From Gemmatimonadota bacterium (lineage in GTDB: Bacteria; Gemmatimonadota; Gemmatimonadetes; Gemmatimonadales; GWC2-71-9): a DNA stretch of 64,000 nucleotides. The stretch is from contig PNAE01000007.1 in the NCBI GenBank assembly GCA_003169895.1, forward strand, positions 1,717,978 to 1,781,977, read 5' to 3'. Below the pieces are notes generated by a model, which made no database searches, was not told the origin of the DNA, and saw nothing but the letters and a program-made list of their open reading frames with translations. The translations under genes and the position numbers were made by a program. Below are positions 1 through 64,000 of this stretch, piece after piece; positions within the stretch are counted from its first letter, which is position 1; each line of letters starts with the position of its first letter.

Positions 1-1096
1 GGAATTTCGCCAGATGTTCCGCGACCCCCGGTCCAAACGGTTGCTGTTTCTGTCACCGGTGCTTCAATTGCTGATCTTCGGCTACGCCGTCACCACGGAC
101 GTGCGGCATGCCCGATTGTTCGTGGTGGATCACGACCGGACGGAAACCTCGCGTGCGTTGATCGACGCGCTGACGGCGGGAGGATACTTTGACGTCGCTG
201 GCCGGGGTAACCGGCCGCGAGACGTGGTGGCCGCGCTGGATCACGGCGATGCGCTGATGGCCATCGAGATTCCGGTCGGCTTTGCGGACGACATCGCCAG
301 CGGCCGGTCCGCTTCGCTACAGCTGCTGGTCGACGGGACCACCGCCAACACCGCCAATGTCGCGCTCGGCTATGCCACGCAGATCGTGGGCCGGTTCGGC
401 CTCCAGCGACGGGCGGATGTCATCACCCGGTCGGGCGCGACACTGCCGAGCGGTGGCGTCGATTTCCGGGTGCGGGCGTGGTTCAACGCCAACCTGGAAA
501 GTCGCGCCTACAACGTACCTGCCGTGATGGGCAACATCCTGATGCTGATGAGCCTGCTGCTCACATCGCTGGCGATCGTCCGCGAGCGGGAGATCGGCAC
601 GCTGGAACAGCTGATGGTGAGTCCGCTCACGTCGGCCGAGCTGATCATCGGCAAGACATTGCCGGCGGCGCTGGTCGCATTCGTGGACCTGCTGCTGGTG
701 ACCGGCATGGCGCTGTTCTGGTTTGCCGTCCCATTTCGCGGCTCGTTCCTCCTCCTGGTCGTCGCCTCGCTGTGTTACATCCTCACCGGGCTCGGCGTCG
801 GGCTGCTGATCTCGACCATCTCGGCGACGCAGCAGGAAGCCTTCATGTCGATGTTCCTGTTCTTCTTTCCGGCGATGATGCTCTCGGGGTTGATGTTTCC
901 GGTGGAGAACATGCCGGCCGCGCTGCGCATTGTGGCGCAGGCCGATCCGATCGAGCACTTCCTGGTGATCGTGCGCGGCGTCTTCCTGCGCGGGGCGGGG
1001 TGGAGCGTGCTCTATCCGGAAGTCCTGGTGCTCGCCGCGATCGGACTGGGCGTACTGGCGTTCGCCACGACGCGGTTCCGGAAGACGGTGGCGTAG
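1..1096 (+). CDS. ABC-2 type transporter permease, 5' truncated by the window edge
   Basis: Integral membrane subunit of an ABC-2 exporter (YhhJ/YbhR-like), presumably paired with an ATPase encoded upstream of the window. The reading frame is open to the window edge: the codons before the ATG at 14 read E-F-R-Q, continuing the usual Lys-Glu-Phe-x-Gln-x-x-Arg-Asp-Pro-Arg start of this family, so that ATG is probably internal. A first membrane segment (LLFLSPVLQLLIFGYAV) is followed by a large soluble loop and then about five C-terminal membrane segments, the ABC2_membrane_3 layout. The conserved RE-REIGT-EQL-VSPL element of the family lies near the middle. The family exports drugs or lipids, but the substrate cannot be told. 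It ends just before a hairpin and faces a gene on the opposite strand. Confidence 0.85.
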   Translation, partial: EFRQMFRDPRSKRLLFLSPVLQLLIFGYAVTTDVRHARLFVVDHDRTETSRALIDALTAGGYFDVAGRGNRPRDVVAALDHGDALMAIEIPVGFADDIASGRSASLQLLVDGTTANTANVALGYATQIVGRFGLQRRADVITRSGATLPSGGVDFRVRAWFNANLESRAYNVPAVMGNILMLMSLLLTSLAIVREREIGTLEQLMVSPLTSAELIIGKTLPAALVAFVDLLLVTGMALFWFAVPFRGSFLLLVVASLCYILTGLGVGLLISTISATQQEAFMSMFLFFFPAMMLSGLMFPVENMPAALRIVAQADPIEHFLVIVRGVFLRGAGWSVLYPEVLVLAAIGLGVLAFATTRFRKTVA

Positions 1097-1100
1097 CGCG

Positions 1101-1157
1101 GGGCCCCGTCGCTCATCGCGCGCTGAGCGGTGCTCCCAGCGCGAACGACGGGGGTCC
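1101..1157. terminator. Nested hairpin between convergent genes
   Basis: An outer stem pairs 1101-1111 with 1146-1157 (8 contiguous pairs, then a bulge and three more). An inner stem pairs CGCGCTG (1119-1125) with CAGCGCG (1137-1143). It lies between the stop of the + strand permease and the stop of the minus strand DUF2892 gene, so it could end transcription from both sides. There is no T-run, so a Rho-independent role is only inferred. Confidence 0.4.
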
Positions 1158-1165
1158 GGCGGCCT

Positions 1166-1705
1166 TTACGCGGCCGCGGGCCGGCGACCGGCGGCTGCCG
1201 CGTCGACGATCGGCTTCTCCTCCGGCACCAACCTCGGCTCCGCACCCAACCAGTACAGGCCGTTGGCCATGATGCAGTAGCCTGTGGCGGCAAACCATAC
1301 CATCGCGAGTCCCACGAATCCGGTGAACGTCAGCCACCATGGGCTGTACACCAGGGAGAGCACCGAGGCGATGGAGATGTTGATGCCCACGGCGAGATAG
1401 ATGCGCCGTTCGAGGTACCACCGGTCCGTCTGCATGAAGTACCACCTGGACCGCTCGGTGGCCGGCCGTCCCAGCATCGGGGTAAAGCCGAGCCGGTAGA
1501 GCACATTGCCCACGATGCAGAAGCCGGTCAGCGCCACGGTGATCGAGGCAAGTCCGGTCACGATGATCAACAACACCCAGAGCGGCTGCACCAGGGCTGC
1601 CAGGGTGGTCGCGGTGATCAAAAACAGTCCCGCGATCAGCCAGACCGTGCGCTCGATGTACCAGCGGTTGGTCGGCACGACGTAAATACCTGAGCGGAGC
1701 GCCAT
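1166..1705 (-). CDS. Tandem DUF2892 (YgaP-like) inner-membrane protein
   Basis: About 179 residues containing two copies of one module. Each copy has a short lead (N-R-W-Y-I-E-R or D-R-W-Y-L-E-R) followed by two hydrophobic helices ending in a G-(F/Y)-C-I-x-(G/A)-N-x-L-Y-x-L-G motif. That G-F-C-hydrophobic-N-x-L motif is typical of the DUF2892/YgaP transmembrane domain, giving four membrane helices in all. The start at 1705 is chosen because AGGAAG lies 8 bases upstream; an in-frame ATG at 1735 lacks such a site. It begins 56 bases after the stop of the V-ATPase D gene on the same strand and may be the last gene of that operon. Its molecular role is unknown. The stand-alone domain is often found next to rhodanese-type sulfur-transfer proteins, but none is seen here. 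Confidence 0.75.
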   Translation of the reverse strand: MALRSGIYVVPTNRWYIERTVWLIAGLFLITATTLAALVQPLWVLLIIVTGLASITVALTGFCIVGNVLYRLGFTPMLGRPATERSRWYFMQTDRWYLERRIYLAVGINISIASVLSLVYSPWWLTFTGFVGLAMVWFAATGYCIMANGLYWLGAEPRLVPEEKPIVDAAAAGRRPAAA

Positions 1706-1761
1706 GATCAGCTTCCTTTCACGTATACGGTTCATGATGATGGTGCGTCGTCACGATCGGG

Positions 1762-2409
1762 TCACCCGCCGGCACCGGCGCGCGCGTGTCGGCGCCGCAG
1801 CAGTCCGCCGAGTCGCAGCCGTTCTTCGCGTTCGCGTTCGTCGAGCACCCGTCGCACGCGCGCAACGTCCCGTTCCAGTTGGGGCGAAACGCGCCGCTCC
1901 AATGTATGGACCTGGCGCGAGGTCTGCGCCAGCGCCTGTCCCACGCGCCGGAGCAGCATCTCCTGTGGGGCGGCGTCCAGCAAGAGCTCGGTCAGGTGCT
2001 CGAACGCCGTGGCCGCGCGGACCGTGCCGATCCCGGTCGCGGCCGGTGCGGTGCCACGGGCCCCGAGCGTGCGCGGCACCGGCGGCCGCGACACCAACCG
2101 CGAGACGACGACGCCCCACACCGAGCCCGGCGCCAGTTCGACGCGGTAGTCGCGCGCCGGCCACCCGATGGCACGGATTCCGGTCATGCCGTGCTCGGCC
2201 AGCGCCGCGATCAGTAGCGGGTAGGCCTGCTGCGCCGCGGCGGCGATTCGCGCCCGCGCGTCGGCCGCCGGTCGTGCCAGACGGAACAGCTCAGTCACCA
2301 GCGCTTCACGCTTGCGCCGCAGCAGCTGGGTGCCCTTCGCCAGTTGCTGGACCCTGCGCTGAGTCCGGAGCAGATTCAATCGCGTGGCGGCTACCGTCGC
2401 AGCACTCAT
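1762..2409 (-). CDS. atpD: V/A-type ATP synthase subunit D
   Basis: Central-stalk subunit D, which rotates inside the A3B3 head. It has 215 residues, close to the usual 200-220. The N-terminal helix begins with the family pattern T-R-x-x-L-x-x-x-(Q/K)-x-x-x-x-x-A-x-x-G-x-x-L-L-x-x-K-R-E-x-L, and a second long basic/acidic helix forms the C-terminus, the expected coiled-coil hairpin. The ATG at 2409 overlaps the TGA of subunit B as ATGA, which fixes the start; the longer in-frame extension to 2703 runs inside the B gene. It is the last catalytic-complex gene of the operon. Confidence 0.9.
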   Translation of the reverse strand: MSAATVAATRLNLLRTQRRVQQLAKGTQLLRRKREALVTELFRLARPAADARARIAAAAQQAYPLLIAALAEHGMTGIRAIGWPARDYRVELAPGSVWGVVVSRLVSRPPVPRTLGARGTAPAATGIGTVRAATAFEHLTELLLDAAPQEMLLRRVGQALAQTSRQVHTLERRVSPQLERDVARVRRVLDEREREERLRLGGLLRRRHARAGAGG

Positions 2410-3809
2410 GGGCGTACCACCGCCGGCTGCGATGCCGCCCCGGCCAACCGTGCCGCCCACACGGTGTCGCTGAGTCGATGCAGGTCCTCGCGCGGTAGCG
2501 TCTCCAGCAATTGCCAGCCAATCTCCAGTGTCTCGCCGATGGTGCGGCGCGCGTCGCCCTGTCCCACGAAATCGAGTTCGAACCGGTCGGCGAATGCCAG
2601 CGCCCGCCGATCCTCCGGTGCCAGGCCGGCTTCGCCGACGATGGCCGCCATCAAGCGGGCTTCGCGCCCCCGCGTGTACACGGCGTACAGCTGATTCGAC
2701 CACTCGCGGTGCTCGGCGGCGGTCTTTCCCGCGCCGATACCGGATTGCATCAGCCGCGACAACGATGGCAGGACGTCCACGGGCGGGAACACTCCGCGTC
2801 GGTGCAGGTCGCGCGACAGCACCACCTGGCCTTCAGTGATGTAGCCGGTGAGGTCGGGAATCGGATGCGTGATGTCGTCGTCGGGCATGGTCAGAATCGG
2901 GAGCTGGGTGACCGATCCAGGCTTGCCGGCGAGCACTCCGGCGCGTTCATAGATGCTCGCCAGGTCGGAATACATGTATCCGGGATAGCCGCGCCGCCCG
3001 GGAATCTCCTCCCGCGCGGTGGCGATTTCGCGCAGCGCTTCGCAGTAGTGAGTGAGGTCAGCGATCACCACCAGCACGTGCATGCCGAGGTCGAACGCGA
3101 GGTGTTCTGCTTGCGCCAGTGCGACCCGCGGCGCCAGCAGGCGCTCGATCGTGGGGTCACGCGTCTGGTTGATGTAGAGGACCGAGCGTTCGCGCGCTCC
3201 CGATCGATCGAATCGCTCGAGAAATGCATCGGTTTCACGCGACGTGATCCCGATGCCGACAAAGACGACCGCAAACGCTTCATCGCGCGGCGCGCGCGCC
3301 CCTTCGACGATTCGGGCGGCGAGGTCGAGACCCGGGAGGCCCGGGCCCGAGAACACCGGCAGCTTCTGGCCGCGCACCAGGGTGTTCATGCCGTCGATGG
3401 CGGATATGCCGGTTTCGATGAAATCGCCGGGTCGCGCGCGCCGCACGGGATTCAACGGTGCGCCCCACACCGACCGGGTCGCGTCGCCGACCGGCGGCGG
3501 CAGGCCATCAATCGGCAGGCCCATGCCGTTGAAGGCCCGGCCGAGGAGTTCGCGGCCGACGACCGCGGTGGCCTCTCGCCCGGTCAGAGTGATCTCGACC
3601 GCGGCCGGCGCCAGGCCGACCGTGTCCTCGAGCACCTGAATGACGCTGATGTCGCGGCCAGCGTCGATCACCTGACCGCGCCACGGGCTCTCACCCGGGA
3701 CGCGGATCTCGACCCACTCGCCGAGCGCCACTACTCGGGTGCGACGCAGGTACAGCAGCGGACCGCCGACGCCCTGCGCACCATGATGACGTCGGGCCAG
3801 CGCGCTCAC
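2406..3809 (-). CDS. atpB: V/A-type ATP synthase subunit B
   Basis: Non-catalytic nucleotide-binding subunit of the A3B3 head, 467 residues (family about 460-470). Family signatures seen include the N-terminal beta-barrel, the G-R-A-F-N-G-M-G-x-P-I-D-G segment, P-V-F-S-G-x-G-L-P at the position of the catalytic P-loop (the degenerate loop that defines B), and R-x-G-Y-P-G-Y-M-Y-S-D-L-A-x-x-Y-E-R-A-G. The GTG start overlaps the stop of subunit A as GTGA. Reading continues straight into subunit D. Confidence 0.95.
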   Translation of the reverse strand: MSALARRHHGAQGVGGPLLYLRRTRVVALGEWVEIRVPGESPWRGQVIDAGRDISVIQVLEDTVGLAPAAVEITLTGREATAVVGRELLGRAFNGMGLPIDGLPPPVGDATRSVWGAPLNPVRRARPGDFIETGISAIDGMNTLVRGQKLPVFSGPGLPGLDLAARIVEGARAPRDEAFAVVFVGIGITSRETDAFLERFDRSGARERSVLYINQTRDPTIERLLAPRVALAQAEHLAFDLGMHVLVVIADLTHYCEALREIATAREEIPGRRGYPGYMYSDLASIYERAGVLAGKPGSVTQLPILTMPDDDITHPIPDLTGYITEGQVVLSRDLHRRGVFPPVDVLPSLSRLMQSGIGAGKTAAEHREWSNQLYAVYTRGREARLMAAIVGEAGLAPEDRRALAFADRFELDFVGQGDARRTIGETLEIGWQLLETLPREDLHRLSDTVWAARLAGAASQPAVVRP

Positions 3810-5539
3810 CGCGCGACTCCCGCCAATGCTGCTCTGACCGCCGCGGCCCCGGCCGCAAGCTCACTGTCCGCAGCCCGGCGAAGGTCGGCGAGCAGCCGGC
3901 GCGGCACTGCCAGGTCGAGCTGATCGAACGCGGTTCCCCCGTCCAGGGCACGCTGGCCGGCAGCCAGGAGTTCGCGGCACAGCGTGGCGAGCAGCCAGGT
4001 CTTTTCGATCGACGACAGCGCATCGTTCGGGTCGTACGCGCTCTGGCCGAGTACCGTGTCGCGGACCACGCGCGCCACCTCGAGCAGCAGCCGATCGCCG
4101 TCCTGGAGCGCTTCGCTGCCCACGAGGGTCGCAATCTCGCGCAGCTCGCGGTCGCGTTGCAGCAACTCGAGCATGGCCCGGCGGAGTTGCAACCAGTCTC
4201 CGCCGGCACGTTCACTGAACCATGGCGCGGTGGCATCGGCGTACAGGCTGTAGCTGGTTTCCCAATCCACCGCGGGAAACTGCCGCTGGTGTGCGAGTTC
4301 CGGATCGAGCGCCCAGAGCGCGCCGACCACCCGCAGCGACGCCTGGGTGACCGGCTCCGAGAAATCGCCGCCGGGCGGCGAGATCGCGCTGATCACTGTC
4401 AGCGCACCATCGCGCTCGGGCGCGCCGCACGCGCGCACATGTCCGGCGCGCTCGTAGAACTTCCCCAGTCGATTCCCGAGGTAGGTCGGGTATCCCTCTT
4501 CGCCGGGCATCTCCTGCAGACGCGCGCCGATTTCTCGCAACGCTTCGGCCCAGCGCGACAAGCTGTCGGCCATGAGCGCCACGCGGTACCCCATGTCGCG
4601 ATAGTACTCCGCAATGGTCACGCCCACATACACGGACGCTTCACGCGCGGCCACCGGCATGTTGGAGGTGTTGACCAGCAGCACGGTGCGGTCCATCACC
4701 GAGCGGCCGGTGCGCTGATCCACGAGGCGTGGGAATTCCTCCAGAACCTCGGCCATCTCGTTGCCACGCTCGCCGCAACCGACATAGACAATGATGTCGG
4801 CCGCGGCGTACTTGGCAAGGGACTGCTCGATCACCGTTTTGCCGGTGCCGAACCCGCCGGGCACGGCGACGCTGCCGCCCTCGGCCACCGGGAACAACAG
4901 GTCGAACACCCGTTGTCCGGTAACCAGCGGCTGATGCAGCGCCAGGTGGCTGGCGACCGGCCTCGGTTGTCGCACCGGCCACGATTGCGCCAGCGTGAGC
5001 CCGGTGCCGTCTTCGAGTCGCCCGAACGGCTGCCACACGGTATACTCGCCGGCGGCAATGGCGGCGACCTGTCCAGTGACGCGTGGTGGCACCATCACAC
5101 GATGCACGAAGCCGGGTCGCTCGGTCACGGTGCCGAGCACGTCGCCGCCGCGCACGGGCGCACCGGACGCGATCACCGGCGTGAACGCCCATCGCCGGCC
5201 TGCGTCGAGCGTCGGCGCGGACGTGCCCGGAGCGATGAAGTCGCCGGTGGCATCCGCGACGCGCTGGAGCGGGCGGCCGATGCCGTCGAGCACCGAGCCG
5301 AGCAGGCCGGGGCCCAGCTCCACGGTGAGAGCGTTGCCGGTCGCGGCGAGCCGTTCGCCGACGCGCAGACCGGTGGTTTCCTCAAAGATCTGAACCGTGC
5401 CACGGTCGCCGGAGATACGCACCACTTCGCCGAGGAGACCGCGCTCGCCGACGCGCACCAATTCATACAACGCGGCATCCGCCAGGGGCTCTGCCTCGGC
5501 GAGGGCGCCGCTGATTCGCACCAGCCGTGCCGTGCTCAC
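3806..5539 (-). CDS. atpA: V/A-type ATP synthase catalytic subunit A
   Basis: Catalytic subunit, 577 residues. The Walker A loop G-G-F-G-T-G-K-T lies near residue 230, followed by V-Y-V-G-C-G-E-R-G-N-E-M, the Walker B hydrophobic strand with A-L-M-A-D-S-x-S-R-W, and the E-G-Y-P-x-Y-L box. The A-specific non-homologous region after the N-terminal barrel is present. The reading frame is open to 5620, but the GTG at 5539 forms a GTGA overlap with subunit F, the operon's habitual junction, and is followed by the conserved N-terminal barrel (V-R-I-S-G). The Walker residues are intact, so it should be active. Confidence 0.95.
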   Translation of the reverse strand: MSTARLVRISGALAEAEPLADAALYELVRVGERGLLGEVVRISGDRGTVQIFEETTGLRVGERLAATGNALTVELGPGLLGSVLDGIGRPLQRVADATGDFIAPGTSAPTLDAGRRWAFTPVIASGAPVRGGDVLGTVTERPGFVHRVMVPPRVTGQVAAIAAGEYTVWQPFGRLEDGTGLTLAQSWPVRQPRPVASHLALHQPLVTGQRVFDLLFPVAEGGSVAVPGGFGTGKTVIEQSLAKYAAADIIVYVGCGERGNEMAEVLEEFPRLVDQRTGRSVMDRTVLLVNTSNMPVAAREASVYVGVTIAEYYRDMGYRVALMADSLSRWAEALREIGARLQEMPGEEGYPTYLGNRLGKFYERAGHVRACGAPERDGALTVISAISPPGGDFSEPVTQASLRVVGALWALDPELAHQRQFPAVDWETSYSLYADATAPWFSERAGGDWLQLRRAMLELLQRDRELREIATLVGSEALQDGDRLLLEVARVVRDTVLGQSAYDPNDALSSIEKTWLLATLCRELLAAGQRALDGGTAFDQLDLAVPRRLLADLRRAADSELAAGAAAVRAALAGVAR

Positions 5540-5865
5540 CGGAGTCTCACCCGGTAGCCGATCACCTGGCGCAACAATTCGACAATGTACGACTCGGCGG
5601 CACCGGTCCGGGTTTCCCACACCGGTCCCGGGAACGGGACGACCATCGGCAGCGGCTTTCGCGCCATGCGCCGGCGGAGGTCCTCCGGGAGTTGATCGTG
5701 AAACCTGTCTTCAACCAGGATGATGCCCAGCGACGGGTCGTCGAGGCAGCGGCGGAATCGGTCAATGGCCTCGGCCGGGCTTGCCGCTTCGAGTACCGGG
5801 ATCCCGGCCAGTGCAAAGCCGGCGGCCACTTCCGGTCGGCAGAGCACCCGAAGTCCGACGCTCAC
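5536..5865 (-). CDS. atpF: V/A-type ATP synthase subunit F
   Basis: A 109-residue small stalk subunit (family about 100-110). It starts with GTG at 5865, forming GTGA with the stop of subunit C. The protein shows the F-subunit fold pattern: a short N-terminal beta strand (V-G-L-R-V-L-C), an alternating F-x-L-A-G-I-P-V strand, a central G-I-I-L-V-E-D strand, and P-M-V-V-P-F-P-G with a C-terminal amphipathic helix. In Thermus and archaeal enzymes F caps D in the rotor and modulates ATPase activity. A longer in-frame reading to 6300 is only the antisense-free shadow within subunit C. Confidence 0.88.
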   Translation of the reverse strand: MSVGLRVLCRPEVAAGFALAGIPVLEAASPAEAIDRFRRCLDDPSLGIILVEDRFHDQLPEDLRRRMARKPLPMVVPFPGPVWETRTGAAESYIVELLRQVIGYRVRLR

Positions 5866-6887
5866 GCGGTCGCCGCGAACGCAATGTCGAGGGATCCACG
5901 CGGCGCATTGAGCGCGACCGTCCACACAATGCGTTGCAAATCGACGACCTGGGTGCGCAGCTGCAGAGCGAACCAGAGCACCGGCAGCGGACCGAGGGGT
6001 GCGCGGCGCCGCTCCCTGGCCAACTCGCCCATGCGTTGCTGGACCAACTCGTGCTCCAGCGCCGCGACGTCGCGCCCTGCGTGCATGAAGGTGGCGCCAT
6101 ACGGCGTTTCCGCGAATGCGGTGGCGAGCTGCACGGCGACTGCGCCCGGCTCGCGGGCCATCACCGCTCGCTCGAACGCGGGAAACGTCAGGTGTTGACC
6201 ACCGGGCAGAAATACATCCGCGGGTACGATATCGTCTCCGGCGGTCGAGAGCAGGATCGCCGACCGCGCGTTCTCGAGATCGATCGTGTCGCGCACCCAA
6301 GCGCGAAGCGTGCGGCTGCGGCTCTGACGTGCGGCGTCAGTCGCCCGCACGGCTACGGCGCGGGACAAGGCCAAATCCAGGGCAAATAGATCGGGTTGAG
6401 CGGCCGCCGCGGCAGGCAGCACCGTGGTGGCAAAGGGATGATGCCAGACGGCGAGCAACGCGGCGGCATCGGCTGGCGTGGCCGTTCGAGCCAATTCCTC
6501 CAGGGCTCGCTCGGGCAAGGCCGGCGTCGGGATGAGTCCCGCGAGTCGTTGCTCGGCAGGGACATGTTGCACCGCACCGCGGAGCACGGACCGGAGACTG
6601 CGCCGGTCCTCTTCGTCGAACACCAACGGCAGTGCAGCGGCACGCGAGCCGGCCCAGCGGGCCAGGATGCGGAGCAAGGCCGCCGCCCAGCGCCGGATGG
6701 CGAGTTCGAGATCCTGCGGCGCGGGTGCTTCGGTCATCGCCGCGGTGAGCACACCCGCGCGGCGCAGCGCCGCAGCGAGGGACGGTGCATCGGGTTCGCG
6801 CGACAGCGCGGCCAGCTGCGCCGGCTCGAGCAGATGGGTGCCGAGGCCGCGGGCGCGCGCGTTGAGATCGTCCCAGGCGGGCGTCAT
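5862..6887 (-). CDS. atpC: V/A-type ATP synthase subunit C (V0 d-type socket)
   Basis: A 341-residue all-alpha protein of the ATP_synt C/AC39 family, which sits on the c ring as a socket for the D/F shaft. The N-terminus carries the family's short helix with L-N-A-R-x-R-G-L. The C-terminal part has M-H-A-G-R-D-V-A-A-L-E-H-E-L followed by F-A-L-Q-L-R-T-Q-V-V-D-L-Q-R-I, which matches the E-N-x-L/R-x-I closing helix. It overlaps subunit E by ATGA and subunit F by GTGA. Composition is Ala/Arg rich, as in the neighbours. Confidence 0.85.
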   Translation of the reverse strand: MTPAWDDLNARARGLGTHLLEPAQLAALSREPDAPSLAAALRRAGVLTAAMTEAPAPQDLELAIRRWAAALLRILARWAGSRAAALPLVFDEEDRRSLRSVLRGAVQHVPAEQRLAGLIPTPALPERALEELARTATPADAAALLAVWHHPFATTVLPAAAAAQPDLFALDLALSRAVAVRATDAARQSRSRTLRAWVRDTIDLENARSAILLSTAGDDIVPADVFLPGGQHLTFPAFERAVMAREPGAVAVQLATAFAETPYGATFMHAGRDVAALEHELVQQRMGELARERRRAPLGPLPVLWFALQLRTQVVDLQRIVWTVALNAPRGSLDIAFAATA

Positions 6888-7471
6888 GGTGCCAAGCCCA
6901 ACCGGCGGAGCGCTTCGCGCGCCAGTTGCGGACGCTCAATCCTGAGGCGGGACTCGAGCGTGTCGTCCACCTCGATGACGCCGTCTACCGTTGCGAGCCG
7001 GAATCCGCTGCCCACGTTCTCGTTTGGCTCGATGCTGACATTGTCGTGGCCGGCGATGAGCGCTTGGAGCGGTTCCGCAAGTGACTGCGACGCGCGGATG
7101 ACGGCACGGTCGGTTGCCTCGATGCATTCGAGTGCGGCCGATACCCGGCGCGACAGGGCGTCTCGGTAGGACGGCAGGTCGATGGCCTTCGGCAGTGCGG
7201 CGATAGCCGCATCGAACAGGCGGGCGAGCAGGCTCTCACGTGCGTCGAGAATCTCGCGGCGCGCACTGAGCCGGGCGTCAGAAAGCACCTGTTCCAGCGC
7301 CGCACGTTGCGTCCGGGTGCGCGCCTCGATCGTGCCGGCTCGGCGCCGGGCGATGTTCTCGTCGGCCGCCGTGGTCAGGCGCTCGGCTTCTGCCCGCGCA
7401 TCGGCCACCAAGCGCTCGGCGGTAGAGCGGGCGGCGCGCTCCAGCGCGGCCAGCAACTGATCGAGCGGCAT
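6884..7471 (-). CDS. atpE: V/A-type ATP synthase subunit E
   Basis: Peripheral-stalk subunit of 195 residues, partner of the H/G subunit. The N-terminal half is a long charged helix rich in Ala, Arg and Glu (A-A-R-S-T-A-E-R-L-V-A-D-A-R-A-E-A), typical of the E/G coiled coil. The C-terminal half is a globular alpha/beta domain with G-S-G-F-R-L-A-T-V-D-G-V-I-E-V-D-D-T-L-E-S-R-L, the classic E-subunit C-terminal signature. Twelve bases separate it from subunit K. It overlaps subunit C by ATGA. Confidence 0.9.
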   Translation of the reverse strand: MPLDQLLAALERAARSTAERLVADARAEAERLTTAADENIARRRAGTIEARTRTQRAALEQVLSDARLSARREILDARESLLARLFDAAIAALPKAIDLPSYRDALSRRVSAALECIEATDRAVIRASQSLAEPLQALIAGHDNVSIEPNENVGSGFRLATVDGVIEVDDTLESRLRIERPQLAREALRRLGLAP

Positions 7472-7483
7472 CAGCGGCGGCCG

Positions 7484-7705
7484 TCAGCCGGTCCGAACCA
7501 GGATCACCATGGCTACCACAAATCCGAGGATCACCATGGTTTCCGGAATGGCGATCATCAGGACGGCGACGGTGGAGAGCTCCGGCTTTTCGGCCATCGA
7601 GGCGGCGATCGCCGGGCCGATGCGCGATTGCGCCCAGGCCGTGGCGAGTGCGGGAATGGCGACGGCGAGCGCGGCTGCCAGTGCGTTCACGGCGGTGGGA
7701 CTCAT
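7484..7705 (-). CDS. atpK: V/A-type ATP synthase c-ring subunit K
   Basis: Membrane rotor subunit of only 73 residues: one helical hairpin, so two membrane helices per protomer. The ion-carrying acid is Glu55 in I-P-E-T-M of helix 2, and helix 1 carries Gln26. By alignment to the Ilyobacter tartaricus c subunit these match Gln32, Glu65 and Ser66 (here Thr56), the Na+ ligands, although the loop here is about four residues shorter. Proton rings usually lack that Gln and Ser/Thr pair. Na+ coupling is therefore possible but unproven. It overlaps subunit I by ATGA. Confidence 0.88.
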   Translation of the reverse strand: MSPTAVNALAAALAVAIPALATAWAQSRIGPAIAASMAEKPELSTVAVLMIAIPETMVILGFVVAMVILVRTG

Positions 7706-9624
7706 GCGACATGCCTCGTGGTGCGGGGTGTGGCGCGCGCCGGTTCCGGCACGCGCGTCCAGTGTCCCAGCGGCTGATAGCGCAAGCCGCCCGGGCTGTA
7801 GAACTTTCCGAAGAATTCGACATAGTGCAGACGCAGCGCATGAATAGTGGGGCTGAACATCGCGATCGAGAAGTTCACCAGATGGAAGAGCAGGGCGAAC
7901 ACCGTCCCCACCAGCACGCTACCGAGCGCGCCGACCATCCGGTTCGCGACGACGGCGAGCATCACCGATGCCACGCCCAGCGCCATGATACGGGCGTACG
8001 ACAGGATATTGCCGAGCGTGGTGAGCAGCTCGATCATGGCGACCAGCCCCTCCGCGATAATCAGCAGCGGGAACGCGACCAGCAGCCCGATCACCGCCGG
8101 CGAGAAGAACCGCCGTGGTAACACATCCACCGCTGCCAGCAGAGCCAGAATCACCAGGACCACCATCAGCGCCGCGATGCCGCGTCCCATGGCCTGCCGC
8201 GGATGGCGCCGGGCGCTGACCACGCCGAGCACCATTCCGAGCAGGATGTGCACCACGCCAAGGGCGAGTGACAGCAGCAGGAAGGGCACCACAGCCTCCT
8301 CGCGGCTGAACAGCAACGGACGCAAGCCGAGCCAGCGCGTGCCCAGGTCGCCGAACAGCTCGCCGTACAGGAACCCCGCCAATATCGAAAACAGGGCGCA
8401 CGGCCCGATGATCTCGGCCACGTTGCGCCAGGTGGAGCCGGGCCGCGACTTGGCGTGGAGCAGCAATCCGAGCCCGGCGAGAATGACGCCGTAGCCGATG
8501 TCGCCGACCATCAGACCGAAGAACGCTGGAAAGAACACCGCGACGAACGGCGTCGGATCGATCGAACCGTAACGCGGCAACGGCATCAGGCCGATCAGGG
8601 CTTCGAACGGGCGCAGGAGCCGCGGGTTCGACAGCACCACCGGTGCCTGATCGGATTGCCAATCTTCTCGCGCGACCTCGGTCACGACCACTTCATCGCC
8701 GCACTTCTGGCGGAGCCCTGTCTCGAGGTCGCCGCGCGTGCGGGTCGGCAACCAGCCTTCGATCACGAACGCGCGCGCCGTGGCGATCGACAGCGGTACC
8801 ACGTCGAGCGCCTGCAGCCAGTCGTGCAACGCGAGCCGTGCCCGACGCAGTGCCGGGCCGTGGTCGCGCGCGAGCGCGGCGCGTTCTTGTTCGACTTTCT
8901 GGAGGTCAGTCGGGATCTCGCCGAGCCGGGCGAGCATGCGCGGGATGGCTTCGGTGAGCGAGCCGCCGCCGAATGCCTTGGGCACCGGGATTTCCTGCAC
9001 CCGGGCATCGGCCAGCAGCCGCTCAACCTGGTCGGCGGCGTGCGCGGACACCACGACCAGGACCGCGGTTTCACCGGATGGCAGCGGGTGACTATACAGT
9101 TGGAACTCGTCCCCGATGACCGATGCCAGCGAACCGCGGAGCGCCGGGATGGTGGCGGCGTCACCCCGCTTCAGCAGCACGTGATACGCCGTGGCACTGG
9201 GCCATCGCGACTCAGTCTCGAGCATGGCGCGGAACGCCGAAAAGAATTGCTGGTACTTGAGGATGAGCGCCCGCTCATCCTCAAGTACAGCGACCCGCAC
9301 GGCGAGACGCTCGGTCGCGCGCCGCACCTGCCAGGCCAGGCGCGCCCACCGGGCAAGGTCGGCGGTCGCGGTCGCGACGGGAGCGGCGGTCGGCGGTCCG
9401 GTGCCAGCGCCTAGTGCGTTGAGCGCCTGATCGGTGTCGGCCAGCGCGGCGCGCAAGTGCTCCCGGGCGCGCGCCTGCGTCGGCGTGAGTTGCACCGGCT
9501 CGAGCGGGGTTGGCGCCTCGGGCGCACTCAGGTGCAGCAGCCCAAGGTCCTGCAGTGCTGCCAGCACCTGGTCGAGCCGCTGGCGCGGTCCCATAATCCG
9601 GACGCGCGACATGGGGAGGATCAC
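7702..9624 (-). CDS. atpI: V/A-type ATP synthase subunit I (V0 a-type stator)
   Basis: A 640-residue stator subunit that forms the ion half-channels. The N-terminal cytoplasmic half binds the peripheral stalk and contains long coiled-coil stretches. The C-terminal half has about seven or eight membrane helices, starting with F-V-A-V-F-F-P-A-F-F-G-L-M-V-G-D-I-G-Y-G, the family hallmark. Near the end, L-S-Y-A-R-I-M-A-L-G-V-A supplies the essential arginine, followed by the F-x-L-x-N-F-x-I-x-x-x-S-P-x-I-H-x-L-R-L-H-x-V-E-F-F-x-K-F-Y closing motif. The GTG at 9624 overlaps the preceding stop (GTGA) and has GGCGGAG upstream; an ATG four codons later is the alternative. Confidence 0.93.
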   Translation of the reverse strand: MILPMSRVRIMGPRQRLDQVLAALQDLGLLHLSAPEAPTPLEPVQLTPTQARAREHLRAALADTDQALNALGAGTGPPTAAPVATATADLARWARLAWQVRRATERLAVRVAVLEDERALILKYQQFFSAFRAMLETESRWPSATAYHVLLKRGDAATIPALRGSLASVIGDEFQLYSHPLPSGETAVLVVVSAHAADQVERLLADARVQEIPVPKAFGGGSLTEAIPRMLARLGEIPTDLQKVEQERAALARDHGPALRRARLALHDWLQALDVVPLSIATARAFVIEGWLPTRTRGDLETGLRQKCGDEVVVTEVAREDWQSDQAPVVLSNPRLLRPFEALIGLMPLPRYGSIDPTPFVAVFFPAFFGLMVGDIGYGVILAGLGLLLHAKSRPGSTWRNVAEIIGPCALFSILAGFLYGELFGDLGTRWLGLRPLLFSREEAVVPFLLLSLALGVVHILLGMVLGVVSARRHPRQAMGRGIAALMVVLVILALLAAVDVLPRRFFSPAVIGLLVAFPLLIIAEGLVAMIELLTTLGNILSYARIMALGVASVMLAVVANRMVGALGSVLVGTVFALLFHLVNFSIAMFSPTIHALRLHYVEFFGKFYSPGGLRYQPLGHWTRVPEPARATPRTTRHVA

Positions 9625-9938
9625 GCCGCGTCTCCGCCGGTGATCAGCAGCTCCACCATCGCCTGCGCGACCGCTTGGACGCGCTGGTCGTCGGCCATGT
9701 TGTACCGGGCCACCTGATCACGCGTCGCGGTGCGGATGTCGGCCAGGCGCCGGTCGCGTTCGGCGGCCAGCGCTTCCTCGTTGGCGCGCGTCGTCGTCTC
9801 GACTTCGGCGGCGAGGGCAGCTTCGCGGTGTGACGCCGCATCCCGGGCGGCATTCACCAAGGCGGTGGCCTCGTCGCGCGCGTGACGGAGCAGCTCGTCG
9901 TTGTGCTGCTCCGTTTCGATCAGGCGCTCAAGTTCCAT
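9621..9938 (-). CDS. atpH: V/A-type ATP synthase peripheral stalk subunit H/G
   Basis: First gene of the ATPase block, about 105 residues. The protein is almost wholly one charged helix (M-E-L-E-R-L-I-E-T-E followed by heptads rich in Ala, Glu and Arg), the pattern of the G/H stalk subunit that pairs with subunit E. The start at 9938 is chosen because the preceding in-frame codons to 9983 are Arg/Gly-rich and unlike the family. It begins only 57 bases after the nickel permease stop on the same strand, with no obvious terminator between, so it may be transcribed from the hydrogenase side. Confidence 0.75.
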   Translation of the reverse strand: MELERLIETEQHNDELLRHARDEATALVNAARDAASHREAALAAEVETTTRANEEALAAERDRRLADIRTATRDQVARYNMADDQRVQAVAQAMVELLITGGDAA

Positions 9939-9995
9939 GAGCCCGCCCCGGTGGAGCCGGCGCCGCGTTGTGTCGCCATGCACAGCCGCCGCGAG

Positions 9996-10640
9996 CTAGT
10001 GTGGCGTCCATCGGGGATACGCCGTAAACAGTCCATCAACCAACGCTATGTGCGTCGCCAGAAACACGCCGAAGGCGACGCTCAGCGTCCCCGACACCAG
10101 CTGCAATGACCGGTTCAGCGTGGCGAACCGCGAGACTGTGAGCGACACTGGTGCGGCAACCGCGGCAGTGATCGCCATCATGCCCACGATCGTCCCACCG
10201 CCAAACAACAAGAGGTATCCTGCGGCCCAGCGCGGATCGGGAATGGTCGCCAGTACCAACAGGGCGACGGCCGCCGATCCGGCGAGGCCGTGGACGATGC
10301 CCACCAGCACGGGGCGGATCGACGAAAGCGCCCCGGCACCCAGTCGCTGCCCGCCGAAGAGGTTGTAGCCGCCGAGACCAATCAACATGATCGCGACGGC
10401 GAACTCCATGGCGAGACCGAGGCGCGGCGGAATGATGACCTTGAGCATGATGATGGCGCCGCCCACCAGGAGGATCGTCACGGTGTGGCCGACCCCCCAG
10501 AGAGCGCCAATGCGCATGGCGTCCGCGACGCGCCGCTGCCGGGTGACAATGGTGGTCACCGCGACGACGTGGTCCGCGTCCGTGGCATGGCGCATCCCGA
10601 GGATGATGCCGAGCAGGAGCGTGGGAAGGATGTTGGCCAT
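9996..10640 (-). CDS. NiCoT/UreH-like nickel (cobalt) permease
   Basis: About 214 residues with six predicted membrane helices. The first helix carries the R-H-A-T-D-A-D-H-V motif of Ni2+/Co2+ permeases (consensus R-H-A-x-D-A-D-H), and a following helix has the G-H-T-x-T segment, which also contributes metal ligands. The ATG at 10640 lies 5 bases past the hypE stop; further upstream in-frame codons lie inside hypE. The position immediately after hypE points to Ni2+ supply for the hydrogenase. Specificity for Ni over Co is inferred from context only. Confidence 0.85.
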   Translation of the reverse strand: MANILPTLLLGIILGMRHATDADHVVAVTTIVTRQRRVADAMRIGALWGVGHTVTILLVGGAIIMLKVIIPPRLGLAMEFAVAIMLIGLGGYNLFGGQRLGAGALSSIRPVLVGIVHGLAGSAAVALLVLATIPDPRWAAGYLLLFGGGTIVGMMAITAAVAAPVSLTVSRFATLNRSLQLVSGTLSVAFGVFLATHIALVDGLFTAYPRWTPH

Positions 10641-10645
10641 CACGG

Positions 10646-11710
10646 TCAGCAGATCCGCGGCAGCTGATCGCCAGGGAGCATGTCCACCACCCGGGTGCCG
10701 CCGATGGCGGTTCGCATGACGACCATCGCGGGATGATCCGCCACGACGCGGCCAATGCACACGGCCAGCGTCCCGAGCGGATGGGTACGGAGCACCTGAA
10801 GTGCGGCGTCAACCAGTCGTTCCGGCAGGATGGCCAGCATCACGCCTTCGTTCGCCACGTAGAGCGGATCGAATCCCAGCATTTCGCACGCGGCGGCGAC
10901 CGGGCCGGGGATCGGCACGGCCTCCTCCTCGAGCATCACGCCGACGCGTGATGCGGCCGCGATCTCATTGAGGGCGCTGGCCACGCCGCCTCGGGTCGGG
11001 TCGCGCAGCACGTGCACGTCCGCACCGAACCGATCGCCCAGGCGCTCTACCAGCGGAAACAGCATGGCGGAGTCACTGACGATCTCGGTGTCGAACCCGA
11101 GACTTTCTCGCGCCGACATGATCGCCATGCCGTGGCAACCGATCGGGCCGGTGACGATGACGGCATCGCCAGGCGCCGCCCGCTCGGGAGCCGGCCTGAA
11201 GTCGCCGTGGAGCGTCCCGATCGCGGTGGTGTTGATGTACAGGTGATCGGCCTTGCCGCGCTCCACCACCTTCGTGTCGCCGGTTACCAGCGGAACGCCG
11301 GCCGCGCGGGCTGCCGCGGCCATCGCGGCGATCACCCGGTCGAGGAGGTCGAAGTCGAGCCCTTCTTCGATAATGAACCCCGCGGAGAGAAACCGGGGTA
11401 CCGCCCCCATCATTGCCACGTCGTTGAGGGTGCCGTGCACCGCAAGCGAACCGATGTTCCCGCCCGGGAATTCGACCGGATTCACGACGAATGTGTCGGT
11501 GGATACCGCGATGTCCCCGCCGAGCAGCGACACCACCGCCGCATCGCCGAGCTGCGCGAGGATCGGATTGTTGAGATGCGGGAGGAAGCGCTCGCGCAGC
11601 AGGGCCGCGCTCATCTTGCCACCCGAGCCGTGACCGAGCTGCACGCGATCGGTCGTCACCGTCGGCACCGGACAAACCAACCCATCGGCGAGTCGGAGCG
11701 TATCGGTCAT
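10646..11710 (-). CDS. hypE: Hydrogenase maturation protein HypE
   Basis: A 354-residue PurM-like ATP-dependent dehydratase that turns the C-terminal thiocarboxamide into thiocyanate, the cyanide source for the Fe(CN)2CO site. Visible features are L-G-H-G-S-G-G near the N-terminus (nucleotide binding), D-A-A-V-V with the D-T-F-V strand, and the required C-terminal P-R-I-C tail whose Cys is carbamoylated by HypF. The ATG at 11710 sits one base before the hypD stop region; the longer in-frame reading to 11797 is inside hypD. Confidence 0.95.
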   Translation of the reverse strand: MTDTLRLADGLVCPVPTVTTDRVQLGHGSGGKMSAALLRERFLPHLNNPILAQLGDAAVVSLLGGDIAVSTDTFVVNPVEFPGGNIGSLAVHGTLNDVAMMGAVPRFLSAGFIIEEGLDFDLLDRVIAAMAAAARAAGVPLVTGDTKVVERGKADHLYINTTAIGTLHGDFRPAPERAAPGDAVIVTGPIGCHGMAIMSARESLGFDTEIVSDSAMLFPLVERLGDRFGADVHVLRDPTRGGVASALNEIAAASRVGVMLEEEAVPIPGPVAAACEMLGFDPLYVANEGVMLAILPERLVDAALQVLRTHPLGTLAVCIGRVVADHPAMVVMRTAIGGTRVVDMLPGDQLPRIC

Positions 11711-11711
11711 G

Positions 11712-12821
11712 TCAACCGCCCACCGATGCGGTGGCACGGAACCGCCCATAGTTGTAGTAGGCGGCGCATGCTCCCTCCGACGACACCATGGGCGCACCGA
11801 GCGGATGCTCCGGCGTGCAGTGGCGGCCGAACGCCGGACACTGGTGCGGTTTCAGCCGTCCGCGCAGCACCGCACCCGCCTGACATTCGGCCGGCTCGGC
11901 GACTTCGATGGCACCTAGGCCAAAGCGGCGCTCCGCGTCGTAGTCGGCGAACTCGTCCCGCAGGGCGAGGCCGCTCGCCGGGATCTCTCCGATGCCTCGC
12001 CATTTCCGGTCGACCAGATGGAACACCTGTTCCACCAGGTTGCGCGCCGGCAGCGTGCCTTCGCGCTTGACCGCCCGGACGTACTGGTTCTCCACCTCAT
12101 ACCGCCCCGCCTCCAACTGGCGCACGGCGAGGTGAATTCCTTCCAGAATGTCGAGGGGCTCGAACCCCGTGATGATGATCGGCACCTTGAAGCCCGCGGC
12201 GATCGGTTCGTATTCCGTCCATCCCATCACGGTGCAGACGTGGCCTGCGGCGAGAAATCCCTGCACCCGGTTGGTCGGATCGCTCAGCAACGCGATCATG
12301 GCCGGCGGAACCGTGACGTGCGACACCAGCACGCTGAAGTTCGTGATGCCCAGTTGCCGCGCGCGCCACACGGCCATGGCATTGGCCGGCGCCGTGGTTT
12401 CGAAGCCGACGGCAAAGAACACCACCTGCCGATCGGGGTGACGGATTGCCAGTTCCAGCGCATCGAGCGGCGAGTAGACGATGCGCACCGCGCCGCCGCG
12501 CGCGCGAACCTGCAGCAAGTCGCATTCGCTTCCCGGTACGCGCAGCATGTCGCCGAACGACGTGAAGATTACGTCGGGTCGGCTGGCGAGGTTGAGCGCC
12601 TTGTCAATCTGCTCCAGCGGTGTCACGCACACCGGGCAGCCCGGGCCGTGGATCATCTCGACGGTGTCGCCCAGCAGTTCGTCGAGACCCTGCTTGACGA
12701 TGGTGTGGGTCTGCCCGCCGCACACCTCCATCAGCACCCATCGTTGCGACGCGGTGCGGCGAATCTGTGCCGCCAGCGCCCGCGCGATCGCGCCGTCGCG
12801 GTATTCGGCGAGGTACTTCAT
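11712..12821 (-). CDS. hypD: Hydrogenase maturation protein HypD
   Basis: A 369-residue [4Fe-4S] scaffold that with HypC assembles the Fe(CN)2CO moiety. Signatures present are M-E-V-C-G-G-Q-T-H (catalytic CGGQTH), [21 protein letters not shown] (GFETT), and a C-terminal cysteine set with C-x-A-G-A-V-L-R-G-x-x-x-P-x-x-C and C-T-P-E[18 protein letters not shown], which binds the cluster. The ATG at 12821 overlaps the hypC stop (ATGA). Confidence 0.96.
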
Positions 12822-13114
12822 TGCGGTCCCAGACTCAGGCCGTCGAGCGACGATTGCGCCGCTTCCCGCAACCACTCGAGTTCGTCCAGTTGGCTCATCT
12901 CGCGAAGCGCCTCGAAGGTGCGGCGCGCCTGGTCTTCGTCGATCTTCGAGATCGCGAAGCCGACGTGCACCAGCGCGTAATCACCGGGCTGCACCTGGTC
13001 GGCGATATACGCCAGGCAGACTTCTCGTCGCACGCCGCCGAAGTCGACGACGCCCATGGGGAGTCCGCGGTCGTCGTGGATCTCCACTACGCGTCCCGGA
13101 ATGCCTAGACACAT
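12818..13114 (-). CDS. hypC: Hydrogenase maturation chaperone HypC/HupF
   Basis: A 98-residue member of the HypC/HybG/HupF family. It begins M-C-L-G-I-P-G, with the invariant Cys2 that carries the Fe(CN)2CO unit, and contains [12 protein letters not shown]. The C-terminal 25 residues extend slightly past the usual 75-90. A strong ribosome site (GGAGG, 6 bases before ATG) lies inside the 3' end of hypF, whose TAG overlaps the first codons. It forms a complex with HypD, encoded immediately downstream. Confidence 0.95.
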
Positions 13115-15438
13115 GGTGCACCTCCGTCGATCGGATGGCCGGTATGTGCGAGACGGGCCGCCGCGACTGCGGCCTGCCCGTAGCTCACTGCCCCATCGTT
13201 CGGGCTGAGCGAGCGCGGCAGCAGCACGCGGAGGCCCTGCGCCTCGAGCGCCGCGACGAGCATGTCGCTGAGCCGCGTGTTCTGGAAGACGCCGCCGCCA
13301 AGCGCCGCGACCCCAACGCCCGTGCGCTCACGGGCGCGACACACCAGGCGCGTCGTGGTGGCGACGATGCTGTCGTGGAAGTCGGCGGCCAGATCGGCGG
13401 GGTCGGCACCGTGACGGCGGCGTTCCCCCAGTCCCACCAGTAGCGGAACGGGATCGAACGTCCAGGTTCCGTCCGGCGCCTCGACAATCGGCATGTCGAG
13501 CGCGTGGCCGGCTCGATCACCAGCCAGAGCCTCGAGTTTCATCGCAGCTTCGCCTTCATACTGCCGTCCCGAGTGCAGGCCGAGCACCGTGCTCGCCGCA
13601 TCGAACAAGCGCCCCATCGACGAGGCGAATGGCGCGTTGAGCCGGCGCGCGATCTGCGCCTCGGCCAGTGCGCACTCGCGCGCCGACACATCGTCGGATA
13701 GGTGGGTAAACGCCGCCGCGGCCGTCGGCTCGAGCGAGAGATAACCCAGCGCCGCGCGCCAGGGCTCGCGTGCGGCGAGATCGCCGCCGGGCATGGGCGC
13801 GTACCGCAGGTGTGCCAGCCGGCGATACGCGGTGAGATCCGCCAGCAGCAGCTCGGCGCCCCACGTATGGCCGTCATCACCGTATCCGGTGCCATCGTAC
13901 GCCACGCCGATGACCGGTCCGGTTTCCCCATGCTCGGCCAGGACAGCCGCGATGTGGGCGTGATGGTGCTGCACGGCGATGATGTCGCTCAGCCCGAGAT
14001 CGTGCGCCAACCGGGTCGAGAGATAGCCGGGATGCAGATCGCAAGCGGCCACCTCGGGGACAATCTGGAACAGCGCTTTGAAGCGCTGCAGCGTGTCGCG
14101 GAAGTGGACGACCGTCTCGAAACTGTCGAGGTCGCCGATGTGCTGGCTCACAAAGGCGCGGCCGTGTTCCGCCAGCGTGAACGTGTTCTTGAGATCCGGT
14201 CCGGTGGCAATCAGCGGCCGCGGGGTGGGTATCGGCAGCGTCAGCGGCAGTGGAGCGAATCCCCGCGCGCGGCGGAGGAACACCGCCCGCCGCGCTGCGA
14301 TACGCAGCACCGAGTCGTCATACCGGGCCACGATCTCGCGATCGTGGAACAGGAAGCCGTCGGCGACCGCACCGAGACGGGCACGCGCCTCGTCGTTGTC
14401 GATGGCGATCGGCTCGTCACTCAGGTTGCCACTGGTCATCACCAGTGGTCGACGAAGCGCCCCGAGCAGCAGGTGATGCAGGGGTGTGGACGGCAGCAGT
14501 ATGCCCACCGAGTCGAGCCCGGGCGCGATGCCGTCGCTGAGGCCGTTCGCCACTTGCCGGTGCAGCACCACGACCGGCCGCGCTGGCGACGTGAGCAACG
14601 TTGCCACGGCGGCGCTCACATTGGCGATGTCGGCGGCCTCGGAGAGAGTGCGCACCATGACGGCGAATGGCTTGGCGTAGCGCCGCTTCCGCGTCCGCAA
14701 CTGCTGCACCGCGACGTCCGACGTGGCGTCGACCGCCAGGTGGAAGCCACCCAGCCCTCGCAGCGCCAGCACGCCGCCGCGGCGAAGCAGCGCCGCCGCC
14801 GCCGCGATCGCGGCGTCTGACGTGTGCGAGCCCGCGGGTGCATAGGGCCCCTCGTACCAGAGCCGCGGACCGCATGTGGAGCAGCTGTTGGTCTCCGAGT
14901 GAAATCGACGGTTGGAAGGCGCGCGATACTCGCGGGCACACTCCGGGCATTGGGTGAAGCGGCGCATGCTGGTGCGCTCGCGATCGTATGGCAATGCCTC
15001 AATGACGGTGAAGCGCGGACCGCAGTCCGTGCAGGTGATGAACGGATACCGGTAGCGGCGATTCGCCGGATCGAGCAGCTCGGCTTCGCACGCCACACAC
15101 AACGCCGCATCCGGTGAAACCGGCTGGCGCCGTCCCGCGACATCGGTGCTCTGCTCGATGACAAACCCTGTTCGCTGTGCAATCTCGAGCGGCTCGACCT
15201 GGACGGACTCGACGCGCGCCAACGGTGGTGCTTCCAGTGTCAGCGCCTGCCGGAACGCACTGATCGCCACATCCATGCCTTCCACGGCGATCTCCACTTC
15301 ACCGGCTACGTTCCGCACCGACCCCGCGAGCCCATGCCGGGTCGCGAGCCGATGCACGAATGGCCGGAACCCGACGCCCTGAACCACACCGGTGATTCGA
15401 AGTCGCTGGGCCTGCAGCGCCGGGTGCGGAGCGATCAC
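13105..15438 (-). CDS. hypF: Carbamoyltransferase HypF
   Basis: A 777-residue enzyme that transfers carbamoyl to the HypE C-terminal Cys. Domain order seen: an N-terminal acylphosphatase-like domain (G-V-V-Q-G-V-G-F-R-P-F), two zinc fingers of C-x2-C-x18-C-x2-C type (C-V-A-C to C-T-D-C, then C-P-E-C to C-S-T-C), a YrdC-like domain (G-G-V-L-A-L-R-G-L-G-G-F-H-L), and a Kae1-like domain with H-H-H-A-H and G-V-A-Y-D-G-T-G-Y-G-D-D. The GTG at 15438 makes a GTGA overlap with hypB. The frame is open to 15489, but those codons lie inside hypB. Confidence 0.95.
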   Translation of the reverse strand: MIAPHPALQAQRLRITGVVQGVGFRPFVHRLATRHGLAGSVRNVAGEVEIAVEGMDVAISAFRQALTLEAPPLARVESVQVEPLEIAQRTGFVIEQSTDVAGRRQPVSPDAALCVACEAELLDPANRRYRYPFITCTDCGPRFTVIEALPYDRERTSMRRFTQCPECAREYRAPSNRRFHSETNSCSTCGPRLWYEGPYAPAGSHTSDAAIAAAAALLRRGGVLALRGLGGFHLAVDATSDVAVQQLRTRKRRYAKPFAVMVRTLSEAADIANVSAAVATLLTSPARPVVVLHRQVANGLSDGIAPGLDSVGILLPSTPLHHLLLGALRRPLVMTSGNLSDEPIAIDNDEARARLGAVADGFLFHDREIVARYDDSVLRIAARRAVFLRRARGFAPLPLTLPIPTPRPLIATGPDLKNTFTLAEHGRAFVSQHIGDLDSFETVVHFRDTLQRFKALFQIVPEVAACDLHPGYLSTRLAHDLGLSDIIAVQHHHAHIAAVLAEHGETGPVIGVAYDGTGYGDDGHTWGAELLLADLTAYRRLAHLRYAPMPGGDLAAREPWRAALGYLSLEPTAAAAFTHLSDDVSARECALAEAQIARRLNAPFASSMGRLFDAASTVLGLHSGRQYEGEAAMKLEALAGDRAGHALDMPIVEAPDGTWTFDPVPLLVGLGERRRHGADPADLAADFHDSIVATTTRLVCRARERTGVGVAALGGGVFQNTRLSDMLVAALEAQGLRVLLPRSLSPNDGAVSYGQAAVAAARLAHTGHPIDGGAPCV

Positions 15439-16112
15439 GGGGTCGCGTGCGCCCCGGTGCGCGCCTGGTCTCGCAAGAAGCCGAACCACTCGGCCATGCC
15501 TGCGCCGGTCAGCGCCGACGTGAAGAAGAACCGCAGGTCCGGATTGACGCGGCGCGCAAACATGACAGCGCGATCGACATCGAATGGGACGTATGGCAGG
15601 AGGTCGATCTTGGTGAGCACGGCCACGCGCGATTCATGGAACATCCGGGGATACTTGAGCGGCTTGTCTTCGCCTTCGGTCACCGAGAACAGCACGACCT
15701 TGGCATCCTCGCCGAGATCCCAGTTGGCCGGACACACGAGATTGCCGACGTTCTCGATGAACAACAAGTCGGTCTCGCCAAGGTCGATCGCCGCGAGAGC
15801 AGTCTGCACCTGGCGCGCGTCGAGGTGGCAGGCGCCGTTGGTGACTACGGCCTGCACCAGTCGCGGCGTGCGTTGGGCCAGCCGGTCGGCATCGTTCTGG
15901 GTCTGAACGTCACCGGTGACGATGCTGATGCGCAGCTCGTCGCCAAGGGCGTCGAGCGTCCGCTCGAGCAGCGTCGTCTTGCCGGACCCCGGCGAGGACA
16001 CCAGGTTGAGCGCGGCGATGCCAGCCTCATGTAGCTGCCGACGGACGGTCGCGGCGATCTCGTCGTTCTTTGCCATGACGCGCTCGCGCACCTCAATCGT
16101 CCGAACGGCCAT
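15435..16112 (-). CDS. hypB: Hydrogenase maturation GTPase HypB
   Basis: About 225 residues. This GTPase works with HypA to deliver nickel to the large subunit. The P-loop S-S-P-G-S-G-K-T lies at about residues 39-46, followed by D-V-Q-T-x-N-D-A-D-R, N-G-A-C-H-L-D-A (the metal-binding Cys-His of the G domain) and a guanine-specificity T-K-I-D-L. No N-terminal C-x-x-C-G-C motif or His-rich stretch is seen, so it is a minimal HypB. Two tandem ATGs occur at 16115 and 16112; GGAGG is best spaced for the second. Confidence 0.94.
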   Translation of the reverse strand: MAVRTIEVRERVMAKNDEIAATVRRQLHEAGIAALNLVSSPGSGKTTLLERTLDALGDELRISIVTGDVQTQNDADRLAQRTPRLVQAVVTNGACHLDARQVQTALAAIDLGETDLLFIENVGNLVCPANWDLGEDAKVVLFSVTEGEDKPLKYPRMFHESRVAVLTKIDLLPYVPFDVDRAVMFARRVNPDLRFFFTSALTGAGMAEWFGFLRDQARTGAHATP

Positions 16113-16353
16113 CATCCACCTCCAGGTAGGCGAGCCGGAGATCCGGACCGGGACGCGTGACGATCGTGGGGACGGCCCCGGCAAACGGCGGTGCGTCGAG
16201 CAGCGCCTCGAGACAGAACCGGAAGTTCTCCACCTCGACATTGGCATCGTCGCCAACCTCGACGCAGACGGCCCGCAACTGGCCGACGGCCCCCGGTTGG
16301 AGGTGCGCCTCCGCCATGCGGCATACCTCCAACGCGAGGCTCAGCTCGTGCAT
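16093..16353 (-). CDS. hypA: HypA-like nickel chaperone lacking the zinc ribbon
   Basis: Only 86 residues, against about 110-120 for HypA. The N-terminal nickel site M-H-E (His2, Glu3) is intact and is followed by the HypA core pattern (L-R-A-V-C-V-E-V-G-D-D-A-N-V-E-V-E-N-F-R-F-C-L-E-A-L). The two C-x-x-C pairs of the zinc ribbon are missing. After the T-I-V-T-R strand the chain runs directly into the closing L-R-L-A-Y-L-E-V strand, as if the ribbon had been excised cleanly. The start overlaps the 3' end of the protease gene by 13 bases, and the end is followed closely by hypB. It is expected to act with HypB; how it senses or stabilises Ni without the zinc site is open. Confidence 0.85.
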   Translation of the reverse strand: MHELSLALEVCRMAEAHLQPGAVGQLRAVCVEVGDDANVEVENFRFCLEALLDAPPFAGAVPTIVTRPGPDLRLAYLEVDDGRSDD

Positions 16354-16853
16354 GCGAGCGGCGCCAGTCGGGCGCAGCGGTGCCCCCGGGTCTCCAGCCA
16401 GGCCGCCGTGCGCGCCAGCATCAACGGGATCGCGGCTTCGACCGGGGCGCTCAGCGTGGTGCTCATGGTCACGCAGGCTGGTTCGATCCCGATCGCCGCG
16501 AGCTGGCGCGGCAGCGTGTCGCGCAGCATGGCGAGCGCGAGCACTTCCCGGAGGTCGATCTGATGCGGCGAGAGCTTGTGGTCGAGCCCGCGCGGCACGG
16601 CATCGCCCACCAGCTCCGTGACCGTGCCGGGTGTGCTGCCCGAGCGAATGGCATCGAGCAACAATAGCTGATCCGCCGACTCGATAAGCGGCAGAAGATT
16701 CATGCCCCACGTGCCGCCGTCCACCAGTTCTACGTCCGGCGACACGTCCCAGCCATCGCGCAGCCGTTCCAGCGCGGCAAGTCCGACGCCGTCGTCGCCC
16801 ATCAGCGGATTGCCGAGACCGATGACCAGCGTCCGGGCCGGCGGATCAGTCAT
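16341..16853 (-). CDS. hyaD: [NiFe]-hydrogenase maturation endopeptidase (HyaD/HupD family)
   Basis: About 170 residues. This protease removes the C-terminal tail of the hydrogenase large subunit after nickel insertion. It shows the family start V-I-G-L-G-N-P-L-M-G-D-D-G-V-G with the metal-binding acid in G-D-D-G, then V-D-G-G-T-W-G, L-L-L-D-A-I, and H-K-L-S-P-H-Q supplying the conserved His. The ATG at 16853 overlaps the end of the cytochrome b gene by 8 bases; the reading open to 16868 lies inside that gene. Its substrate is almost certainly the large subunit encoded two genes upstream. Confidence 0.92.
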   Translation of the reverse strand: MTDPPARTLVIGLGNPLMGDDGVGLAALERLRDGWDVSPDVELVDGGTWGMNLLPLIESADQLLLLDAIRSGSTPGTVTELVGDAVPRGLDHKLSPHQIDLREVLALAMLRDTLPRQLAAIGIEPACVTMSTTLSAPVEAAIPLMLARTAAWLETRGHRCARLAPLACTS

Positions 16854-17568
16854 CCTGGAATTTCGCATCGGCCGGCACCATGCGTCCGCCGCTTACGATC
16901 GACGAAATCGTACTGTTGTGTTCGAGCACGTCGGCACGGATGGAGAGGTAGACGTGGATGGGAAGGTAGATGGCGAATACCCACGTGATCTCGTGATGGA
17001 TGAACCGCACATTCGGTATCCCGCCGAGCAGCGGCCCGATCCAGTTGAAGGCGCGGTAGAATATCCCGGCGGAGTTGTACTGGCCGTAGAGCGCGAACCC
17101 GGTCACGACCTGGGCCGCCGCGATGGCGTAGAGCATGGTGTAGCTCATCTGTTGCAGCGGATTGTGACCGAGATAGGGCGGAGCCTCTTCTGGCCGCACC
17201 AGGACGTACGCCCGGGCCTGGCGCAGCAGATTGCGCAGGTTCTTCCGGCTCACGGGGACCAGCGCGCGCCAGCGCTCGTAGCGGTTGCCGGCAAAGAGCC
17301 AGTACACGCGCACCACCGCCGTCATCACCACAACACCGGCGGCCGTAAAGTGGAGAAACCGCATCCATCCCATCAGGAAGTGTGAACTCGCCTCGCCACT
17401 GGTCATGAAGTACGGCTTGCCGATGTACAGTCCAGTGACCGCGAGCACCACGATCGAGAGCGCTGCCGCCCAGTGCATCACGCGGATCGGCACGCCCCAC
17501 AGCGACACCCAGCGGTAGTTGCCGGTACGCGGCAGCGGCTTGGGTGGTGCCGCCATGATCGTGCTCAT
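16846..17568 (-). CDS. hyaC: [NiFe]-hydrogenase b-type cytochrome subunit
   Basis: A 240-residue membrane cytochrome that anchors the hydrogenase and passes electrons to quinone. Four main membrane helices are visible. Likely heme ligands are His32 in R-V-M-H-W, a second His around 63-73 (S-S-H-F-L-M-G-W-M-R-F-L-H), and the C-terminal H-H-E-I-T-W-V-F-A-I-Y-L-P-I-H-V-Y. The start at 17568 overlaps the large-subunit stop as ATGA. This gene places the enzyme among membrane-bound group 1 uptake hydrogenases. Confidence 0.94.
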   Translation of the reverse strand: MSTIMAAPPKPLPRTGNYRWVSLWGVPIRVMHWAAALSIVVLAVTGLYIGKPYFMTSGEASSHFLMGWMRFLHFTAAGVVVMTAVVRVYWLFAGNRYERWRALVPVSRKNLRNLLRQARAYVLVRPEEAPPYLGHNPLQQMSYTMLYAIAAAQVVTGFALYGQYNSAGIFYRAFNWIGPLLGGIPNVRFIHHEITWVFAIYLPIHVYLSIRADVLEHNSTISSIVSGGRMVPADAKFQDD

Positions 17569-19280
17569 TGGACCTTGACCTCGACGATCGGTGCACCGGT
17601 GGCGTCGAGCACATGCACGCCGCACGCCATGCAGGGATCGAAGGAATGGATGGTCCGCAGAATCTCGAGCGGTTGTTCGGGGAGCGCCAGCGGATGGTTG
17701 TCGACCAGCGACGCTTCGTACGGGCCCATCTGGCCCTCGCCGTCACGCGGCGAACAATTCCACGTGCTCGGGACGACACATTGATACCGCGAAATCTTGC
17801 CGTTCGCGATCTGGACCCAGTGCCCCAGCGCGCCGCGCGGCGCGTCGAGATAGCCATATCCTTCGGCCTTCGCGGGCCAACTCGACGGTTCCCACTTGGT
17901 GCGATTGAACGTGGCGGTGTCGCCGCCCTTGATTCGGCCAACCAGCTGGTCGAACCAGACGTTCATCCGTCGCGCCAGCAGCACGGTTTCCATGCCGCGC
18001 GCCGCCGTACGGCCAAGCGTAGAAAACAGGACCTCGGGGCCCACCTTCAGGCGACCCAGCAGGTCGGTCACCATCGGCTTGACGTCGGGGTGATTGCTCG
18101 CATACGCCACGAGCATCCGCGCCAGCGGGCCCACCTGCATTGGATGGCCATCATAGCGTGGCGCCTTCATCCAGGTGTACTTGTCGAGGCCTTGCAGGTA
18201 CTGGTACGGCGGCTTGGGCCCGGTGTACTTGGCCTTGGTCTCGCCTTCCCACGGGTGCAGGCCGACGCCATCGCCGCCCGGATACTCGTACCACGAGCTG
18301 GTGATGTATTCCTTGACCTTCAGGTGATCGTACGGCACCACCGTGGTCAGGTCCTTGCCCATGATGATGCCGCGCGGGAAGTACAGTTTGCTCGTGTCGC
18401 GCACATCCGCATCGGGGAACTCCCCCACCGCCATGTAGTTGGGCACGCCGCCGCCAATGGCTCCCCATTCCTTGTAATACCCGGCGATCGCGATGAGGTC
18501 GGGCCAATACACTTCCTCGACGAAACGCTGAGCCCGCTGGATCATCCCGTGGATGTCTTCGAGCCGCTCGGCATTGATCGTGGCCGCCCGATCGAGGTTG
18601 ATGGCGCACGCCATGCCGCCGACCAGGAAGTTCGGGTGCGGGTTCTTACCACCGAAGATGGTATGCAGCCGGATCACGTCGCGCTGCCAGTCGAGTGCTT
18701 CGAGATAGTGCGCAACGGCGAGGAGGTTGACCTCCGGCGGCAGCTTGTAGGCCGGATGTCCCCAGTACCCGTTGGTGAAGATGCCGAGCTGGCCGCCGGC
18801 GACAAACTTCTTCACCCGATCCTGCACCTCCGTAAAGTACGTCTCCGAGTTGTTCGGCCACGGCGAAATCGAGCGGGCAATCCTGGCCGTGCCGGCGGGG
18901 TCGGCCTTGAGCGCGCTGACGACGTCCACCCAGTCGAGCGCGTGCAGGTGATAGAAGTGGATGACGTGGTCCTGAATGAACTGCATGCCGTGCACGAGAT
19001 TGCGGATCAGGTTGGCGTTCGGTGGAATCTCGATGCCGAGCGCATCTTCGACGGCCCGGCACGACGCGACGGCATGCACCACGGTGCAGACGCCGCATAT
19101 CCGCTGGGTAAAGGCCCACGCATCGCGGGGGTCGCGTCCTTGCATGATGATTTCGATGCCGCGGAACTGCGTGGACACCGCCCAGGCATTGCTGATCCGG
19201 CCGTTCTCGGCCTGGGCCTCGATGCGAAGATGGCCCTCAATGCGCGTAATCGGATCGACGACGATCTTGGTCGTAGCCAT
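17565..19280 (-). CDS. hyaB: [NiFe]-hydrogenase large (catalytic) subunit
   Basis: A 571-residue catalytic subunit carrying the Ni-Fe(CN)2CO site. The N-terminal ligand motif R-I-C-G-V-C (L1) and the C-terminal D-P-C-M-A-C-G-V-H (L2) are both intact, giving the four cysteine ligands. A 15-residue tail after the final His (V-L-D-A-T-G onward) is the expected substrate of the protease encoded two genes downstream. The N-terminus V-V-D-P-I-T-R-I-E-G-H-L is canonical. It starts 6 bases after the small-subunit stop. Nothing suggests inactivation. Confidence 0.97.
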   Translation of the reverse strand: MATTKIVVDPITRIEGHLRIEAQAENGRISNAWAVSTQFRGIEIIMQGRDPRDAWAFTQRICGVCTVVHAVASCRAVEDALGIEIPPNANLIRNLVHGMQFIQDHVIHFYHLHALDWVDVVSALKADPAGTARIARSISPWPNNSETYFTEVQDRVKKFVAGGQLGIFTNGYWGHPAYKLPPEVNLLAVAHYLEALDWQRDVIRLHTIFGGKNPHPNFLVGGMACAINLDRAATINAERLEDIHGMIQRAQRFVEEVYWPDLIAIAGYYKEWGAIGGGVPNYMAVGEFPDADVRDTSKLYFPRGIIMGKDLTTVVPYDHLKVKEYITSSWYEYPGGDGVGLHPWEGETKAKYTGPKPPYQYLQGLDKYTWMKAPRYDGHPMQVGPLARMLVAYASNHPDVKPMVTDLLGRLKVGPEVLFSTLGRTAARGMETVLLARRMNVWFDQLVGRIKGGDTATFNRTKWEPSSWPAKAEGYGYLDAPRGALGHWVQIANGKISRYQCVVPSTWNCSPRDGEGQMGPYEASLVDNHPLALPEQPLEILRTIHSFDPCMACGVHVLDATGAPIVEVKVQ

Positions 19281-19286
19281 GGGATA

Positions 19287-20456
19287 CTACTCCTTCACGC
19301 TGGGCGGAGACGACGGTGGTGCGGCAGACGACCCGCCGCCAGGAGCCTCCACAATGGGAAGACTTCGCCGGCGCCGCGCCTCGTGAATGCCCGTCGCCAC
19401 GGCGTGCGCGGCTACGCCCGCTGTGGCGCCCACGGCCAAGGCGGCACCGATGATGTCGGCGGAGCGTTCCACTCCGAATCCGCCGATGTCGGGCAGTCGC
19501 CCGTAGAACGGCGTCATCGTGTCCCAGAAGTGCCGCTCGGTGCAGCCGAGGCAGGGATGCCCCGCGCCGATCGGCCAGCTCGTTGCGTCGTTCCACTGGA
19601 AGATCGGACACGGTGAGAAGGTTGCCGGGCCCTTGCATCCCACGTGATAGAGACACCAGCCCTGGCGGGCCGCGTCGTCGTCAAAGCTGGTGACAAACTG
19701 GCCGGCATCGAAGTTGGCACGACGGGAGCACTGGTCGTGGATGCGGGCACCGTACGCGAAGAGCGGGCGACCGTCACCGTCGGTCGCGGGCATCCGGCCA
19801 AAGGTGAGGAAGTGCACCACGGTGGCCGTGATCACGTCGGCGATTGGCGGGCAGCCGGCGATGTTGATGACCGGCTTGTCCTTGATGATGGCGGATACGC
19901 CAACCGCACCCGTCGGATTGGGGCGGGCCGCCTGCACGCTGCCCCAGTGGGCACAGGCACCTACCGCCACCACGGCGGCCGCACCGGCGGCGGCCTCTTT
20001 CAGGATGGTTTCGGCCGTGCGCCCGCCGATGGTGAGGTAGACGCCGCCGTCGGCCAGCGGAACCGACCCCGTCACCACCAGGAGGTACTTGCCGGCGTTC
20101 TGCTTCATCGCCGATTGCAGTGCGTCTTCGGCCTGGTGCCCGGCCGCAGCCATCAACGTGTGGGAGTAGTCGAGGGAGACCAGGTCGAGGATGAGATTGC
20201 CGATCGTGGGCTCCGACGTGCGAATGACGCTCTCGACGCAGCCGGTGCATTCCTGCAGTTGAATCCAGATCACGCTCGGTCGCTTGAGCGTCTGCAACGC
20301 CCGCGCCATGCGAGGTACGGCCAAATTGCCGAGTCCGAGCACCGCGCAGAGCCCACCGCAGTACTCGACGAAGTCGCGGCGCGACACGCCGCGTTGTTCA
20401 AGATGGTGGCCGAGGGTCTCGCCTTCAGTCCACGGGTGCGAGGTGGGCGAATACAC
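19287..20456 (-). CDS. hyaA: [NiFe]-hydrogenase small subunit, Tat-exported and membrane-anchored
   Basis: A 389-residue Fe-S electron-transfer subunit. The Tat motif S-R-R-D-F lies near residue 25, followed by a hydrophobic stretch. The proximal cluster ligands are E-C-T-G-C, G-A-C-A and A-G-C-P-P. The distal cluster uses H-D-Q-C and C-L-Y-H-V-G-C; the medial cluster uses C-K-G-P-A-T-F-S-P-C and C-L-G-C. The position that is Cys in O2-tolerant (6-Cys) enzymes is Gly in C-T-G-C. A C-terminal helix (about 345-365) anchors it, followed by a Pro/Ser-rich tail. The GTG start has GGAGGA 5 bases upstream. It is the first gene of the operon. Confidence 0.96.
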   Translation of the reverse strand: MYSPTSHPWTEGETLGHHLEQRGVSRRDFVEYCGGLCAVLGLGNLAVPRMARALQTLKRPSVIWIQLQECTGCVESVIRTSEPTIGNLILDLVSLDYSHTLMAAAGHQAEDALQSAMKQNAGKYLLVVTGSVPLADGGVYLTIGGRTAETILKEAAAGAAAVVAVGACAHWGSVQAARPNPTGAVGVSAIIKDKPVINIAGCPPIADVITATVVHFLTFGRMPATDGDGRPLFAYGARIHDQCSRRANFDAGQFVTSFDDDAARQGWCLYHVGCKGPATFSPCPIFQWNDATSWPIGAGHPCLGCTERHFWDTMTPFYGRLPDIGGFGVERSADIIGAALAVGATAGVAAHAVATGIHEARRRRSLPIVEAPGGGSSAAPPSSPPSVKE

Positions 20457-20725
20457 TGGATTCCTCCGAGGTCCGGGAGCTACCAGGCCATCGAAAACCG
20501 GGGATGTACACTAACTAATGGCATAGCGCAATTTCCAACGGCGATGATGTACCAAAGGATACGAACAGTCCGACCGACCAGGGTGGATTTTTCGTGAAGG
20601 CAGGATGAAGGTTCGTTCATACCGGGCTGATCTTTCCCGTGCCAACGTTTACGATGCTGAGGTCGCATGCACCATGCCGGTGGGCGGCGGGTGATTGACG
20701 CGTGAGCACAGGGAAAGGGTCTATC
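20457..20725. promoter_or_regulatory. Divergent intergenic region between hydrogenase operon and PEP synthase
   Basis: 269 bases between the GTG of the hydrogenase small subunit (minus) and the GTG of PEP synthase (plus). It must hold both promoters. On the minus strand, TTGCGC and TACATC are spaced by 17 bases and point to the hydrogenase, a weak sigma-70-like match. The element CGAAAACCGGG (20492-20502) recurs upstream of the CBS protein at 24681. No Rho-independent terminator, riboswitch or gene was recognised. Confidence 0.35.
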
Positions 20726-23191
20726 GTGAGCGATTCGGAATCGCCGGCCGTGTCGGCCGCCGATGTGGTGGCGCGACCGCAGCAGCCGGCCGCTTTGGTG
20801 CTCGATTTCGCCGACATCACCGCGGCGGACGTCGGACGGGTCGGGGGCAAGAACGCCTCGCTCGGGGAGCTGCTTCGCGCCCTGGCCCCACGGGGTGTTG
20901 GCGTACTCGATGGTTTCGCGACCACGGCGGATGCCTATCGACTGTTGTTGCGCGTGAATGGTCTGGGCGACCGCCTCACCACGGTGTTCGGACAACTTGA
21001 CGCCGAGGACCTGGGGGCGCTCGCCAGAGCGGGCGAGGCAGCGCGCGCTGCGGTGATGGCGACTCCGCTTCCGGAAGAGTTGCAGCACGCCGTGGCGGCG
21101 GCGTTCGACCGATTGGCGGCGCGGGCTGGCCGGGTGCCCGAGCTGGCCGTGCGGTCGTCGGCCACGGCCGAGGATCTGCCGGAGGCGTCGTTCGCTGGCG
21201 CGGCCGAATCGTTCCTCAACGTGCGTGGGCGGGACGGACTGTTGCACGCCGTCCAGCAGTGTTACGCGTCGCTGTTCACCGACCGGGCGATCAGCTACCG
21301 CGCCCGGATGGGGTACGATCAGCTCAAGGTCGCCCTTTCCATCGGTGTCATGCCGATGGTGCGATCCGACCTTGCCAGTTCGGGCATCATCTTCACCCTC
21401 GATCCGGAATCGGGGTTTCGCGATGCCGTGGTGATCTCCGGTGCCTATGGGCTCGGCGAGTTCGTGGTGCAGGGTGTCGTGACGCCCGACGAGTGGGTGG
21501 TATTCAAGCCCTCGCTGATGGCCGGCCACCAGGCGATCGTCGGACGGCGGCTGGGCTCGAAGGAAGTGCGCCTGGTGTATGCGAACGGAAGCCGCGGGAC
21601 GCGGAGCGAGGCGGTTCCGATGGCCGAGCGTGCGCGATTCGCTCTCGCCGATCAGGATGTCACCACACTGGCGCAGTGGGCCTGTCTGATCGAGCGCCAC
21701 TACTCGGAACGCGCCGGGCACCCCCAGCCGATGGACATCGAATGGGCCAAGGACGGCACGACCGGCGCGCTGGTGATCGTGCAAGCGCGACCGGAGACGG
21801 TGCATTCGGCCAAGTCGCATGCGGCGCAGACGGAGACGTATCGCCTGACTGGACCGCACGGTGCGCCGCTGATCACGGGTCAGGCGGTTGGCGAGCGGAT
21901 CGCTGCCGGACGGGTCCGGGTCGTTCGCTCTGCCGCGGATCTCGGCCAGGTCCAGACCGGTGAGGTGCTGGTGGCCGAGATGACGGATCCCGACTGGGAA
22001 CCGGTGATGCGCCGTGTGGCGGCTATCGTGACCGACAAGGGCGGCCGGACCGCCCACGCGGCAATCGTGTCCCGCGAATTCGGCCTGCCGTGTATCGTTG
22101 GCACCGGCACGGCCACGTCGACGCTGCGGACGGGTGAAGCGGTCACCGTTTGCTGCGCGGAGGGAGCGGAAGGCCGCGTCTATGCCGGCGCGCTGCCATT
22201 CGCCCACCAGTTGGTCGAGGCGGGCGTGTTGCCGGCCACGAAGACGCCCATCATGCTGATTGTGGGTGATCCCCGACAGGCGTTCAGCCTGGCGGCGATC
22301 CCGAACGCCGGCGTCGGACTCGCTCGGACGGAATTCATCATCAACGGCGAGATCGGCATTCATCCGATGGCACTGGCACGCTACCCCGACCTGAAGGACG
22401 CCGCGGCGGTGCAGGCGATCGCCACGCGCATCGGCGAGGAGAGCCCGCGCGATTATTTCGTGCGCCGATTCAGTGAGGGTGTCGCCCGTATTGCGGCAGC
22501 GTTCTATCCCAAGCCGGTGATCGTGCGGACCAGCGATTTCAAGACCAATGAGTACGCCGCGCTGCTCGGTGGCGCCGAGTTCGAACCGGCGGAGGAGAAT
22601 CCGATGCTCGGGTTCCGGGGCGCGTCCCGGTATTACGACCCGCGCTACGCCGACGGCTTCGCGCTGGAGTGTGCGGCGCTGCGGCGCGTGCGGCTCGACT
22701 TCGGGCTCACCAATGTCAAGGTGATGATTCCGTTCTGCCGGACGGTCGACGAGGGCCGCCAGGTAATTGCGACGATGGCGGCGAACGGCCTCAAGCAGGG
22801 AGAAGCCGGCCTCGAGATCTATGTCATGTGCGAGATTCCGGCGAACGTGGTGCTCGCGGAGGAGTTCCTGTCGGTGTTCGACGGATTCTCGATCGGATCG
22901 AACGACCTCACCCAGCTGACGCTCGGCATCGACCGCGATTCCGGTACGGTGGCGCACTTGTTCGACGAACGCGACGATGCGGTGCGATGGATGCTCGCCC
23001 ACGCCATCGAGGCCGGCCGCCGGGTCGGCAAACCAGTGGGAATCTGTGGCCAAGCGCCATCGGACTATCCGGAACTGGCCACGTGGCTCGTTCGACAGGG
23101 CATCAGCTCGATCTCCGTCAACCCGGACGTTGCCATCCGCACGGCCGCACGGATCGCCGAGTTCGACACCCAGCAGCCCGCCGCGGCGTAG
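20726..23191 (+). CDS. ppsA: Phosphoenolpyruvate synthase (pyruvate, water dikinase)
   Basis: About 821 residues. It converts pyruvate + ATP + water to PEP + AMP + phosphate, feeding gluconeogenesis. The N-terminal ATP-grasp domain has G-G-K-N-A-S-L-G-E-L and R-S-S-A-T-A-E-D-L-P. The central swivelling domain has the phospho-His motif G-G-R-T-A-H-A-A-I-V-S-R-E. The C-terminal PEP/pyruvate barrel has the G-S-N-D-L-T-Q-L-T-L-G-x-D-R-D motif and the catalytic Cys in G-I-C-G-Q-A-P-S. The GTG at 20726 is preferred because GGGAAAGGG lies just upstream; the GTG at 20702 lacks a ribosome site. It is divergent from the hydrogenase. Confidence 0.95.
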   Translation: MSDSESPAVSAADVVARPQQPAALVLDFADITAADVGRVGGKNASLGELLRALAPRGVGVLDGFATTADAYRLLLRVNGLGDRLTTVFGQLDAEDLGALARAGEAARAAVMATPLPEELQHAVAAAFDRLAARAGRVPELAVRSSATAEDLPEASFAGAAESFLNVRGRDGLLHAVQQCYASLFTDRAISYRARMGYDQLKVALSIGVMPMVRSDLASSGIIFTLDPESGFRDAVVISGAYGLGEFVVQGVVTPDEWVVFKPSLMAGHQAIVGRRLGSKEVRLVYANGSRGTRSEAVPMAERARFALADQDVTTLAQWACLIERHYSERAGHPQPMDIEWAKDGTTGALVIVQARPETVHSAKSHAAQTETYRLTGPHGAPLITGQAVGERIAAGRVRVVRSAADLGQVQTGEVLVAEMTDPDWEPVMRRVAAIVTDKGGRTAHAAIVSREFGLPCIVGTGTATSTLRTGEAVTVCCAEGAEGRVYAGALPFAHQLVEAGVLPATKTPIMLIVGDPRQAFSLAAIPNAGVGLARTEFIINGEIGIHPMALARYPDLKDAAAVQAIATRIGEESPRDYFVRRFSEGVARIAAAFYPKPVIVRTSDFKTNEYAALLGGAEFEPAEENPMLGFRGASRYYDPRYADGFALECAALRRVRLDFGLTNVKVMIPFCRTVDEGRQVIATMAANGLKQGEAGLEIYVMCEIPANVVLAEEFLSVFDGFSIGSNDLTQLTLGIDRDSGTVAHLFDERDDAVRWMLAHAIEAGRRVGKPVGICGQAPSDYPELATWLVRQGISSISVNPDVAIRTAARIAEFDTQQPAAA

Positions 23192-23219
23192 AGCCGGCGT
23201 CCGGCACCAGGAGGAACCG

Positions 23220-23987
23220 ATGGGACGACTGAACGGGAAGCGGGCGGTGGTCACCGGCGGTGCCCTGGGCATCGGCAAGGCCGCGTGCCTCCGGCTGGCA
23301 CAGGAAGGTGCTCACGTCGCGGTCACCGACACGCGGGACCGCGAGGGCAGGGAACTCGCAGCCGGCATCACCGCGGCCGGCGGCACGGCCGGCTTCTGGC
23401 ACCTCGACGTGAGTCGCGAGGCCGACGTGCGTGGCGCGCTGGAAGACATCGTCCAGGCCTTTGGCGGGCTCGACATTCTCGTCAACAACGCCGGCATCAG
23501 CGGTCCGAACAAACCGACCCACGAGATCACCGAAGCCGAGTGGGATCATCTGATGGCGGTCAACGTGAAGGGTGTGTTCTTCTGCACCAAGCACGTGGTG
23601 CCGTACATGATGCAGGCCGGCTCCGGGAGCATCATCAATCTGTCGTCGATCTATGGCATCGTTGGCGCTCCGGACGTGCCGCCGTACCATGCGTCCAAGG
23701 GGGCGGTGCGGGAAATGAGCAAGACCGATGCGATGATGTACGCCAAGTACCAGATCCGCGTGAACTCGGTGCATCCCGGCTTCATCTGGACCCCGATGGT
23801 GGAGAACTTCGCCGCATCACAGGGCGATCCCGCGACCGTGCGCGCGGCTCTCGATGCGCTCCACCCGCTGGGCCACATCGGTGAGCCCGATGACATTGCG
23901 TGGGGCATTGTCTATCTGGCCTCCGACGAGGCCAAGTTCATCACGGGTGCCGAGCTGGTAATCGACGGAGGGTATACGGCGCGGTAG
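23220..23987 (+). CDS. Short-chain dehydrogenase/reductase (glucose/cyclohexanol dehydrogenase type)
   Basis: 255 residues, classical SDR. Features: the cofactor-binding T-G-G-A-L-G-I-G near residue 12, Asp at the end of beta-2 (V-T-D-T-R) suggesting NAD+ preference, N-N-A-G, catalytic Ser in N-L-S-S-I-Y, and Y-H-A-S-K-G. The C-terminus ends in the family I-D-G-G-Y-T-A. The ATG at 23220 follows AGGAGG by 5 bases. It lies 28 bases after ppsA and is probably co-transcribed. The substrate is unknown. Confidence 0.9.
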   Translation: MGRLNGKRAVVTGGALGIGKAACLRLAQEGAHVAVTDTRDREGRELAAGITAAGGTAGFWHLDVSREADVRGALEDIVQAFGGLDILVNNAGISGPNKPTHEITEAEWDHLMAVNVKGVFFCTKHVVPYMMQAGSGSIINLSSIYGIVGAPDVPPYHASKGAVREMSKTDAMMYAKYQIRVNSVHPGFIWTPMVENFAASQGDPATVRAALDALHPLGHIGEPDDIAWGIVYLASDEAKFITGAELVIDGGYTAR

Positions 23988-24005
23988 GCACCGGCGATCG
24001 TCGCG

Positions 24006-24036
24006 CCCGGAAGCATCGGCATCTGATGCTTCCGGG
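24006..24036. terminator. Perfect 12-bp hairpin between convergent SDR and Hsp20 genes
   Basis: CCCGGAAGCATC (24006-24017), a 7-base loop, then GATGCTTCCGGG (24025-24036). It lies in the 64-base gap between two convergent genes and would serve both directions. No T-run follows on either strand. Confidence 0.6.
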
Positions 24037-24051
24037 TCGCGAACGCCGACG

Positions 24052-24507
24052 CTACTTGATCATGACGCGGGTGGCGACCGATGGCGCCAGCTTCGGCAGG
24101 CGGATGGTCAGCACGCCGTCGTTGTGCGCGGCCTCCACCTTGGCCCCCAATACCGGGGCCGGGAGGCGGAGCATCCGGCTGAACTTGCCGCACTGCTGCT
24201 CCCGCCACAGGTACGTCTCGCCCTTCTTCTCAGCGCGCTTCTCACGATGTCCCGAGATCGTGAGCACGTCGCCCGTCAATTGCACGTCGACGTTTTCCTT
24301 GGGGATGCCGGGGACATCGACGCGAACCATGAACTCGTCATCATTCTCGGTGATGTCGAGGGTGGGCACGAACGTGAAATCCGTGGCGTCGAACATGAGC
24401 GACGGCAGGTACGGCTCCATGTAGTCGCCGTTCTTGAAGAGGCGGTTGAACACCCGGTCGATTTCGCCCTGCACGCGGCCGAGCACGGGAGCTATTGCGG
24501 TTGTCAT
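24052..24507 (-). CDS. Small heat-shock protein (Hsp20/alpha-crystallin family)
   Basis: 151 residues. The central alpha-crystallin domain shows the family pattern: D-I-T-E-N-D-D-E-F-M-V-R-V-D-V-P-G-I-P-K-E-N-V-D-V near the middle, L-T-I-S-G-H-R-E-K, and the closing G-V-L-T-I-R-L-P-K. A short C-terminal tail follows without an obvious I-x-I/V motif. It is an ATP-independent holdase that forms oligomers in the cytoplasm. The start at 24507 follows GGAGG on the minus strand; the frame is open to 24582 without a better site. It is divergent from the CBS gene across a 310-base spacer with repeated GCCGACA elements. Confidence 0.95.
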   Translation of the reverse strand: MTTAIAPVLGRVQGEIDRVFNRLFKNGDYMEPYLPSLMFDATDFTFVPTLDITENDDEFMVRVDVPGIPKENVDVQLTGDVLTISGHREKRAEKKGETYLWREQQCGKFSRMLRLPAPVLGAKVEAAHNDGVLTIRLPKLAPSVATRVMIK

Positions 24508-24817
24508 GGTATCGGTCCTCCAGGTTGAGCATTCAGGGGGTCCTGATGCACGGTCGCCGACAAACTCGCCGTACCTGCGCAATCTCGCGGTGCGGGGTGA
24601 TCAGGTCTGTCGGCGAAAGTGGGGACTGCCAGCCCGGCATTCCCGGACAGCCGACACCCCCGGTTCAGGATCACCGTCAGCGAAAACCGGGACATGGGGT
24701 GGACGCCGACAGACGGTCGGGGAATCACCGGATTATCTCTCTCCCGCGCTGGGCTTAACGTTTGCCGGTGCATCGCGCGGCGCGGTCAGCGGCCGCCGGA
24801 CGAGGGGAGGGACGTCC
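24508..24817. promoter_or_regulatory. Shared Hsp20/CBS control region with four GCCGACA elements
   Basis: 310 bases without a gene. The heptamer GCCGACA or its complement TGTCGGC occurs four times: 24556-24562 (+), 24608-24614 (-), 24650-24656 (+) and 24705-24711 (+). The spacings of 52, 42 and 55 bases are near whole helical turns. Two further related elements, CGAAAGTGGGG (24614) and CGAAAACCGGG (24681), also lie here; the second is identical to one upstream of the hydrogenase. The assignment as operators is inference. Confidence 0.35.
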
Positions 24818-25426
24818 ATGTTGAGGGTACGGGACATCATGACGACGGACGTGATCTCGGTCAGCCCGCAGACTTCGCTACTCAATGCGGTGCAGCTGTT
24901 TGCCGACCGGCAGGTCACCGGTGCTCCGGTCGTCGAGGGATCCAAGGTGGTCGGCGTGGTATCGATGTCGGACTTGATGGAGTTCAGCGGATCCTCGGCT
25001 GAGAGTGAAGCGCGGGCCGGTGAGGGGATCGAGCCGGAGAACTGGGCGGATGGGATGCGTCGCGAGGAGGTGGAGCGCGAGGACGAGCCGGCGGCCGCGC
25101 TCACAAACGACTTCTTCGGTGCCGTACCGATGGCGGCGTTTGTCGATGAGCTGCCCGATTCCGGTGGCGACGGCGGCGACGTCCTGGCTGGCCACGAGGT
25201 CAGCGAACTGATGACCCGCAAGATCTGTGCGGTCGGTCCCGACGAGTACGTCGCGGATGCCGCGAAGATGATGCAGCGTGCCAGAATCCACCGCGTGCTG
25301 GTCATGGAAGGCGGCCGCCTCCTGGGCATCGTGACGACAACGGACATTGCGCGCGCCGTGGCCGATGGCCGGCTGACGACGCACACCTACGTGTTCAATC
25401 GGGAGAGGGACTTCGATGACCGCTGA
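24818..25426 (+). CDS. Twin CBS-domain protein
   Basis: 202 residues. CBS1 begins at the start (V-R-D-I-M-T-T-D-V-I-S-V) and CBS2 occupies about residues 130-190 (V-S-E-L-M-T-R-K-I-C-A-V, ending with G-I-V-T-T-T-D-I-A-R-A-V). About 60 acidic residues separate the two parts of the pair. CBS pairs bind adenosyl nucleotides and often report energy charge; the target is unknown because no enzyme domain is attached. The ATG at 24818 follows GGGGAGG; an open frame reaching back to 24434 crosses the Hsp20 gene. Its 3' end overlaps a small membrane ORF. Confidence 0.92.
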   Translation: MLRVRDIMTTDVISVSPQTSLLNAVQLFADRQVTGAPVVEGSKVVGVVSMSDLMEFSGSSAESEARAGEGIEPENWADGMRREEVEREDEPAAALTNDFFGAVPMAAFVDELPDSGGDGGDVLAGHEVSELMTRKICAVGPDEYVADAAKMMQRARIHRVLVMEGGRLLGIVTTTDIARAVADGRLTTHTYVFNRERDFDDR

Positions 25427-25529
25427 CGTCCCGCGCTTGCCCGGTGTGGTGTTCCTGGCGTTGCTCGTTGTTCCGGCGATCGTGATGGTCATGGCGGTGG
25501 CGCTGTCCGCTCGACGTCCCGCCGACTGA
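25416..25529 (+). CDS. 37-residue single-pass membrane micro-ORF
   Basis: The ATG at 25416 overlaps the last 11 bases of the CBS gene. The product has a short polar start (M-T-A-D-V-P-R), one continuous hydrophobic helix of about 22 residues (V-V-F-L-A-L-L-V-V-P-A-I-V-M-V-M-A-V-A-L), and a basic tail (A-R-R-P-A-D). GGGAGAGGG lies 9-17 bases upstream. The overlap suggests translational coupling to the CBS protein. I do not recognise a family. It could be a small membrane modulator or a chance ORF. Confidence 0.45.
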   Translation: MTADVPRLPGVVFLALLVVPAIVMVMAVALSARRPAD

Positions 25530-25586
25530 GCGGGGACGGCGCCCGCCGGCCGCCGGCTCCATGATCACCGCAGCCGACGCTCCGCA

Positions 25587-25615
25587 TTGACATCCTCGCC
25601 GAGGTCGGTTCCAAT
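25587..25615 (+). promoter_or_regulatory. Candidate sigma-70 promoter for the CYTH gene
   Basis: A perfect -35 TTGACA (25587-25592) is followed after 17 bases by TCCAAT (25610-25615), a weak -10 with 4 of 6 consensus positions. It lies 86 bases before the CYTH start. The rest of the 25530-25700 gap shows nothing else. Confidence 0.3.
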
Positions 25616-25700
25616 CCACACCCCGACCGATGGATGCGCCATCGGCATCAACTGGTACACCATTGCGCTGATGCGATTCACACCGGCACTGTGACGGCAG

Positions 25701-26180
25701 ATGGCACGCGAGATTGAACGGAAGTTCCTGGTGCACCGGGACCGGTGGCATCCGGATGCGGCGGGGGGACTCCGGCTCCGGCAGGGTTATCTGTCGACCG
25801 ACCCCGCTCGCGTCGTGAGGATACGCACGGCCGGCGACGGTGCGTACCTCACCGTCAAGGGCGTCACGACCGGTATCGAACGTGCCGAATTCGAGTACCC
25901 GATACCGACGGCCGATGCCGAGCAGATGCTTCACGACCTCTGCCTTCAGCCCCTGATCGACAAGCGTCGCTATCGTGTTCCGTTCGGCGGGCGGGTGTGG
26001 GAGGTCGACGAATTTGATGGCGCTAACGCCGGGTTGGTCATCGCGGAAATTGAACTTGCGTCCGCGGACGAGCGCCTGGAGCTCCCACCGTGGATTGGCG
26101 AGGAAGTGTCGGCGGACCCACGGTATTTCAACGCCAACCTGATTGCGCGCCCATACCGAACCTGGCCGCGCCATGGCTGA
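25701..26180 (+). CDS. CYTH-domain (triphosphate tunnel metalloenzyme-like) protein
   Basis: 159 residues. It begins with the diagnostic E-I-E-R-K-F-L and continues with the paired basic/acidic strands of the tunnel fold: R-L-R-Q-G-Y-L, V-R-I-R-T, Y-L-T-V-K-G, R-x-E-F-E-Y, K-R-R-Y-R-V, W-E-V-D-E-F and I-A-E-I-E-L. These are the residues that bind triphosphate and divalent metal. Members are adenylate cyclases, thiamine triphosphatases or inorganic triphosphatases; bacterial stand-alone forms of this length (YjbK/CthTTM-like) mainly hydrolyse inorganic triphosphate, which is the best guess. Its end overlaps the next gene by 8 bases, suggesting co-translation. Confidence 0.9.
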   Translation: MAREIERKFLVHRDRWHPDAAGGLRLRQGYLSTDPARVVRIRTAGDGAYLTVKGVTTGIERAEFEYPIPTADAEQMLHDLCLQPLIDKRRYRVPFGGRVWEVDEFDGANAGLVIAEIELASADERLELPPWIGEEVSADPRYFNANLIARPYRTWPRHG

Positions 26181-26757
26181 CGCTCCGGCACCTCGCGGCG
26201 TCGCGATCTTTACGATCGGCCACTCCACGAGGACATTCGCCGAATTTGTGGGGCTCTTGCGACAGGTTGACGTCACGCTGCTGATCGACGTGCGCTCCAT
26301 CCCGCGTTCGCGGACAACTCCGCAGTTCAACGGAGACATGCTGCCGGATTCCCTCGCCGCCGATGGCATCGGCTACCGGCATCTGCGCGCACTTGGCGGC
26401 CGACGTCTTCATCGCAAGGGTGCGCCGCCCTCGCCCAATATGTACTGGCGCGTCGTCGCGTTCCGGAATTACGCCGACTACGCGGAGACGGACGAATTCC
26501 GCGCCGGCCTGGACGTGTTGCGCACACTTGCGCGGGATGCCCGGTGCGCGATCATGTGCGCCGAAGCGGTGTGGTGGCGCTGTCATCGCCGGATCATCAC
26601 CGATTACCTGCTATCCGGCGGGATTCGCGTCGACCACATCATGGGACCTGGTCAAGTCACGGTGGCGACGCTCACGCCCGGCGCGCGCGTGACGGCTGAC
26701 GGGACGCTGCGCTATCCCGCTCCGGAGGATGCCGAGACGACCGCGAGCGAGGCGTGA
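26173..26757 (+). CDS. DUF488 family protein
   Basis: 194 residues with the DUF488 hallmarks: T-I-G-H-S-T-R near residue 14, L-I-D-V-R-S-I-P-R-S-R, then L-G-G-R, and C-A-E-A-V-W-W-R-C-H-R-R-I-I (C-A-E-x5-C-H-R) at about residue 143. The ATG at 26173 lies within the last codons of the CYTH gene; a frame open from 26143 is the shadow of that gene. The family's biochemical function is not established; the conserved Cys/His/Arg cluster suggests a nucleic-acid or sulfur-related enzyme. Pairing with CYTH here suggests a two-gene operon. Confidence 0.88.
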   Translation: MADAPAPRGVAIFTIGHSTRTFAEFVGLLRQVDVTLLIDVRSIPRSRTTPQFNGDMLPDSLAADGIGYRHLRALGGRRLHRKGAPPSPNMYWRVVAFRNYADYAETDEFRAGLDVLRTLARDARCAIMCAEAVWWRCHRRIITDYLLSGGIRVDHIMGPGQVTVATLTPGARVTADGTLRYPAPEDAETTASEA

Positions 26758-26930
26758 GCAAACCTGGGAGCATTGCGCCGGACACCTCGCGGCCGCGAGC
26801 TTGATGTCCATGCTCTATGGTGCCAACGTGATGGTGCACGTGATCGCCGCGGTGCGACTTGCACGCGGCGGATGAGGGGCGTCGATTCCCCATGGCCACG
26901 CGCGACGTCCTCCCAACCTGGTAGCGACAC

Positions 26931-27386
26931 ATGCACTCGCTCGTCCGGCGCTATATCAAGACGGCGATCAGCTTCCTGTTCGTGGGACTGGCCATCGGCG
27001 GGTGGATGATCGTGAGGCGCGAGCTATGGCGATACTACCCCGGCTCCTACGAAACCAGCGCGCACACCCATGCCATCTTTGTGGGCTTCGTCATGATGAT
27101 GATCCTCGGCGTCGCGCTGTGGCTCTTCCCTCGCCCCGACAAGACCGACCTGCGGTATCACCCGGCCCGGGCGGAAGCCGCGTACTGGCTGCTTACCGTC
27201 GGGACGGCGTGCCGGGTTCTGGGAGAATTGTTGCGACCGGAGATCGACGCTGCATGGCTGCGCTGGGTGATCATGGCGAGTGGACTCCTGCAGATCGCCG
27301 GATTGGTGCTGTTTTTCTGGACGATGTGGTCGCGCATCCGTGCTGTGGGCAGCCAGGTACGCGAAGACAAGGGGGAACGATTCTGA
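26931..27386 (+). CDS. Small four-helix membrane protein related to heme-copper oxidase subunit I
   Basis: 151 residues with four membrane helices. Helix 1 starts I-K-T-A-I-S-F-L-F-V-G-L-A-I-G-G, and helix 2 has A-H-T-H-A-I-F-V-G-F-V-M-M-M-I-L-G-V-A-L-W-L-F-P-R-P. The paired His in S-A-H-T-H and the following G-F-V-M-x-M-I-L-G-V pattern resemble the first helices of cbb3/NO-reductase subunit I, where the H-x-H element binds heme. It is far too short to be an oxidase and no partner subunits adjoin. Such orphan proteins occur in several phyla under a COX1-like label; the role is unknown. The 173 bases before it (26758-26930) contain nothing I can name. Confidence 0.65.
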   Translation: MHSLVRRYIKTAISFLFVGLAIGGWMIVRRELWRYYPGSYETSAHTHAIFVGFVMMMILGVALWLFPRPDKTDLRYHPARAEAAYWLLTVGTACRVLGELLRPEIDAAWLRWVIMASGLLQIAGLVLFFWTMWSRIRAVGSQVREDKGERF

Positions 27387-27656
27387 GCGCCGACGCTTTC
27401 CGCTCCCGGACTCTTCGGCGGTCAGCGCCCCATTTCCCGATTCCGCCACCGGCCATGATTGTTCGCGGTCGTGTTCTGGGTCCGTCCGCAAGCTCGTCCG
27501 GCACTCATCCCTCCTAGGGTGTTCCTCCAGCGATGTTCAGTTGCGCCGTCGACGCATCTCGACGCGCCGCCGCTCGTCATCCTTGCGGCATCCGCCCCGG
27601 TGTCGTTGCTTTAGCGCTTCCTTCCGCGATAGCCCAAACCCTGACGGGGCATTGCC

Positions 27657-30623
27657 TTGACCAGTGACACCCGCGCGTGTCCGACATGCCGCACACCGCT
27701 GCCGATCCAGGCGCATTTCTGCCTGAATTGTGGCGCCGCCACGCCAACGGAACCGGGCGTCCCGGAGCGCACCGCGCCCACCGAGGCCGTCGAGATCTCC
27801 CGGCTCACCCGGGCGCTGGCCGCGAGCTACCGGATCGAGCGCGTGCTGGGCGAGGGCGGGATGGCCACGGTGTACTTGGCCGAGGATCCCAAGCATCGTC
27901 GCCGGGTGGCGGTCAAGGTGATGCGCCCCGAGCTGGCCGAGACTCTCGGCACGGAGCGCTTCCTGCGGGAAGTTGAAATTGCGGCGCAACTGAGTCACCC
28001 GCACATCCTGCCGGTGTTCGATTCCGGCTCGGCCGAGGGTTTCCTTTACTACGTCATGCCCTATGTCGAGGGCGAGTCGTTGCCGGCACGGCTGGCGCGC
28101 GAGAAGCAGCTTCCGATTCCCGAAGCCCTCCGCCTCGCCCGCGAGGTCGCTGAGGCGCTGGCGTTCGCGCACGAACGCGGCATCGTGCATCGCGACATCA
28201 AGCCGGCCAACATCCTGTTGAGTGCGGGGCACGCGCTGGTCGCCGACTTCGGCATCGCGCGCGCCATCGCGGGTGGTGGCAGGGCGCTGACCCAGACCGG
28301 CCTCGCCATCGGAACCCCGCAGTACATGAGTCCGGAGCAGGCCATGGGGGCCAGTGACGTCGACGGTCGTGTCGATATCTATGCGCTCGGTTGCGTGCTC
28401 TACGAAATGATCGCCGGCGAGCCACCGTTCGCCGGTCCCACTGCGCAGGCCGTGATTGCGCGTTCCCTCACCGAGACGCCGCGTCCGCTCGGAGCCAGCC
28501 GGCAGGGACTCGCGCCGCGCGTGAGTGCCGTGGTGAGCCGGGCACTCGCCAAGTCGCCAGCGGATCGCTTCCAGAGCGGCGCCGAAATGGCGGACGCACT
28601 CCGTGCCGCCGAGGACCAAGTGCGCGACGGCAGCCGGGAGACCCCCGCGGCGGTCGGTACGCCGAGTGGCAAGGCGTGGCTGGTCTTCGGGGTGATTGCC
28701 CTGATCACCTTGACGGGCTTCATCGTCGCGGCGGTGCGCCGCGGGCTCCCGGCCTGGGTTCTGGCGCTCGCCGGCTTGTTGGTTGGTGGTGGTGCGCTGG
28801 CGCTCTTGCTTACCGCGCGCGCCGAGGCACGGCGCCGTGACCATGCGCCGCCGAGGCGCTTCGATGGATTGCTGACCTGGCGAAACACAGCGCTCGGTGG
28901 CGTGGGAGCGCTCGCGATCTGGGCGATGACGGCGACGATGCTCGCGGTGGCGCCGAGCGGCGGTCGGGACGGCAACGTCCTGAAGCGCGTCGCGATCCTC
29001 CCCTTTGTCAACCAGGGGACGGCCGACGACGCCTACTTCGCCGATGGCATCGTGGACGAAGTGCGCGGCAAACTCGCCAAGGTTGGCCAGCTCACGGTGA
29101 TCGCCTCGACCAGCGCGAACCAGTATCGCAACTCCACCAAGACACCGACCCAGATCGCCAGTGAACTCGGCGTGGACTACCTGCTGATCGGGAAGGTGCG
29201 CTGGGCGGGCGCCGCCGGTGCCACGCGGCGAGTGCAGGTGGTGCCCGAATTGGTCGATGGGAAGACCGGTGCGACAACCTGGCAGCAATCGTTCGATGCC
29301 GACATGACCGATGTCTTCCAGATGCAGACCTCCATCGCATCGCAGGTGGCCGGCGCTCTCGGTGCCGTGCTCGGCACTGCCGACCAGGCCCAGCTCGCGG
29401 CCCGCCCGACCACAAATGCGGCCGCATACGACCTCTACCTCAAGGGTCGCGCCATCATCAACAACGCGGCGGCGTCACAGCGTGAGGCGGCCGGCTACTT
29501 CGAACAGGCGGTGGCGCTCGACTCAACCTTCACCGATGCCTGGACCCGACTCGGCTCTGCGCTGGCCTCGGTGTACAGCAATGGCACGCGGGAGCCGGCG
29601 GTGGGGCGTCGGGCGAAGGAGGCGATCGACCGGGCACTCGCCATGGCGGGAACAACCGCAGGGCCACACGTGGCGGCAGCGCGGTACCATCAAATAGTAG
29701 ACCTGGATATTCCGGCGTCGGAGCGCGAGATGAATCTCGCGTTGGCGGCCGCGCCGAAGGATGCCGACGTGCTGACGCGGTCGGCCAGCATCGACATGAC
29801 GGCCGGCCGCTTCGACGCTGCCCTCGAGAAGATGAGGCGGGCGCGCGAACTCGATCCGCGGTCGCAGGGGACGCTTGCGGCGCTGCTCACGGCCCTGGTG
29901 TATCTCCACCGCTTCGACGAGGCACTGGCGATCGCACCACAGGCCATCGCGTTGGCTCCGAGTGACCTGAATGCCGTCGAGTGGACGGCACTGGCGCATG
30001 TCGGGGCCGGTGACCTGGCCGGTGCCCGTGCGGTGATTCGCGACGCAATCGGGCCGACCACCGCGACAGAGGTCGTGGCGTACTTCGCAGGGTACAACGA
30101 ACTGGCATGGGTGCTCGAGGACCGGGAGCGTGAGCTGCTGTTCCGGCTGACACCCGCGGCGTTCGACAACGACCGGGCGTGGTGGGGGCAAACGCTGGCA
30201 ATCGCGGCGAACCAGAGCGGCGACGCGGTGCGGGCTCACGCCTACGCCGATTCATCGCTCGCGACATCGGCGGCCCAATCGGCTGCCAACCCGGCCGATC
30301 CTCAATTGCACGCGCTGTACGGGGTGATGCTGGCGATGGTTGGTCGCACCGCCGACGGCATTCGCGAGGGCGAGCGAGCGGTCGCGCTGGGCGTGCCACA
30401 TCCGAATGATGTCAACAGCCTCTATGCCCGTCTCCAGCTGGTGCGCACGTACATCGCTGCCGGGATGAAGGAGAAGGCGATAGACGGGCTGGAGGGACTG
30501 TTGCGCTCGCACTACGTGATCACGCCCGCCAGGCTTCGTATCGATCCGACCTTCGTGGCACTGAAGGGGAACCCGCGATTCGAAAAGTTGCTGAGTCAAC
30601 CTGCTGGGGACGCCAAACCGTGA
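27657..30623 (+). CDS. Zinc-ribbon Ser/Thr protein kinase with TPR sensor half
   Basis: 988 residues. Order: a zinc ribbon (C-P-T-C ... C-L-N-C, residues 8-25), then a Hanks-type kinase with G-E-G-G-M-A-T-V-Y, V-A-V-K-V-M, H-R-D-I-K-P-A-N-I-L-L, A-D-F-G-I-A-R and S-P-E-Q, all catalytic residues intact. Three hydrophobic helices around residues 340-440 follow, then an F-V-N-Q-G-T-A-D-D-A-Y-F-A-D-G-I region (FlgO/CadC-associated TolB-N-like fold), and a long C-terminal TPR array. A TTG start is used, since an in-frame stop lies five codons upstream. The architecture is expanded in Gemmatimonadota. The 27387-27656 gap holds no recognised element. Confidence 0.92.
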   Translation: MTSDTRACPTCRTPLPIQAHFCLNCGAATPTEPGVPERTAPTEAVEISRLTRALAASYRIERVLGEGGMATVYLAEDPKHRRRVAVKVMRPELAETLGTERFLREVEIAAQLSHPHILPVFDSGSAEGFLYYVMPYVEGESLPARLAREKQLPIPEALRLAREVAEALAFAHERGIVHRDIKPANILLSAGHALVADFGIARAIAGGGRALTQTGLAIGTPQYMSPEQAMGASDVDGRVDIYALGCVLYEMIAGEPPFAGPTAQAVIARSLTETPRPLGASRQGLAPRVSAVVSRALAKSPADRFQSGAEMADALRAAEDQVRDGSRETPAAVGTPSGKAWLVFGVIALITLTGFIVAAVRRGLPAWVLALAGLLVGGGALALLLTARAEARRRDHAPPRRFDGLLTWRNTALGGVGALAIWAMTATMLAVAPSGGRDGNVLKRVAILPFVNQGTADDAYFADGIVDEVRGKLAKVGQLTVIASTSANQYRNSTKTPTQIASELGVDYLLIGKVRWAGAAGATRRVQVVPELVDGKTGATTWQQSFDADMTDVFQMQTSIASQVAGALGAVLGTADQAQLAARPTTNAAAYDLYLKGRAIINNAAASQREAAGYFEQAVALDSTFTDAWTRLGSALASVYSNGTREPAVGRRAKEAIDRALAMAGTTAGPHVAAARYHQIVDLDIPASEREMNLALAAAPKDADVLTRSASIDMTAGRFDAALEKMRRARELDPRSQGTLAALLTALVYLHRFDEALAIAPQAIALAPSDLNAVEWTALAHVGAGDLAGARAVIRDAIGPTTATEVVAYFAGYNELAWVLEDRERELLFRLTPAAFDNDRAWWGQTLAIAANQSGDAVRAHAYADSSLATSAAQSAANPADPQLHALYGVMLAMVGRTADGIREGERAVALGVPHPNDVNSLYARLQLVRTYIAAGMKEKAIDGLEGLLRSHYVITPARLRIDPTFVALKGNPRFEKLLSQPAGDAKP

Positions 30624-30648
30624 GTGGTCCGCATCCCACGGTCGCTCG

Positions 30649-31851
30649 ATGATGAGTTGCCGTGCGGCAGCGGTGCTCGCGTTTGTCGTGGTGGCGCGCC
30701 TGCCCGCACAACGCGCGATCTCCCCGGCAAAATGGGCGGCGTTCACGCGGACATTCGATGCGTACACGGACAGCGACCGGGTGGTGGGCGCCAGCGTGGC
30801 CGTGCTGCACGATGGGCGTGTCGTCGCGCATCATGAGCACGGGTTCGCGGATCGGGCACGCGGCCAGCGCGTCACGGAGCGGACGATCTTTCACTACGCC
30901 TCGATCACCAAGACCCTCACCGCGATCGCGATCATGCAGCTCCGCGATCGCGGGCTGCTCGCGCTCGACGACCCGATCGTGCGCTACGTTCCCGAACTGC
31001 GCCGAGTGCATGATGCGTTCGGAACGATCGACAGCGTCACCCTCCGAATGCTGCTGTCGCACGCGGCAGGGTTCCAGAACCCCACATGGCCGTACACGGA
31101 GGGCAAGCCGTGGCAGCCATTCGAGCCGACCGATTGGTCGCAACTCGTGGCGATGATGCCATATCAGGAGGTGCTCTTCAAGCCTGGGTCGCGGTTCAGC
31201 TACTCCAACCCCGGGTACATCTACCTGGCGCGCGTGATCGAGCGGCTTACCGGCGATCCATGGGAGACGTACGTCCAGAAGAACATCCTTTCGCCGCTTG
31301 GTCTCACACGAAGCTACTTCGGCGCCACCCCGTATTATCTCGCGGCCGATCGGTCGCACAACTACTACGCACGGCGGGATTCGGCGACCGGGCGCGACAC
31401 GTTGATCGACAACGGCGCCGAATTCGATCCCGGAATCACGATCCCCAACGGTGGCTGGAATGCGCCGCTCGCCGACGTCGCAAGGTACCTCGCGTTCCTC
31501 ACGAATTCGGCGCCGCGTGACACCGCACTGCTGACTCGATACGGCGCGGTGCTGCCACACCGCGACCTCCAGGAGATGTGGCAGCCGCGATATCCAACCG
31601 ACCTGCAGGCGAGCGCGCGAGGGAGCGCGGACGAGTCGATTGGTCTCGCCTTCTTTGTGCTGCGCCGAGGCACGACCGCATTCATCGGGCATACCGGTGG
31701 CCAGGCGGGATTCACTTCGTTCATCTATCTCAACCCCACCACCTCCGACGCCGTCGTCGTGGCGTTCAACACGGAAAAGCAGGGGGGCATCGGTGCCTCA
31801 CGTTCGTCGTTTCAGGTGATTCGCGACCGGGTGCTGGATCTGATTCGGTGA
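30649..31851 (+). CDS. Secreted serine hydrolase of the beta-lactamase/class C PBP family
   Basis: 400 residues with an N-terminal signal peptide (hydrophobic A-A-A-V-L-A-F-V-V-V-A). The catalytic S-I-T-K (S-x-x-K) follows H-Y-A, then Y-S-N (Y-x-N) near residue 184 and H-T-G-G near residue 346 (the K/H-T-G equivalent). These three motifs define the serine beta-lactamase/DD-peptidase/esterase superfamily. True substrates of such proteins are often esters or D-amino peptides; a resistance role is not implied. It starts 26 bases after the kinase gene on the same strand. Confidence 0.9.
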   Translation: MMSCRAAAVLAFVVVARLPAQRAISPAKWAAFTRTFDAYTDSDRVVGASVAVLHDGRVVAHHEHGFADRARGQRVTERTIFHYASITKTLTAIAIMQLRDRGLLALDDPIVRYVPELRRVHDAFGTIDSVTLRMLLSHAAGFQNPTWPYTEGKPWQPFEPTDWSQLVAMMPYQEVLFKPGSRFSYSNPGYIYLARVIERLTGDPWETYVQKNILSPLGLTRSYFGATPYYLAADRSHNYYARRDSATGRDTLIDNGAEFDPGITIPNGGWNAPLADVARYLAFLTNSAPRDTALLTRYGAVLPHRDLQEMWQPRYPTDLQASARGSADESIGLAFFVLRRGTTAFIGHTGGQAGFTSFIYLNPTTSDAVVVAFNTEKQGGIGASRSSFQVIRDRVLDLIR

Positions 31852-31900
31852 CGATGCGGCGAGTCTTGTTCGGCCTGCGTCCAACGCCGGGGACCTCGCC

Positions 31901-32626
31901 ATGAGCCTGTTCATCTTCCGCCACCGATTCTGGTTCTTCGCGCTCATCTTCTGGATCGGCTTCGCTCTTGCGGCCGTCGATCACGTCAACATGGCCGCCG
32001 CGATCGCCCGACTGGCAGTGCCGTCCCTTGATCTCGACACTGGCGCAGGGCGCGCCGTGCTTCGCGTCGTCTTCGGCGCCGGTGCAGGGTGCATGGTTGC
32101 GGCCGCGGCGGTGCGGACGTGGGCCGCCGCGTACCTGCAGACGGTCGTCGTGCACGACTCGGCAATCCATTCCGATGTGCTGGTGGCGGCGGGGCCGTAT
32201 CGCTACACGCGCAATCCCTTGTACTTGGGGGCGAGCCTGCTCTCGGTCGGCTTTGGGATCATGGCATCCCGACTCGGGTTCTGCTTCATCGTGGCAGGCG
32301 TGACGCTGCTCCAGTTGACGCTGATTGGTGCCGAGGAGCGTCGGCTCCGTGCGGAGCACCCCGACACCTTCGCTGCATACTGCGCCCGAGTGCCGCGGTT
32401 CCTGCCGTCGCTGACACCGCGACTGCCGCCCTCAATCGCGGTGCCCAAATGGGGCCAGGCGTTTCTCGGCGAGGGGTTCTTCTGGGTGTTCGCGGCTGGC
32501 GCGGTTGGCCTGGCCGTGACGCTGCGCTGGCAATGGGCCGTCGCACTGTCCGTGGCGGGACTGCTGTTTCACATCGTGGTCGTTGGTCTCATTCGGCGAC
32601 GGGCGAGGCATCCCCCAGCGTCCTGA
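31901..32626 (+). CDS. Isoprenylcysteine/phospholipid methyltransferase-like membrane protein
   Basis: 241 residues with about six membrane helices. The ICMT/PEMT signature G-P-Y-R-Y-T-R-N-P-L-Y-L-G lies near residue 105, followed by E-E-R-R-L-R-A-E-H-P-D-T-F-A-A-Y-C-A-R-V-P-R-F, the SAM-binding tail of the family. A C-terminal two-helix extension is longer than in typical ICMT. It begins 49 bases after the hydrolase gene. The substrate is unknown; small bacterial members methylate lipids or are uncharacterised. Confidence 0.85.
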   Translation: MSLFIFRHRFWFFALIFWIGFALAAVDHVNMAAAIARLAVPSLDLDTGAGRAVLRVVFGAGAGCMVAAAAVRTWAAAYLQTVVVHDSAIHSDVLVAAGPYRYTRNPLYLGASLLSVGFGIMASRLGFCFIVAGVTLLQLTLIGAEERRLRAEHPDTFAAYCARVPRFLPSLTPRLPPSIAVPKWGQAFLGEGFFWVFAAGAVGLAVTLRWQWAVALSVAGLLFHIVVVGLIRRRARHPPAS

Positions 32627-32890
32627 GCCTGGACGAACGCAGAGACGTCGTTCTTGCCCGCTCTCTGCCATGCGTCGGGGCCCGGGTTTCCGCCGGGCGG
32701 CCCCGTGCCCCCTTTTCGTACAGCCGCTCGGAACATCCCAGGTCCGTCCGGGCCTTCCGCAGCACCGGAGTGCCGAGCTGGGCAAAGGCGCCGATGCTAA
32801 CTGGTTGTTGAACAAGGAGTTGTGCGACAGGTACGCATCCGGCACGTCGATTGCTATTCCTCGTTCCGACGCGCAAATCGCGCGTTCGCC

Positions 32891-32962
32891 GAACAGGCAC
32901 ACCCGGAGCGATCCGGGGTCGCAAAGCCAGGGGTCTCCCAGAGACAGCCCAGCTGCCGAAGG
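32891..32962 (+). promoter_or_regulatory. Candidate cyclic di-GMP-I (GEMM) riboswitch
   Basis: Lies about 70 bases before the lipoprotein start. In order, it shows ACAGGCACACC (GEMM: ACAGGGCAAACC), a CCGGA stem closed by a GCGA tetraloop of the GNRA type (32903-32916), then GGTCGCAAAGCC (GEMM: GGACGCAAAGCC; 32918-32929), a GTCTC/GAGAC stem (32933-32945), and CAGCCCAGCTGCCGAAG (GEMM: CAGCCGGGTTGCCGA). Each conserved block is present in the right order and spacing. The class binds c-di-GMP. The remaining 32627-32890 stretch shows no gene. Confidence 0.72.
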
Positions 32963-33033
32963 AACGCCCGACGCGCCGTCACCCCGACGGGACCGTCGCT
33001 CCTTCTGGCAATCAACCGCTCAGGAGGCTGGTC

Positions 33034-33753
33034 GTGTCACGATCGCAGCGCCATACCGTTTCCACCGTCACCGTTCTCGCCGTTCTCGCAGCGTTGGCGC
33101 TGAGTGCTTGCGCCGACGCGGCTAGCACGACCAATGCGACGCCCGCGCTCGTGGTCTACGGCTCGGGTGCGCCTGCCGGCGCCTCGATTCGTATGGGTGG
33201 CGATTCCGGTGTCACGTGGGGCGGGGCCAATTCGCTCGTTATCAAGCTCTACGCACTCTATATCAGCGCCAACGCTGATTGCTCCAACCCGATCGAGGTC
33301 CAGGACCTGGGCGCCGGCGTCGACCGAGATTTCATGACCAACCCGGTGTTGTTCGAGGGTACGCCGACCGCGGGAACCTACCCGTGCGTGATGCTGAAGA
33401 TGTCGGACGTGTTGCGCATGAAGCCGGCGACCAGTTTCGGCGGATGTGTGGCCGGCACCGAGTACGCCGGCGACATCTACCGCGAAGGCGAAAGCGATTG
33501 GGTCGACGTCAATCTGCACCCGGTCGTTGGCACCGGGACCGATGACGTACCGAACGACGATCATGTGACGATCTTCATGACGCGCGATACGTCAGCGGCG
33601 CTCGCGCGCGGCATCAGCACTCACCAGTTGGTTCAGCTGCAGTCGAGCCTGGTCGTGCCGGGCCAGAGCACCTTCCGCATGGATGCGTCGAACGCGGTGG
33701 CCACCGACGGCACGCGCTGCGGTATCGAGAAGCCGGTGACGTCATTTCAGTAG
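33034..33753 (+). CDS. Lipoprotein of unknown function, possible c-di-GMP target
   Basis: 239 residues starting with GTG at 33034, which follows AGGAGG by 8 bases. A signal peptide ends in the lipobox L-S-A-C, so Cys would be lipidated. The mature part is Ser/Thr/Gly/Asp rich with four further Cys in pairs (A-D-C-S, Y-P-C-V, G-G-C-V, T-R-C-G), suggesting disulfides in a beta-rich secreted domain. No family recognised. The riboswitch candidate directly upstream suggests c-di-GMP control of an exported surface protein. In-frame codons to 32851 lie across the riboswitch and are unlikely to be translated. Confidence 0.75.
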   Translation: MSRSQRHTVSTVTVLAVLAALALSACADAASTTNATPALVVYGSGAPAGASIRMGGDSGVTWGGANSLVIKLYALYISANADCSNPIEVQDLGAGVDRDFMTNPVLFEGTPTAGTYPCVMLKMSDVLRMKPATSFGGCVAGTEYAGDIYREGESDWVDVNLHPVVGTGTDDVPNDDHVTIFMTRDTSAALARGISTHQLVQLQSSLVVPGQSTFRMDASNAVATDGTRCGIEKPVTSFQ

Positions 33754-33762
33754 CGTCGCATC

Positions 33763-33809
33763 GAGTGACGAGTGACGAGTGACGAGAGACGCGAGACGAG
33801 AAACGAGAG
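33763..33809. repeat. Short tandem repeat of GAGTGAC-type heptamers
   Basis: GAGTGAC is repeated three times and then decays to GAGAGAC, GCGAGAC and GAGAAAC. It lies between the lipoprotein stop and a hairpin. Such a run can vary in length by slippage, but it is outside any gene. Confidence 0.7.
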
Positions 33810-33846
33810 CCGATGGCAGAAGACGAGACTGGCAGGCGACCGAACG

Positions 33847-33875
33847 ACAGCTCCCCGGTGAACCGGGGAGCTGTT
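33847..33875. terminator. Strong hairpin after the lipoprotein gene
   Basis: AGCTCCCCGG, a TGAA tetraloop, then CCGGGGAGCT, with three outer pairs extending it. It is a 10-13 bp GC stem between convergent genes, without a clear T-run. A terminator role is likely. Confidence 0.6.
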
Positions 33876-33890
33876 CCGTTTGGCGGTGAT

Positions 33891-33916
33891 TCCTCTCGGG
33901 CCGCCGCCCGAGGGGA
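33891..33916. terminator. Second hairpin, before the stop of the NmrA-like gene
   Basis: TCCTCTCGGGC, CGCC loop, GCCCGAGGGGA: an 11-pair stem with one G-T. It lies 5 bases beyond the stop of the minus-strand NmrA gene and 16 bases from the preceding hairpin, so each convergent gene has its own stem. Confidence 0.55.
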
Positions 33917-33921
33917 ACGCG

Positions 33922-34872
33922 CTAGTCCAGGGGAATCTCGTGCTTGTGCTCCGCCAGCCATTGTTCGAACGTCTGTAATTCCGGATTCAGCGCGCGGCTG
34001 ACTTGCAGGCTGCGCGCTCCACAGCACATGTCCTCAAAATCGCGATCGAACTGGAACATGTTGCCGAGATCGTCGGCGCCCGGGAAACCGAAGCTGCGAT
34101 ACGTTTCGGGTGAGACCTCGTTGTAGCGCACTTCGCGGCCCAACGCCCGGGTGAGACCCGCCGCCATCTGCGCGCCGGTGAAGTGCCCACCGGCGATGCC
34201 GACGTTCCGGCCGACGTACTCTCGCCCCTGCTTGAAGATGCCATAGGCACACTTGCCAATGTCTTCGGCGGCGATGCCGGCCAGCATCTTGTCGCCCATG
34301 GGGAAGGTGATCGCCAGCGTGCCGTCCGGCCCCGGCTTGGGACCGGATCCGAAATAGATGAAGTTATCCCAAAAGAACGACGTGGTCAGGAACGTGGTGG
34401 GCACCCCTGCATCGGTGAAGAAGTGATTCGCTTCGCCCTTCCCGTCGAAGTGGGGCACCTTGTACTTGCCGCCCAGTGTCGGCATGCGATTGTCGCTGAG
34501 GGGCACCCATTTGCGGGTGTCCTCGAGGGTCGACCAGATGGCGTGCTGCACGCCGGTTTTCCGGGCGGCCTGCGCCATGGCTTCTGCCTCGGCGAGTTCC
34601 CGCTCGGGCGAAAGATGGCCCCAGAAGAATGTGACGCAGAACGCTCCGTACGCACCGGTAAAGGCGCGCTCCAGACTGGCCCGATCGTCGACATCGGCGG
34701 CCACGAGTTCGGCGCCCAGCGAAGCGAGCGTTTTCGCCTTGTCGGAATTGACGTCCCGAGTCAGTGCGCGGGCCGTGAACCCTCCCGCCTTGTCCTTCAG
34801 GATGGCGCGAACCAGCCCGCCGCCTTGCGCGCCCGTTGCGCCGACCACCGCGATGATCTTCTTGTCCGCCAT
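33922..34872 (-). CDS. NmrA-like NAD(P)-binding protein (atypical SDR)
   Basis: 316 residues. The N-terminus has V-V-G-A-T-G-A-Q-G-G-G, the G-x-x-G-x-x-G dinucleotide-binding motif of the NmrA/HSCARG branch. A central Tyr-x-x-x-Lys catalytic pair is not evident, as is usual in NmrA-like redox sensors that bind but do not turn over NADP(H). The C-terminal half (Y-N-E-V-S-P-E-T-Y-R) matches the substrate lobe. Promoter and partners are not visible; it stands alone between hairpins and the histidine kinase. Confidence 0.88.
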   Translation of the reverse strand: MADKKIIAVVGATGAQGGGLVRAILKDKAGGFTARALTRDVNSDKAKTLASLGAELVAADVDDRASLERAFTGAYGAFCVTFFWGHLSPERELAEAEAMAQAARKTGVQHAIWSTLEDTRKWVPLSDNRMPTLGGKYKVPHFDGKGEANHFFTDAGVPTTFLTTSFFWDNFIYFGSGPKPGPDGTLAITFPMGDKMLAGIAAEDIGKCAYGIFKQGREYVGRNVGIAGGHFTGAQMAAGLTRALGREVRYNEVSPETYRSFGFPGADDLGNMFQFDRDFEDMCCGARSLQVSRALNPELQTFEQWLAEHKHEIPLD

Positions 34873-34973
34873 GTCGAAACTCTCCCAAACCTGATGGTCG
34901 ATCCGCCAATGAACTTACTCGACCGACGATCGAGAGCGGTACGAACTGTCGGCGGAGGACCGCCTCGTGGCCT

Positions 34974-37349
34974 TTACAGTACCCGCTCCGCCGTCGCGGA
35001 GATGGTTGCGAGGATCGATTGCACGTCCTTGAACTCGGCGGGCTTGACCAAGTGGTGGTCGAACCCGGCCTGCTGCGACGCCTCGCGGTCTGCGCCCTGA
35101 CCATACCCAGTCAACGCGATCAGCGTGACACCCTGCAGCAGCGGCTGCCGCCGAATTGACCTCGCTACCTCATGGCCATTCATGCCGGGCAAGCCGATGT
35201 CCAACAGCAATGCGTCCGGGCAATACTCGATGGCAGCCTGGATCGCGGTCGGGCCGTCGTACACGGTTCGAACATCATGCCCTGCCGCTCTCACGAGCAT
35301 CGCCATGCTTTCAGCCATGTCCACGCTATCGTCCACGACCAGCACCTTCAGGCGACCGGTATCGTGGGGCTCGGTGGGTGTGACGGGCGGGGACCACAGC
35401 GAGGCGGTCGTCGGCGCCATGGCCAGACGCACGACAAACTCACTGCCGCGCCCCAACACGCTGGTCACCTCGACGGCTCCGCCATGCAGCTCGACGAGAC
35501 GCTGCACCAGGGCCAAGCCAATACCCAGGCCGCCTTGCGAACGATCCAGCGAGCGCTCTGCCTGGGTGAACAACTCGAAGATGCGCGGGAGCAGTTCAGC
35601 GGCGATACCAACGCCGGTATCCCGCACCCGCAATACACAGTCATCGCCGTCTCGCTCAGCGACCAGCCAGATCTGACCACCGTCGTCCGTGAACTTGGCG
35701 GCGTTGGTGAGCAGGTTCACCAGCACCTGTTCCAGCCGGGCTGCGTCGGCCAGCAGCCAGATGGGTTCGGGGGGCACCGATACGGTGAAGTCATGCCGGT
35801 GCCGGTCGATCAACGGGCGCACTGTCTCCACTGCCGCCGCGATGATGCCGCTCACGGCGACGCGCTCCTGGCGAAGTCGAACCCTGCCGCTGGTAATCCG
35901 GGAGACTTCCATCAGGTCATCGACGAGATGCGTCAATTGTCCGAGCTGACGCTCGATGATGGTACGGGACTGTTGCTGGATCGGGTTTTCGGTCCCTGCC
36001 TGGAGGCGCAGCAGGTTTACCGCGTTCGTCATGGGAGCGAGCGGGTTGCGAAGCTCGTGGCTGAGCATCGCCAGGAACTCGTCCTTGCGACGATGAAGGT
36101 CCGAGAGCTCCGTCGCCTGCTGTTTCGTCTGTCGCTCGAGGCGGCTGCGCTCGCTAATGTCCCGGATATTGCACTGTGCGACGTGCCGTTGATCCACGTA
36201 GTAGACATTGCTGACGAACTCGACCTCAGTTGGCTTGCCGCGGCTCGAGGCGAGCGGCAAGTGATCGTACCGGATATAGCCGTGTTCCTGCAGGGTTCGG
36301 AAGGCCGCCTCATTCGCACTTTTGTCGCTGAACACACCGATCTCCCACAACTCCTTGCCGAGAAACTCCTGGTGTGAGTAGCCGAGCAGATTGGTCATGA
36401 ACGGATTGGCGTCGATGATCATCCCGGTATTGGCGTCGAGGATGAGGACGCCGTCCCGCGCGGTCTCGAACAGCCGTCGATAGCGGACTTCGGACGCCTG
36501 CACCGCGATGTCCCGTCGCCGGATTTCGGTGACGTCCTCGATGGCGAGAAGGATCAGCTCCGGATGGCTGGTCGCCGACTCGAATCGGCTGGCGTTGAGC
36601 AGCATGACCTTTTCGCCAATCGACGGGAAGGTGTGTTCGACCTCGAAGTCCTGGAAGGAATGGTTCTCGGGGAGGACCTCTTCCAGCAGCGTGCGCAGGC
36701 GGGGAATATCCCACTGGCGCTCCGCCAGGTCGTAGATGAACCGGCCTTCCGTCTCCTCCGGGGACACGTGAAAGGTCGCGTAAAAGGCGGCATTTGCCGA
36801 TTGGACGCGCAAGCTCTTGTCCAGGACAAGGAACGGGTGCCGCAAGGTCGCGATGATGTTGTCGGCGTAGGCAAGAGCGTTCTCCACCTGGTGCTCGCTG
36901 TGCCTGCGTTCCGTGATGTCCCGAAAGACCAGCACGACCCCGGCGATTTTCCCCTTGCCATTCCGGATCGGCGCGGCACTGTCGTCAATGGGCCGCTCGG
37001 CACCGTCCTTGGCGACGAGCAGCGTGTGGTTCGCCAGTCCGACAACCACGCCGTCCCGCAAGGCCCGGACGGTTGGACTCTCGACCGCCTGGCGGCTCGC
37101 TTCGTTGATGATGCGGAACACGTTTTCGAGCGGCTGACCTACCGCTTCTTCCGGGGCCCAGCCAGACAAGGACGCGGCGACCGGGTTGAGGAACGTGACC
37201 TGCCCCTTCGTGTCGGTGGTGATCACGCCATCGCCGATGCTGCCGAGGGTGACATGAAACCATTCCGGTCCGAAGAGCGACGGGTTCGGCGGGGGCTTGG
37301 AGTTCGTCGGCAAGCTCCCGGCCGCTGGCGGAGCATGTTTCTTCGTCAT
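34974..37349 (-). CDS. PAS-rich hybrid sensor histidine kinase with C-terminal receiver
   Basis: 791 residues, no signal peptide or membrane helix, so cytoplasmic. Order: PAS (about 35-150, with G-V-I-T-T-D), a second PAS (about 165-270), a third PAS (about 290-400, Y-R-R-L-F-E-T-A-R-D-G-V), HisKA with L-S-H-E-L-R-N-P-L (phospho-His), a HATPase domain with N-L-L-T-N-A-A-K-F and D-T-G-V-G-I, and a receiver (V-L-V-V-D-D, phospho-Asp in L-L-L-D-I-G, closing Lys in V-K-P). The start at 37349 is fixed by AGGAGGG just upstream. No separate response regulator adjoins; phosphotransfer to the fused receiver is likely. Confidence 0.93.
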   Translation of the reverse strand: MTKKHAPPAAGSLPTNSKPPPNPSLFGPEWFHVTLGSIGDGVITTDTKGQVTFLNPVAASLSGWAPEEAVGQPLENVFRIINEASRQAVESPTVRALRDGVVVGLANHTLLVAKDGAERPIDDSAAPIRNGKGKIAGVVLVFRDITERRHSEHQVENALAYADNIIATLRHPFLVLDKSLRVQSANAAFYATFHVSPEETEGRFIYDLAERQWDIPRLRTLLEEVLPENHSFQDFEVEHTFPSIGEKVMLLNASRFESATSHPELILLAIEDVTEIRRRDIAVQASEVRYRRLFETARDGVLILDANTGMIIDANPFMTNLLGYSHQEFLGKELWEIGVFSDKSANEAAFRTLQEHGYIRYDHLPLASSRGKPTEVEFVSNVYYVDQRHVAQCNIRDISERSRLERQTKQQATELSDLHRRKDEFLAMLSHELRNPLAPMTNAVNLLRLQAGTENPIQQQSRTIIERQLGQLTHLVDDLMEVSRITSGRVRLRQERVAVSGIIAAAVETVRPLIDRHRHDFTVSVPPEPIWLLADAARLEQVLVNLLTNAAKFTDDGGQIWLVAERDGDDCVLRVRDTGVGIAAELLPRIFELFTQAERSLDRSQGGLGIGLALVQRLVELHGGAVEVTSVLGRGSEFVVRLAMAPTTASLWSPPVTPTEPHDTGRLKVLVVDDSVDMAESMAMLVRAAGHDVRTVYDGPTAIQAAIEYCPDALLLDIGLPGMNGHEVARSIRRQPLLQGVTLIALTGYGQGADREASQQAGFDHHLVKPAEFKDVQSILATISATAERVL

Positions 37350-37544
37350 CGCTTCACCCTCCTGACGCATGAGCCGCTCACGACACCGGGCAGGGACAAC
37401 AGTCTATTGCCGGGCTGAAAGAACTACCAGAACTCGCATGACCGCGCAGTCTGGCGATTCGGTGCTGCTGTTGCGGGCCGGCTGAGGCCGACGGCGCTCC
37501 CTGAACCTAGCGTCTACGCTCTTCACTGCAATCTCATCATTTCT

Positions 37545-37740
37545 TCATGCCGGCGGCCGTTCCGCTTCTCGATGCTCACCAGCCTCTATGTGGCGGCAGC
37601 GATGCCGCACGACCGAGAAGCGCAGATTCTCGACGAAGATGTCGAGCCGATCGATTTCGACGCCATTGTGGACCTGGTCGGCATCTCCTTCATGACGTTC
37701 AATGCGCCGCGCGCCTATCAGATCGCCGACGAGTTCCGGC
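37545..37740 (+). pseudogene. Remnant of a B12-binding radical SAM protein
   Basis: The + frame reads F-R-F-S-M-L-T-S-L-Y-V-A-A-A-M-P, then I-L-D-E-D-V-E-P-I-D-F-D and D-L-V-G-I-S-F-M-T-F-N-A-P-R-A-Y, ending at D-E-F-R-R-R. This is the conserved cobalamin-binding N-terminal domain of radical SAM proteins of the hopanoid/anaerobic-cyclase type. The match stops abruptly at 37740, where the 3' end of the DUF302 gene begins, so over 85% of the protein is missing. The gap upstream (37371-37544) holds only part of a dispersed repeat (CTGTTGCGGGCC, about 37469). Confidence 0.6.
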
Positions 37741-37746
37741 GCCGTG

Positions 37747-38154
37747 CTACCTGGCGAGCGTGCGCGCGACACGTTGGAGCCGCTCCCTGGCATCTGTCGC
37801 CACGCCGCCGAGCGCAGAGGACGCTTCCAGGGCACTCGCAGCCATGAGGCTGACTGGATCGACCAAACGAACCACCGTCCCTCCATTGGCGGCGGCTTCG
37901 ACCGTCACGTTACAGGGGAGGAGCAAACCGACCTGCGGATCGGCAGTCAACGCACTGTACGCCAGCGAGGGATTGCAAGCTCCGAGGATGACGTATGGGC
38001 GAAAGTCGCGGCCCAGCTTCTCCCTGAAGGCGGCCTGTATGTCGATTTCGGTGAGGATCCCAAAGCCTTCGGCCTTGAGGGCTTCGCGCGTGCGGTGCAG
38101 GGCGGCGTCGAACGGAGCGTCGAGCTGCACGACCATGCCCAACGAAACCGCCAT
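37747..38154 (-). CDS. DUF302 family protein
   Basis: 135 residues. It shows the DUF302 pattern: a ferredoxin-like strand, the K-A-E-G-F-G-I-L-T-E-I-D segment, then Y-V-I-L-G-A-C-N-P-S-L-A-Y-x-A-L and a hydrophobic G-L-L-L-P-C-N-V-T-V. The conserved Cys in G-A-C-N-P and the second in L-P-C-N are both present. The start at 38154 follows GGAGG. Its function is not established; family members occur with redox and sulfur genes. It abuts the radical-SAM remnant, suggesting a rearrangement at its 3' side. Confidence 0.88.
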   Translation of the reverse strand: MAVSLGMVVQLDAPFDAALHRTREALKAEGFGILTEIDIQAAFREKLGRDFRPYVILGACNPSLAYSALTADPQVGLLLPCNVTVEAAANGGTVVRLVDPVSLMAASALEASSALGGVATDARERLQRVARTLAR

Positions 38155-38262
38155 GACATCCTCCTGGAAACACGATTCCGTGCCACCCCTTCTGGGCGGG
38201 CCGCGCACCGAACCTCAATCATACTCGCGCGGCCACCCCGCGCTCACGCCTCGGCAGCAGCG

Positions 38263-38421
38263 GGGATTCGGCAGCGCGGTGAGTGCCAGCGGACTCCAGC
38301 TCACACCGCGATCCGTCGACCAAGTCATGAACACCCGGCCGGAGCGCGTTCGTCCCACCGCTTCGAGGCTATCGCCCGGATGAATCAGGATGCTGCTTAC
38401 CACGTTCGACTGGGCATCCTC
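38263..38421 (-). pseudogene. Remnant of a sialidase/BNR-repeat-like protein
   Basis: The minus frame reads E-D-A-Q-S-N-V-V-S-S-I-L-I-H-P-G, then G-R-T-R-S-G-R-V-F, T-W-S-T-D-R-G-V-S-W-S-P-L, and T-A-L-P-N-P. The S-x-D-x-G-x-x-W Asp-box and the L-P-N-P that normally continues to N-S-G are typical of exo-alpha-sialidase-like proteins. Homology ends at 38263. No ribosome site or plausible start exists, and the flanks are not coding. The 38422-38518 stretch is otherwise empty. Confidence 0.5.
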
Positions 38422-38518
38422 CCCCTGGTCCTCGCCGGCCTACCGGGCTGCCTCTTGCTCGACGTTACCCCGTTCCGCCATCATCAGAGGAGATCACCCT
38501 TTTGATGAGGATTGGACG

Positions 38519-39028
38519 ATGGCCACGCCCGCGAGCCCCAAACAGCAATTCCTCGATACGTACGAGCGCGAAGACGCCATCACCATGCGCCTGTTGCGCG
38601 TCTATCCGACCGGCAAGCTCGACCTCCGGCCACATCCCAAGTGCAAGACGGCGCGCGAACTGGCCTGGGTCTTTGTCCTCGAGCGCGGCGTCGGCACCAA
38701 GGCGTACAACAAGGAATTCGCTACCGCCGCGCCATCCGGCAGCCCGCCGCCTCCGCCCCAGTCATGGAACGACCTCCTTGCGGCACTGGAGAAAGCCCAC
38801 AAGGAGTTCGGCGATCTGGTCCGGTCGGCGTCCGATCAGGAGCTGTCGGAACCCGTGAAATTCTTCACAGCACCTAAAACGATGGGCGACATCTCGCGCA
38901 TTCAGCTGCTCTGGCTCCGCCTCTCCGATCAGATCCACCACCGCGGTCAGTTCTCGGTCTACGCGCGGATGGCCGATGGCAAGGTGCCGTCGATTTACGG
39001 ACCGAGCGCGGACGAGCCCTGGATGTAA
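38519..39028 (+). CDS. DinB-like four-helix protein
   Basis: 169 residues. Four helices and the D-I-S-R-I-Q-L-L-W-L-R-L-S-D-Q-I-H-H-R-G-Q-F motif near the C-terminus, in which the H-H-R-G-Q pattern matches the metal-binding His of the DinB/YfiT superfamily. A first His may lie in R-P-H-P-K. Such proteins are thiol or metal-dependent enzymes or damage-inducible proteins of unknown role. The ATG at 38519 has GAGG upstream; the frame is open to 38390 without a better site. Confidence 0.75.
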   Translation: MATPASPKQQFLDTYEREDAITMRLLRVYPTGKLDLRPHPKCKTARELAWVFVLERGVGTKAYNKEFATAAPSGSPPPPPQSWNDLLAALEKAHKEFGDLVRSASDQELSEPVKFFTAPKTMGDISRIQLLWLRLSDQIHHRGQFSVYARMADGKVPSIYGPSADEPWM

Positions 39029-39095
39029 GCCCGGGGGTCGCCATTGCCGCGGCGCAGCACTCGCCGCTCCAGCGCTGTCGCCCGGGGGATCGCTG

Positions 39096-42059
39096 ATGCC
39101 TGCCGCCGCTGCAGCTGAGGTCCAGCCGTTCGGCATGAGTGCGCGGGAAGTGTTGGCGGCCCTCAACTCCGAGCCACGACATGGGCTCGCCGACGAGCAG
39201 CTGCCATCACTGCGCGCCAAGTACGGCTGGAATGAACTCACCAAGGCCGCGGCCGAGCCGGCGTGGAAGAAGCTGCTGCGGCAGTTCAACGAGCTAGTCA
39301 TCTGGATCCTCGCCGTCGCCGCGCTGACGTCCGGCTTGCTCGGCGACCGAACCGACGCGATCGTAATCCTGGCGATCGTGCTGCTCAACGGCATGTTCGG
39401 CTTTCTCCAGGAGCGACGAGCCGAGCAAGCCTTCGCCGAGCTGGAAAAGCTCGCTGCTCCGATGGCTAAGGTCACCCGCCACGGCAAGCGGATCCTGATT
39501 CCCGCCAGAGAGCTGTTGCCCGGTGACGAACTCGAGCTGCACGAGGGCGACCTGGTTCCCGCCGATGCACGGCTCGTCGACGCCTATGGTCTGCAGACTC
39601 AGGAAGCCTCGCTGACGGGCGAGTCGGTCCCGGTTGACAAGATCGCCGATCTGCTGCTCGCCGCTGACACACCGCTCGGAGACCGCCGCAACATGGTCTA
39701 CCTCGGCACCGCGGTAACCGCGGGACGGGCGACTGCCGTCGTGACCGTCATCGGGATGCGAACGGAACTGGGCCGGATCGCCGAGCTGCTCCAGCAGGCC
39801 ACGTCGGAGCCAACGCCGCTGCAGCGCCGGATCAACCGGCTCGGAAGAACACTCGTCGCGATCTGCCTCGCACTGATCGCACTGACGTTCGGCGTTCAGC
39901 TGGCCCGAGGCGGCCAGATCCTCGAGGTGTTTCTCCTCGCGGTCAGCCTGGCGGTTGCGGCGATTCCCGAAGGTCTCCCGGCTGTGGTGACCGTGGCGCT
40001 GGCGATCGGCGTTCGGAAAATGGCACGGCGGAAAGCCCTGATCCGGCGGCTTCCGAGCGTCGAAACCTTGGGTTCCGTGTCGGTGATCTGCACCGACAAG
40101 ACCGGTACACTGACCCGTAATCAGATGATGGTGCGGGAGATGCTTGCGGGAGCCCAGCGGTTCCGGGTGACCGGCGACGGGTATCAACCCGCCGGAGACT
40201 TCCTGGAGTCCGGGTCGTCGGGATGGCAGGCCGTGAACCCGGCCGACTCGCCGGATCTCACCATGGCCTTGCTGATCGGGGCGCGCTGCAATCACGCTCG
40301 TCTCCTCCCGCCCGCCCCTGGCGGCGACGGCCCCGGATGGCGGGTGGCCGGCGATCCGACCGAAGGGGCGCTGCTGGTCGCCGCAATGAAGGCTCGCGTG
40401 GATATCGATCCGACGGGGTACGACACCATCGACGAGACGCCGTTCGATTCTGACCGCAAGTACATGTCGATCACGCTTCGCGCGCCGGACGGGACGGTCA
40501 CGATGTACCGCAAGGGCGCGATCGAGGCGGTGTTGCCCGGCTGTGCCCGGGAACGCTGGCGCGGCGCCACGCGAGCGCTCAGCGAACAACAACGCGCCGA
40601 AATTACCAGGCTCAACGCCGAATTCGCCTCGGGCGGTCTCAGAGTGCTGGCTTTGGCGTATCAGGATCTGGCGCCGGCGGAACTCGACACCACCGGCGAA
40701 GGCACACCGATATTCGCAGGCCTGGTGGCCATGATCGACCCCCCGCGTGAGGAGGTGAAACAATCGGTTGAACGATGCTGGCAGGCCGGCATCCGGCCGG
40801 TGATGATCACCGGAGACCATCCAGCCACGGCGCTGACCATCGCCCGGGAGCTGGGCATCGCACCGGAAGGCAGCGTGGTGCTCAGCGGGCGCGAGATCGA
40901 TCTGCTCTCCGACGTCGCGCTAAGCGAACGGTCGGCCGATGTAGCGGTGTACGCCCGCGTCACGGCGGAGCACAAGCTCAGAATTGTCCGCGCCCTGAAG
41001 CGGCGCCAGGAGGTGGTCGCCATGACCGGCGACGGCGCCAACGACGCTCCGGCCATCAAGGAAGCCGACATCGGCATCGCGATGGGAGTGAGCGGCACGG
41101 ATGTCACCAGACAGAGCGCCGATCTGGTACTCCTGGACGACAACTTCGCCACCATCGTGGCAGCCGTGGAACAGGGCCGCGGCATTCTCGACAACATCCA
41201 GAAGTTCCTGCATTACCTGCTGTCGGGCAACGCAGCGGAACTGGCGGTGATGTTCGCGGCCACGGCAATCGGCTGGCCGTTTCCGCTGCTCGCCACCCAG
41301 TTGTTGTGGATCAATCTGGTCACCGATGGGCTGCCGGCTCTGGCTCTCGGTTTTGAACCGGTTGAGGAGTCCGTCATGCGCAGACCGCCGCGCCCGCTCA
41401 ACCATGCCCTCCTGGATCGCCAGCGTGCGGTGCTGATACTCTTTCATGCCCTGCTGATCGCCGCTGCGGCGCTGGTTGCGTTCGCGGTTACCTACGGCGG
41501 CCAGACGTCGCGGCTGGCAAACGCTCGCGCCGTGGTGTTCGCCACCCTGGCATTTTCGCAAATCGCGTTCGCCCTCAGTTGTCGCAGCGACATCGAACCC
41601 TGGGTCAGCCGCAGGACCGGATCCAACCCATGGTTGCTGGCCGCCGTCGCCGCGTCGGCGGTGATGCAGGTCGCGGTCATGTCCATTCCCACGTTCAAGC
41701 GCTGGTTTGATGTGAACGCGACGCTCACCACGGCCGACTGGACCCGCATCACCTTGTTCTCGCTGGCCCCGTTCGTGATAATCGAGACCGCGAAGCTGGC
41801 GCGCAAGGCGCTAATCAGCATCGACTCGGACGACTCGGCGGCGCGCAATCCCGTGATCCGGGCGCTGTTCATCACGCTGGCCGCCGTATGTCTCCTGCTG
41901 GGTATCATCGGCCTGATCGCGCCGATCATCCCGGGCACGTTGTTCCTTGCCCTCGCCGTGCTGTTGCTCGCGCGTGGATCGGAGCGGTGGCGACGGTGGC
42001 TTCACAACCGGTCGTGGTACGTGAGCCTGCGTGACAAATGGCGGGGCAGGCGCGGGTAA
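39096..42059 (+). CDS. P-type (SERCA-like) cation-transporting ATPase with fused DUF454 tail
   Basis: 987 residues. The actuator has T-G-E-S, helix M4 has P-E-G-L-P (Ca2+-ATPase signature), the phosphorylation site D-K-T-G-T-L-T lies near residue 334, and the hinge T-G-D-G-A-N-D-A-P is intact. Helix M6 has N-L-V-T-D-G-L-P-A-L. After the normal ten helices, residues about 917-985 form a DUF454/YbaN-like unit: G-I-I-G-L-I-A-P-I-I-P-G-T-L-F-L, A-R-G-S-E-R and a W-L-H-N-R-S-W tail. I know of no common example of this fusion. The ion is likely Ca2+ or another divalent. The 67 bases before the ATG (39029-39095) contain only a weak GGGGG site. Confidence 0.92.
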   Translation: MPAAAAAEVQPFGMSAREVLAALNSEPRHGLADEQLPSLRAKYGWNELTKAAAEPAWKKLLRQFNELVIWILAVAALTSGLLGDRTDAIVILAIVLLNGMFGFLQERRAEQAFAELEKLAAPMAKVTRHGKRILIPARELLPGDELELHEGDLVPADARLVDAYGLQTQEASLTGESVPVDKIADLLLAADTPLGDRRNMVYLGTAVTAGRATAVVTVIGMRTELGRIAELLQQATSEPTPLQRRINRLGRTLVAICLALIALTFGVQLARGGQILEVFLLAVSLAVAAIPEGLPAVVTVALAIGVRKMARRKALIRRLPSVETLGSVSVICTDKTGTLTRNQMMVREMLAGAQRFRVTGDGYQPAGDFLESGSSGWQAVNPADSPDLTMALLIGARCNHARLLPPAPGGDGPGWRVAGDPTEGALLVAAMKARVDIDPTGYDTIDETPFDSDRKYMSITLRAPDGTVTMYRKGAIEAVLPGCARERWRGATRALSEQQRAEITRLNAEFASGGLRVLALAYQDLAPAELDTTGEGTPIFAGLVAMIDPPREEVKQSVERCWQAGIRPVMITGDHPATALTIARELGIAPEGSVVLSGREIDLLSDVALSERSADVAVYARVTAEHKLRIVRALKRRQEVVAMTGDGANDAPAIKEADIGIAMGVSGTDVTRQSADLVLLDDNFATIVAAVEQGRGILDNIQKFLHYLLSGNAAELAVMFAATAIGWPFPLLATQLLWINLVTDGLPALALGFEPVEESVMRRPPRPLNHALLDRQRAVLILFHALLIAAAALVAFAVTYGGQTSRLANARAVVFATLAFSQIAFALSCRSDIEPWVSRRTGSNPWLLAAVAASAVMQVAVMSIPTFKRWFDVNATLTTADWTRITLFSLAPFVIIETAKLARKALISIDSDDSAARNPVIRALFITLAAVCLLLGIIGLIAPIIPGTLFLALAVLLLARGSERWRRWLHNRSWYVSLRDKWRGRRG

Positions 42060-42097
42060 TGCCCGGCCGCTCGTGCCGCCGATTGGCGCGAGCGCGG

Positions 42098-42844
42098 CTA
42101 CGGATCCACGCCGAGTGCGGCGTAATAGCCGACCACCCTCTCCTGCGTGCCCGCCCTGGTATAGACATCGGGGAGCCGCGAATCGATTACGCCGGCGATC
42201 ACCGCGGCGACTGCCTCGGCGCTCTGCGAATCAGGCAGCTGGCGCGAGTCCGGCCCGCCGTAGCGGGCGTTATTGCCGAAGTCGGTGCGTACCACGCCGG
42301 GCGACACCAGCGAGAACTGGATGCCGGGGTGCGTCGCCTGGACCTCCGCGCGCATCGTCGCCGTCAGCGCGTTGAGGAAATGCTTCGCTCCACAGTAGCT
42401 CGAGCGAATGACGGCGAACGGAATCCGCCCCAGTATCGATGACACGTTGATGACGTGGCCCGCGTTCCGCGACGTGAAGTGCGGCAGGACCTCCTGCATG
42501 CCGTACAGCGCCGACTTCACGTTGACCCGCATCATCTCGTCGATGTCGTCACCGGTGAGCTGCGTTGGCGGGCGGGAAATTCCCTGACCGACGTTGTTCA
42601 CCCAGACGTCGATCGTGCCGTGGCGGGCGAGTGTTGCTGCGACCACCCGGCGTACCTGATCGCGCTCAGTGACATCCCCGACCACCGCCAACGCGTTGGC
42701 GCCACACCGTGCCGTGACGGCGTGCAGGGCTGCCTCGCGGCGCGCCACCAGCACCACGCGCATGTCCCGTGTGGCCAGCAATTCGGCGAGCGCGGCACCG
42801 ATGCCTCCGCTCGCGCCGGTGATCACGACGACCTTGTCAGACAT
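42098..42844 (-). CDS. Short-chain dehydrogenase/reductase
   Basis: 248 residues, classical SDR: T-G-A-S-G-G-I-G at residue 10, Arg at the end of beta-2 (V-A-R-R) suggesting NADPH, N-N-V-G, catalytic Ser in V-S-S-I-L and the Y-C-G-A-K dyad. It belongs to the broad 3-oxoacyl/sorbitol-dehydrogenase-like group with a C-terminal extension. The start overlaps the GGDEF gene end by 8 bases, so both are probably translated together. Confidence 0.9.
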   Translation of the reverse strand: MSDKVVVITGASGGIGAALAELLATRDMRVVLVARREAALHAVTARCGANALAVVGDVTERDQVRRVVAATLARHGTIDVWVNNVGQGISRPPTQLTGDDIDEMMRVNVKSALYGMQEVLPHFTSRNAGHVINVSSILGRIPFAVIRSSYCGAKHFLNALTATMRAEVQATHPGIQFSLVSPGVVRTDFGNNARYGGPDSRQLPDSQSAEAVAAVIAGVIDSRLPDVYTRAGTQERVVGYYAALGVDP

Positions 42845-44222
42845 GGTACTTCCTGTCCGGCGGATACCGGGAAGCAGTTGATCGTCCTACGACCTGGCCC
42901 GCTGGCGTTTCGGCAGCCGCCACTCGGTCGCGCCCCTCGGCTTTGGCGCGGTAGAGCGCCCGGTCAGCGGGGCGCAGGAGGGTCGCACCATCTGCACCGT
43001 GTTCGGGAAACATGGCGATGCCCGCCGACACCGTGAGGGTCCCCAGCGACTGGCCGAGATGCCGCACATTGAGCTGTTTGATGCCGAGACGCAGCGCCTC
43101 GACTCGTTCCCGGACAATGTCCAGTGGCATTTCTGGCAGGATGAGCGTGAACTCGTCGCCCCCGTAACGGCAGGCAATGTCGCCGCCCCGGATTTGCGTA
43201 TTCAGCAACGTGCCCACGTCGCGCAGGAGCAGGTCGCCCGCGTCATGCCCGTAGGTGTCGTTAAAATGCTTGAAGTGGTCGAGGTCGAGCATGACGACAC
43301 CCAGCGGGCCTTGACTTCGTTCGGCGCGCCCGATTTCGCGCTCCAGCGTCTCTTCCATGTAACGTCGGTTGAACAGCCCCGTGAGCGGATCATGGATGGA
43401 TTGGTTGCGCAGTGTCTCGCGCAGTTTCAAATTGATCACCGCGACCGCTGCGTGCTCCGCCAGGGCCACGGCCAACCGTTCATTCAAAGGCGCGGCGCTG
43501 TCTGCTGACTTCGCTGCAAGTCGATTCTGGCGCAGATGCATCACTCCCAACACTTCGCCCTGGGCTATCATCGGGGCACATAGATACTTGCCCGGTGGAG
43601 GGGACGGCACATGTCGGCAGGACGGATCGGTACGCGGGTTTTCGAGTCGGTACATTCGTCCGCGCCGCAACGCCCAGCAGTCGTCCGGCGCGAAGACGCG
43701 CTCGTTCGGATTCAGGGCGAGTTCGCCCCAGCTGGCCAGGCCTTCCAGATCGTTGCGGGACGGGCTGTAGACGAACAAGACTCCCATCGTACCGGGGAAC
43801 AACTGTTGCCCTGTGCGAGTGATGACGCCATAGGCTTCTGCCGCGGTGTCGCACGCCTGCAGAAAATCGCTCATTTCCGCCAGCAGGCTAATCTCGCGGT
43901 TGCGTTGTTCCAGTTCGACGGTGCGTTCTTGGACGCGGAGCTCGAGTTGATCGTGCACGGCGCGCAGGGCCGTCTCGGCCTGCTCAAGTTCCTTGATGTG
44001 GCGCGCCAGCGGGCGGAACACGACGAAGAACAGCACGGGGAAGAGCAGGGCGCTCAAGACGCTCGCGTCTATGAGTGCCGCCACCCATCCATGCGGTGCA
44101 ACGAGTGGGAGGGCGAGGATAAGGGCCATGATTCCGAGTTCGACGATGAATATCGAGAATAGCAGAATCAACACCAGACGCATCGGCGATTGATTCGTTG
44201 CGACTCTCCTGGGCTGACTCAT
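42837..44222 (-). CDS. Membrane GAF-GGDEF diguanylate cyclase
   Basis: 461 residues: two N-terminal membrane helices, a coiled coil with R-V-Q-E-R-T-V-E-L-E, a GAF domain (about 130-275) and a GGDEF domain. The active site R-Y-G-G-D-E-F is intact, and an R-G-G-D inhibitory site lies exactly five residues upstream, so the enzyme should be product-inhibited. It makes c-di-GMP from two GTP. It is the only cyclase in the window and is the natural candidate source for the riboswitch at 32.9 kb, though regulation at a distance is inference. Confidence 0.93.
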   Translation of the reverse strand: MSQPRRVATNQSPMRLVLILLFSIFIVELGIMALILALPLVAPHGWVAALIDASVLSALLFPVLFFVVFRPLARHIKELEQAETALRAVHDQLELRVQERTVELEQRNREISLLAEMSDFLQACDTAAEAYGVITRTGQQLFPGTMGVLFVYSPSRNDLEGLASWGELALNPNERVFAPDDCWALRRGRMYRLENPRTDPSCRHVPSPPPGKYLCAPMIAQGEVLGVMHLRQNRLAAKSADSAAPLNERLAVALAEHAAVAVINLKLRETLRNQSIHDPLTGLFNRRYMEETLEREIGRAERSQGPLGVVMLDLDHFKHFNDTYGHDAGDLLLRDVGTLLNTQIRGGDIACRYGGDEFTLILPEMPLDIVRERVEALRLGIKQLNVRHLGQSLGTLTVSAGIAMFPEHGADGATLLRPADRALYRAKAEGRDRVAAAETPAGQVVGRSTASRYPPDRKYHV

Positions 44223-44390
44223 CGCTCTATCCCCCCCCTTGCCTGACAGTGACCGTGAAGGGGCTAACGGCCTGCGCCGCCGCCATCCTCAAGAACAATT
44301 TCTTGGCAGCGGACGAAGAGCTCAGGGCCCGCAACAGCAAGCGCGGTGAGCGTCCGCAGCGGACTCGGCGATCGCTGCACAGGTTTGAGT
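44223..44390. other. Spacer with repeat core CGCAACAGCAAGCGCG
   Basis: 168 bases between the GGDEF gene start and the DUF2339 stop. It contains a member of the 16-17 nt repeat family (44330-44345) and CTAACGGCCTGCGCCGC (44263), a sequence also present at 49768. No gene recognised. Confidence 0.5.
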
Positions 44391-46403
44391 TCAGGGATCG
44401 TCCGCCACCCCGGCTGGTTCGGGCAATGGCTCGTCATGCGAGTTCATTGCCTGCCGGTGATAGAGGTATGCCACGAGGAGAAGCACCACCGCAAGGATGA
44501 TGAAAGATCCCACCCGGTAGAGCTGGTCAAGATTGGCGAGATCGAAGAACAGGACCTTGACTACCGCGAGGCCTGCCACGAGCAGGCCAGCGATACGCAC
44601 CGGAGTCAACTTGCGGTAGAACCCGAACACCACCAGCCCGCCCGCGAACAATGCCCACCACGCGCTCACCACGAGTCCGCTGGCCAATCGGACGACCTCC
44701 GGTGTGAAACCCAGCTGACCGATCAGGCGATTGAGTTCGTTGGTCACGCCAGCGAAGAGCACTGCACCAGCGGTCACCCAGAGCACTGAAGGGACGTGCG
44801 GCGGCAACGTGCGGTTGACGATCGAGGTCTTGTGACCGGGTACCGTGGCAGGCGTTGCGAGCGCGTCATCGCCGGTGCTCGCCACTCTCCAGAGGCCCAT
44901 CGCCAGCGCGGCGATCACGGCGATGATCATCCAGAAGGTGATCGCCCACAGGTCGACAAAGGCGGCGCCGCCAGGCGCCCGTACGATGTCGCCGAATCGC
45001 ATCGCGGCCCCGCCGAGCGCGAGCAGCGCGTACCAGCGACCGTCAAGGCGATGCTGCAGGTGATCGATGGCGGGCCAGAGCAGCGTCAATCCCAGTAGCG
45101 TCAGCACGGCGCCAATCCCGAGCCCGGGCCAGTTGAACGCGGCCAGCCCGGCCGCCGCCGTCCCGACCAGTGCGAACGCCGGCCGCGACGCCGGCAACTG
45201 GCCGACGCGGGCGTACCCCACGACGAGGTACGGCACCGCCACCAGCAACGCGATCGCACCCGGATGCGTGGCGGTCCACTGCCCGAAGGCGGTCTCAATG
45301 GTCGCAGTAATCAGCAGCGGCACCAGGTAGAAGAAGAAGGCCTCGCTCCACGACCGCGGCTCCGTCGGCGCGACCGGGTCGCCGGCAAGCCAGATGACAT
45401 TGGTGCGGAGCGCGCTCCACCAGATCGGTACGGCCAGGAGCACGCCGCCGGCGATGATCAGCCACGGTGCATCGGCTGGCGCGGTGATCGACAGCAGCAA
45501 TCCCCCGGCGCCGAGGAAGCCGATCACGCCGACCTCGACCCAACGGCGCCGGAGCCAGAGCGCGGCCAATCCTCCCGTGACGACAAAGCCGAACCCGAGG
45601 ATCGCGTTCGCCGCTGCCGCGGCCGGCAGCGCCAGCAGCAGCGACGTCGCCACGATCAACAACGTGGTGAGCCGCCATTGCCGGCGCACCGCGGCGACTC
45701 CCAGCGTCACCCCCACACCGCCGAGATAGAGCAGCAGCGCGTTGGCAGAGGGGTCGTTGCTGCCGATAACGATCGGTCCGAGCAGGGCGCCGAGTGCCGC
45801 GGCGAACCCCAGCGCTTCGATCTCGAGGCGATGTGCCACCGCGTAGGTCGCGATGGCGATCACGGCGAGACCGACGATCCCCAATTCGAGTGACACCAGC
45901 GAGTACCAGCGTGATGCGGCCCAGATCCCCAGATAGATGATGCCGGATCCGGCTCCGATCAACGACGCGCCGTAGGTCTCGGTACCGCGGCGATAAGCCC
46001 GCCATCCCACCGCGGCGACCGCGTGACCAACCAATATCGCGGCGATACAGCGCGCTACGGGCGAGATCCACCCACGGTCAATCGCGACTTTGAGGAAGTA
46101 GGCCCCAGCGAGGATCAACAGAAGCACACCGACACCCAGCACACCACGCTGTCCTAACCACTGCTCAGCGCTGAGATTCCCGAGTCGCCGCGGTTTCACT
46201 GGCTCTCGGGCCGACGACTGCCTGCCTCGGATCGGTGGCGGGAGGATCGGCTGCGGCGCGGGGTCGATCGGCGGGAGTTCCGGGAGCGGCAGCGCCTCGC
46301 CAGGAGCGCCAGTGGATTGCCCTGGGAGCAACCCGCGGCGCACGATCTCCTCAAGCACCATGAATCGATGCTCGAGACGCGCGAGACGATCTTCGACGCT
46401 CAT
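44391..46403 (-). CDS. DUF2339 multi-pass membrane protein
   Basis: 670 residues. A Pro-rich N-terminal region with a coiled coil (E-D-R-L-A-R-L-E-H-R) precedes about 18 membrane helices, the first group with L-G-Q-R-G-V-L-G-V-G-V-L-L-L-I-L-A-G. This is the DUF2339 layout (about 600-900 residues). Function is unknown; some relatives are proposed to work on surface polymers. The gene is oriented with its minus-strand neighbours but is much longer than they are. Confidence 0.85.
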   Translation of the reverse strand: MSVEDRLARLEHRFMVLEEIVRRGLLPGQSTGAPGEALPLPELPPIDPAPQPILPPPIRGRQSSAREPVKPRRLGNLSAEQWLGQRGVLGVGVLLLILAGAYFLKVAIDRGWISPVARCIAAILVGHAVAAVGWRAYRRGTETYGASLIGAGSGIIYLGIWAASRWYSLVSLELGIVGLAVIAIATYAVAHRLEIEALGFAAALGALLGPIVIGSNDPSANALLLYLGGVGVTLGVAAVRRQWRLTTLLIVATSLLLALPAAAAANAILGFGFVVTGGLAALWLRRRWVEVGVIGFLGAGGLLLSITAPADAPWLIIAGGVLLAVPIWWSALRTNVIWLAGDPVAPTEPRSWSEAFFFYLVPLLITATIETAFGQWTATHPGAIALLVAVPYLVVGYARVGQLPASRPAFALVGTAAAGLAAFNWPGLGIGAVLTLLGLTLLWPAIDHLQHRLDGRWYALLALGGAAMRFGDIVRAPGGAAFVDLWAITFWMIIAVIAALAMGLWRVASTGDDALATPATVPGHKTSIVNRTLPPHVPSVLWVTAGAVLFAGVTNELNRLIGQLGFTPEVVRLASGLVVSAWWALFAGGLVVFGFYRKLTPVRIAGLLVAGLAVVKVLFFDLANLDQLYRVGSFIILAVVLLLVAYLYHRQAMNSHDEPLPEPAGVADDP

Positions 46404-46592
46404 GCTCTCAGCATCCCTGACACGCTGGTATGGGCTTCAGGGTGATGTTCTGGGCCGCCTTAGATGTAACCCTCACCTCGGGACTGCGGAAGGACAGCGG
46501 GACGCTGCGTGGCAAGCCGTTCAACGTCGCCGTCAGCGCATGCGCCTCTGTTACGAGGCGCGCGGGGCGGCTGATTCTCAGCGAGCGTTCGT

Positions 46593-47066
46593 TCAATCCC
46601 TGGCGTACGTCCCCACGAGCTCCGCCATGGCGAGCACGTGCCCGGCCATCGCGCGCTCGAGATCGGCCTTGCGCGCTTGTGCGCCGAGGTCGGCGAGCAC
46701 GATGTCGAGCGCATACGCCTTGTGGAAATACCGATGGCGGCCTTTGGGCGGGCAGGGGCCATCGTAGCCCGTGTGGTCGCCGTCGTTCACCCCTTCGCGT
46801 GCGCCCGCCGGCAACCGCCGACCGCTCGCCCCCTCGGGCAGTTCGGCCGACGTCGCGGGCACGTTATAGAGCACCCAGTGCACCCACACCCGCTTGGGTG
46901 CGGCGGGATCGGGAGCATCGGGATCGTCGATGATCAGTGCGATGCTCTTCGTACCGGCGGGGAGGCCGCGCCAGCGCAGCGGCGGAGACAGGTTGGCGTC
47001 GTCGCAGGTGAAGCGCGGAGGAATCGCGCTCCCCTGCTGGAATGCCGCCGACTCGAGCACGAACAT
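46593..47066 (-). CDS. PEBP-family protein (YbhB/YbcL type)
   Basis: 157 residues. Signatures: R-F-T-C-D-D-A-N-L-S-P-P-L-R-W, A-L-I-I-D-D-P-D-A-P, V-H-W-V-L-Y-N-V-P and G-Y-D-G-P-C-P-P-K-G-R-H-R-Y, all typical of the Raf-kinase-inhibitor-like fold that binds phospho-ligands. The role in bacteria is unknown. The start at 47066 follows AGGAGG. The 46404-46592 spacer has GTTGAAC-type motifs but no gene. Confidence 0.93.
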   Translation of the reverse strand: MFVLESAAFQQGSAIPPRFTCDDANLSPPLRWRGLPAGTKSIALIIDDPDAPDPAAPKRVWVHWVLYNVPATSAELPEGASGRRLPAGAREGVNDGDHTGYDGPCPPKGRHRYFHKAYALDIVLADLGAQARKADLERAMAGHVLAMAELVGTYARD

Positions 47067-47117
47067 CGGGACCTCCTGGCGAGACCTCGTGAGCCCGGGA
47101 GAAAAGTGTCGGTGCGC

Positions 47118-47134
47118 CGCCAGCAGCAAGCGCG
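47118..47134 (-). repeat. Dispersed 17-mer, copy a
   Basis: CGCCAGCAGCAAGCGCG on the + strand (written as its complement GCGCTTGCTGCTGGCG on the minus strand). An identical copy is at 48431-48447; related copies are at 44330, 47869 and 51861. It lies in the 102-base gap between the PEBP and MBL genes. Confidence 0.7.
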
Positions 47135-47168
47135 GTTCAGGCGCGCGACATGCTCGGTGGAAGGTACG

Positions 47169-47825
47169 CTAAAGCCTGAGACGCATGCCGTCCCAGCCGA
47201 CTCGGGCCCGAGCCCGGCGGGGATTATGGTAGAACCAGGATCCGAGGTGGACGACGAGGAATCTTGGGGTGAATTCGGCGAAGAAGGCGATTAGCTCTGG
47301 CAGGCCGGCGTGACCGAAGCGCTTGCCGGTTGTCGCGTTCTTTCGGACCAAGCCGCCGCGGCGAAGAAAGCTTCCCGCCGTAATGACTAGATCAAGATCG
47401 TGAAGCAATCGGTGATACCCCGGTCGAATGTCAATGAGGTCACCAGTGTAGAGCAGTGACTTCCCGCCCCGATCGACCCGATAGGCGAGCGAGCGGACGT
47501 GTTCGCTATGGGTTGCCGGCATTGCGGTGATACGCCAACCATCGAGGTGCAGGACTTGGCCAGGCTTGACCAGGATGGCGTGAGAACCAGGCGGAGTCTC
47601 CGGAGCATAGACAGGGGGCAGGCCGCTCGTTGGAGCCCGCACGAAGAAGGCGTGATCTGGATGCAGGTGGGTGATGAGAATCCAACGATGGCGGTAGCGG
47701 AGGAACCTCCGCTCCCCGATGTCCAGCATGAGCTCCCGATCGAGAAGCGCACCGGAATGGCTCGCGTGACGCTTGGCTGACAGCTGGATGTTTCCACGCG
47801 TGCCGAGGACATGGAGTTCCATCAT
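47169..47825 (-). CDS. Metallo-beta-lactamase-fold hydrolase
   Basis: 218 residues. The metal motif T-H-L-H-P-D-H-A-F-F (H-x-H-x-D-H) is intact at about residue 53. Other elements are A-T-H-S-E-H and G-D-L-I-D, supplying the third His/Asp ligands. It resembles RNase Z/UlaG-like stand-alone hydrolases, and the substrate is unknown. Tandem ATGs start the gene (47825 and 47822). Confidence 0.85.
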   Translation of the reverse strand: MMELHVLGTRGNIQLSAKRHASHSGALLDRELMLDIGERRFLRYRHRWILITHLHPDHAFFVRAPTSGLPPVYAPETPPGSHAILVKPGQVLHLDGWRITAMPATHSEHVRSLAYRVDRGGKSLLYTGDLIDIRPGYHRLLHDLDLVITAGSFLRRGGLVRKNATTGKRFGHAGLPELIAFFAEFTPRFLVVHLGSWFYHNPRRARARVGWDGMRLRL

Positions 47826-47907
47826 CGCCTCTCACAATGGCGCTCAAGGCAAGGCGCCTAACCACCAGCGCTTCTGCTGCCAGGCGACTTGAAGAGATTC
47901 TTCGCGC
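47826..47907. repeat. attC-like spacer with GCCTAAC and the repeat core
   Basis: 82 bases between DUF2784 and the MBL gene. On the minus strand it ends in GTTAGGC (47862-47856), which fits the attC R-prime consensus GTTRRRY, preceded by GGTG and then GCGCT, which can pair with AGCGC after AAC at the end of the DUF2784 gene. CGCTTCTGCTGCCAGGCG (47869-47886) is a repeat-family copy. The other end of the site is poor, so a working recombination site is not shown. Confidence 0.4.
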
Positions 47908-48291
47908 TCAACGGTTCTCCAGTCGGGGGGGCCTGCGCCACCGTCTCGCCACTTGCCGATAAAGGAGCATGTTAACCAGCAACGCCAGACTGCCCAGACC
48001 GACTTGCGCCGTGCGCGTGAGCCCGGACGGATAGAGCACGGCGGTAATGTAGTGATCGATAAAGCCGCCGACGTATCCTGCCCCGCCACCCCGTACCCGA
48101 AGCGTCTTCTCGAGCGGCGTGAGCGGGCAGATCCAGCCGGCGAACTCAATCAGGACACCCCAGCCCGCAGCGGGCAGGTGGACCCAGGCGAGTTTGGGCC
48201 ACCGCAGCACGAGGAGGGCGCCGAGCACCACGAAGGCGACGAAGGCAAGGTGCCCGAGCAAGGCGACGACGGCCAGCCATCGAAAAAGCAT
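47908..48291 (-). CDS. DUF2784 membrane protein
   Basis: 127 residues with about three membrane helices: L-L-G-H-L-A-F-V-A-F-V-V-L-G at the start, then W-G-V-L-I-E-F-A-G-W-I-C-P-L-T-P-L-E, the DUF2784 hallmark (I-C-P-L-T-x-L-E), and G-F-I-D-H-Y near a third helix. Function unknown. It lies between repeat-bearing spacers. Confidence 0.9.
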   Translation of the reverse strand: MLFRWLAVVALLGHLAFVAFVVLGALLVLRWPKLAWVHLPAAGWGVLIEFAGWICPLTPLEKTLRVRGGGAGYVGGFIDHYITAVLYPSGLTRTAQVGLGSLALLVNMLLYRQVARRWRRPPRLENR

Positions 48292-48359
48292 TGAATTCAG
48301 CGGATCCCGACCACGCTACTCATTCTATCCAGCACCGCATAACGACGCTCCTCTTGTGC

Positions 48360-48434
48360 GGCGAGGCGTGCAGGGCGGCCGCGCAACCTCAGATCAATGA
48401 CCCTTGCGCGGCCGCCCCGCACTGACGCCTCGCC
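48360..48434. repeat. 31-bp imperfect inverted repeat, hairpin-like
   Basis: Left arm 48360-48386 and right arm 48404-48434 are complementary over 27 of 31 bases, with a 4-base bulge (CAGT) on the right and one mismatch. The loop is 17 bases. The right arm runs directly into the repeat core at 48431. It may be a mobile-element end or a stable RNA/DNA hairpin. The rest of 48292-48653 is empty. Confidence 0.6.
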
Positions 48435-48447
48435 AGCAGCAAGCGCG
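48431..48447 (-). repeat. Dispersed 17-mer, copy b
   Basis: CGCCAGCAGCAAGCGCG, identical to copy a at 47118. It overlaps the end of the inverted repeat. Confidence 0.75.
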
Positions 48448-48653
48448 CCTCTGAAAGCGCGGCGCGCAAAGGGGTGTACGATCTCTCCGACCGTCGCGAA
48501 ACGGCCCACACTGCGTACACCCGAATATCAAGCCAGCACTCCTGCCAGGACGAGAGCAGCACGAAGCTGTCTTCAGGCGCCTCTACGTGCACGACAGCAC
48601 AGGAGTATTGTTCGAAGGAGGTGGCCCATTGGGGTTACCGGGCGCGTCGCGAC

Positions 48654-49100
48654 TTACACGACGGACACCAGCGCTTGCTCCGGGCGCACCCCCCAGCCTT
48701 CGTGTTGCTGCAGCCACTCCTCGTAGCTCCAGCCGTTCTGCAACATTTAGTAGAGATAGCAGCACAGCTTTCGCGCCGCCGCGACCGTGGCTTTCGCTTT
48801 CCCCTTGGAGCGCAACAACCTCTGATACTGCATCCCAATCGGTCCCGGCGCCAGCTTCAGCGTCTGCACGATCTCGATCAGCACCCACTTGAGCCAGGGA
48901 CTGCCCGCGCCATCGACGCCGCCGTGCGCCGTTTTGTCGCCCGAGCTCCGCGTGCTCGGCACCAGACCCGCATACGCTGCGAGCTGATGGCTCGACGCGA
49001 AGCGATCGATGCGGCCGATTTCGGCAAGCAGCAATGGCGCGCCAAAGGGACCAATCCCGGGGACCGTCTGCAGTCGCTCCGCCGCCGTGTCCCCCGCCAC
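48654..49100 (-). pseudogene. IS110-family transposase fragment, C-terminal, with in-frame stop
   Basis: The minus frame reads L-Q-T-V-P-G-I-G-P-F-G-A, Y-A-G-L-V-P, H-G-G-V-D-G-A-G and R-K-L-C-C-Y-L-Y, the Transposase_20 C-terminal domain of IS110. TAA (48747-48749) then interrupts the usual Y-W-M-L run, and the frame resumes as M-L-Q-N-G-W-S-Y-E-E-W-L to a stop at 48654. The N-terminal DEDD half is absent: the reading stops at the IS5 junction at about 49100. Confidence 0.85.
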
Positions 49101-49615
49101 CGATCATTGCGGCGCCGAGCTCGACGAAGAACGCGACCCAGACGCGCGATCCCGAGATGCGGCAGACGAAGAAGGGCAAGATGTGGCACTTCGGGATGAA
49201 GATCCACGTGGGCAGCGACCGGCGCGGCATCGTGCACACGGTGACGACAACCGACGCGGCGCAGGCGGACATCACGCAATTCCACGACCTGCTGCACGGC
49301 GCGGAGACGGCGGTGTACGGCGACAAAGCCTATTGGTGTGCCGAGGATCAGGCCGACTGCGAAGCCCAAGGAGTGAAGTTCCGCATCAATCGGCGCGGGC
49401 AGCGCACGCCGTATTGGGACGGGATCAACCGGGCGCGCTCGCGGGTGCGCGCCCACGTGGAGCATCCCTTTCATGTGGTCAAGCGGCTGTGGGGCTTCGC
49501 GAAGGTGCGGTACCGGGGTCTAGCCAAGAACACGACGCGCATCTTCGCGCTCTTTGCCTTGGCGAATCTCTACCGGCTGCGCCACCGACTTATGCCGAGC
49601 GCCGGGTCGGCGTGA
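49101..49615 (+). pseudogene. IS5-family transposase, C-terminal half
   Basis: The + frame reads I-I-A-A-P-S-S-T-K-N, then D-P-E-M-R-Q-T-K-K-G-K-M-W-H-F-G-M-K, V-Y-G-D-K-A-Y-W, and R-V-R-A-H-V-E-H-P-F with F-A-L-F-A-L-A-N-L. This is the DDE domain of an IS5 transposase. The normal D-A-T before I-I-A-A, which holds the first catalytic Asp, is lost at the junction with the IS110 fragment, so the enzyme is dead. 49616-49858 holds IS-flank sequence and CTAACGGCCTGCGCCGC, and I see no terminal inverted repeats. Confidence 0.88.
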
Positions 49616-49858
49616 GATCAGCCCCGGCGACGCGGTCCGCTACCCTGATTCGACGTCAGGCGACGGCGCCCTTGGCCACTGCGGAGCGATCACGCCAGCA
49701 CCACAACACTCGTGGGCCCGATTTTTCCACGCTGAGGAGCGTGCGAGTGACCTGTGCAGAGCTTCCCTAACGGCCTGCGCCGCTGCGCGCGGCGCGGATT
49801 GAAACGAAGCTAACGTTTCGCGTCCGGCAGCGTCTATTCCAGATATCCCGGAGAGCCC

Positions 49859-51019
49859 ATGTCCAGCTTGCAACGCAGCGCCGGTTCCATTCTGCTCCTC
49901 GCCTTCGTCGCCGGCCCGCTCACGGCACAGACCCCGACCGATGAGGCACGCGCCCACCTTGCCAAGGCGCGCTCCCTGGCCGGCAGTGAGTTCCTCACCA
50001 CCGAGGAGGTCCAGTGCAACGAACTCGGTGGCGACGACCCGTACCGCATGACGGCCAAGGACGAGCACGCTACCCCCACGCAAGTATTCGACAACGTGTA
50101 CTACATCGGCAGCAAGTCGCTGGGTGCGTGGGCAGTCAGGACCTCCGAGGGGATCATTCTCATCAATGCGATGCATACCAGGTCCGTCGAGTCCACGCTG
50201 CTGCCGGGACTGCACAAGCTCGGGCTCGACCCGGCGCAGGTAAAGTACGTCATCGTGACACAGGCTCAGGGTGATGACTTCGGCGGCGCGCGATATTTCC
50301 AGGACAAATACGCCGCGCAGGTGATCATGTCATCGGCCGACTGGAACGCCCTCTCCCGAACCACCGCTACGCGTACCCCGCGCGGCGCGCCCCGCGGGGA
50401 TACTCTCGGCGGCGGCAGCAGACGCGGTGGTGGTGGCGGCGGTGGTAGCGGCGGCGGTGGCCGGGGTGGATTTGGCGGCGGCCGGGGCGGGTTTGGCGGC
50501 GGCCGCGGTGGCGGCGGCTTTGGTCGTGGCGGATCAGCAGGCGGCAATCGCGGTGGCAACAGCCAATCCGAGCCGGTCGACGACATGCCGCAACACGACC
50601 AGGTGGCCGTGGACGGCCAGACGTTTGCGCTCGGAGATGAGACCGTGACGGTGCTGCTGACGCCGGGACACACCCCGGGCACGTTGTCGGTGATTGTTCC
50701 CGTTACCGATCACGGTGAGCCGCATGTTGCGGTCGTGCTTGGCGGCACCGCGATCCCTCGGTCGAGCGACATGAAGAACGCCTACATCACGTCCGCACAG
50801 CACCTGGCCGCCGCGGGCGCGACCGCCCACGTAGACGCCGAACTGAATGGATATCCCTTCGTGGATAACGGCATCGCACGGATGGACAGTCTTCGGCGTG
50901 CCCGCACGCGCGTCGCCAACCCATTCGTCATCGGCGGCGACGGCTTCCAGCGCTACATGGGTGTCATTGGCGAATGCGGCTGGGTCAGCCTGCTGGGGCC
51001 GACCCGCGATCCGGATTGA
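49859..51019 (+). CDS. Secreted MBL-fold protein with substituted metal ligands and a Gly-rich insert
   Basis: 386 residues with a signal peptide (S-I-L-L-L-A-F-V-A-G-P-L-T-A-Q). The scaffold is that of subclass B3-like MBL proteins (V-F-D-N-V-Y-Y-I-G, then V-I-V-T-Q-A-Q-G-D-D-F-G-G and L-L-T-P-G-H-T-P-G). The H-x-H-x-D-H motif is Q135-A-Q137-G-D-D, so three His ligands are replaced; His271 in P-G-H-T is kept. Residues about 181-240 are a Gly/Arg-rich insert coded by repeated GGTGGC-type codons. It is unlikely to be a zinc hydrolase and could be a binding protein. Confidence 0.82.
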   Translation: MSSLQRSAGSILLLAFVAGPLTAQTPTDEARAHLAKARSLAGSEFLTTEEVQCNELGGDDPYRMTAKDEHATPTQVFDNVYYIGSKSLGAWAVRTSEGIILINAMHTRSVESTLLPGLHKLGLDPAQVKYVIVTQAQGDDFGGARYFQDKYAAQVIMSSADWNALSRTTATRTPRGAPRGDTLGGGSRRGGGGGGGSGGGGRGGFGGGRGGFGGGRGGGGFGRGGSAGGNRGGNSQSEPVDDMPQHDQVAVDGQTFALGDETVTVLLTPGHTPGTLSVIVPVTDHGEPHVAVVLGGTAIPRSSDMKNAYITSAQHLAAAGATAHVDAELNGYPFVDNGIARMDSLRRARTRVANPFVIGGDGFQRYMGVIGECGWVSLLGPTRDPD

Positions 51020-51028
51020 ACGAGCTGG

Positions 51029-51130
51029 AACGGCGTCGCCGATCGGTTCGGTGCTTTTGCTGCGCGCCGCGCTGGCGCGCCGATGCTTCGCCTGCAGAAC
51101 GCGCTCATGTGGCCACCGGCGAGAGCCGTT
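51029..51130. repeat. Imperfect palindrome with attC-like layout
   Basis: AACGGC (51029-51034) pairs with GCCGTT (51125-51130). After a 2-3 base gap, CGCCG (51037) pairs with CGGCG (51117), and the pairing continues with one extra base. The AAC...GTT ends and an inner stem with a bulged base resemble an attC site, but the outer RYYY/RRRY bases do not pair well. The right end overlaps the stop of the VIT1-like gene. Confidence 0.45.
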
Positions 51131-51815
51131 AGAGGACGGCGCCGAACAGATGTCCGACGGCGGCAGTACATCCCATGGCTACCGCACCCCAGAATGCGAC
51201 GCGCAGCGCTCCTCGTGTGAGCGAGGCACCCCCAAGTCGAGCAGCTACACCCCCGAGGAGGACCAGGAGCGCCAACGTCATTCCCACGACGGTCAGCGTC
51301 AGGAACCTGGCCGGTAACAGGGCCGCAAGGAGCGCAGGGGGTGCTGCGCCGACGGTAAATGAGGCCGCCGACGCCACCGCTGCCTGGATCGGCCGAGCCC
51401 GCGTCGCCTCATGAATGCCGAGTTCGTCCCGGGCATGGGCCCCCAAGGCGTCGTGAGCCATCAATTGATCGGCGACTTGGGTCGCGAGATCACGGCTCAG
51501 GCCCCGGGTCATGTAGATCCCCGCCAACTCGGCTCGCTCAGCCGTCGGCGCGGTGGCGAGTTCGCCCCGCTCTTGGGCAAGATCGGCCCGTTCGGTGTCC
51601 GCTTGGGAGCTGACCGATACATACTCGCCCGCCGCCATGGAAAGCGCACCAGCCACTAGGCCCGCGACTGCGGCGATCAGGACCGCCGCCCGGCCCGGCT
51701 CGGCAGAAGCGACGCCCACGATCAAGCTGCTGGTGGAGATGAGGCCGTCGTTGGCGCCAAGGACGGCCGCGCGCAACCAGCCGATCCGCGCACCATGGTG
51801 CATTTCACCGGACAT
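51129..51815 (-). CDS. VIT1/CCC1-family transporter
   Basis: 228 residues with about five membrane helices. The family motif A-V-L-G-A-N-D-G-L-I-S-T-S-S-L-I-V-G-V is near the N-terminus, and the M-A-A-G-E-Y-V-S-V-S-S-Q segment follows. A cytoplasmic loop rich in Glu/Arg (the metal-binding insert) precedes the last three helices. Relatives move Fe2+ or Mn2+. The start at 51815 follows AGGGA; the frame open to 51980 is not family-like. Confidence 0.9.
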   Translation of the reverse strand: MSGEMHHGARIGWLRAAVLGANDGLISTSSLIVGVASAEPGRAAVLIAAVAGLVAGALSMAAGEYVSVSSQADTERADLAQERGELATAPTAERAELAGIYMTRGLSRDLATQVADQLMAHDALGAHARDELGIHEATRARPIQAAVASAASFTVGAAPPALLAALLPARFLTLTVVGMTLALLVLLGGVAARLGGASLTRGALRVAFWGAVAMGCTAAVGHLFGAVL

Positions 51816-51860
51816 GATCGTCCCTTGTATTGCTGTCGATCGGATGCCACATGAGGCTCT

Positions 51861-51880
51861 GCGCTGCTGCTGCGAGGCGT
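51861..51880 (+). repeat. Dispersed repeat core, copy d
   Basis: GCGCTGCTGCTGCGAGGCGT. It resembles GCGCTTGCTGCTGGCGAGGCGT read on the minus strand at 48449-48425, including the following GCGAGGCGT. GCTCTGC (51855) and GCAGAGC (51944) flank it as a 7-base inverted repeat. Confidence 0.55.
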
Positions 51881-51969
51881 GCGCGTTGCGCGCGCAAAAC
51901 TTCCAAGTCAAACCGACCTGGTGCGGCCGCCCCAGGCCTTCCGGGAAGCAGAGCGTGTACCTAATACTA

Positions 51970-52272
51970 GTGCGTCGCAAGCAACTGCATCAACTCGTCG
52001 ATCGCCACCGGCGTCAGAGTGCGCGGGTCGAACGCGATTCGGTGCCGCGCGCCCCTTACCGCCGCCAGCCCAAGCCAGTATTGTCATCGCAACCAGCGAC
52101 CGTGTGCCCGCTTCCGCGGCGAGCGTCCACCGGACACATGGCGAGTCACCGTGACGTCGTCGGTCATCAATGCGGCGGCCGCGACATTCTCGCGCAGCGC
52201 GCCATGCGCGAGGAGGCTGTGTCCCGCATCGTCCGGCGCTACCAGAAATGGGCGGCGATCTTCGAGCGGCAA
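51970..52272 (-). pseudogene. Candidate interrupted ORF of unknown function
   Basis: The minus frame runs from about 52272: L-E-D-R-R-P-F-L-V-A-P-D-D-A-G-H-S-L-L-A, ending R-A-H-G-R-W-L-R, then TGA (near 52084), then Q-Y-W-L-G-L-A-A-V-R and A-F-D-P-R-T-L-T-P-V to a TAG at about 51970. Both halves look coding in composition. A TGG to TGA change could explain it. No family recognised. It ends 5 bases before the phosphoglucomutase start. The rest of 51816-52277 is empty apart from the repeat at 51861. Confidence 0.3.
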
Positions 52273-52277
52273 CAGCC

Positions 52278-53945
52278 ATGAAGATCAATCCCCTCGCGGG
52301 CCATCCGGCTCCGCCGGCGATGCTGCTCGATGTCGCCAAGCTGGTCACGGCTTACTACACCGAGATCCCCGACCCCGCAGTGTCCGCGCAGCGAGTTGCC
52401 TTCGGCACCTCGGGCCACCGCGGCTCGGCGTTCGACACGACCTTCAACGAGTGGCACGTGTTCGCCATCAGCGAGGCCATCTGTCGCTTCCGGCAGCGGC
52501 AGGGTATTGACGGTCCGCTCTTTCTCGGCATCGACACGCACGCGCTGTCGGCGCCTGCCTGCGCCACCGCCCTCGAGGTGCTGGCGGCAAACGGCGTTGA
52601 CGTCATGCTTGCCGAGCACGACGAATACACGCCAACGCCCGCGGTGTCCCACGCCATCCTCTGCTACAACCGCGGACGTATCACGGGGCTGGCCGACGGC
52701 ATTGTGGTCACGCCGTCCCACAATCCGCCGGACAACGGAGGGTTGAAGTACAACCCGCCCAATGGGGGGCCAGCGGACACCGACGTCACCAGGTGGATCG
52801 AAGCCCAGGCCAATGAATTCTTGGAGCGCGGGCTCAAGGGTGTGAAGCGCATCCCATACCAGAAGGCGTTGCGCGCCGGCACGACGCATCGGCACGACTA
52901 TCTCAACGCCTATGTACGCGATCTGGGCAACGTCGTCGACATGGATGCGATCCGCGGCGGGGACATTCATCTGGGCGTGGATCCGCTCGGTGGGGCCGGC
53001 GTCCATTACTGGGCTCCCATCGCTGAGCGCTACCATCTCAACCTGACGGTCGTAAGCGACGTGGTCGATGAGACGTTCCGGTTCATGGCCGTGGATTGGG
53101 ACGGCCGCATCCGGATGGATCCGTCATCGTCCTATGCGATGCAGCGGCTCATCGGCCTGAAGGACCGGTTCGACGTCGCCGTCGCGTGCGATACCGACCA
53201 CGATCGTCACGGGGTCGTCACCCGGAGCACGGGGCTCTTGCCGCCCAATCACTATCTCACGGTCGCGGTCCATCACCTCTTCTCACATCGGTCGCAGTGG
53301 CGCCCGGACGCCGGGGTGGGGAAGACGGTGGTGAGCAGCAGCATGATTGATCGCGTGAGCGCCAAGCTCGGCCGACGGCTCCACGAGGTGCCGGTCGGCT
53401 TCAAGTGGTTCGTCCAGGGCCTCGGCGATGGTTCCCTCGGGTTCTGCGGCGAAGAGAGTGCTGGGGCGGCATTCCTGCGCCGCGACGGGACGGCGTGGAC
53501 GACGGATAAGGATGGCATCATCCCGGGGTTGCTCGCGGCCGAGATCACGGCGCGGGCGGGCCGTGACCCGGGGGAGATCTACGCGGGGTTGACGCGTGAA
53601 TTCGGTGAGCCGGTCTACGATCGGGTCGAGGCGCCCGCGACCGCCGAACAGAAGAAGCGACTGGCGGCGCTCTCGCCGCAGCACGTGCAATGCGTCGAAC
53701 TGGCTGGGGAGAAGGTGCAGAGCATCATCAGTGAAGCCCCCGGTAACCACGCGCCGATCGGCGGCGTGAAGGTCGCTGCCGCGACCGGCTGGTTCGCCGC
53801 TCGGCCGTCGGGCACCGAAGATATCTATAAGATTTACGCCGAGAGTTTCCGGGGAAAGGAACACCTGGACCGAATCGTGGCGGAGGCGCAGGCGATTGTC
53901 GATAAGGCGCTCGCTTCGGAGCCGCGGGGCGCCGCACACGGATGA
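52278..53945 (+). CDS. pgm: Phosphoglucomutase (alpha-D-glucose phosphate-specific)
   Basis: 555 residues. It interconverts glucose-1-phosphate and glucose-6-phosphate. The active-site Ser lies in T-P-S-H-N-P-P, the metal loop is D-T-D-H-D-R-H-G, the sugar-binding loop contains G-E-E-S-A-G, and the phosphate-binding R-P-S-G-T-E-D closes it. The length matches E. coli Pgm (546). It is the first gene of a three-gene operon with zwf and ackA, linking glycogen to G6P. Confidence 0.95.
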
Positions 53946-53976
53946 TGAATCCGTTCGTTCACACGGAGAGCGTCAG

Positions 53977-55389
53977 ATGGGCAAGATGAATAACCACCCG
54001 GCGCCGTCGGATGCGCTGGTGCTGTTCGGTGTAACGGGTGACCTCGCCCACAAGATGATTTTCCCCGCCCTCTACGCAATGGTCAAACGGGGTGTCCTTA
54101 CCGTCCCCGTCGTCGGAGTCGCATCCACGCCATGGAGCGTGGCGCAACTTCGCGAGCGGGCGACCGACAGCATCAGGCGGTCGGGCGCCGTCGTGGAGCG
54201 GCGTACGCTCAGCCGCCTCTTGTCCCTCCTTCGATATGTGTCGGGAGACTACAACAACGCGGAGACCTTCGCGGCGCTCAAGCATGCATTGGGGAAGGCG
54301 CGACGCCCCGCGCACTACCTCGCCATCCCCCCCGCGCTCTTCGCGACGGTGATCAAGGGGCTGGCGGCCGCCGGGCTGGCGGACCAGGCGCGCGTCATCG
54401 TCGAAAAACCATTCGGACGTGATCTGGCCTCCGCGCGCCGGCTCAACAGCGTTGCGCGAGCGGTGTTCCCCGAAGACGCGATCTTCCGGATCGACCATTT
54501 CCTGGGGAAGGAGGCGATCATGAACATCCTCTACTTCCGCTTTGCCAATTCCTTCCTCGAGCCGATCTGGAACCGCAACTACGTCGCGAGCGTCCAGATC
54601 ACGCTGGCCGAGAAGTTTGGAGTGAACGGCCGCGGCGCGTTCTATGAAACGGCGGGCTGCCTGCGGGACGTGGTCCAGAACCATCTGTTCCAGATCGTCG
54701 CGTTGCTGGCGATGGAACCGCCTGCGTATCGGGGCTACGGAGCCGTCCACAGCGAGAAGGCCAAGGTCTTCGAAGCCATGCGGCCGCTCACGCGGCGCGA
54801 TCTGGTGCGCGGTCAATACATTGGCTATCGGAACGAACGGGACGTCGCGAGGACCTCCGACGTCGAGACATTCTGCGCGATGCGACTCTTCGTCGACTCA
54901 TGGCGGTGGGATGGGGTGCCATGGTACCTGCGTTCCGGAAAGTGCCTCCCTGAAACGGCGGCCGAGGTGCTGGTCGAGCTGAAGCCGCCGCCCGCCAGGC
55001 TGTTCGCCGACTCGGCTCCGCCGGCCGGCCAGGCGAACTACCTGCGCTTCCGACTCTCACCGGACACGGCGGTCGCTCTGGCCGCCCGCGTCAAGCACCC
55101 GGGCAAGGAGTTCGTCGGAGATCAACGGGAGCTCTACATGATAGAGGAGCTTCTGGGGGCGGAAGCCCCCTACGAGCGCCTGCTGAGCGATGCCATGATC
55201 GGGGATGGGGCGCTCTTCACTCGAGAGGACGCGGTCGAGGCCGCGTGGGTCGTGGTCGACCCGGTTCTCAAGCGGCATCCCCGGGCTCTCCCGTACAAAC
55301 GCGGCAGCTGGGGGCCCCGACAGGCCGACACGCTCATTGCGGCGCCCAGCGGCTGGCATAACCCCACGCAAGGTCGGACGACCGCGTGA
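53977..55389 (+). CDS. zwf: Glucose-6-phosphate 1-dehydrogenase
   Basis: 470 residues. The NADP fold has [10 protein letters not shown] (family G-A-S-G-D-L-A-x-x-K), then E-K-P-F-G-R-D-L and the catalytic R-I-D-H-F-L-G-K-E. The C-terminal domain has R-S-G-K. It oxidises G6P to 6-phosphogluconolactone, giving NADPH. The start at 53977 follows GGAGAG; the frame open to 53896 is inside pgm. The gene for 6-phosphogluconolactonase is not in the window. Confidence 0.95.
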
Positions 55390-56582
55390 CCACGCCATCC
55401 ATCCTGACGATCAACGGCGGCTCGTCGAGCATCCGGTTTGCGGTGTATGAGGCAGGCGAAACGCCGCGGCGACGGCTCGACGGGAGGATCGATCGCATCG
55501 GCTTGAGTGGCACGAATTTTATCGTCAACAATCCAGCTGGAGAATCGCAGGCTCCCCGTCACCTTGTCGCCGCCAATCACCGCACAGCGGTGGGTTTTCT
55601 GCTGGACTGGCTTGAGGCGCAACCCGTCTTTGCGTCAGTCAAGGCCGTGGGACACCGCGTGGTGCATGGCATGAAGCATTCCGAGCCGGAGCGGGTCACG
55701 CCCAAGCTCCTCGCGGAACTGCACCGCATCACGCCGTACGCCCCCGACCACCTGCCACGTGAAATCGGGTTGATCGAGGCGTTCAGGCAGCGGCATCCAA
55801 AGCTGCCCCAGGTGATGTGCTTTGACACCGCCTTTCACCGCACCATGCCCCGGGTCGCGAAATTACTGCCGATCCCGCGTCGCTTTGCGGCAAAGGGCGT
55901 CGAGCGCTACGGTTTTCACGGCCTCTCCTACACCTATTTGATGGAGGAACTTGGCCGCCTCGATCCGGCAGCCACGCAGGGCCGTGTGATCCTCGCCCAC
56001 CTCGGCAACGGCGCCAGCCTGGCCGCTGTGCGCCACGGCAAGAGCATCGACACCAGCATGGGCTTCACACCCACGGCAGGATTGGTGATGAGCACCCGCA
56101 CGGGAGACCTGGATCCCGGCCTGGTTTACTACCTGGCGCGCACCGAGCACACGACTGCCGCGCGATTTCAACAGATGGTGAATCATGAATCCGGGCTGCT
56201 TGGCGTTTCGGAGACCAGCTCTGACATGCGGGACCTGCTCGCGCGGGAAGCCCACGACGTGCGGGCGGCGGAAGCCATTGCACTGTTCTGCTATCAGTCG
56301 AAAAAGTGGATCGGCTCGTTCACCGCGGTGCTCGGCGGATTGGACACGCTCGTTTTCGCCGGTGGCATCGGGGAAAACGCGCCGCGTGTCCGCGCGCGTA
56401 TCTGTGAGGGGCTGAGCTTCCTCGGCATTGAACTTGATCAGAAGCGTAATGCGAAGAATGCACCTCTGATTTCTCCGGACACCGGTCGCACCAGGGTACG
56501 AGTCATCCGCACCGACGAGGAGCTCATGATCGCGAGATCCGTCACCCGCGTCCTCCATCTCGGCTCACATCGGGACACGTAG
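55386..56582 (+). CDS. ackA: Acetate kinase
   Basis: 398 residues. It converts acetyl phosphate + ADP to acetate + ATP. Visible motifs: N-G-G-S-S-S (phosphate 1), [14 protein letters not shown] (catalytic), [16 protein letters not shown] and G-G-I-G-E-N. The GTG start overlaps the zwf stop as GTGA. No phosphotransacetylase or phosphoketolase is adjacent, so the acetyl phosphate source is unknown. Confidence 0.96.
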
Positions 56583-56611
56583 ACCACGACAGCCAACACG
56601 CTCATGCCGGG

Positions 56612-57886
56612 TCAGCAGCTCGGCGGCGATTTCAGCTGGGCGCGAATCGCTGCGATACTTGCGGCGACGCGCACCGGCGGATTCGCCAGTGCCGGTGCGA
56701 TGGACACGGGGCCGTGGATCTCCTGCAGGATGCCGGGGTCCTTGAGGATGTGTCCGGTGAGGATTGCGATGACGACGTCTTTCGGCTGGATGACGCCATC
56801 GCTCCGCAGCTTTCGCGCGCCGGCCAGTGATGCGGCGCTCGCGGGTTCGCATCCCACCCCGGCGCGGTCGATCGCGACCTTTGCAGCGAGGATCTCGGCG
56901 TCTGTCACCGACAGCACCACGCCGTTGGTCGACCGGATGGCGCGAACGGCTCGCTGATATGACGCCGGCGCGCCGATCCTGATCGCGCTGGCGATTGTCG
57001 TTGCCTGCACACTGTCGAGCCGGTCAAAGTTGCGCGCGAACGCCGCCGCGAACGGTGCGGCTCCCGCCGCTTGCACGGCGGCCAGCCGTGGCCTGCGGTC
57101 GATCAGGCCCCACGCGATCGCTTCGTCGATCGCCTTGCCGAAAGCGGCGGTGTTCCCGAGGTTGCCGGCCGGCAGGACGATCCAGTCTGGCGCCTGCCAC
57201 TCCAGTTGCTGGAGCAGCTCAAAGACGATGGTCTTCTGTCCTTCGAGGCGGAATGGATTGATCGAGTTCAGCAGGTGGACCCCGAGTTCCGCACTTGCCT
57301 CCTGCAGCAATCGCAAGCACGTATCGAAATCGCCGTCGACCAGCAGGGTGCGGGCACCGTAGGCCAGCGTCTGCGCCAGCTTGCCCGTGGTCACCTGACC
57401 ATCGGGCACCAGCGCGAACGCCGGGATGCCCGCGTGCGCGGCGTAGGCCGCGAGCGATGCCGACGTGTTTCCGGTTGACGCACAGGCGACGGCCCGCGCG
57501 CCGATGCGCTTCGCCTGGGTCATCGCCACGGTCATGCCGCGATCCTTGAACGACCCGGTGGGATTGTGCCCCTCATGCTTGAGGCGCAGGCCATCAATGC
57601 TGGTCCAGGCGCTGAGCGCCGAGCGCGACAGGAGCGGTGTGTTCCCCTCGGGGTGCGACACCGCGACCGCAACCGCACTCGGCAGGACCAGTTCCCCGAA
57701 CCGCCAGACGCCGGATGGCGAGCGGTCCTCGGCGAGTCGTGCGCGTAACGCAGTGCCGTCGCCGCGAGGTGGAGTGTGAATGACGGCGAGCATTCCGTCG
57801 CATGCGGGGCACCGCTGGGCCGGATCGAGCTCGTCGAGTTCGTGGCTGCACTCATCGCAGCGCTGCCAGCTCAGTCGCGCGGTCAG
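56612..57886 (-). CDS. thrC: Threonine synthase with rubredoxin-like N-terminus
   Basis: 424 residues with a zinc-ribbon start (C-D-E-C-S ... C-P-A-C-D-G) and a PLP fold. The PLP lysine lies in N-P-T-G-S-F-K-D-R-G-M, and A-S-T-G-N-T-S-A-S-L and G-N-L-G-N supply phosphate-binding loops. It converts phosphohomoserine to threonine. No ATG/GTG/TTG in the frame precedes the ribbon within thrB; a CTG at 57886 overlaps the thrB TGA as CTGA and follows AGGA by 4 bases. CTG is the likely start. Confidence 0.88.
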   Translation of the reverse strand: MTARLSWQRCDECSHELDELDPAQRCPACDGMLAVIHTPPRGDGTALRARLAEDRSPSGVWRFGELVLPSAVAVAVSHPEGNTPLLSRSALSAWTSIDGLRLKHEGHNPTGSFKDRGMTVAMTQAKRIGARAVACASTGNTSASLAAYAAHAGIPAFALVPDGQVTTGKLAQTLAYGARTLLVDGDFDTCLRLLQEASAELGVHLLNSINPFRLEGQKTIVFELLQQLEWQAPDWIVLPAGNLGNTAAFGKAIDEAIAWGLIDRRPRLAAVQAAGAAPFAAAFARNFDRLDSVQATTIASAIRIGAPASYQRAVRAIRSTNGVVLSVTDAEILAAKVAIDRAGVGCEPASAASLAGARKLRSDGVIQPKDVVIAILTGHILKDPGILQEIHGPVSIAPALANPPVRVAASIAAIRAQLKSPPSC

Positions 57887-58803
57887 ACGATCCTCGCGCC
57901 CTGGAGGTCGACGTCCGCGATTCTGGCCTCTGCCGCCACGCCCTCGGCCGCGTACGCGGTCACCATCGCGTGCGCGATGCTCGCCGCCGTCCCGTCGTCG
58001 ACCGTCAGCGCGAACGCCGTTGGCCCCGCGCCGCTGATCGAACAGGCGATTGCGCCGGCGTCGAGCGCCGCGCGTTTGGCTGCGGTAAACCCGGGCAGCA
58101 GGCCGGCGCGTGCGGGTTCGGCGATGCGATCGTCGAGCGCGCGACCGAACAACGCAGCATCGTCGAGGCACGCTCCCGCAACCATCGCCGCGACATTGGC
58201 CGCCTGGGCGAGCGCGACGCCGAGCGCAACCGAGCCGGGCAGCACTCGGCGCGCATCACGGGTGTGCAATTGCTGGTTGGGGTGCACCAGGATGATGCGC
58301 AGGCCCATCGGCACCGGCAGCCGGATTGCGTCCATCGGCTCGAGCGATCGCACCAGCACCAATCCGCCGAGCAACGACGGTGCGAGGTTGTCGGCGTGGC
58401 GGCCGGCGACGGCGTCTTCCGCGGTGAGGGCGCATTGCAGCAATGTGGCAGCGTCCAGCCGGGCGTCGCAGAGATGATCGGCGGCAACCGCGCCCGCGAC
58501 GGCCGATGCGGCGCTGCCGCCCTGGCCACCCGAGAGCGGCAGCCCCTTCTGCAGGCGCAGCGACACGCCGGACGTGAACCCGATCGTCGCGAAGACCGCC
58601 TGCGCGGCGATCGCCGCGGTGTGACGTCGCGGATTGGTGGGCAGCTCACGATGGCCGGGGTCCGCGACGACAATCCCGCCACCGTCGCCGAGCGTCAACG
58701 TGACGGTATCACCGCGGCCGGCAACCGCGAGACCGAGGATGTCCAGGCCCGGCCCGACATTGCCGATCGAGCCCGGTGCGAACGCGCTGGCTGTCTGCCG
58801 CAT
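57883..58803 (-). CDS. thrB: Homoserine kinase
   Basis: 306 residues, GHMP kinase. The start reads A-F-A-P-G-S-I-G-N-V-G-P-G-L-D-I-L-G, then the ATP loop L-P-L-S-G-G-Q-G-G-S-A-A-S-A (P-x-x-x-G-L-G-S-S-like), and C-S-I-S-G-A-G-P-T-A near the end. It makes O-phosphohomoserine for thrC. The start at 58803 agrees with the family; a GTG at 58839 would add twelve residues. Confidence 0.93.
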   Translation of the reverse strand: MRQTASAFAPGSIGNVGPGLDILGLAVAGRGDTVTLTLGDGGGIVVADPGHRELPTNPRRHTAAIAAQAVFATIGFTSGVSLRLQKGLPLSGGQGGSAASAVAGAVAADHLCDARLDAATLLQCALTAEDAVAGRHADNLAPSLLGGLVLVRSLEPMDAIRLPVPMGLRIILVHPNQQLHTRDARRVLPGSVALGVALAQAANVAAMVAGACLDDAALFGRALDDRIAEPARAGLLPGFTAAKRAALDAGAIACSISGAGPTAFALTVDDGTAASIAHAMVTAYAAEGVAAEARIADVDLQGARIV

Positions 58804-58948
58804 CGGCTCAACCTGTCGCCGGCCGATGTGAAAGTCCACCTGGCCGGGCGTTTCATCCTATCTTAATCCAAACTTCACTCGCGACAGTTCAAACCTGGGC
58901 AGGATCGCGATAGGTTGGCAGCGCCTCGGATCGCGGAGTAGACGCACG

Positions 58949-60034
58949 ATGCACATCGGAGTGCTCAAGGAAACAGGTGCCCGGGAACGCCGGGTAGCGC
59001 TGGTGCCGGATTCAATCGCGCGGTTGGTCAAGGCGGGTGACACCGTCACCGTTGAACGCGGCGCCGGCGCCGCGGCCTGGTTCGGCGACGAGGCCTACGC
59101 GGCGGCCGGCGCGACACTCGGCGACGCTCGCGCGGCGGCCGCCGCCGAGATCGTCTGCAAGGTGCAACGTCCCACTGATGTTGAACTCGCGATCTTCCCC
59201 AGCGGTGCGATCATCGTCGCACTAGCGACGCGGGAGCCATCAGCGTCGCTCGATACGCTCGTGGCCCATCATGTCACATTGCTGGCGCTGGAACGCGTGC
59301 CACGCACGACGCGGGCGCAATCGATGGACGTGCTCTCCTCGCAGGCCACCGTCGCCGGCTACAAGGCCGCGCTGATTGGAGCGTCATCGCTGGCGCGCTT
59401 CCTTCCGATGCTCACCACCGCCGCCGGGTCGCTCGTGCCCGCGAAAGTTCTGGTGCTCGGCGCGGGCGTCGCCGGACTGCAGGCGATTGCAACCTCGCGG
59501 CGCCTGGGTGGCGTGATCACCGGCTTTGACGTCCGGCCCGCGGCGGCGGACGAGGTGCTCTCCTTGGGCGCAAAGTTTCTCGCGCCGGAGGCGGTCGCCG
59601 AGCAGGCGGCGACCGCGGGCGGCTACGCCAAGGAACTGGCGGACGACCAGCAACACCGGGTGCTCGCAGCCATTGCGGCCGCCATTGGCGCGATGGACCT
59701 GGTCATCTCCACCGCGGCGATTCCGGGCAAGCCGGCGCCGCGGCTCATCACCGCGGCGATGGTGGAGCGGATGAAGGCCGGCTCGGTCATCGTCGACGTC
59801 GCGGCCGAGACGGGCGGCAACTGCGAGCTGACCCGTCCGGGAGAAACAATCGAGCACCACGGGGTGACGATCATCGGGCCACTCAACCTGCCAAGCACGA
59901 TGCCGCTACACGCGTCGCAGATGTTTTCCCGCAATGTCCAGACGTTGCTCGAGTACCTGCGCAAGGACGGCAAGCTCGTGCTGGACATGCAGGATGAGAT
60001 CGTGAAGGCGATGTGTTTGAGGCTTGAGGTCTGA
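58949..60034 (+). CDS. pntAA: NAD(P) transhydrogenase alpha subunit, part 1
   Basis: 361 residues. Domain I (NAD(H)-binding) of the proton-pumping transhydrogenase. It starts H-I-G-V-L-K-E-T-G-A-R-E-R-R-V-A-L, with the dinucleotide loop G-A-G-V-A-G-L-Q-A-I near residue 170 and the mobile-loop region with L-I-T-A-A-M-V-E-R-M. It is the split form found in many bacteria. GGAG lies 11 bases upstream of the ATG. The 58804-58948 gap is empty apart from this. Confidence 0.94.
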   Translation: MHIGVLKETGARERRVALVPDSIARLVKAGDTVTVERGAGAAAWFGDEAYAAAGATLGDARAAAAAEIVCKVQRPTDVELAIFPSGAIIVALATREPSASLDTLVAHHVTLLALERVPRTTRAQSMDVLSSQATVAGYKAALIGASSLARFLPMLTTAAGSLVPAKVLVLGAGVAGLQAIATSRRLGGVITGFDVRPAAADEVLSLGAKFLAPEAVAEQAATAGGYAKELADDQQHRVLAAIAAAIGAMDLVISTAAIPGKPAPRLITAAMVERMKAGSVIVDVAAETGGNCELTRPGETIEHHGVTIIGPLNLPSTMPLHASQMFSRNVQTLLEYLRKDGKLVLDMQDEIVKAMCLRLEV

Positions 60035-60062
60035 GGCCCTTCTCAACGACAGGAAAGCACGA

Positions 60063-60362
60063 ATGACCGCAACCACCGTCATCCAGCTCTACGTGTTCGT
60101 CCTTGCCGCGTTCGTCGGCTTCCAGGTGATCAGCCGAGTGCCGTCGCTGCTGCACACGCCGTTGATGTCGGCGACCAATGCGATCTCGGGCATATCGCTG
60201 GTGGGATCGCTGGTGGCCGCCGGGTCCGGCGATCGTCACATCAGCAACATTCTCGGCTGCATCGCGGTCACTTGTGCCATGATCAACGTGGTCGGCGGGT
60301 TCGTCATCACCGACCGCATGCTCAAGATGTTCCGCCGTGGCAAGCCGGGCGCGTCGAAGTGA
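60063..60362 (+). CDS. pntAB: NAD(P) transhydrogenase alpha subunit, part 2 (membrane)
   Basis: 99 residues with about three or four membrane helices (F-V-L-A-A-F-V-G-F-Q-V-I-S, then T-P-L-M-S-A-T-N-A-I-S-G-I-S-L, C-I-A-V-T-C-A-M-I-N-V-V-G-G-F). This is the first half of the proton channel. The start at 60063 follows AGGAAAG. The stop overlaps pntB as GTGA. Confidence 0.94.
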   Translation: MTATTVIQLYVFVLAAFVGFQVISRVPSLLHTPLMSATNAISGISLVGSLVAAGSGDRHISNILGCIAVTCAMINVVGGFVITDRMLKMFRRGKPGASK

Positions 60363-61750
60363 CTCTGCGCGACTTGCTGATTCAGGCCGCCTATCTCGCG
60401 GCATCGGTGTTCTTCATTCTCGGACTGCGGTCGCTGTCGCACCCGGACAAGGCGCGGCGTGGCATGAACCAGGCAGCGGTCGGCATGCTGCTCGCGATCG
60501 TCGGCACGCTCGCCAACCAGGGCATCGTCACCTATCAATGGATCATCGTCGGCCTGGTCGTCGGCACGCTGATCGGTATCCCGCTCGGCACCAAGGTGCC
60601 GATGACCGCAATGCCACAACAGATCGCGATTTCGCACGGATTCGGCGCACTCGCGGCGACGCTGGTCGGCGTCAACGAGTGGGTGGTGCACGGCTTCGGG
60701 GCCGGGATCGGGCGCGGCACGATGACCGCACTCGGATTCGAGACGCTGTTCGGTGCGCTCACCGTGACCGGCTCGCTCATGGCGTTCGGCAAGCTGCAGG
60801 AGCTCCTGCCGGGCAAACCGGTGACCTGGCCGCTGCAGAACGCCACCAGCATGGGACTGCTCGCGGCGACGCTGGGACTGTTCGGCTGGCTGATCGTGAA
60901 TCCGGCCAACCCGCTGGCCTTCTGGGGTATGCTCGGCTTGGCGCTCCTGATCGGCGTGCTGCTGGTGCTGCCCATCGGCGGCGCCGACATGCCGGTCGTC
61001 GTGTCGCTGCTCAACTCGTACGCCGGCCTGGCAGCTGCCGCGACCGGCTTTGCGATCGGCAACAACGTGCTGATTATCGCGGGGGCGCTGAACGGCGCGT
61101 CCGGCTTGCTCCTGTCGATCCTGATGTCGAAGGCGATGAACCGGTCATTCGGCAACGTCATTTTCGGGGCGTTCGGCGGTGAGACGGCCGCGCCGGCCGC
61201 GGCATCGGCCACCGGTCTCACGGTGCGCAGTATTTCGCCGGAGGACGCGGCGGTGCAACTGGCCTACGCATCGCGGGTGATCGTGGTCCCCGGATACGGG
61301 CTCGCGGTGGCCCAGGCGCAACACGTGGTGCAGGAGCTCGCCGAGCAGATCGAGAAGCGCGGCGGCGAGGTCAAGTACGCGATTCATCCGGTCGCGGGCC
61401 GGATGCCGGGGCACATGAACGTGCTGCTGGCCGAGGCCAACGTGCCGTACGACAAGTTGCTCGACATGGAGGAAATCAATCCACAGTTCGACCAGTGCGA
61501 CGTGGCGCTGGTCGTCGGAGCCAACGACGTGGTCAACCCGGCAGCGCGAACCGATCCGGCCTCACCGATCTACGGCATGCCGATTCTCAACGTCGACCGG
61601 GCGCACAGCGTGATCGTCCTCAAGCGAAGCATGAACACGGGGTTCGCCGGTATCGAGAACGCGCTCTTCTATGAGCCGAAGACGGCGATGCTGTTCGGTG
61701 ACGCCAAGGCGTCGCTGACCCGGCTGGTGAATGAGGTGAAAGCGGTCTAG
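60359..61750 (+). CDS. pntB: NAD(P) transhydrogenase beta subunit
   Basis: 463 residues: eight to nine membrane helices followed by the NADP(H)-binding domain III with V-P-G-Y-G-L-A-V-A-Q-A-Q, Y-A-I-H-P-V-A-G-R-M-P-G-H-M-N-V-L-L-A-E-A and G-A-N-D-V-V-N-P-A. Proton-driven hydride transfer from NADH to NADP+. The GTG start is fixed by the GTGA overlap. It forms one operon with pntAA-AB. Confidence 0.95.
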   Translation: MTLRDLLIQAAYLAASVFFILGLRSLSHPDKARRGMNQAAVGMLLAIVGTLANQGIVTYQWIIVGLVVGTLIGIPLGTKVPMTAMPQQIAISHGFGALAATLVGVNEWVVHGFGAGIGRGTMTALGFETLFGALTVTGSLMAFGKLQELLPGKPVTWPLQNATSMGLLAATLGLFGWLIVNPANPLAFWGMLGLALLIGVLLVLPIGGADMPVVVSLLNSYAGLAAAATGFAIGNNVLIIAGALNGASGLLLSILMSKAMNRSFGNVIFGAFGGETAAPAAASATGLTVRSISPEDAAVQLAYASRVIVVPGYGLAVAQAQHVVQELAEQIEKRGGEVKYAIHPVAGRMPGHMNVLLAEANVPYDKLLDMEEINPQFDQCDVALVVGANDVVNPAARTDPASPIYGMPILNVDRAHSVIVLKRSMNTGFAGIENALFYEPKTAMLFGDAKASLTRLVNEVKAV

Positions 61751-61955
61751 GCCGAGGCCGTCGTGACCTTTTGCCCCTCTTGAACGTCCTTAAGCAAAGC
61801 AGGCCTTCCGGCGGCCCTCCGTCATGATTCCGTCAAAACGGGAACGTCGCGGGGCGCCGCCGCGTATGGATAGGAAGACTTTTGGGCGTCCGCGGTGTGT
61901 TTCACGCATACGCTGACGATGTAAACCAATGTTTCACAGGCAATTACAACTGTAC

Positions 61956-61984
61956 TTGCATAAAGCACCAACGGACGTTATTTT
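61956..61984 (+). promoter_or_regulatory. Candidate promoter for the sigma factor gene
   Basis: TTGCAT (61956-61961), a 17-base spacer, TATTTT (61979-61984). It lies in the AT-richest part of the 324-base gap 61751-62074, 91 bases before the GTG. No gene was found in that gap. Confidence 0.4.
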
Positions 61985-62074
61985 GGGCGTCGCTGAGATG
62001 CGGACAATGCTCGTCAGGCGAACCGGCTCGGGGCCGATTGCCGGGGAACGAGATCGAGGGATAGGAGTTCGGAC

Positions 62075-62968
62075 GTGACCATTCGTGCTCGCGGGAAGCG
62101 GCGGTCGCTCCGTCCGGCGCAGATCGCGCGGGCGGTTGACGAGGGTCGCGAGAGTCTCGATTTGTATCTGGACGAGATCTCGCGCGTCCCGCTGCTCAAC
62201 CGTGAGGAGGAGATGGCGCTCGCACGCCGGGCCTTCCAGGGCGACATTCTGGCCCAGGAGCGGCTGGCGCGCCACAACGTGCGTTTCGTGGTCTCGGTGG
62301 CGAAGAAGTTCCAGAACCGTGGTGTGCCGCTGGTCGACCTGATTGGCGAGGGCAACCTGGGCCTGATGACCGCCGCCCGGAAATTCGATCCGGATCGTGG
62401 CGTCAAGTTCATCTCGTACGCCGTCTGGTGGATTCGCCAGGCTGTGCAGGCGGCGATCGCGCGGCACGGCCGGCCGGTCCGCGTGCCCCTCAACCGGACC
62501 GCCGATCTGTCACGACTTGGCAAGACCACGACGCTGCTCAAGGAAAAGCTCGGCCGGATGCCCACGACCGACGAACTGGCGCGTGCGACCGGCCTGACCG
62601 AGGAAGCGGTGCGTTCGCTCTCGTCATTGAATACCGAGGCCGTGCGGCTGGATCACCCGACGCGCGAAGGCGACGGCAACGAGCGGATGGAGCGTTTCGC
62701 GCTGGCCGAGCAGGAACAGACCGATGCGCACACGATGGCGAACTCGCAGAGTGCGGACATCGAGGCGGCGCTCGATTCGCTGCCGCCGCGCGACGCGAAG
62801 GTGTTGCGACTGTATTTTGGCCTTGACGACGGGCAGCCGCGTACGCTTGAGGAAATCGGCCGCATGATGGGTGTGACGCGCGAGCGGATCCGCCAGCTGC
62901 GCGACCGCGCGCTGGTGCGGCTGCGCGAAGGCGAAACGGGCGAAAAGCTCAAGGACCTGGTGGCATAA
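62075..62968 (+). CDS. RNA polymerase sigma factor, RpoD/SigA family
   Basis: 297 residues. Region 1.2 (L-D-L-Y-L-D-E-I-S-R-V-P-L-L), region 2 (N-V-R-F-V-V-S-V-A-K-K-F, D-L-I-G-E-G-N-L-G-L, F-I-S-Y-A-V-W-W-I-R-Q-A), region 3 (G-R-M-P-T-T-D-E-L) and region 4 with the helix-turn-helix (T-L-E-E-I-G-R-M-M-G-V-T-R-E-R-I-R-Q-L). Region 1.1 is absent, so it is a short primary-like or group 2 factor. The GTG at 62075 follows TAGGAG. Confidence 0.93.
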   Translation: MTIRARGKRRSLRPAQIARAVDEGRESLDLYLDEISRVPLLNREEEMALARRAFQGDILAQERLARHNVRFVVSVAKKFQNRGVPLVDLIGEGNLGLMTAARKFDPDRGVKFISYAVWWIRQAVQAAIARHGRPVRVPLNRTADLSRLGKTTTLLKEKLGRMPTTDELARATGLTEEAVRSLSSLNTEAVRLDHPTREGDGNERMERFALAEQEQTDAHTMANSQSADIEAALDSLPPRDAKVLRLYFGLDDGQPRTLEEIGRMMGVTRERIRQLRDRALVRLREGETGEKLKDLVA

Positions 62969-63474
62969 TGCGACTCATGACCCGCTCGATTACCAGCGCT
63001 GCCGTGATGTATGCGATGGCGGCTTCGAACGTGCACGCGCAGGCTGCGCACGCGAATTTCACCGGCACATGGGTGCTGGATTCCAGCAAGAACGTGGTCA
63101 GCGGGCAGCTCGGGGCTCCCACCTCGGCAACCAGCACTATCGTGCAGCACGGTGACACCGTGACGCTGGACCGTGAGGCGTCCACCGCCGAGATGGGCGT
63201 CATCAAGACGCACGGAGTGTTTGGTATTGACGGCAAACCCTGGCAGAACACCATGCCCGTCAACGGCGAGGACGTTCAGGTCACGAGCGTGCTCTCATGG
63301 GACAACGGGTCACTGGTGATCCGATCGACGCTCACGTTCCAGGGCACCGACGTCGAGCAGCTCGACCGGTGGACGCTGGGCGCCGACGGGAAGACGCTCG
63401 TAACGGCTCGCTCGGTGACCGCCATGGGCCAGGAGGTTGGTTCGGGTACGCTGACCTACGTCAAGAAGCCCTGA
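62968..63474 (+). CDS. Small exported protein of unknown function
   Basis: 168 residues with a signal peptide ending near V-H-A-Q-A. The mature part begins N-F-T-G-T-W-V-L-D and carries L-D-R-W-T-L-G-A-D-G-K-T-L-V, a W-x-L-x-P/A-D-G-K-T-L pattern typical of lipocalin-like beta-barrels. The ATG overlaps the sigma factor stop (TAATG), so translation may be coupled. A fragment of a second copy follows. Confidence 0.8.
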   Translation: MRLMTRSITSAAVMYAMAASNVHAQAAHANFTGTWVLDSSKNVVSGQLGAPTSATSTIVQHGDTVTLDREASTAEMGVIKTHGVFGIDGKPWQNTMPVNGEDVQVTSVLSWDNGSLVIRSTLTFQGTDVEQLDRWTLGADGKTLVTARSVTAMGQEVGSGTLTYVKKP

Positions 63475-63476
63475 CA

Positions 63477-63701
63477 AACACCCTTCGCCTGGTCGGGACC
63501 GAGACCGAGGCGACCAGCCTCGCATCGTGGGACAGCGGCGCGCTGGTGGTTCACACCACGAGCAAGCCCGACGGCGGCGACCTGGTCCAGACCGACACCT
63601 GGACGCTGGCGCCCGACGGGAAAACGCTGCGAATTCGCCGTGAGGCGAGTTACAACGGGAAGGCGATGGGCGCGGCGACGCTGGTGTTTGTGAAGCGCTG
63701 A
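63477..63701 (+). pseudogene. Out-of-frame second copy of the exported protein's C-terminal half
   Basis: The + frame gives T-S-L-A-S-W-D-S-G-A-L-V-V-H, then D-T-W-T-L-A-P-D-G-K-T-L-R-I and G-A-A-T-L-V-F-V-K-R. This aligns with the C-terminal half of the preceding gene (L-S-W-D-N-G-S-L-V-I; R-W-T-L-G-A-D-G-K-T-L; L-T-Y-V-K-K). There is no start codon or signal peptide. A frameshift after tandem duplication, or a sequencing slip joining both units, would explain it. Confidence 0.55.
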
Positions 63702-63731
63702 CACGTGGGACGTAGAATGTAGGACGCAATA

Positions 63732-63765
63732 GGGGGACGCCGCTTCAGGTGGAGTCCCCCCTTTT
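63732..63765 (+). terminator. Rho-independent terminator
   Basis: GGGGGAC (63732-63738) and GTCCCCC (63754-63760) form the stem, followed by CTTTT. It ends the sigma factor/exported protein transcript, between convergent genes. Confidence 0.75.
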
Positions 63766-63770
63766 ACCTC

Positions 63771-64000
63771 TCATTTCTCACGTTTTGCGGTTCCATGTTG
63801 CGCAAACATCCGTAGCACGCGCTGCAAGATACCGCCGTGCGCCAGATACTCGACCTCCACGGCCGAGTTGAGCCGGACGATGGCGGCAAACTTTGTCACC
63901 TTGGCAGTCTCCGGATCCGTTGCGGTGACCGTGAGTTCGCCGCTGGGAACCACACCCCGACCAATACCGCTGATGTCGATGATCTCGCGGCCACTCAGGC
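63771..64000 (-). CDS. acnA: Aconitate hydratase, C-terminal end (truncated by the window)
   Basis: The visible C-terminus of a minus-strand gene reads S-G-R-E-I-I-D-I-S-G-I-G, then G-V-V-P-S-G-E-L-T-V-T-A, V-E-V-E-Y-L-A-H-G-G-I-L-Q-R-V-L-R, matching the AcnA tail (Y-x-x-H-G-G-I-L-Q-x-V-L-R). It interconverts citrate and isocitrate via a [4Fe-4S] cluster located in the unseen part. The start lies beyond the window. Confidence 0.88.
   Translation of the reverse strand, partial: LSGREIIDISGIGRGVVPSGELTVTATDPETAKVTKFAAIVRLNSAVEVEYLAHGGILQRVLRMFAQHGTAKREK

What the first reader, a model, noticed from the sequence alone, without database searches (positions are those of the whole stretch)
49859..51019. 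Secreted MBL-fold protein whose zinc ligands are Gln and Asp
The H-x-H-x-D-H signature is Q-A-Q-G-D-D in an otherwise well-kept scaffold, and a 60-residue Gly/Arg-rich insert separates this loop from P-G-H-T-P-G. Keeping the fold while changing three ligands argues for a new function rather than decay.
Basis: partly seen in the sequence, partly recalled or inferred. Interest (0 to 1): 0.55.

Follow-up and report, generated by a model that had tools for sequence, protein, structure and literature searches.

The report
Secreted metallo-beta-lactamase lookalike lacking zinc site
This gene makes a secreted protein shaped like an antibiotic-cutting metallo-beta-lactamase but with most of its zinc-holding residues gone, and since two relatives have lost them in different ways while the rest of the protein stays conserved, it is probably a maintained non-enzyme rather than a dying gene.

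Summary
Of six ligands Asp139 and His271 remain. Two of the nine other genomes of the genus hold orthologues; the three form one clade (100/99) and all carry the Gly-rich insert. The homologue sharing Q-x-Q-x-D-D was not found: ligand sets are QQH/DDY here, QDH/DEY in G007, QEY/DHT in G002. Ligand columns vary like average ones (2 of 6 against 149 of 289 invariant). Pairwise dN/dS within the clade is 0.13-0.28, with dS near saturation, so the protein looks maintained, not decaying. Best reading: a secreted B3-like pseudoenzyme that gave up zinc hydrolysis and kept the scaffold for binding. 'Zinc ligands are Gln and Asp' is unsupported. The B3 ligand variants in the papers seen (B3-Q, B3-E, B3-RQK) do not cover it; INTS9 and PqsE are precedents for MBL folds that work by binding. 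Function is untested.

The parts
49850..49855 (+). possible ribosome-binding site GGAGAG
   Evidence: read directly from the sequence
49859..51019 (+). B3-like MBL-fold gene, 386 aa, zinc ligands degenerate
   Evidence: fold
49859..49930 (+). signal-peptide-like N-terminus, residues 1-24 (..LTAQ)
   Evidence: by eye; no signal-peptide program was run
49931..50065 (+). N-terminal extension with helix 28-45 and Cys53; Cys53 and Cys373 are Cys in 9 of 9 aligned rows, so a disulfide is possible (inference)
50165..50167 (+). Asn103, where six of six ligand-intact relatives have Asp; Asn in all three orthologues
50261..50278 (+). QAQGDD, residues 135-140, in place of H-x-H-x-D-H
50375..50569 (+). 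Gly/Arg/Phe-rich insert, residues 173-237, low model confidence, imperfect tandem repeats; a similar insert in both orthologues
50669..50671 (+). His271, kept equivalent of the His196 ligand (His in G007, Tyr in G002)
50852..50854 (+). Tyr332 in place of the His263 ligand (Tyr in G007, Thr in G002)

Best explanation
A secreted subclass-B3-like MBL pseudoenzyme. Shown by sequence and model: it belongs to a family most of whose members keep the zinc ligands; its small clade changed most of them, differently in each of three orthologues; sequence and predicted fold stayed under purifying selection. Inferred: it no longer holds a catalytic zinc pair and does not hydrolyse. It works by binding, most likely using the old pocket and the long flexible Gly/Arg-rich loop to hold a small molecule or a partner protein in the periplasm or outside the cell. 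The parent family may be catabolic hydrolases, since some relatives sit beside uptake and oxidation genes, so a leftover ability to bind that kind of substrate is the activity I think most likely.
For: B3 fold: PF00753 over cut-off; the 25 best NCBIfam models shown are 23 B3-type models, one class-B core domain model and one 'HARLDQ, not B3' model, all under their cut-offs; model Z 28.3, 2.7 A over 250 residues to BJP-1. Ligand change: 17 of 21 rows outside the clade keep H-x-H-x-D-H, the three clade members do not; the six ligand columns are invariant in six ligand-intact relatives but 2 of 6 in the clade, where 149 of 289 columns are. One clade, 100/99. Clade dN/dS 0.13-0.28. The window and G007 genes differ at 34% of aligned bases; neutral change at 15% or 20% of sites in one lineage left 47 and 12 of 2000 frames open. 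Parent context: three of four annotated plasmid regions lie beside TonB receptor, MFS and oxidoreductase genes (the fourth, does not). Precedent that an MBL fold can act by binding with catalysis separable: PqsE (PMC12077149, passages).
Against: Q135 and D139 are shared by all three, and every motif substitution (Q, Q/D/E, D, D/E/H) is a residue that can hold metal, so some metal binding is possible. B3-RQK enzymes with three changed ligands have beta-lactamase activity when truncated (PMC7381538, passages). dS is near saturation (the C-terminal half of window against G007 is fully saturated) and window against the ligand-intact G065 gives dN/dS 0.60, also rough. Only three orthologues are known, one split over two contigs. 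No conserved neighbour gene was seen. Very similar Gly-rich tracts in unrelated frames weaken the idea that the insert is a purpose-made binding arm.
Confidence: 0.65

Rival explanations
1. A re-tuned metalloprotein: the His-rich zinc site became an oxygen-ligand site (Gln/Asp/Glu) for a harder metal such as Mg, Mn or Ca, and the protein still catalyses or is metal-stabilised.
For: The four motif positions in the three orthologues carry only Q, D, E or H; Q135 and D139 are invariant; clade-invariant His106, His285 and His324 are absent from the six ligand-intact rows.
Against: Positions 137, 140, 271 and 332 differ between orthologues, and 271/332 are Tyr/Thr in G002. Gln, Asp and Tyr are single-base neighbours of His in the code, so polar replacements are partly expected. 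No coordinates were available to test whether the new His residues reach the pocket.
Confidence: 0.17
2. A low-activity B3-like enzyme with weakened zinc affinity, as reported for B3-RQK proteins, still hydrolysing its substrate with one or two loosely held zinc ions.
For: B3-RQK proteins have three changed ligands yet show activity once truncated (PMC7381538, passages); HARLDQ proteins are among the best structural matches.
Against: B3-RQK has one fixed motif and appears to have arisen once; here the motif is not fixed. Four of six ligands are changed here, and H271 is lost too in G002.
Confidence: 0.1
3. A decaying gene beside insertion-sequence remnants, with a broken active site and no function.
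For: Short transposase frames lie just upstream (48747-49615); the gene is patchy, 3 of 10 genomes of the genus.
Against: No internal stop in three divergent orthologues and clade dN/dS 0.13-0.28; 33 clade-invariant residues absent from all six ligand-intact rows.
Confidence: 0.08

Closest known systems
Subclass B3 metallo-beta-lactamases (BJP-1, FEZ-1, CAR family)
   Same: Fold, PGHTPG loop, apparent secretion; BJP-1 is the best structural match, the CAR model the best NCBIfam match
   Different: Four of six zinc ligands changed, about 65-residue Gly-rich insert, scores far under the B3 cut-offs shown
B3-Q variants (GOB, LRA-12; QHH/DHH)
   Same: Gln at position 116
   Different: B3-Q keeps the other five ligands (PMC10318434, passages); here 118, 121 and 263 are changed too
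B3-RQK / HARLDQ proteins (SPR-1, CSR-1; HRH/DQK)
   Same: Several ligands changed in a kept fold, with weak metal binding reported (PMC7381538, passages)
   Different: One fixed motif; ours is different (QQH/DDY) and not fixed among orthologues
INTS9 / CPSF100 (eukaryotic MBL pseudoenzymes)
   Same: INTS9 is called a pseudoenzyme unable to coordinate the catalytic ions, with two large loops inserted in the MBL fold (PMC7980224, passages)
   Different: beta-CASP subunits of eukaryotic RNA-processing complexes (recalled in part); ours is a secreted bacterial B3-like protein with no known partner
PqsE (bacterial MBL-fold regulator)
   Same: An MBL fold whose partner binding is separable from catalysis: an inactive variant still binds RhlR (PMC12077149, passages)
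   Different: PqsE keeps its HxHxDH site in all its orthologues and is cytoplasmic (the latter recalled); ours has lost the site

Membership tests
Metallo-beta-lactamase fold superfamily | Profile match and alpha-beta-beta-alpha fold | tested here: met
   PF00753 30.7 bits against cut-off 22.7; B3 MBLs at the top of Foldseek and VIA-align
Subclass B3 metallo-beta-lactamase | NF033105 score of at least 240 bits | tested here: not met
   102.8 bits; ligand-intact relatives L026 (132.1) and L036 (136.3) also fail it
Subclass B3 metallo-beta-lactamase | H116 H118 H196 / D120 H121 H263 | tested here: not met
   Q Q H / D D Y
Subclass B3 metallo-beta-lactamase | Hydrolyses beta-lactams with zinc | not testable with these tools
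   needs purified protein
B3-Q variant | QHH/DHH ligand set | tested here: not met
   118, 121 and 263 differ; set as given in PMC10318434
B3-E variant | EHH/DHH ligand set | tested here: not met
   116, 118, 121 and 263 differ
B3-RQK variant | HRH/DQK ligand set | tested here: not met
   116, 118, 121 and 263 differ; set as given in PMC10318434
CAR family B3 | NF000469 score of at least 500 bits | tested here: not met
   107.1 bits; Kosakonia L024 passes with 514.9
MBL pseudoenzyme | Catalytic metal ligands lost in a selected, folded protein | tested here: met
   by sequence and model only
MBL pseudoenzyme | No metal bound and no hydrolysis | not testable with these tools
   needs metal analysis and assays

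The most novel reading that the evidence does not exclude
A B3 MBL scaffold converted into a secreted binding protein, or into an oxygen-ligand (Mg/Mn/Ca) protein, with the Gly/Arg-rich loop grown beside the pocket as its new recognition arm: a bacterial, secreted counterpart to INTS9-type MBL pseudoenzymes.
Probability: 0.2. Interest if true: 0.62.

Novelty: new variant of a known kind. Interest (0 to 1): 0.42.

Why it matters
The papers seen describe four B3 ligand sets and treat them as enzymes (passages). A selected B3-like lineage without a usable zinc site would show that this resistance-associated fold can be kept in bacteria for something other than zinc hydrolysis, and it warns that naming by fold will call such proteins metallo-hydrolases. 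Two ligand-divergent orthologues make the idea directly testable.

Tried and rejected
Looked for a homologue with the same Q-x-Q-x-D-D; none was seen among matches from relatives (61 genomes), genus (10), family (102), class (119 with the L026 protein as query; 198), phylum (200), order (181; these sets overlap, and class, order and phylum are samples), genome contigs (4 loci) and plasmids (18 records, of which 6 were fetched and read). The motif of G260 was not read, nor those of the other 12 plasmid records. Of 13 family genomes with a match, four hold a true homologue (G000, G002, G007, G065); eight match mainly the Gly-rich tract by the aligned ranges, and G118 matches a different, ligand-intact B3-like protein.

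Conserved neighbours: none seen between window, G007 and G002 by the first residues of their frames (no search was run on them). Literature: 'metallo-beta-lactamase' with 'pseudoenzyme' and 'metal ligands' gave 0 papers; 'MBL fold' with 'pseudoenzyme' gave 1; a looser search gave 10 listed papers, with PqsE among them and no B3 case by title. Searches were seen as listings only; led to PMC10740994, of which passages were read. I claim absence from print only for these searches in this library.

Could not place His106, His285 and His324 relative to the pocket: model coordinates were not in the box. Left out of the tree: the truncated L055 row, L064 (not extracted) and L041 (frame broken by a stop); several further B3-like hits and duplicate loci were not put into. 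The model used eight sequences and has mean pLDDT 70.6.

Full report
WHAT IS THERE. The ORF at 49859-51019(+) encodes 386 residues. A GGAGAG lies three bases before the ATG and residues 1-24 look like a signal peptide (by eye). Pfam gives Lactamase_B above its cut-off. The best NCBIfam models are nearly all subclass B3 MBL models, far under their cut-offs (CAR family 107.1 of 500 bits, B3 equivalog 102.8 of 240). phmmer against solved structures puts BJP-1 first and FEZ-1 next; the printed alignments set Q135, Q137, D139, D140 and H271 against ligands 116, 118, 120, 121 and 196, and the BJP-1 one (5wcm) sets Tyr332 against His263 (the BBL numbers are recalled, the ligand sets read in passages of PMC10318434). 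The AlphaFold2 model from eight sequences has mean pLDDT 70.6, the MBL elements in order, and residues 173-237 under 50. Foldseek and VIA-align put B3 enzymes and B3-like proteins throughout the top ranks (BJP-1 Z 28.3, 2.7 A over 250 residues).

LIGANDS. In the HHH/DHH notation the window reads QQH/DDY. In addition residue 103, Asp in six of six ligand-intact relatives, is Asn in all three members of the clade.

RELATIVES. Of ten held genomes of the genus, two besides the window's carry orthologues: G007 (68% identical over 385 codons) and G002 (61% and 57% in two pieces at the ends of two contigs, parted at the Gly-rich insert). Among 102 genomes of the GTDB family one further true homologue appears, G065, and it is ligand-intact. 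Class, phylum and order searches (198, 200 and 181 genomes, overlapping) found matches in 10, 9 and 4 genomes including the window's own; those outside the clade whose motif I read, all but G260, keep H-x-H-x-D-H. Of 21 rows outside the clade in one alignment, 17 keep it; the four that do not are two Desulfopila proteins and a duplicated Vicinamibacteria pair (E-A-H-E-I-H). On a maximum-likelihood tree of 24 rows the three orthologues form one group (100/99). Its nearest group, less sure (93/94, itself 86/69), is the four Desulfopila rows, two intact and two partly degenerate; the next group of seven is intact. Ligand loss in the window clade is therefore probably derived, but a partial loss shared with the two Desulfopila proteins is not excluded; those lost other positions, keeping H116 and H263.

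NOT A FIXED NEW SITE, NOT DECAY. The orthologues read QQH/DDY, QDH/DEY and QEY/DHT. Among 289 compared columns 149 are invariant in the three; of the six ligand columns two are (Q135, D139). Two or fewer of six has probability 0.31 by chance, so these columns look no more constrained than average; with only six columns the test is weak. In six ligand-intact relatives they are 6 of 6 invariant, where 61 of 289 columns are. Clade dN/dS is 0.13 (window-G007), 0.22 and 0.24 (window with the two G002 pieces), 0.28 and 0.20 (G007 with them); dS is 1.4-2.0, and the C-terminal half of window-G007 is saturated, so these are rough. Window against ligand-intact G065 gives 0.60 and G065-G208 0.29. Window and G007 differ at 34% of aligned bases; neutral change in one lineage at 15, 20 and 30% of sites left 47, 12 and 0 of 2000 frames open.

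THE INSERT. About 65 residues rich in Gly, Arg and Phe replace a short linker between the two halves. All three orthologues have it; the aligned relatives lack it at that place, though L052 has a Gly-rich stretch nearer its N-terminus. In DNA it is an imperfect repeat of 12, 15 and 21 bases. Very similar GGFGGGRGG tracts occur in other open frames of the same GTDB family, so it may be a common low-complexity expansion rather than something special to this protein. That it lies beside the pocket is recalled from B3 structures, not measured.

CONTEXT. Upstream lie short IS110-type and DDE transposase frames; downstream a VIT1-family gene on the other strand, then phosphoglucomutase, G6PDH and acetate kinase genes. 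The orthologues have different neighbours. The window genome has no B3 protein above the NF033105 cut-off, whereas 4 of 10 genus genomes do, G007 among them. Six plasmid relatives of 18 records were read: all six keep H-x-H-x-D-H, but in two (L092, L093) the downstream ligands could not be aligned. Of the four with annotation, three sit beside TonB receptor, MFS transporter and oxidoreductase genes and one does not; this hints at catabolic hydrolysis in the parent family (inference).

MECHANISM AND NOVELTY. Shown: fold by model, changed ligands, clade, selection. Inferred: no zinc pair, no hydrolysis, function by binding. Known B3 ligand variants are B3-Q, B3-E and B3-RQK (PMC10318434 and PMC7381538, passages only); none matches. 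INTS9 is a documented MBL pseudoenzyme with inserted loops (PMC7980224, passages), and in PqsE partner binding is separable from catalysis though its site is kept (PMC12077149, passages). The window protein may work like these but is not a member of either family. I rate it a new variant of a known kind.

Noticed in passing
L021:6733-7971 and L022:4803-5981 (Desulfopila aestuarii): Related MBL-fold proteins with a different partial loss: the second motif His is missing (one with a short insertion) and PGHT is replaced by PRS; L021 also holds a tandem-domain protein with both motifs intact.
   Followed up: partly
L023:1820-2800 and 3043-4023 (Vicinamibacteria MAG): Two very similar B3-like genes in tandem with motif E-A-H-E-I-H, so that the motif Asp is Ile.
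   Followed up: no
L027:1363-2073, L029:1060-2088, L031:1144-1815 and other loci: Very similar GGFGGGRGG tracts in other open frames of the same GTDB family; L027 and L031 begin like secreted proteins with DLSGxW.
   Followed up: partly
window 48747-49615: Short, overlapping IS110-type (-) and DDE (+) transposase frames directly upstream of the gene.
   Followed up: partly
window 47169-47825 (-): A second MBL-fold protein (Lactamase_B_2) with an intact H-x-H-x-D-H motif about 2 kb away.
   Followed up: no
window 52170-56579: Phosphoglucomutase, glucose-6-phosphate dehydrogenase and acetate kinase genes in a row.
   Followed up: no
L053:1246-2424 (G007, contig C6): G007 carries a ligand-intact B3 protein above the B3 cut-off as well as the degenerate orthologue.
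   Followed up: no
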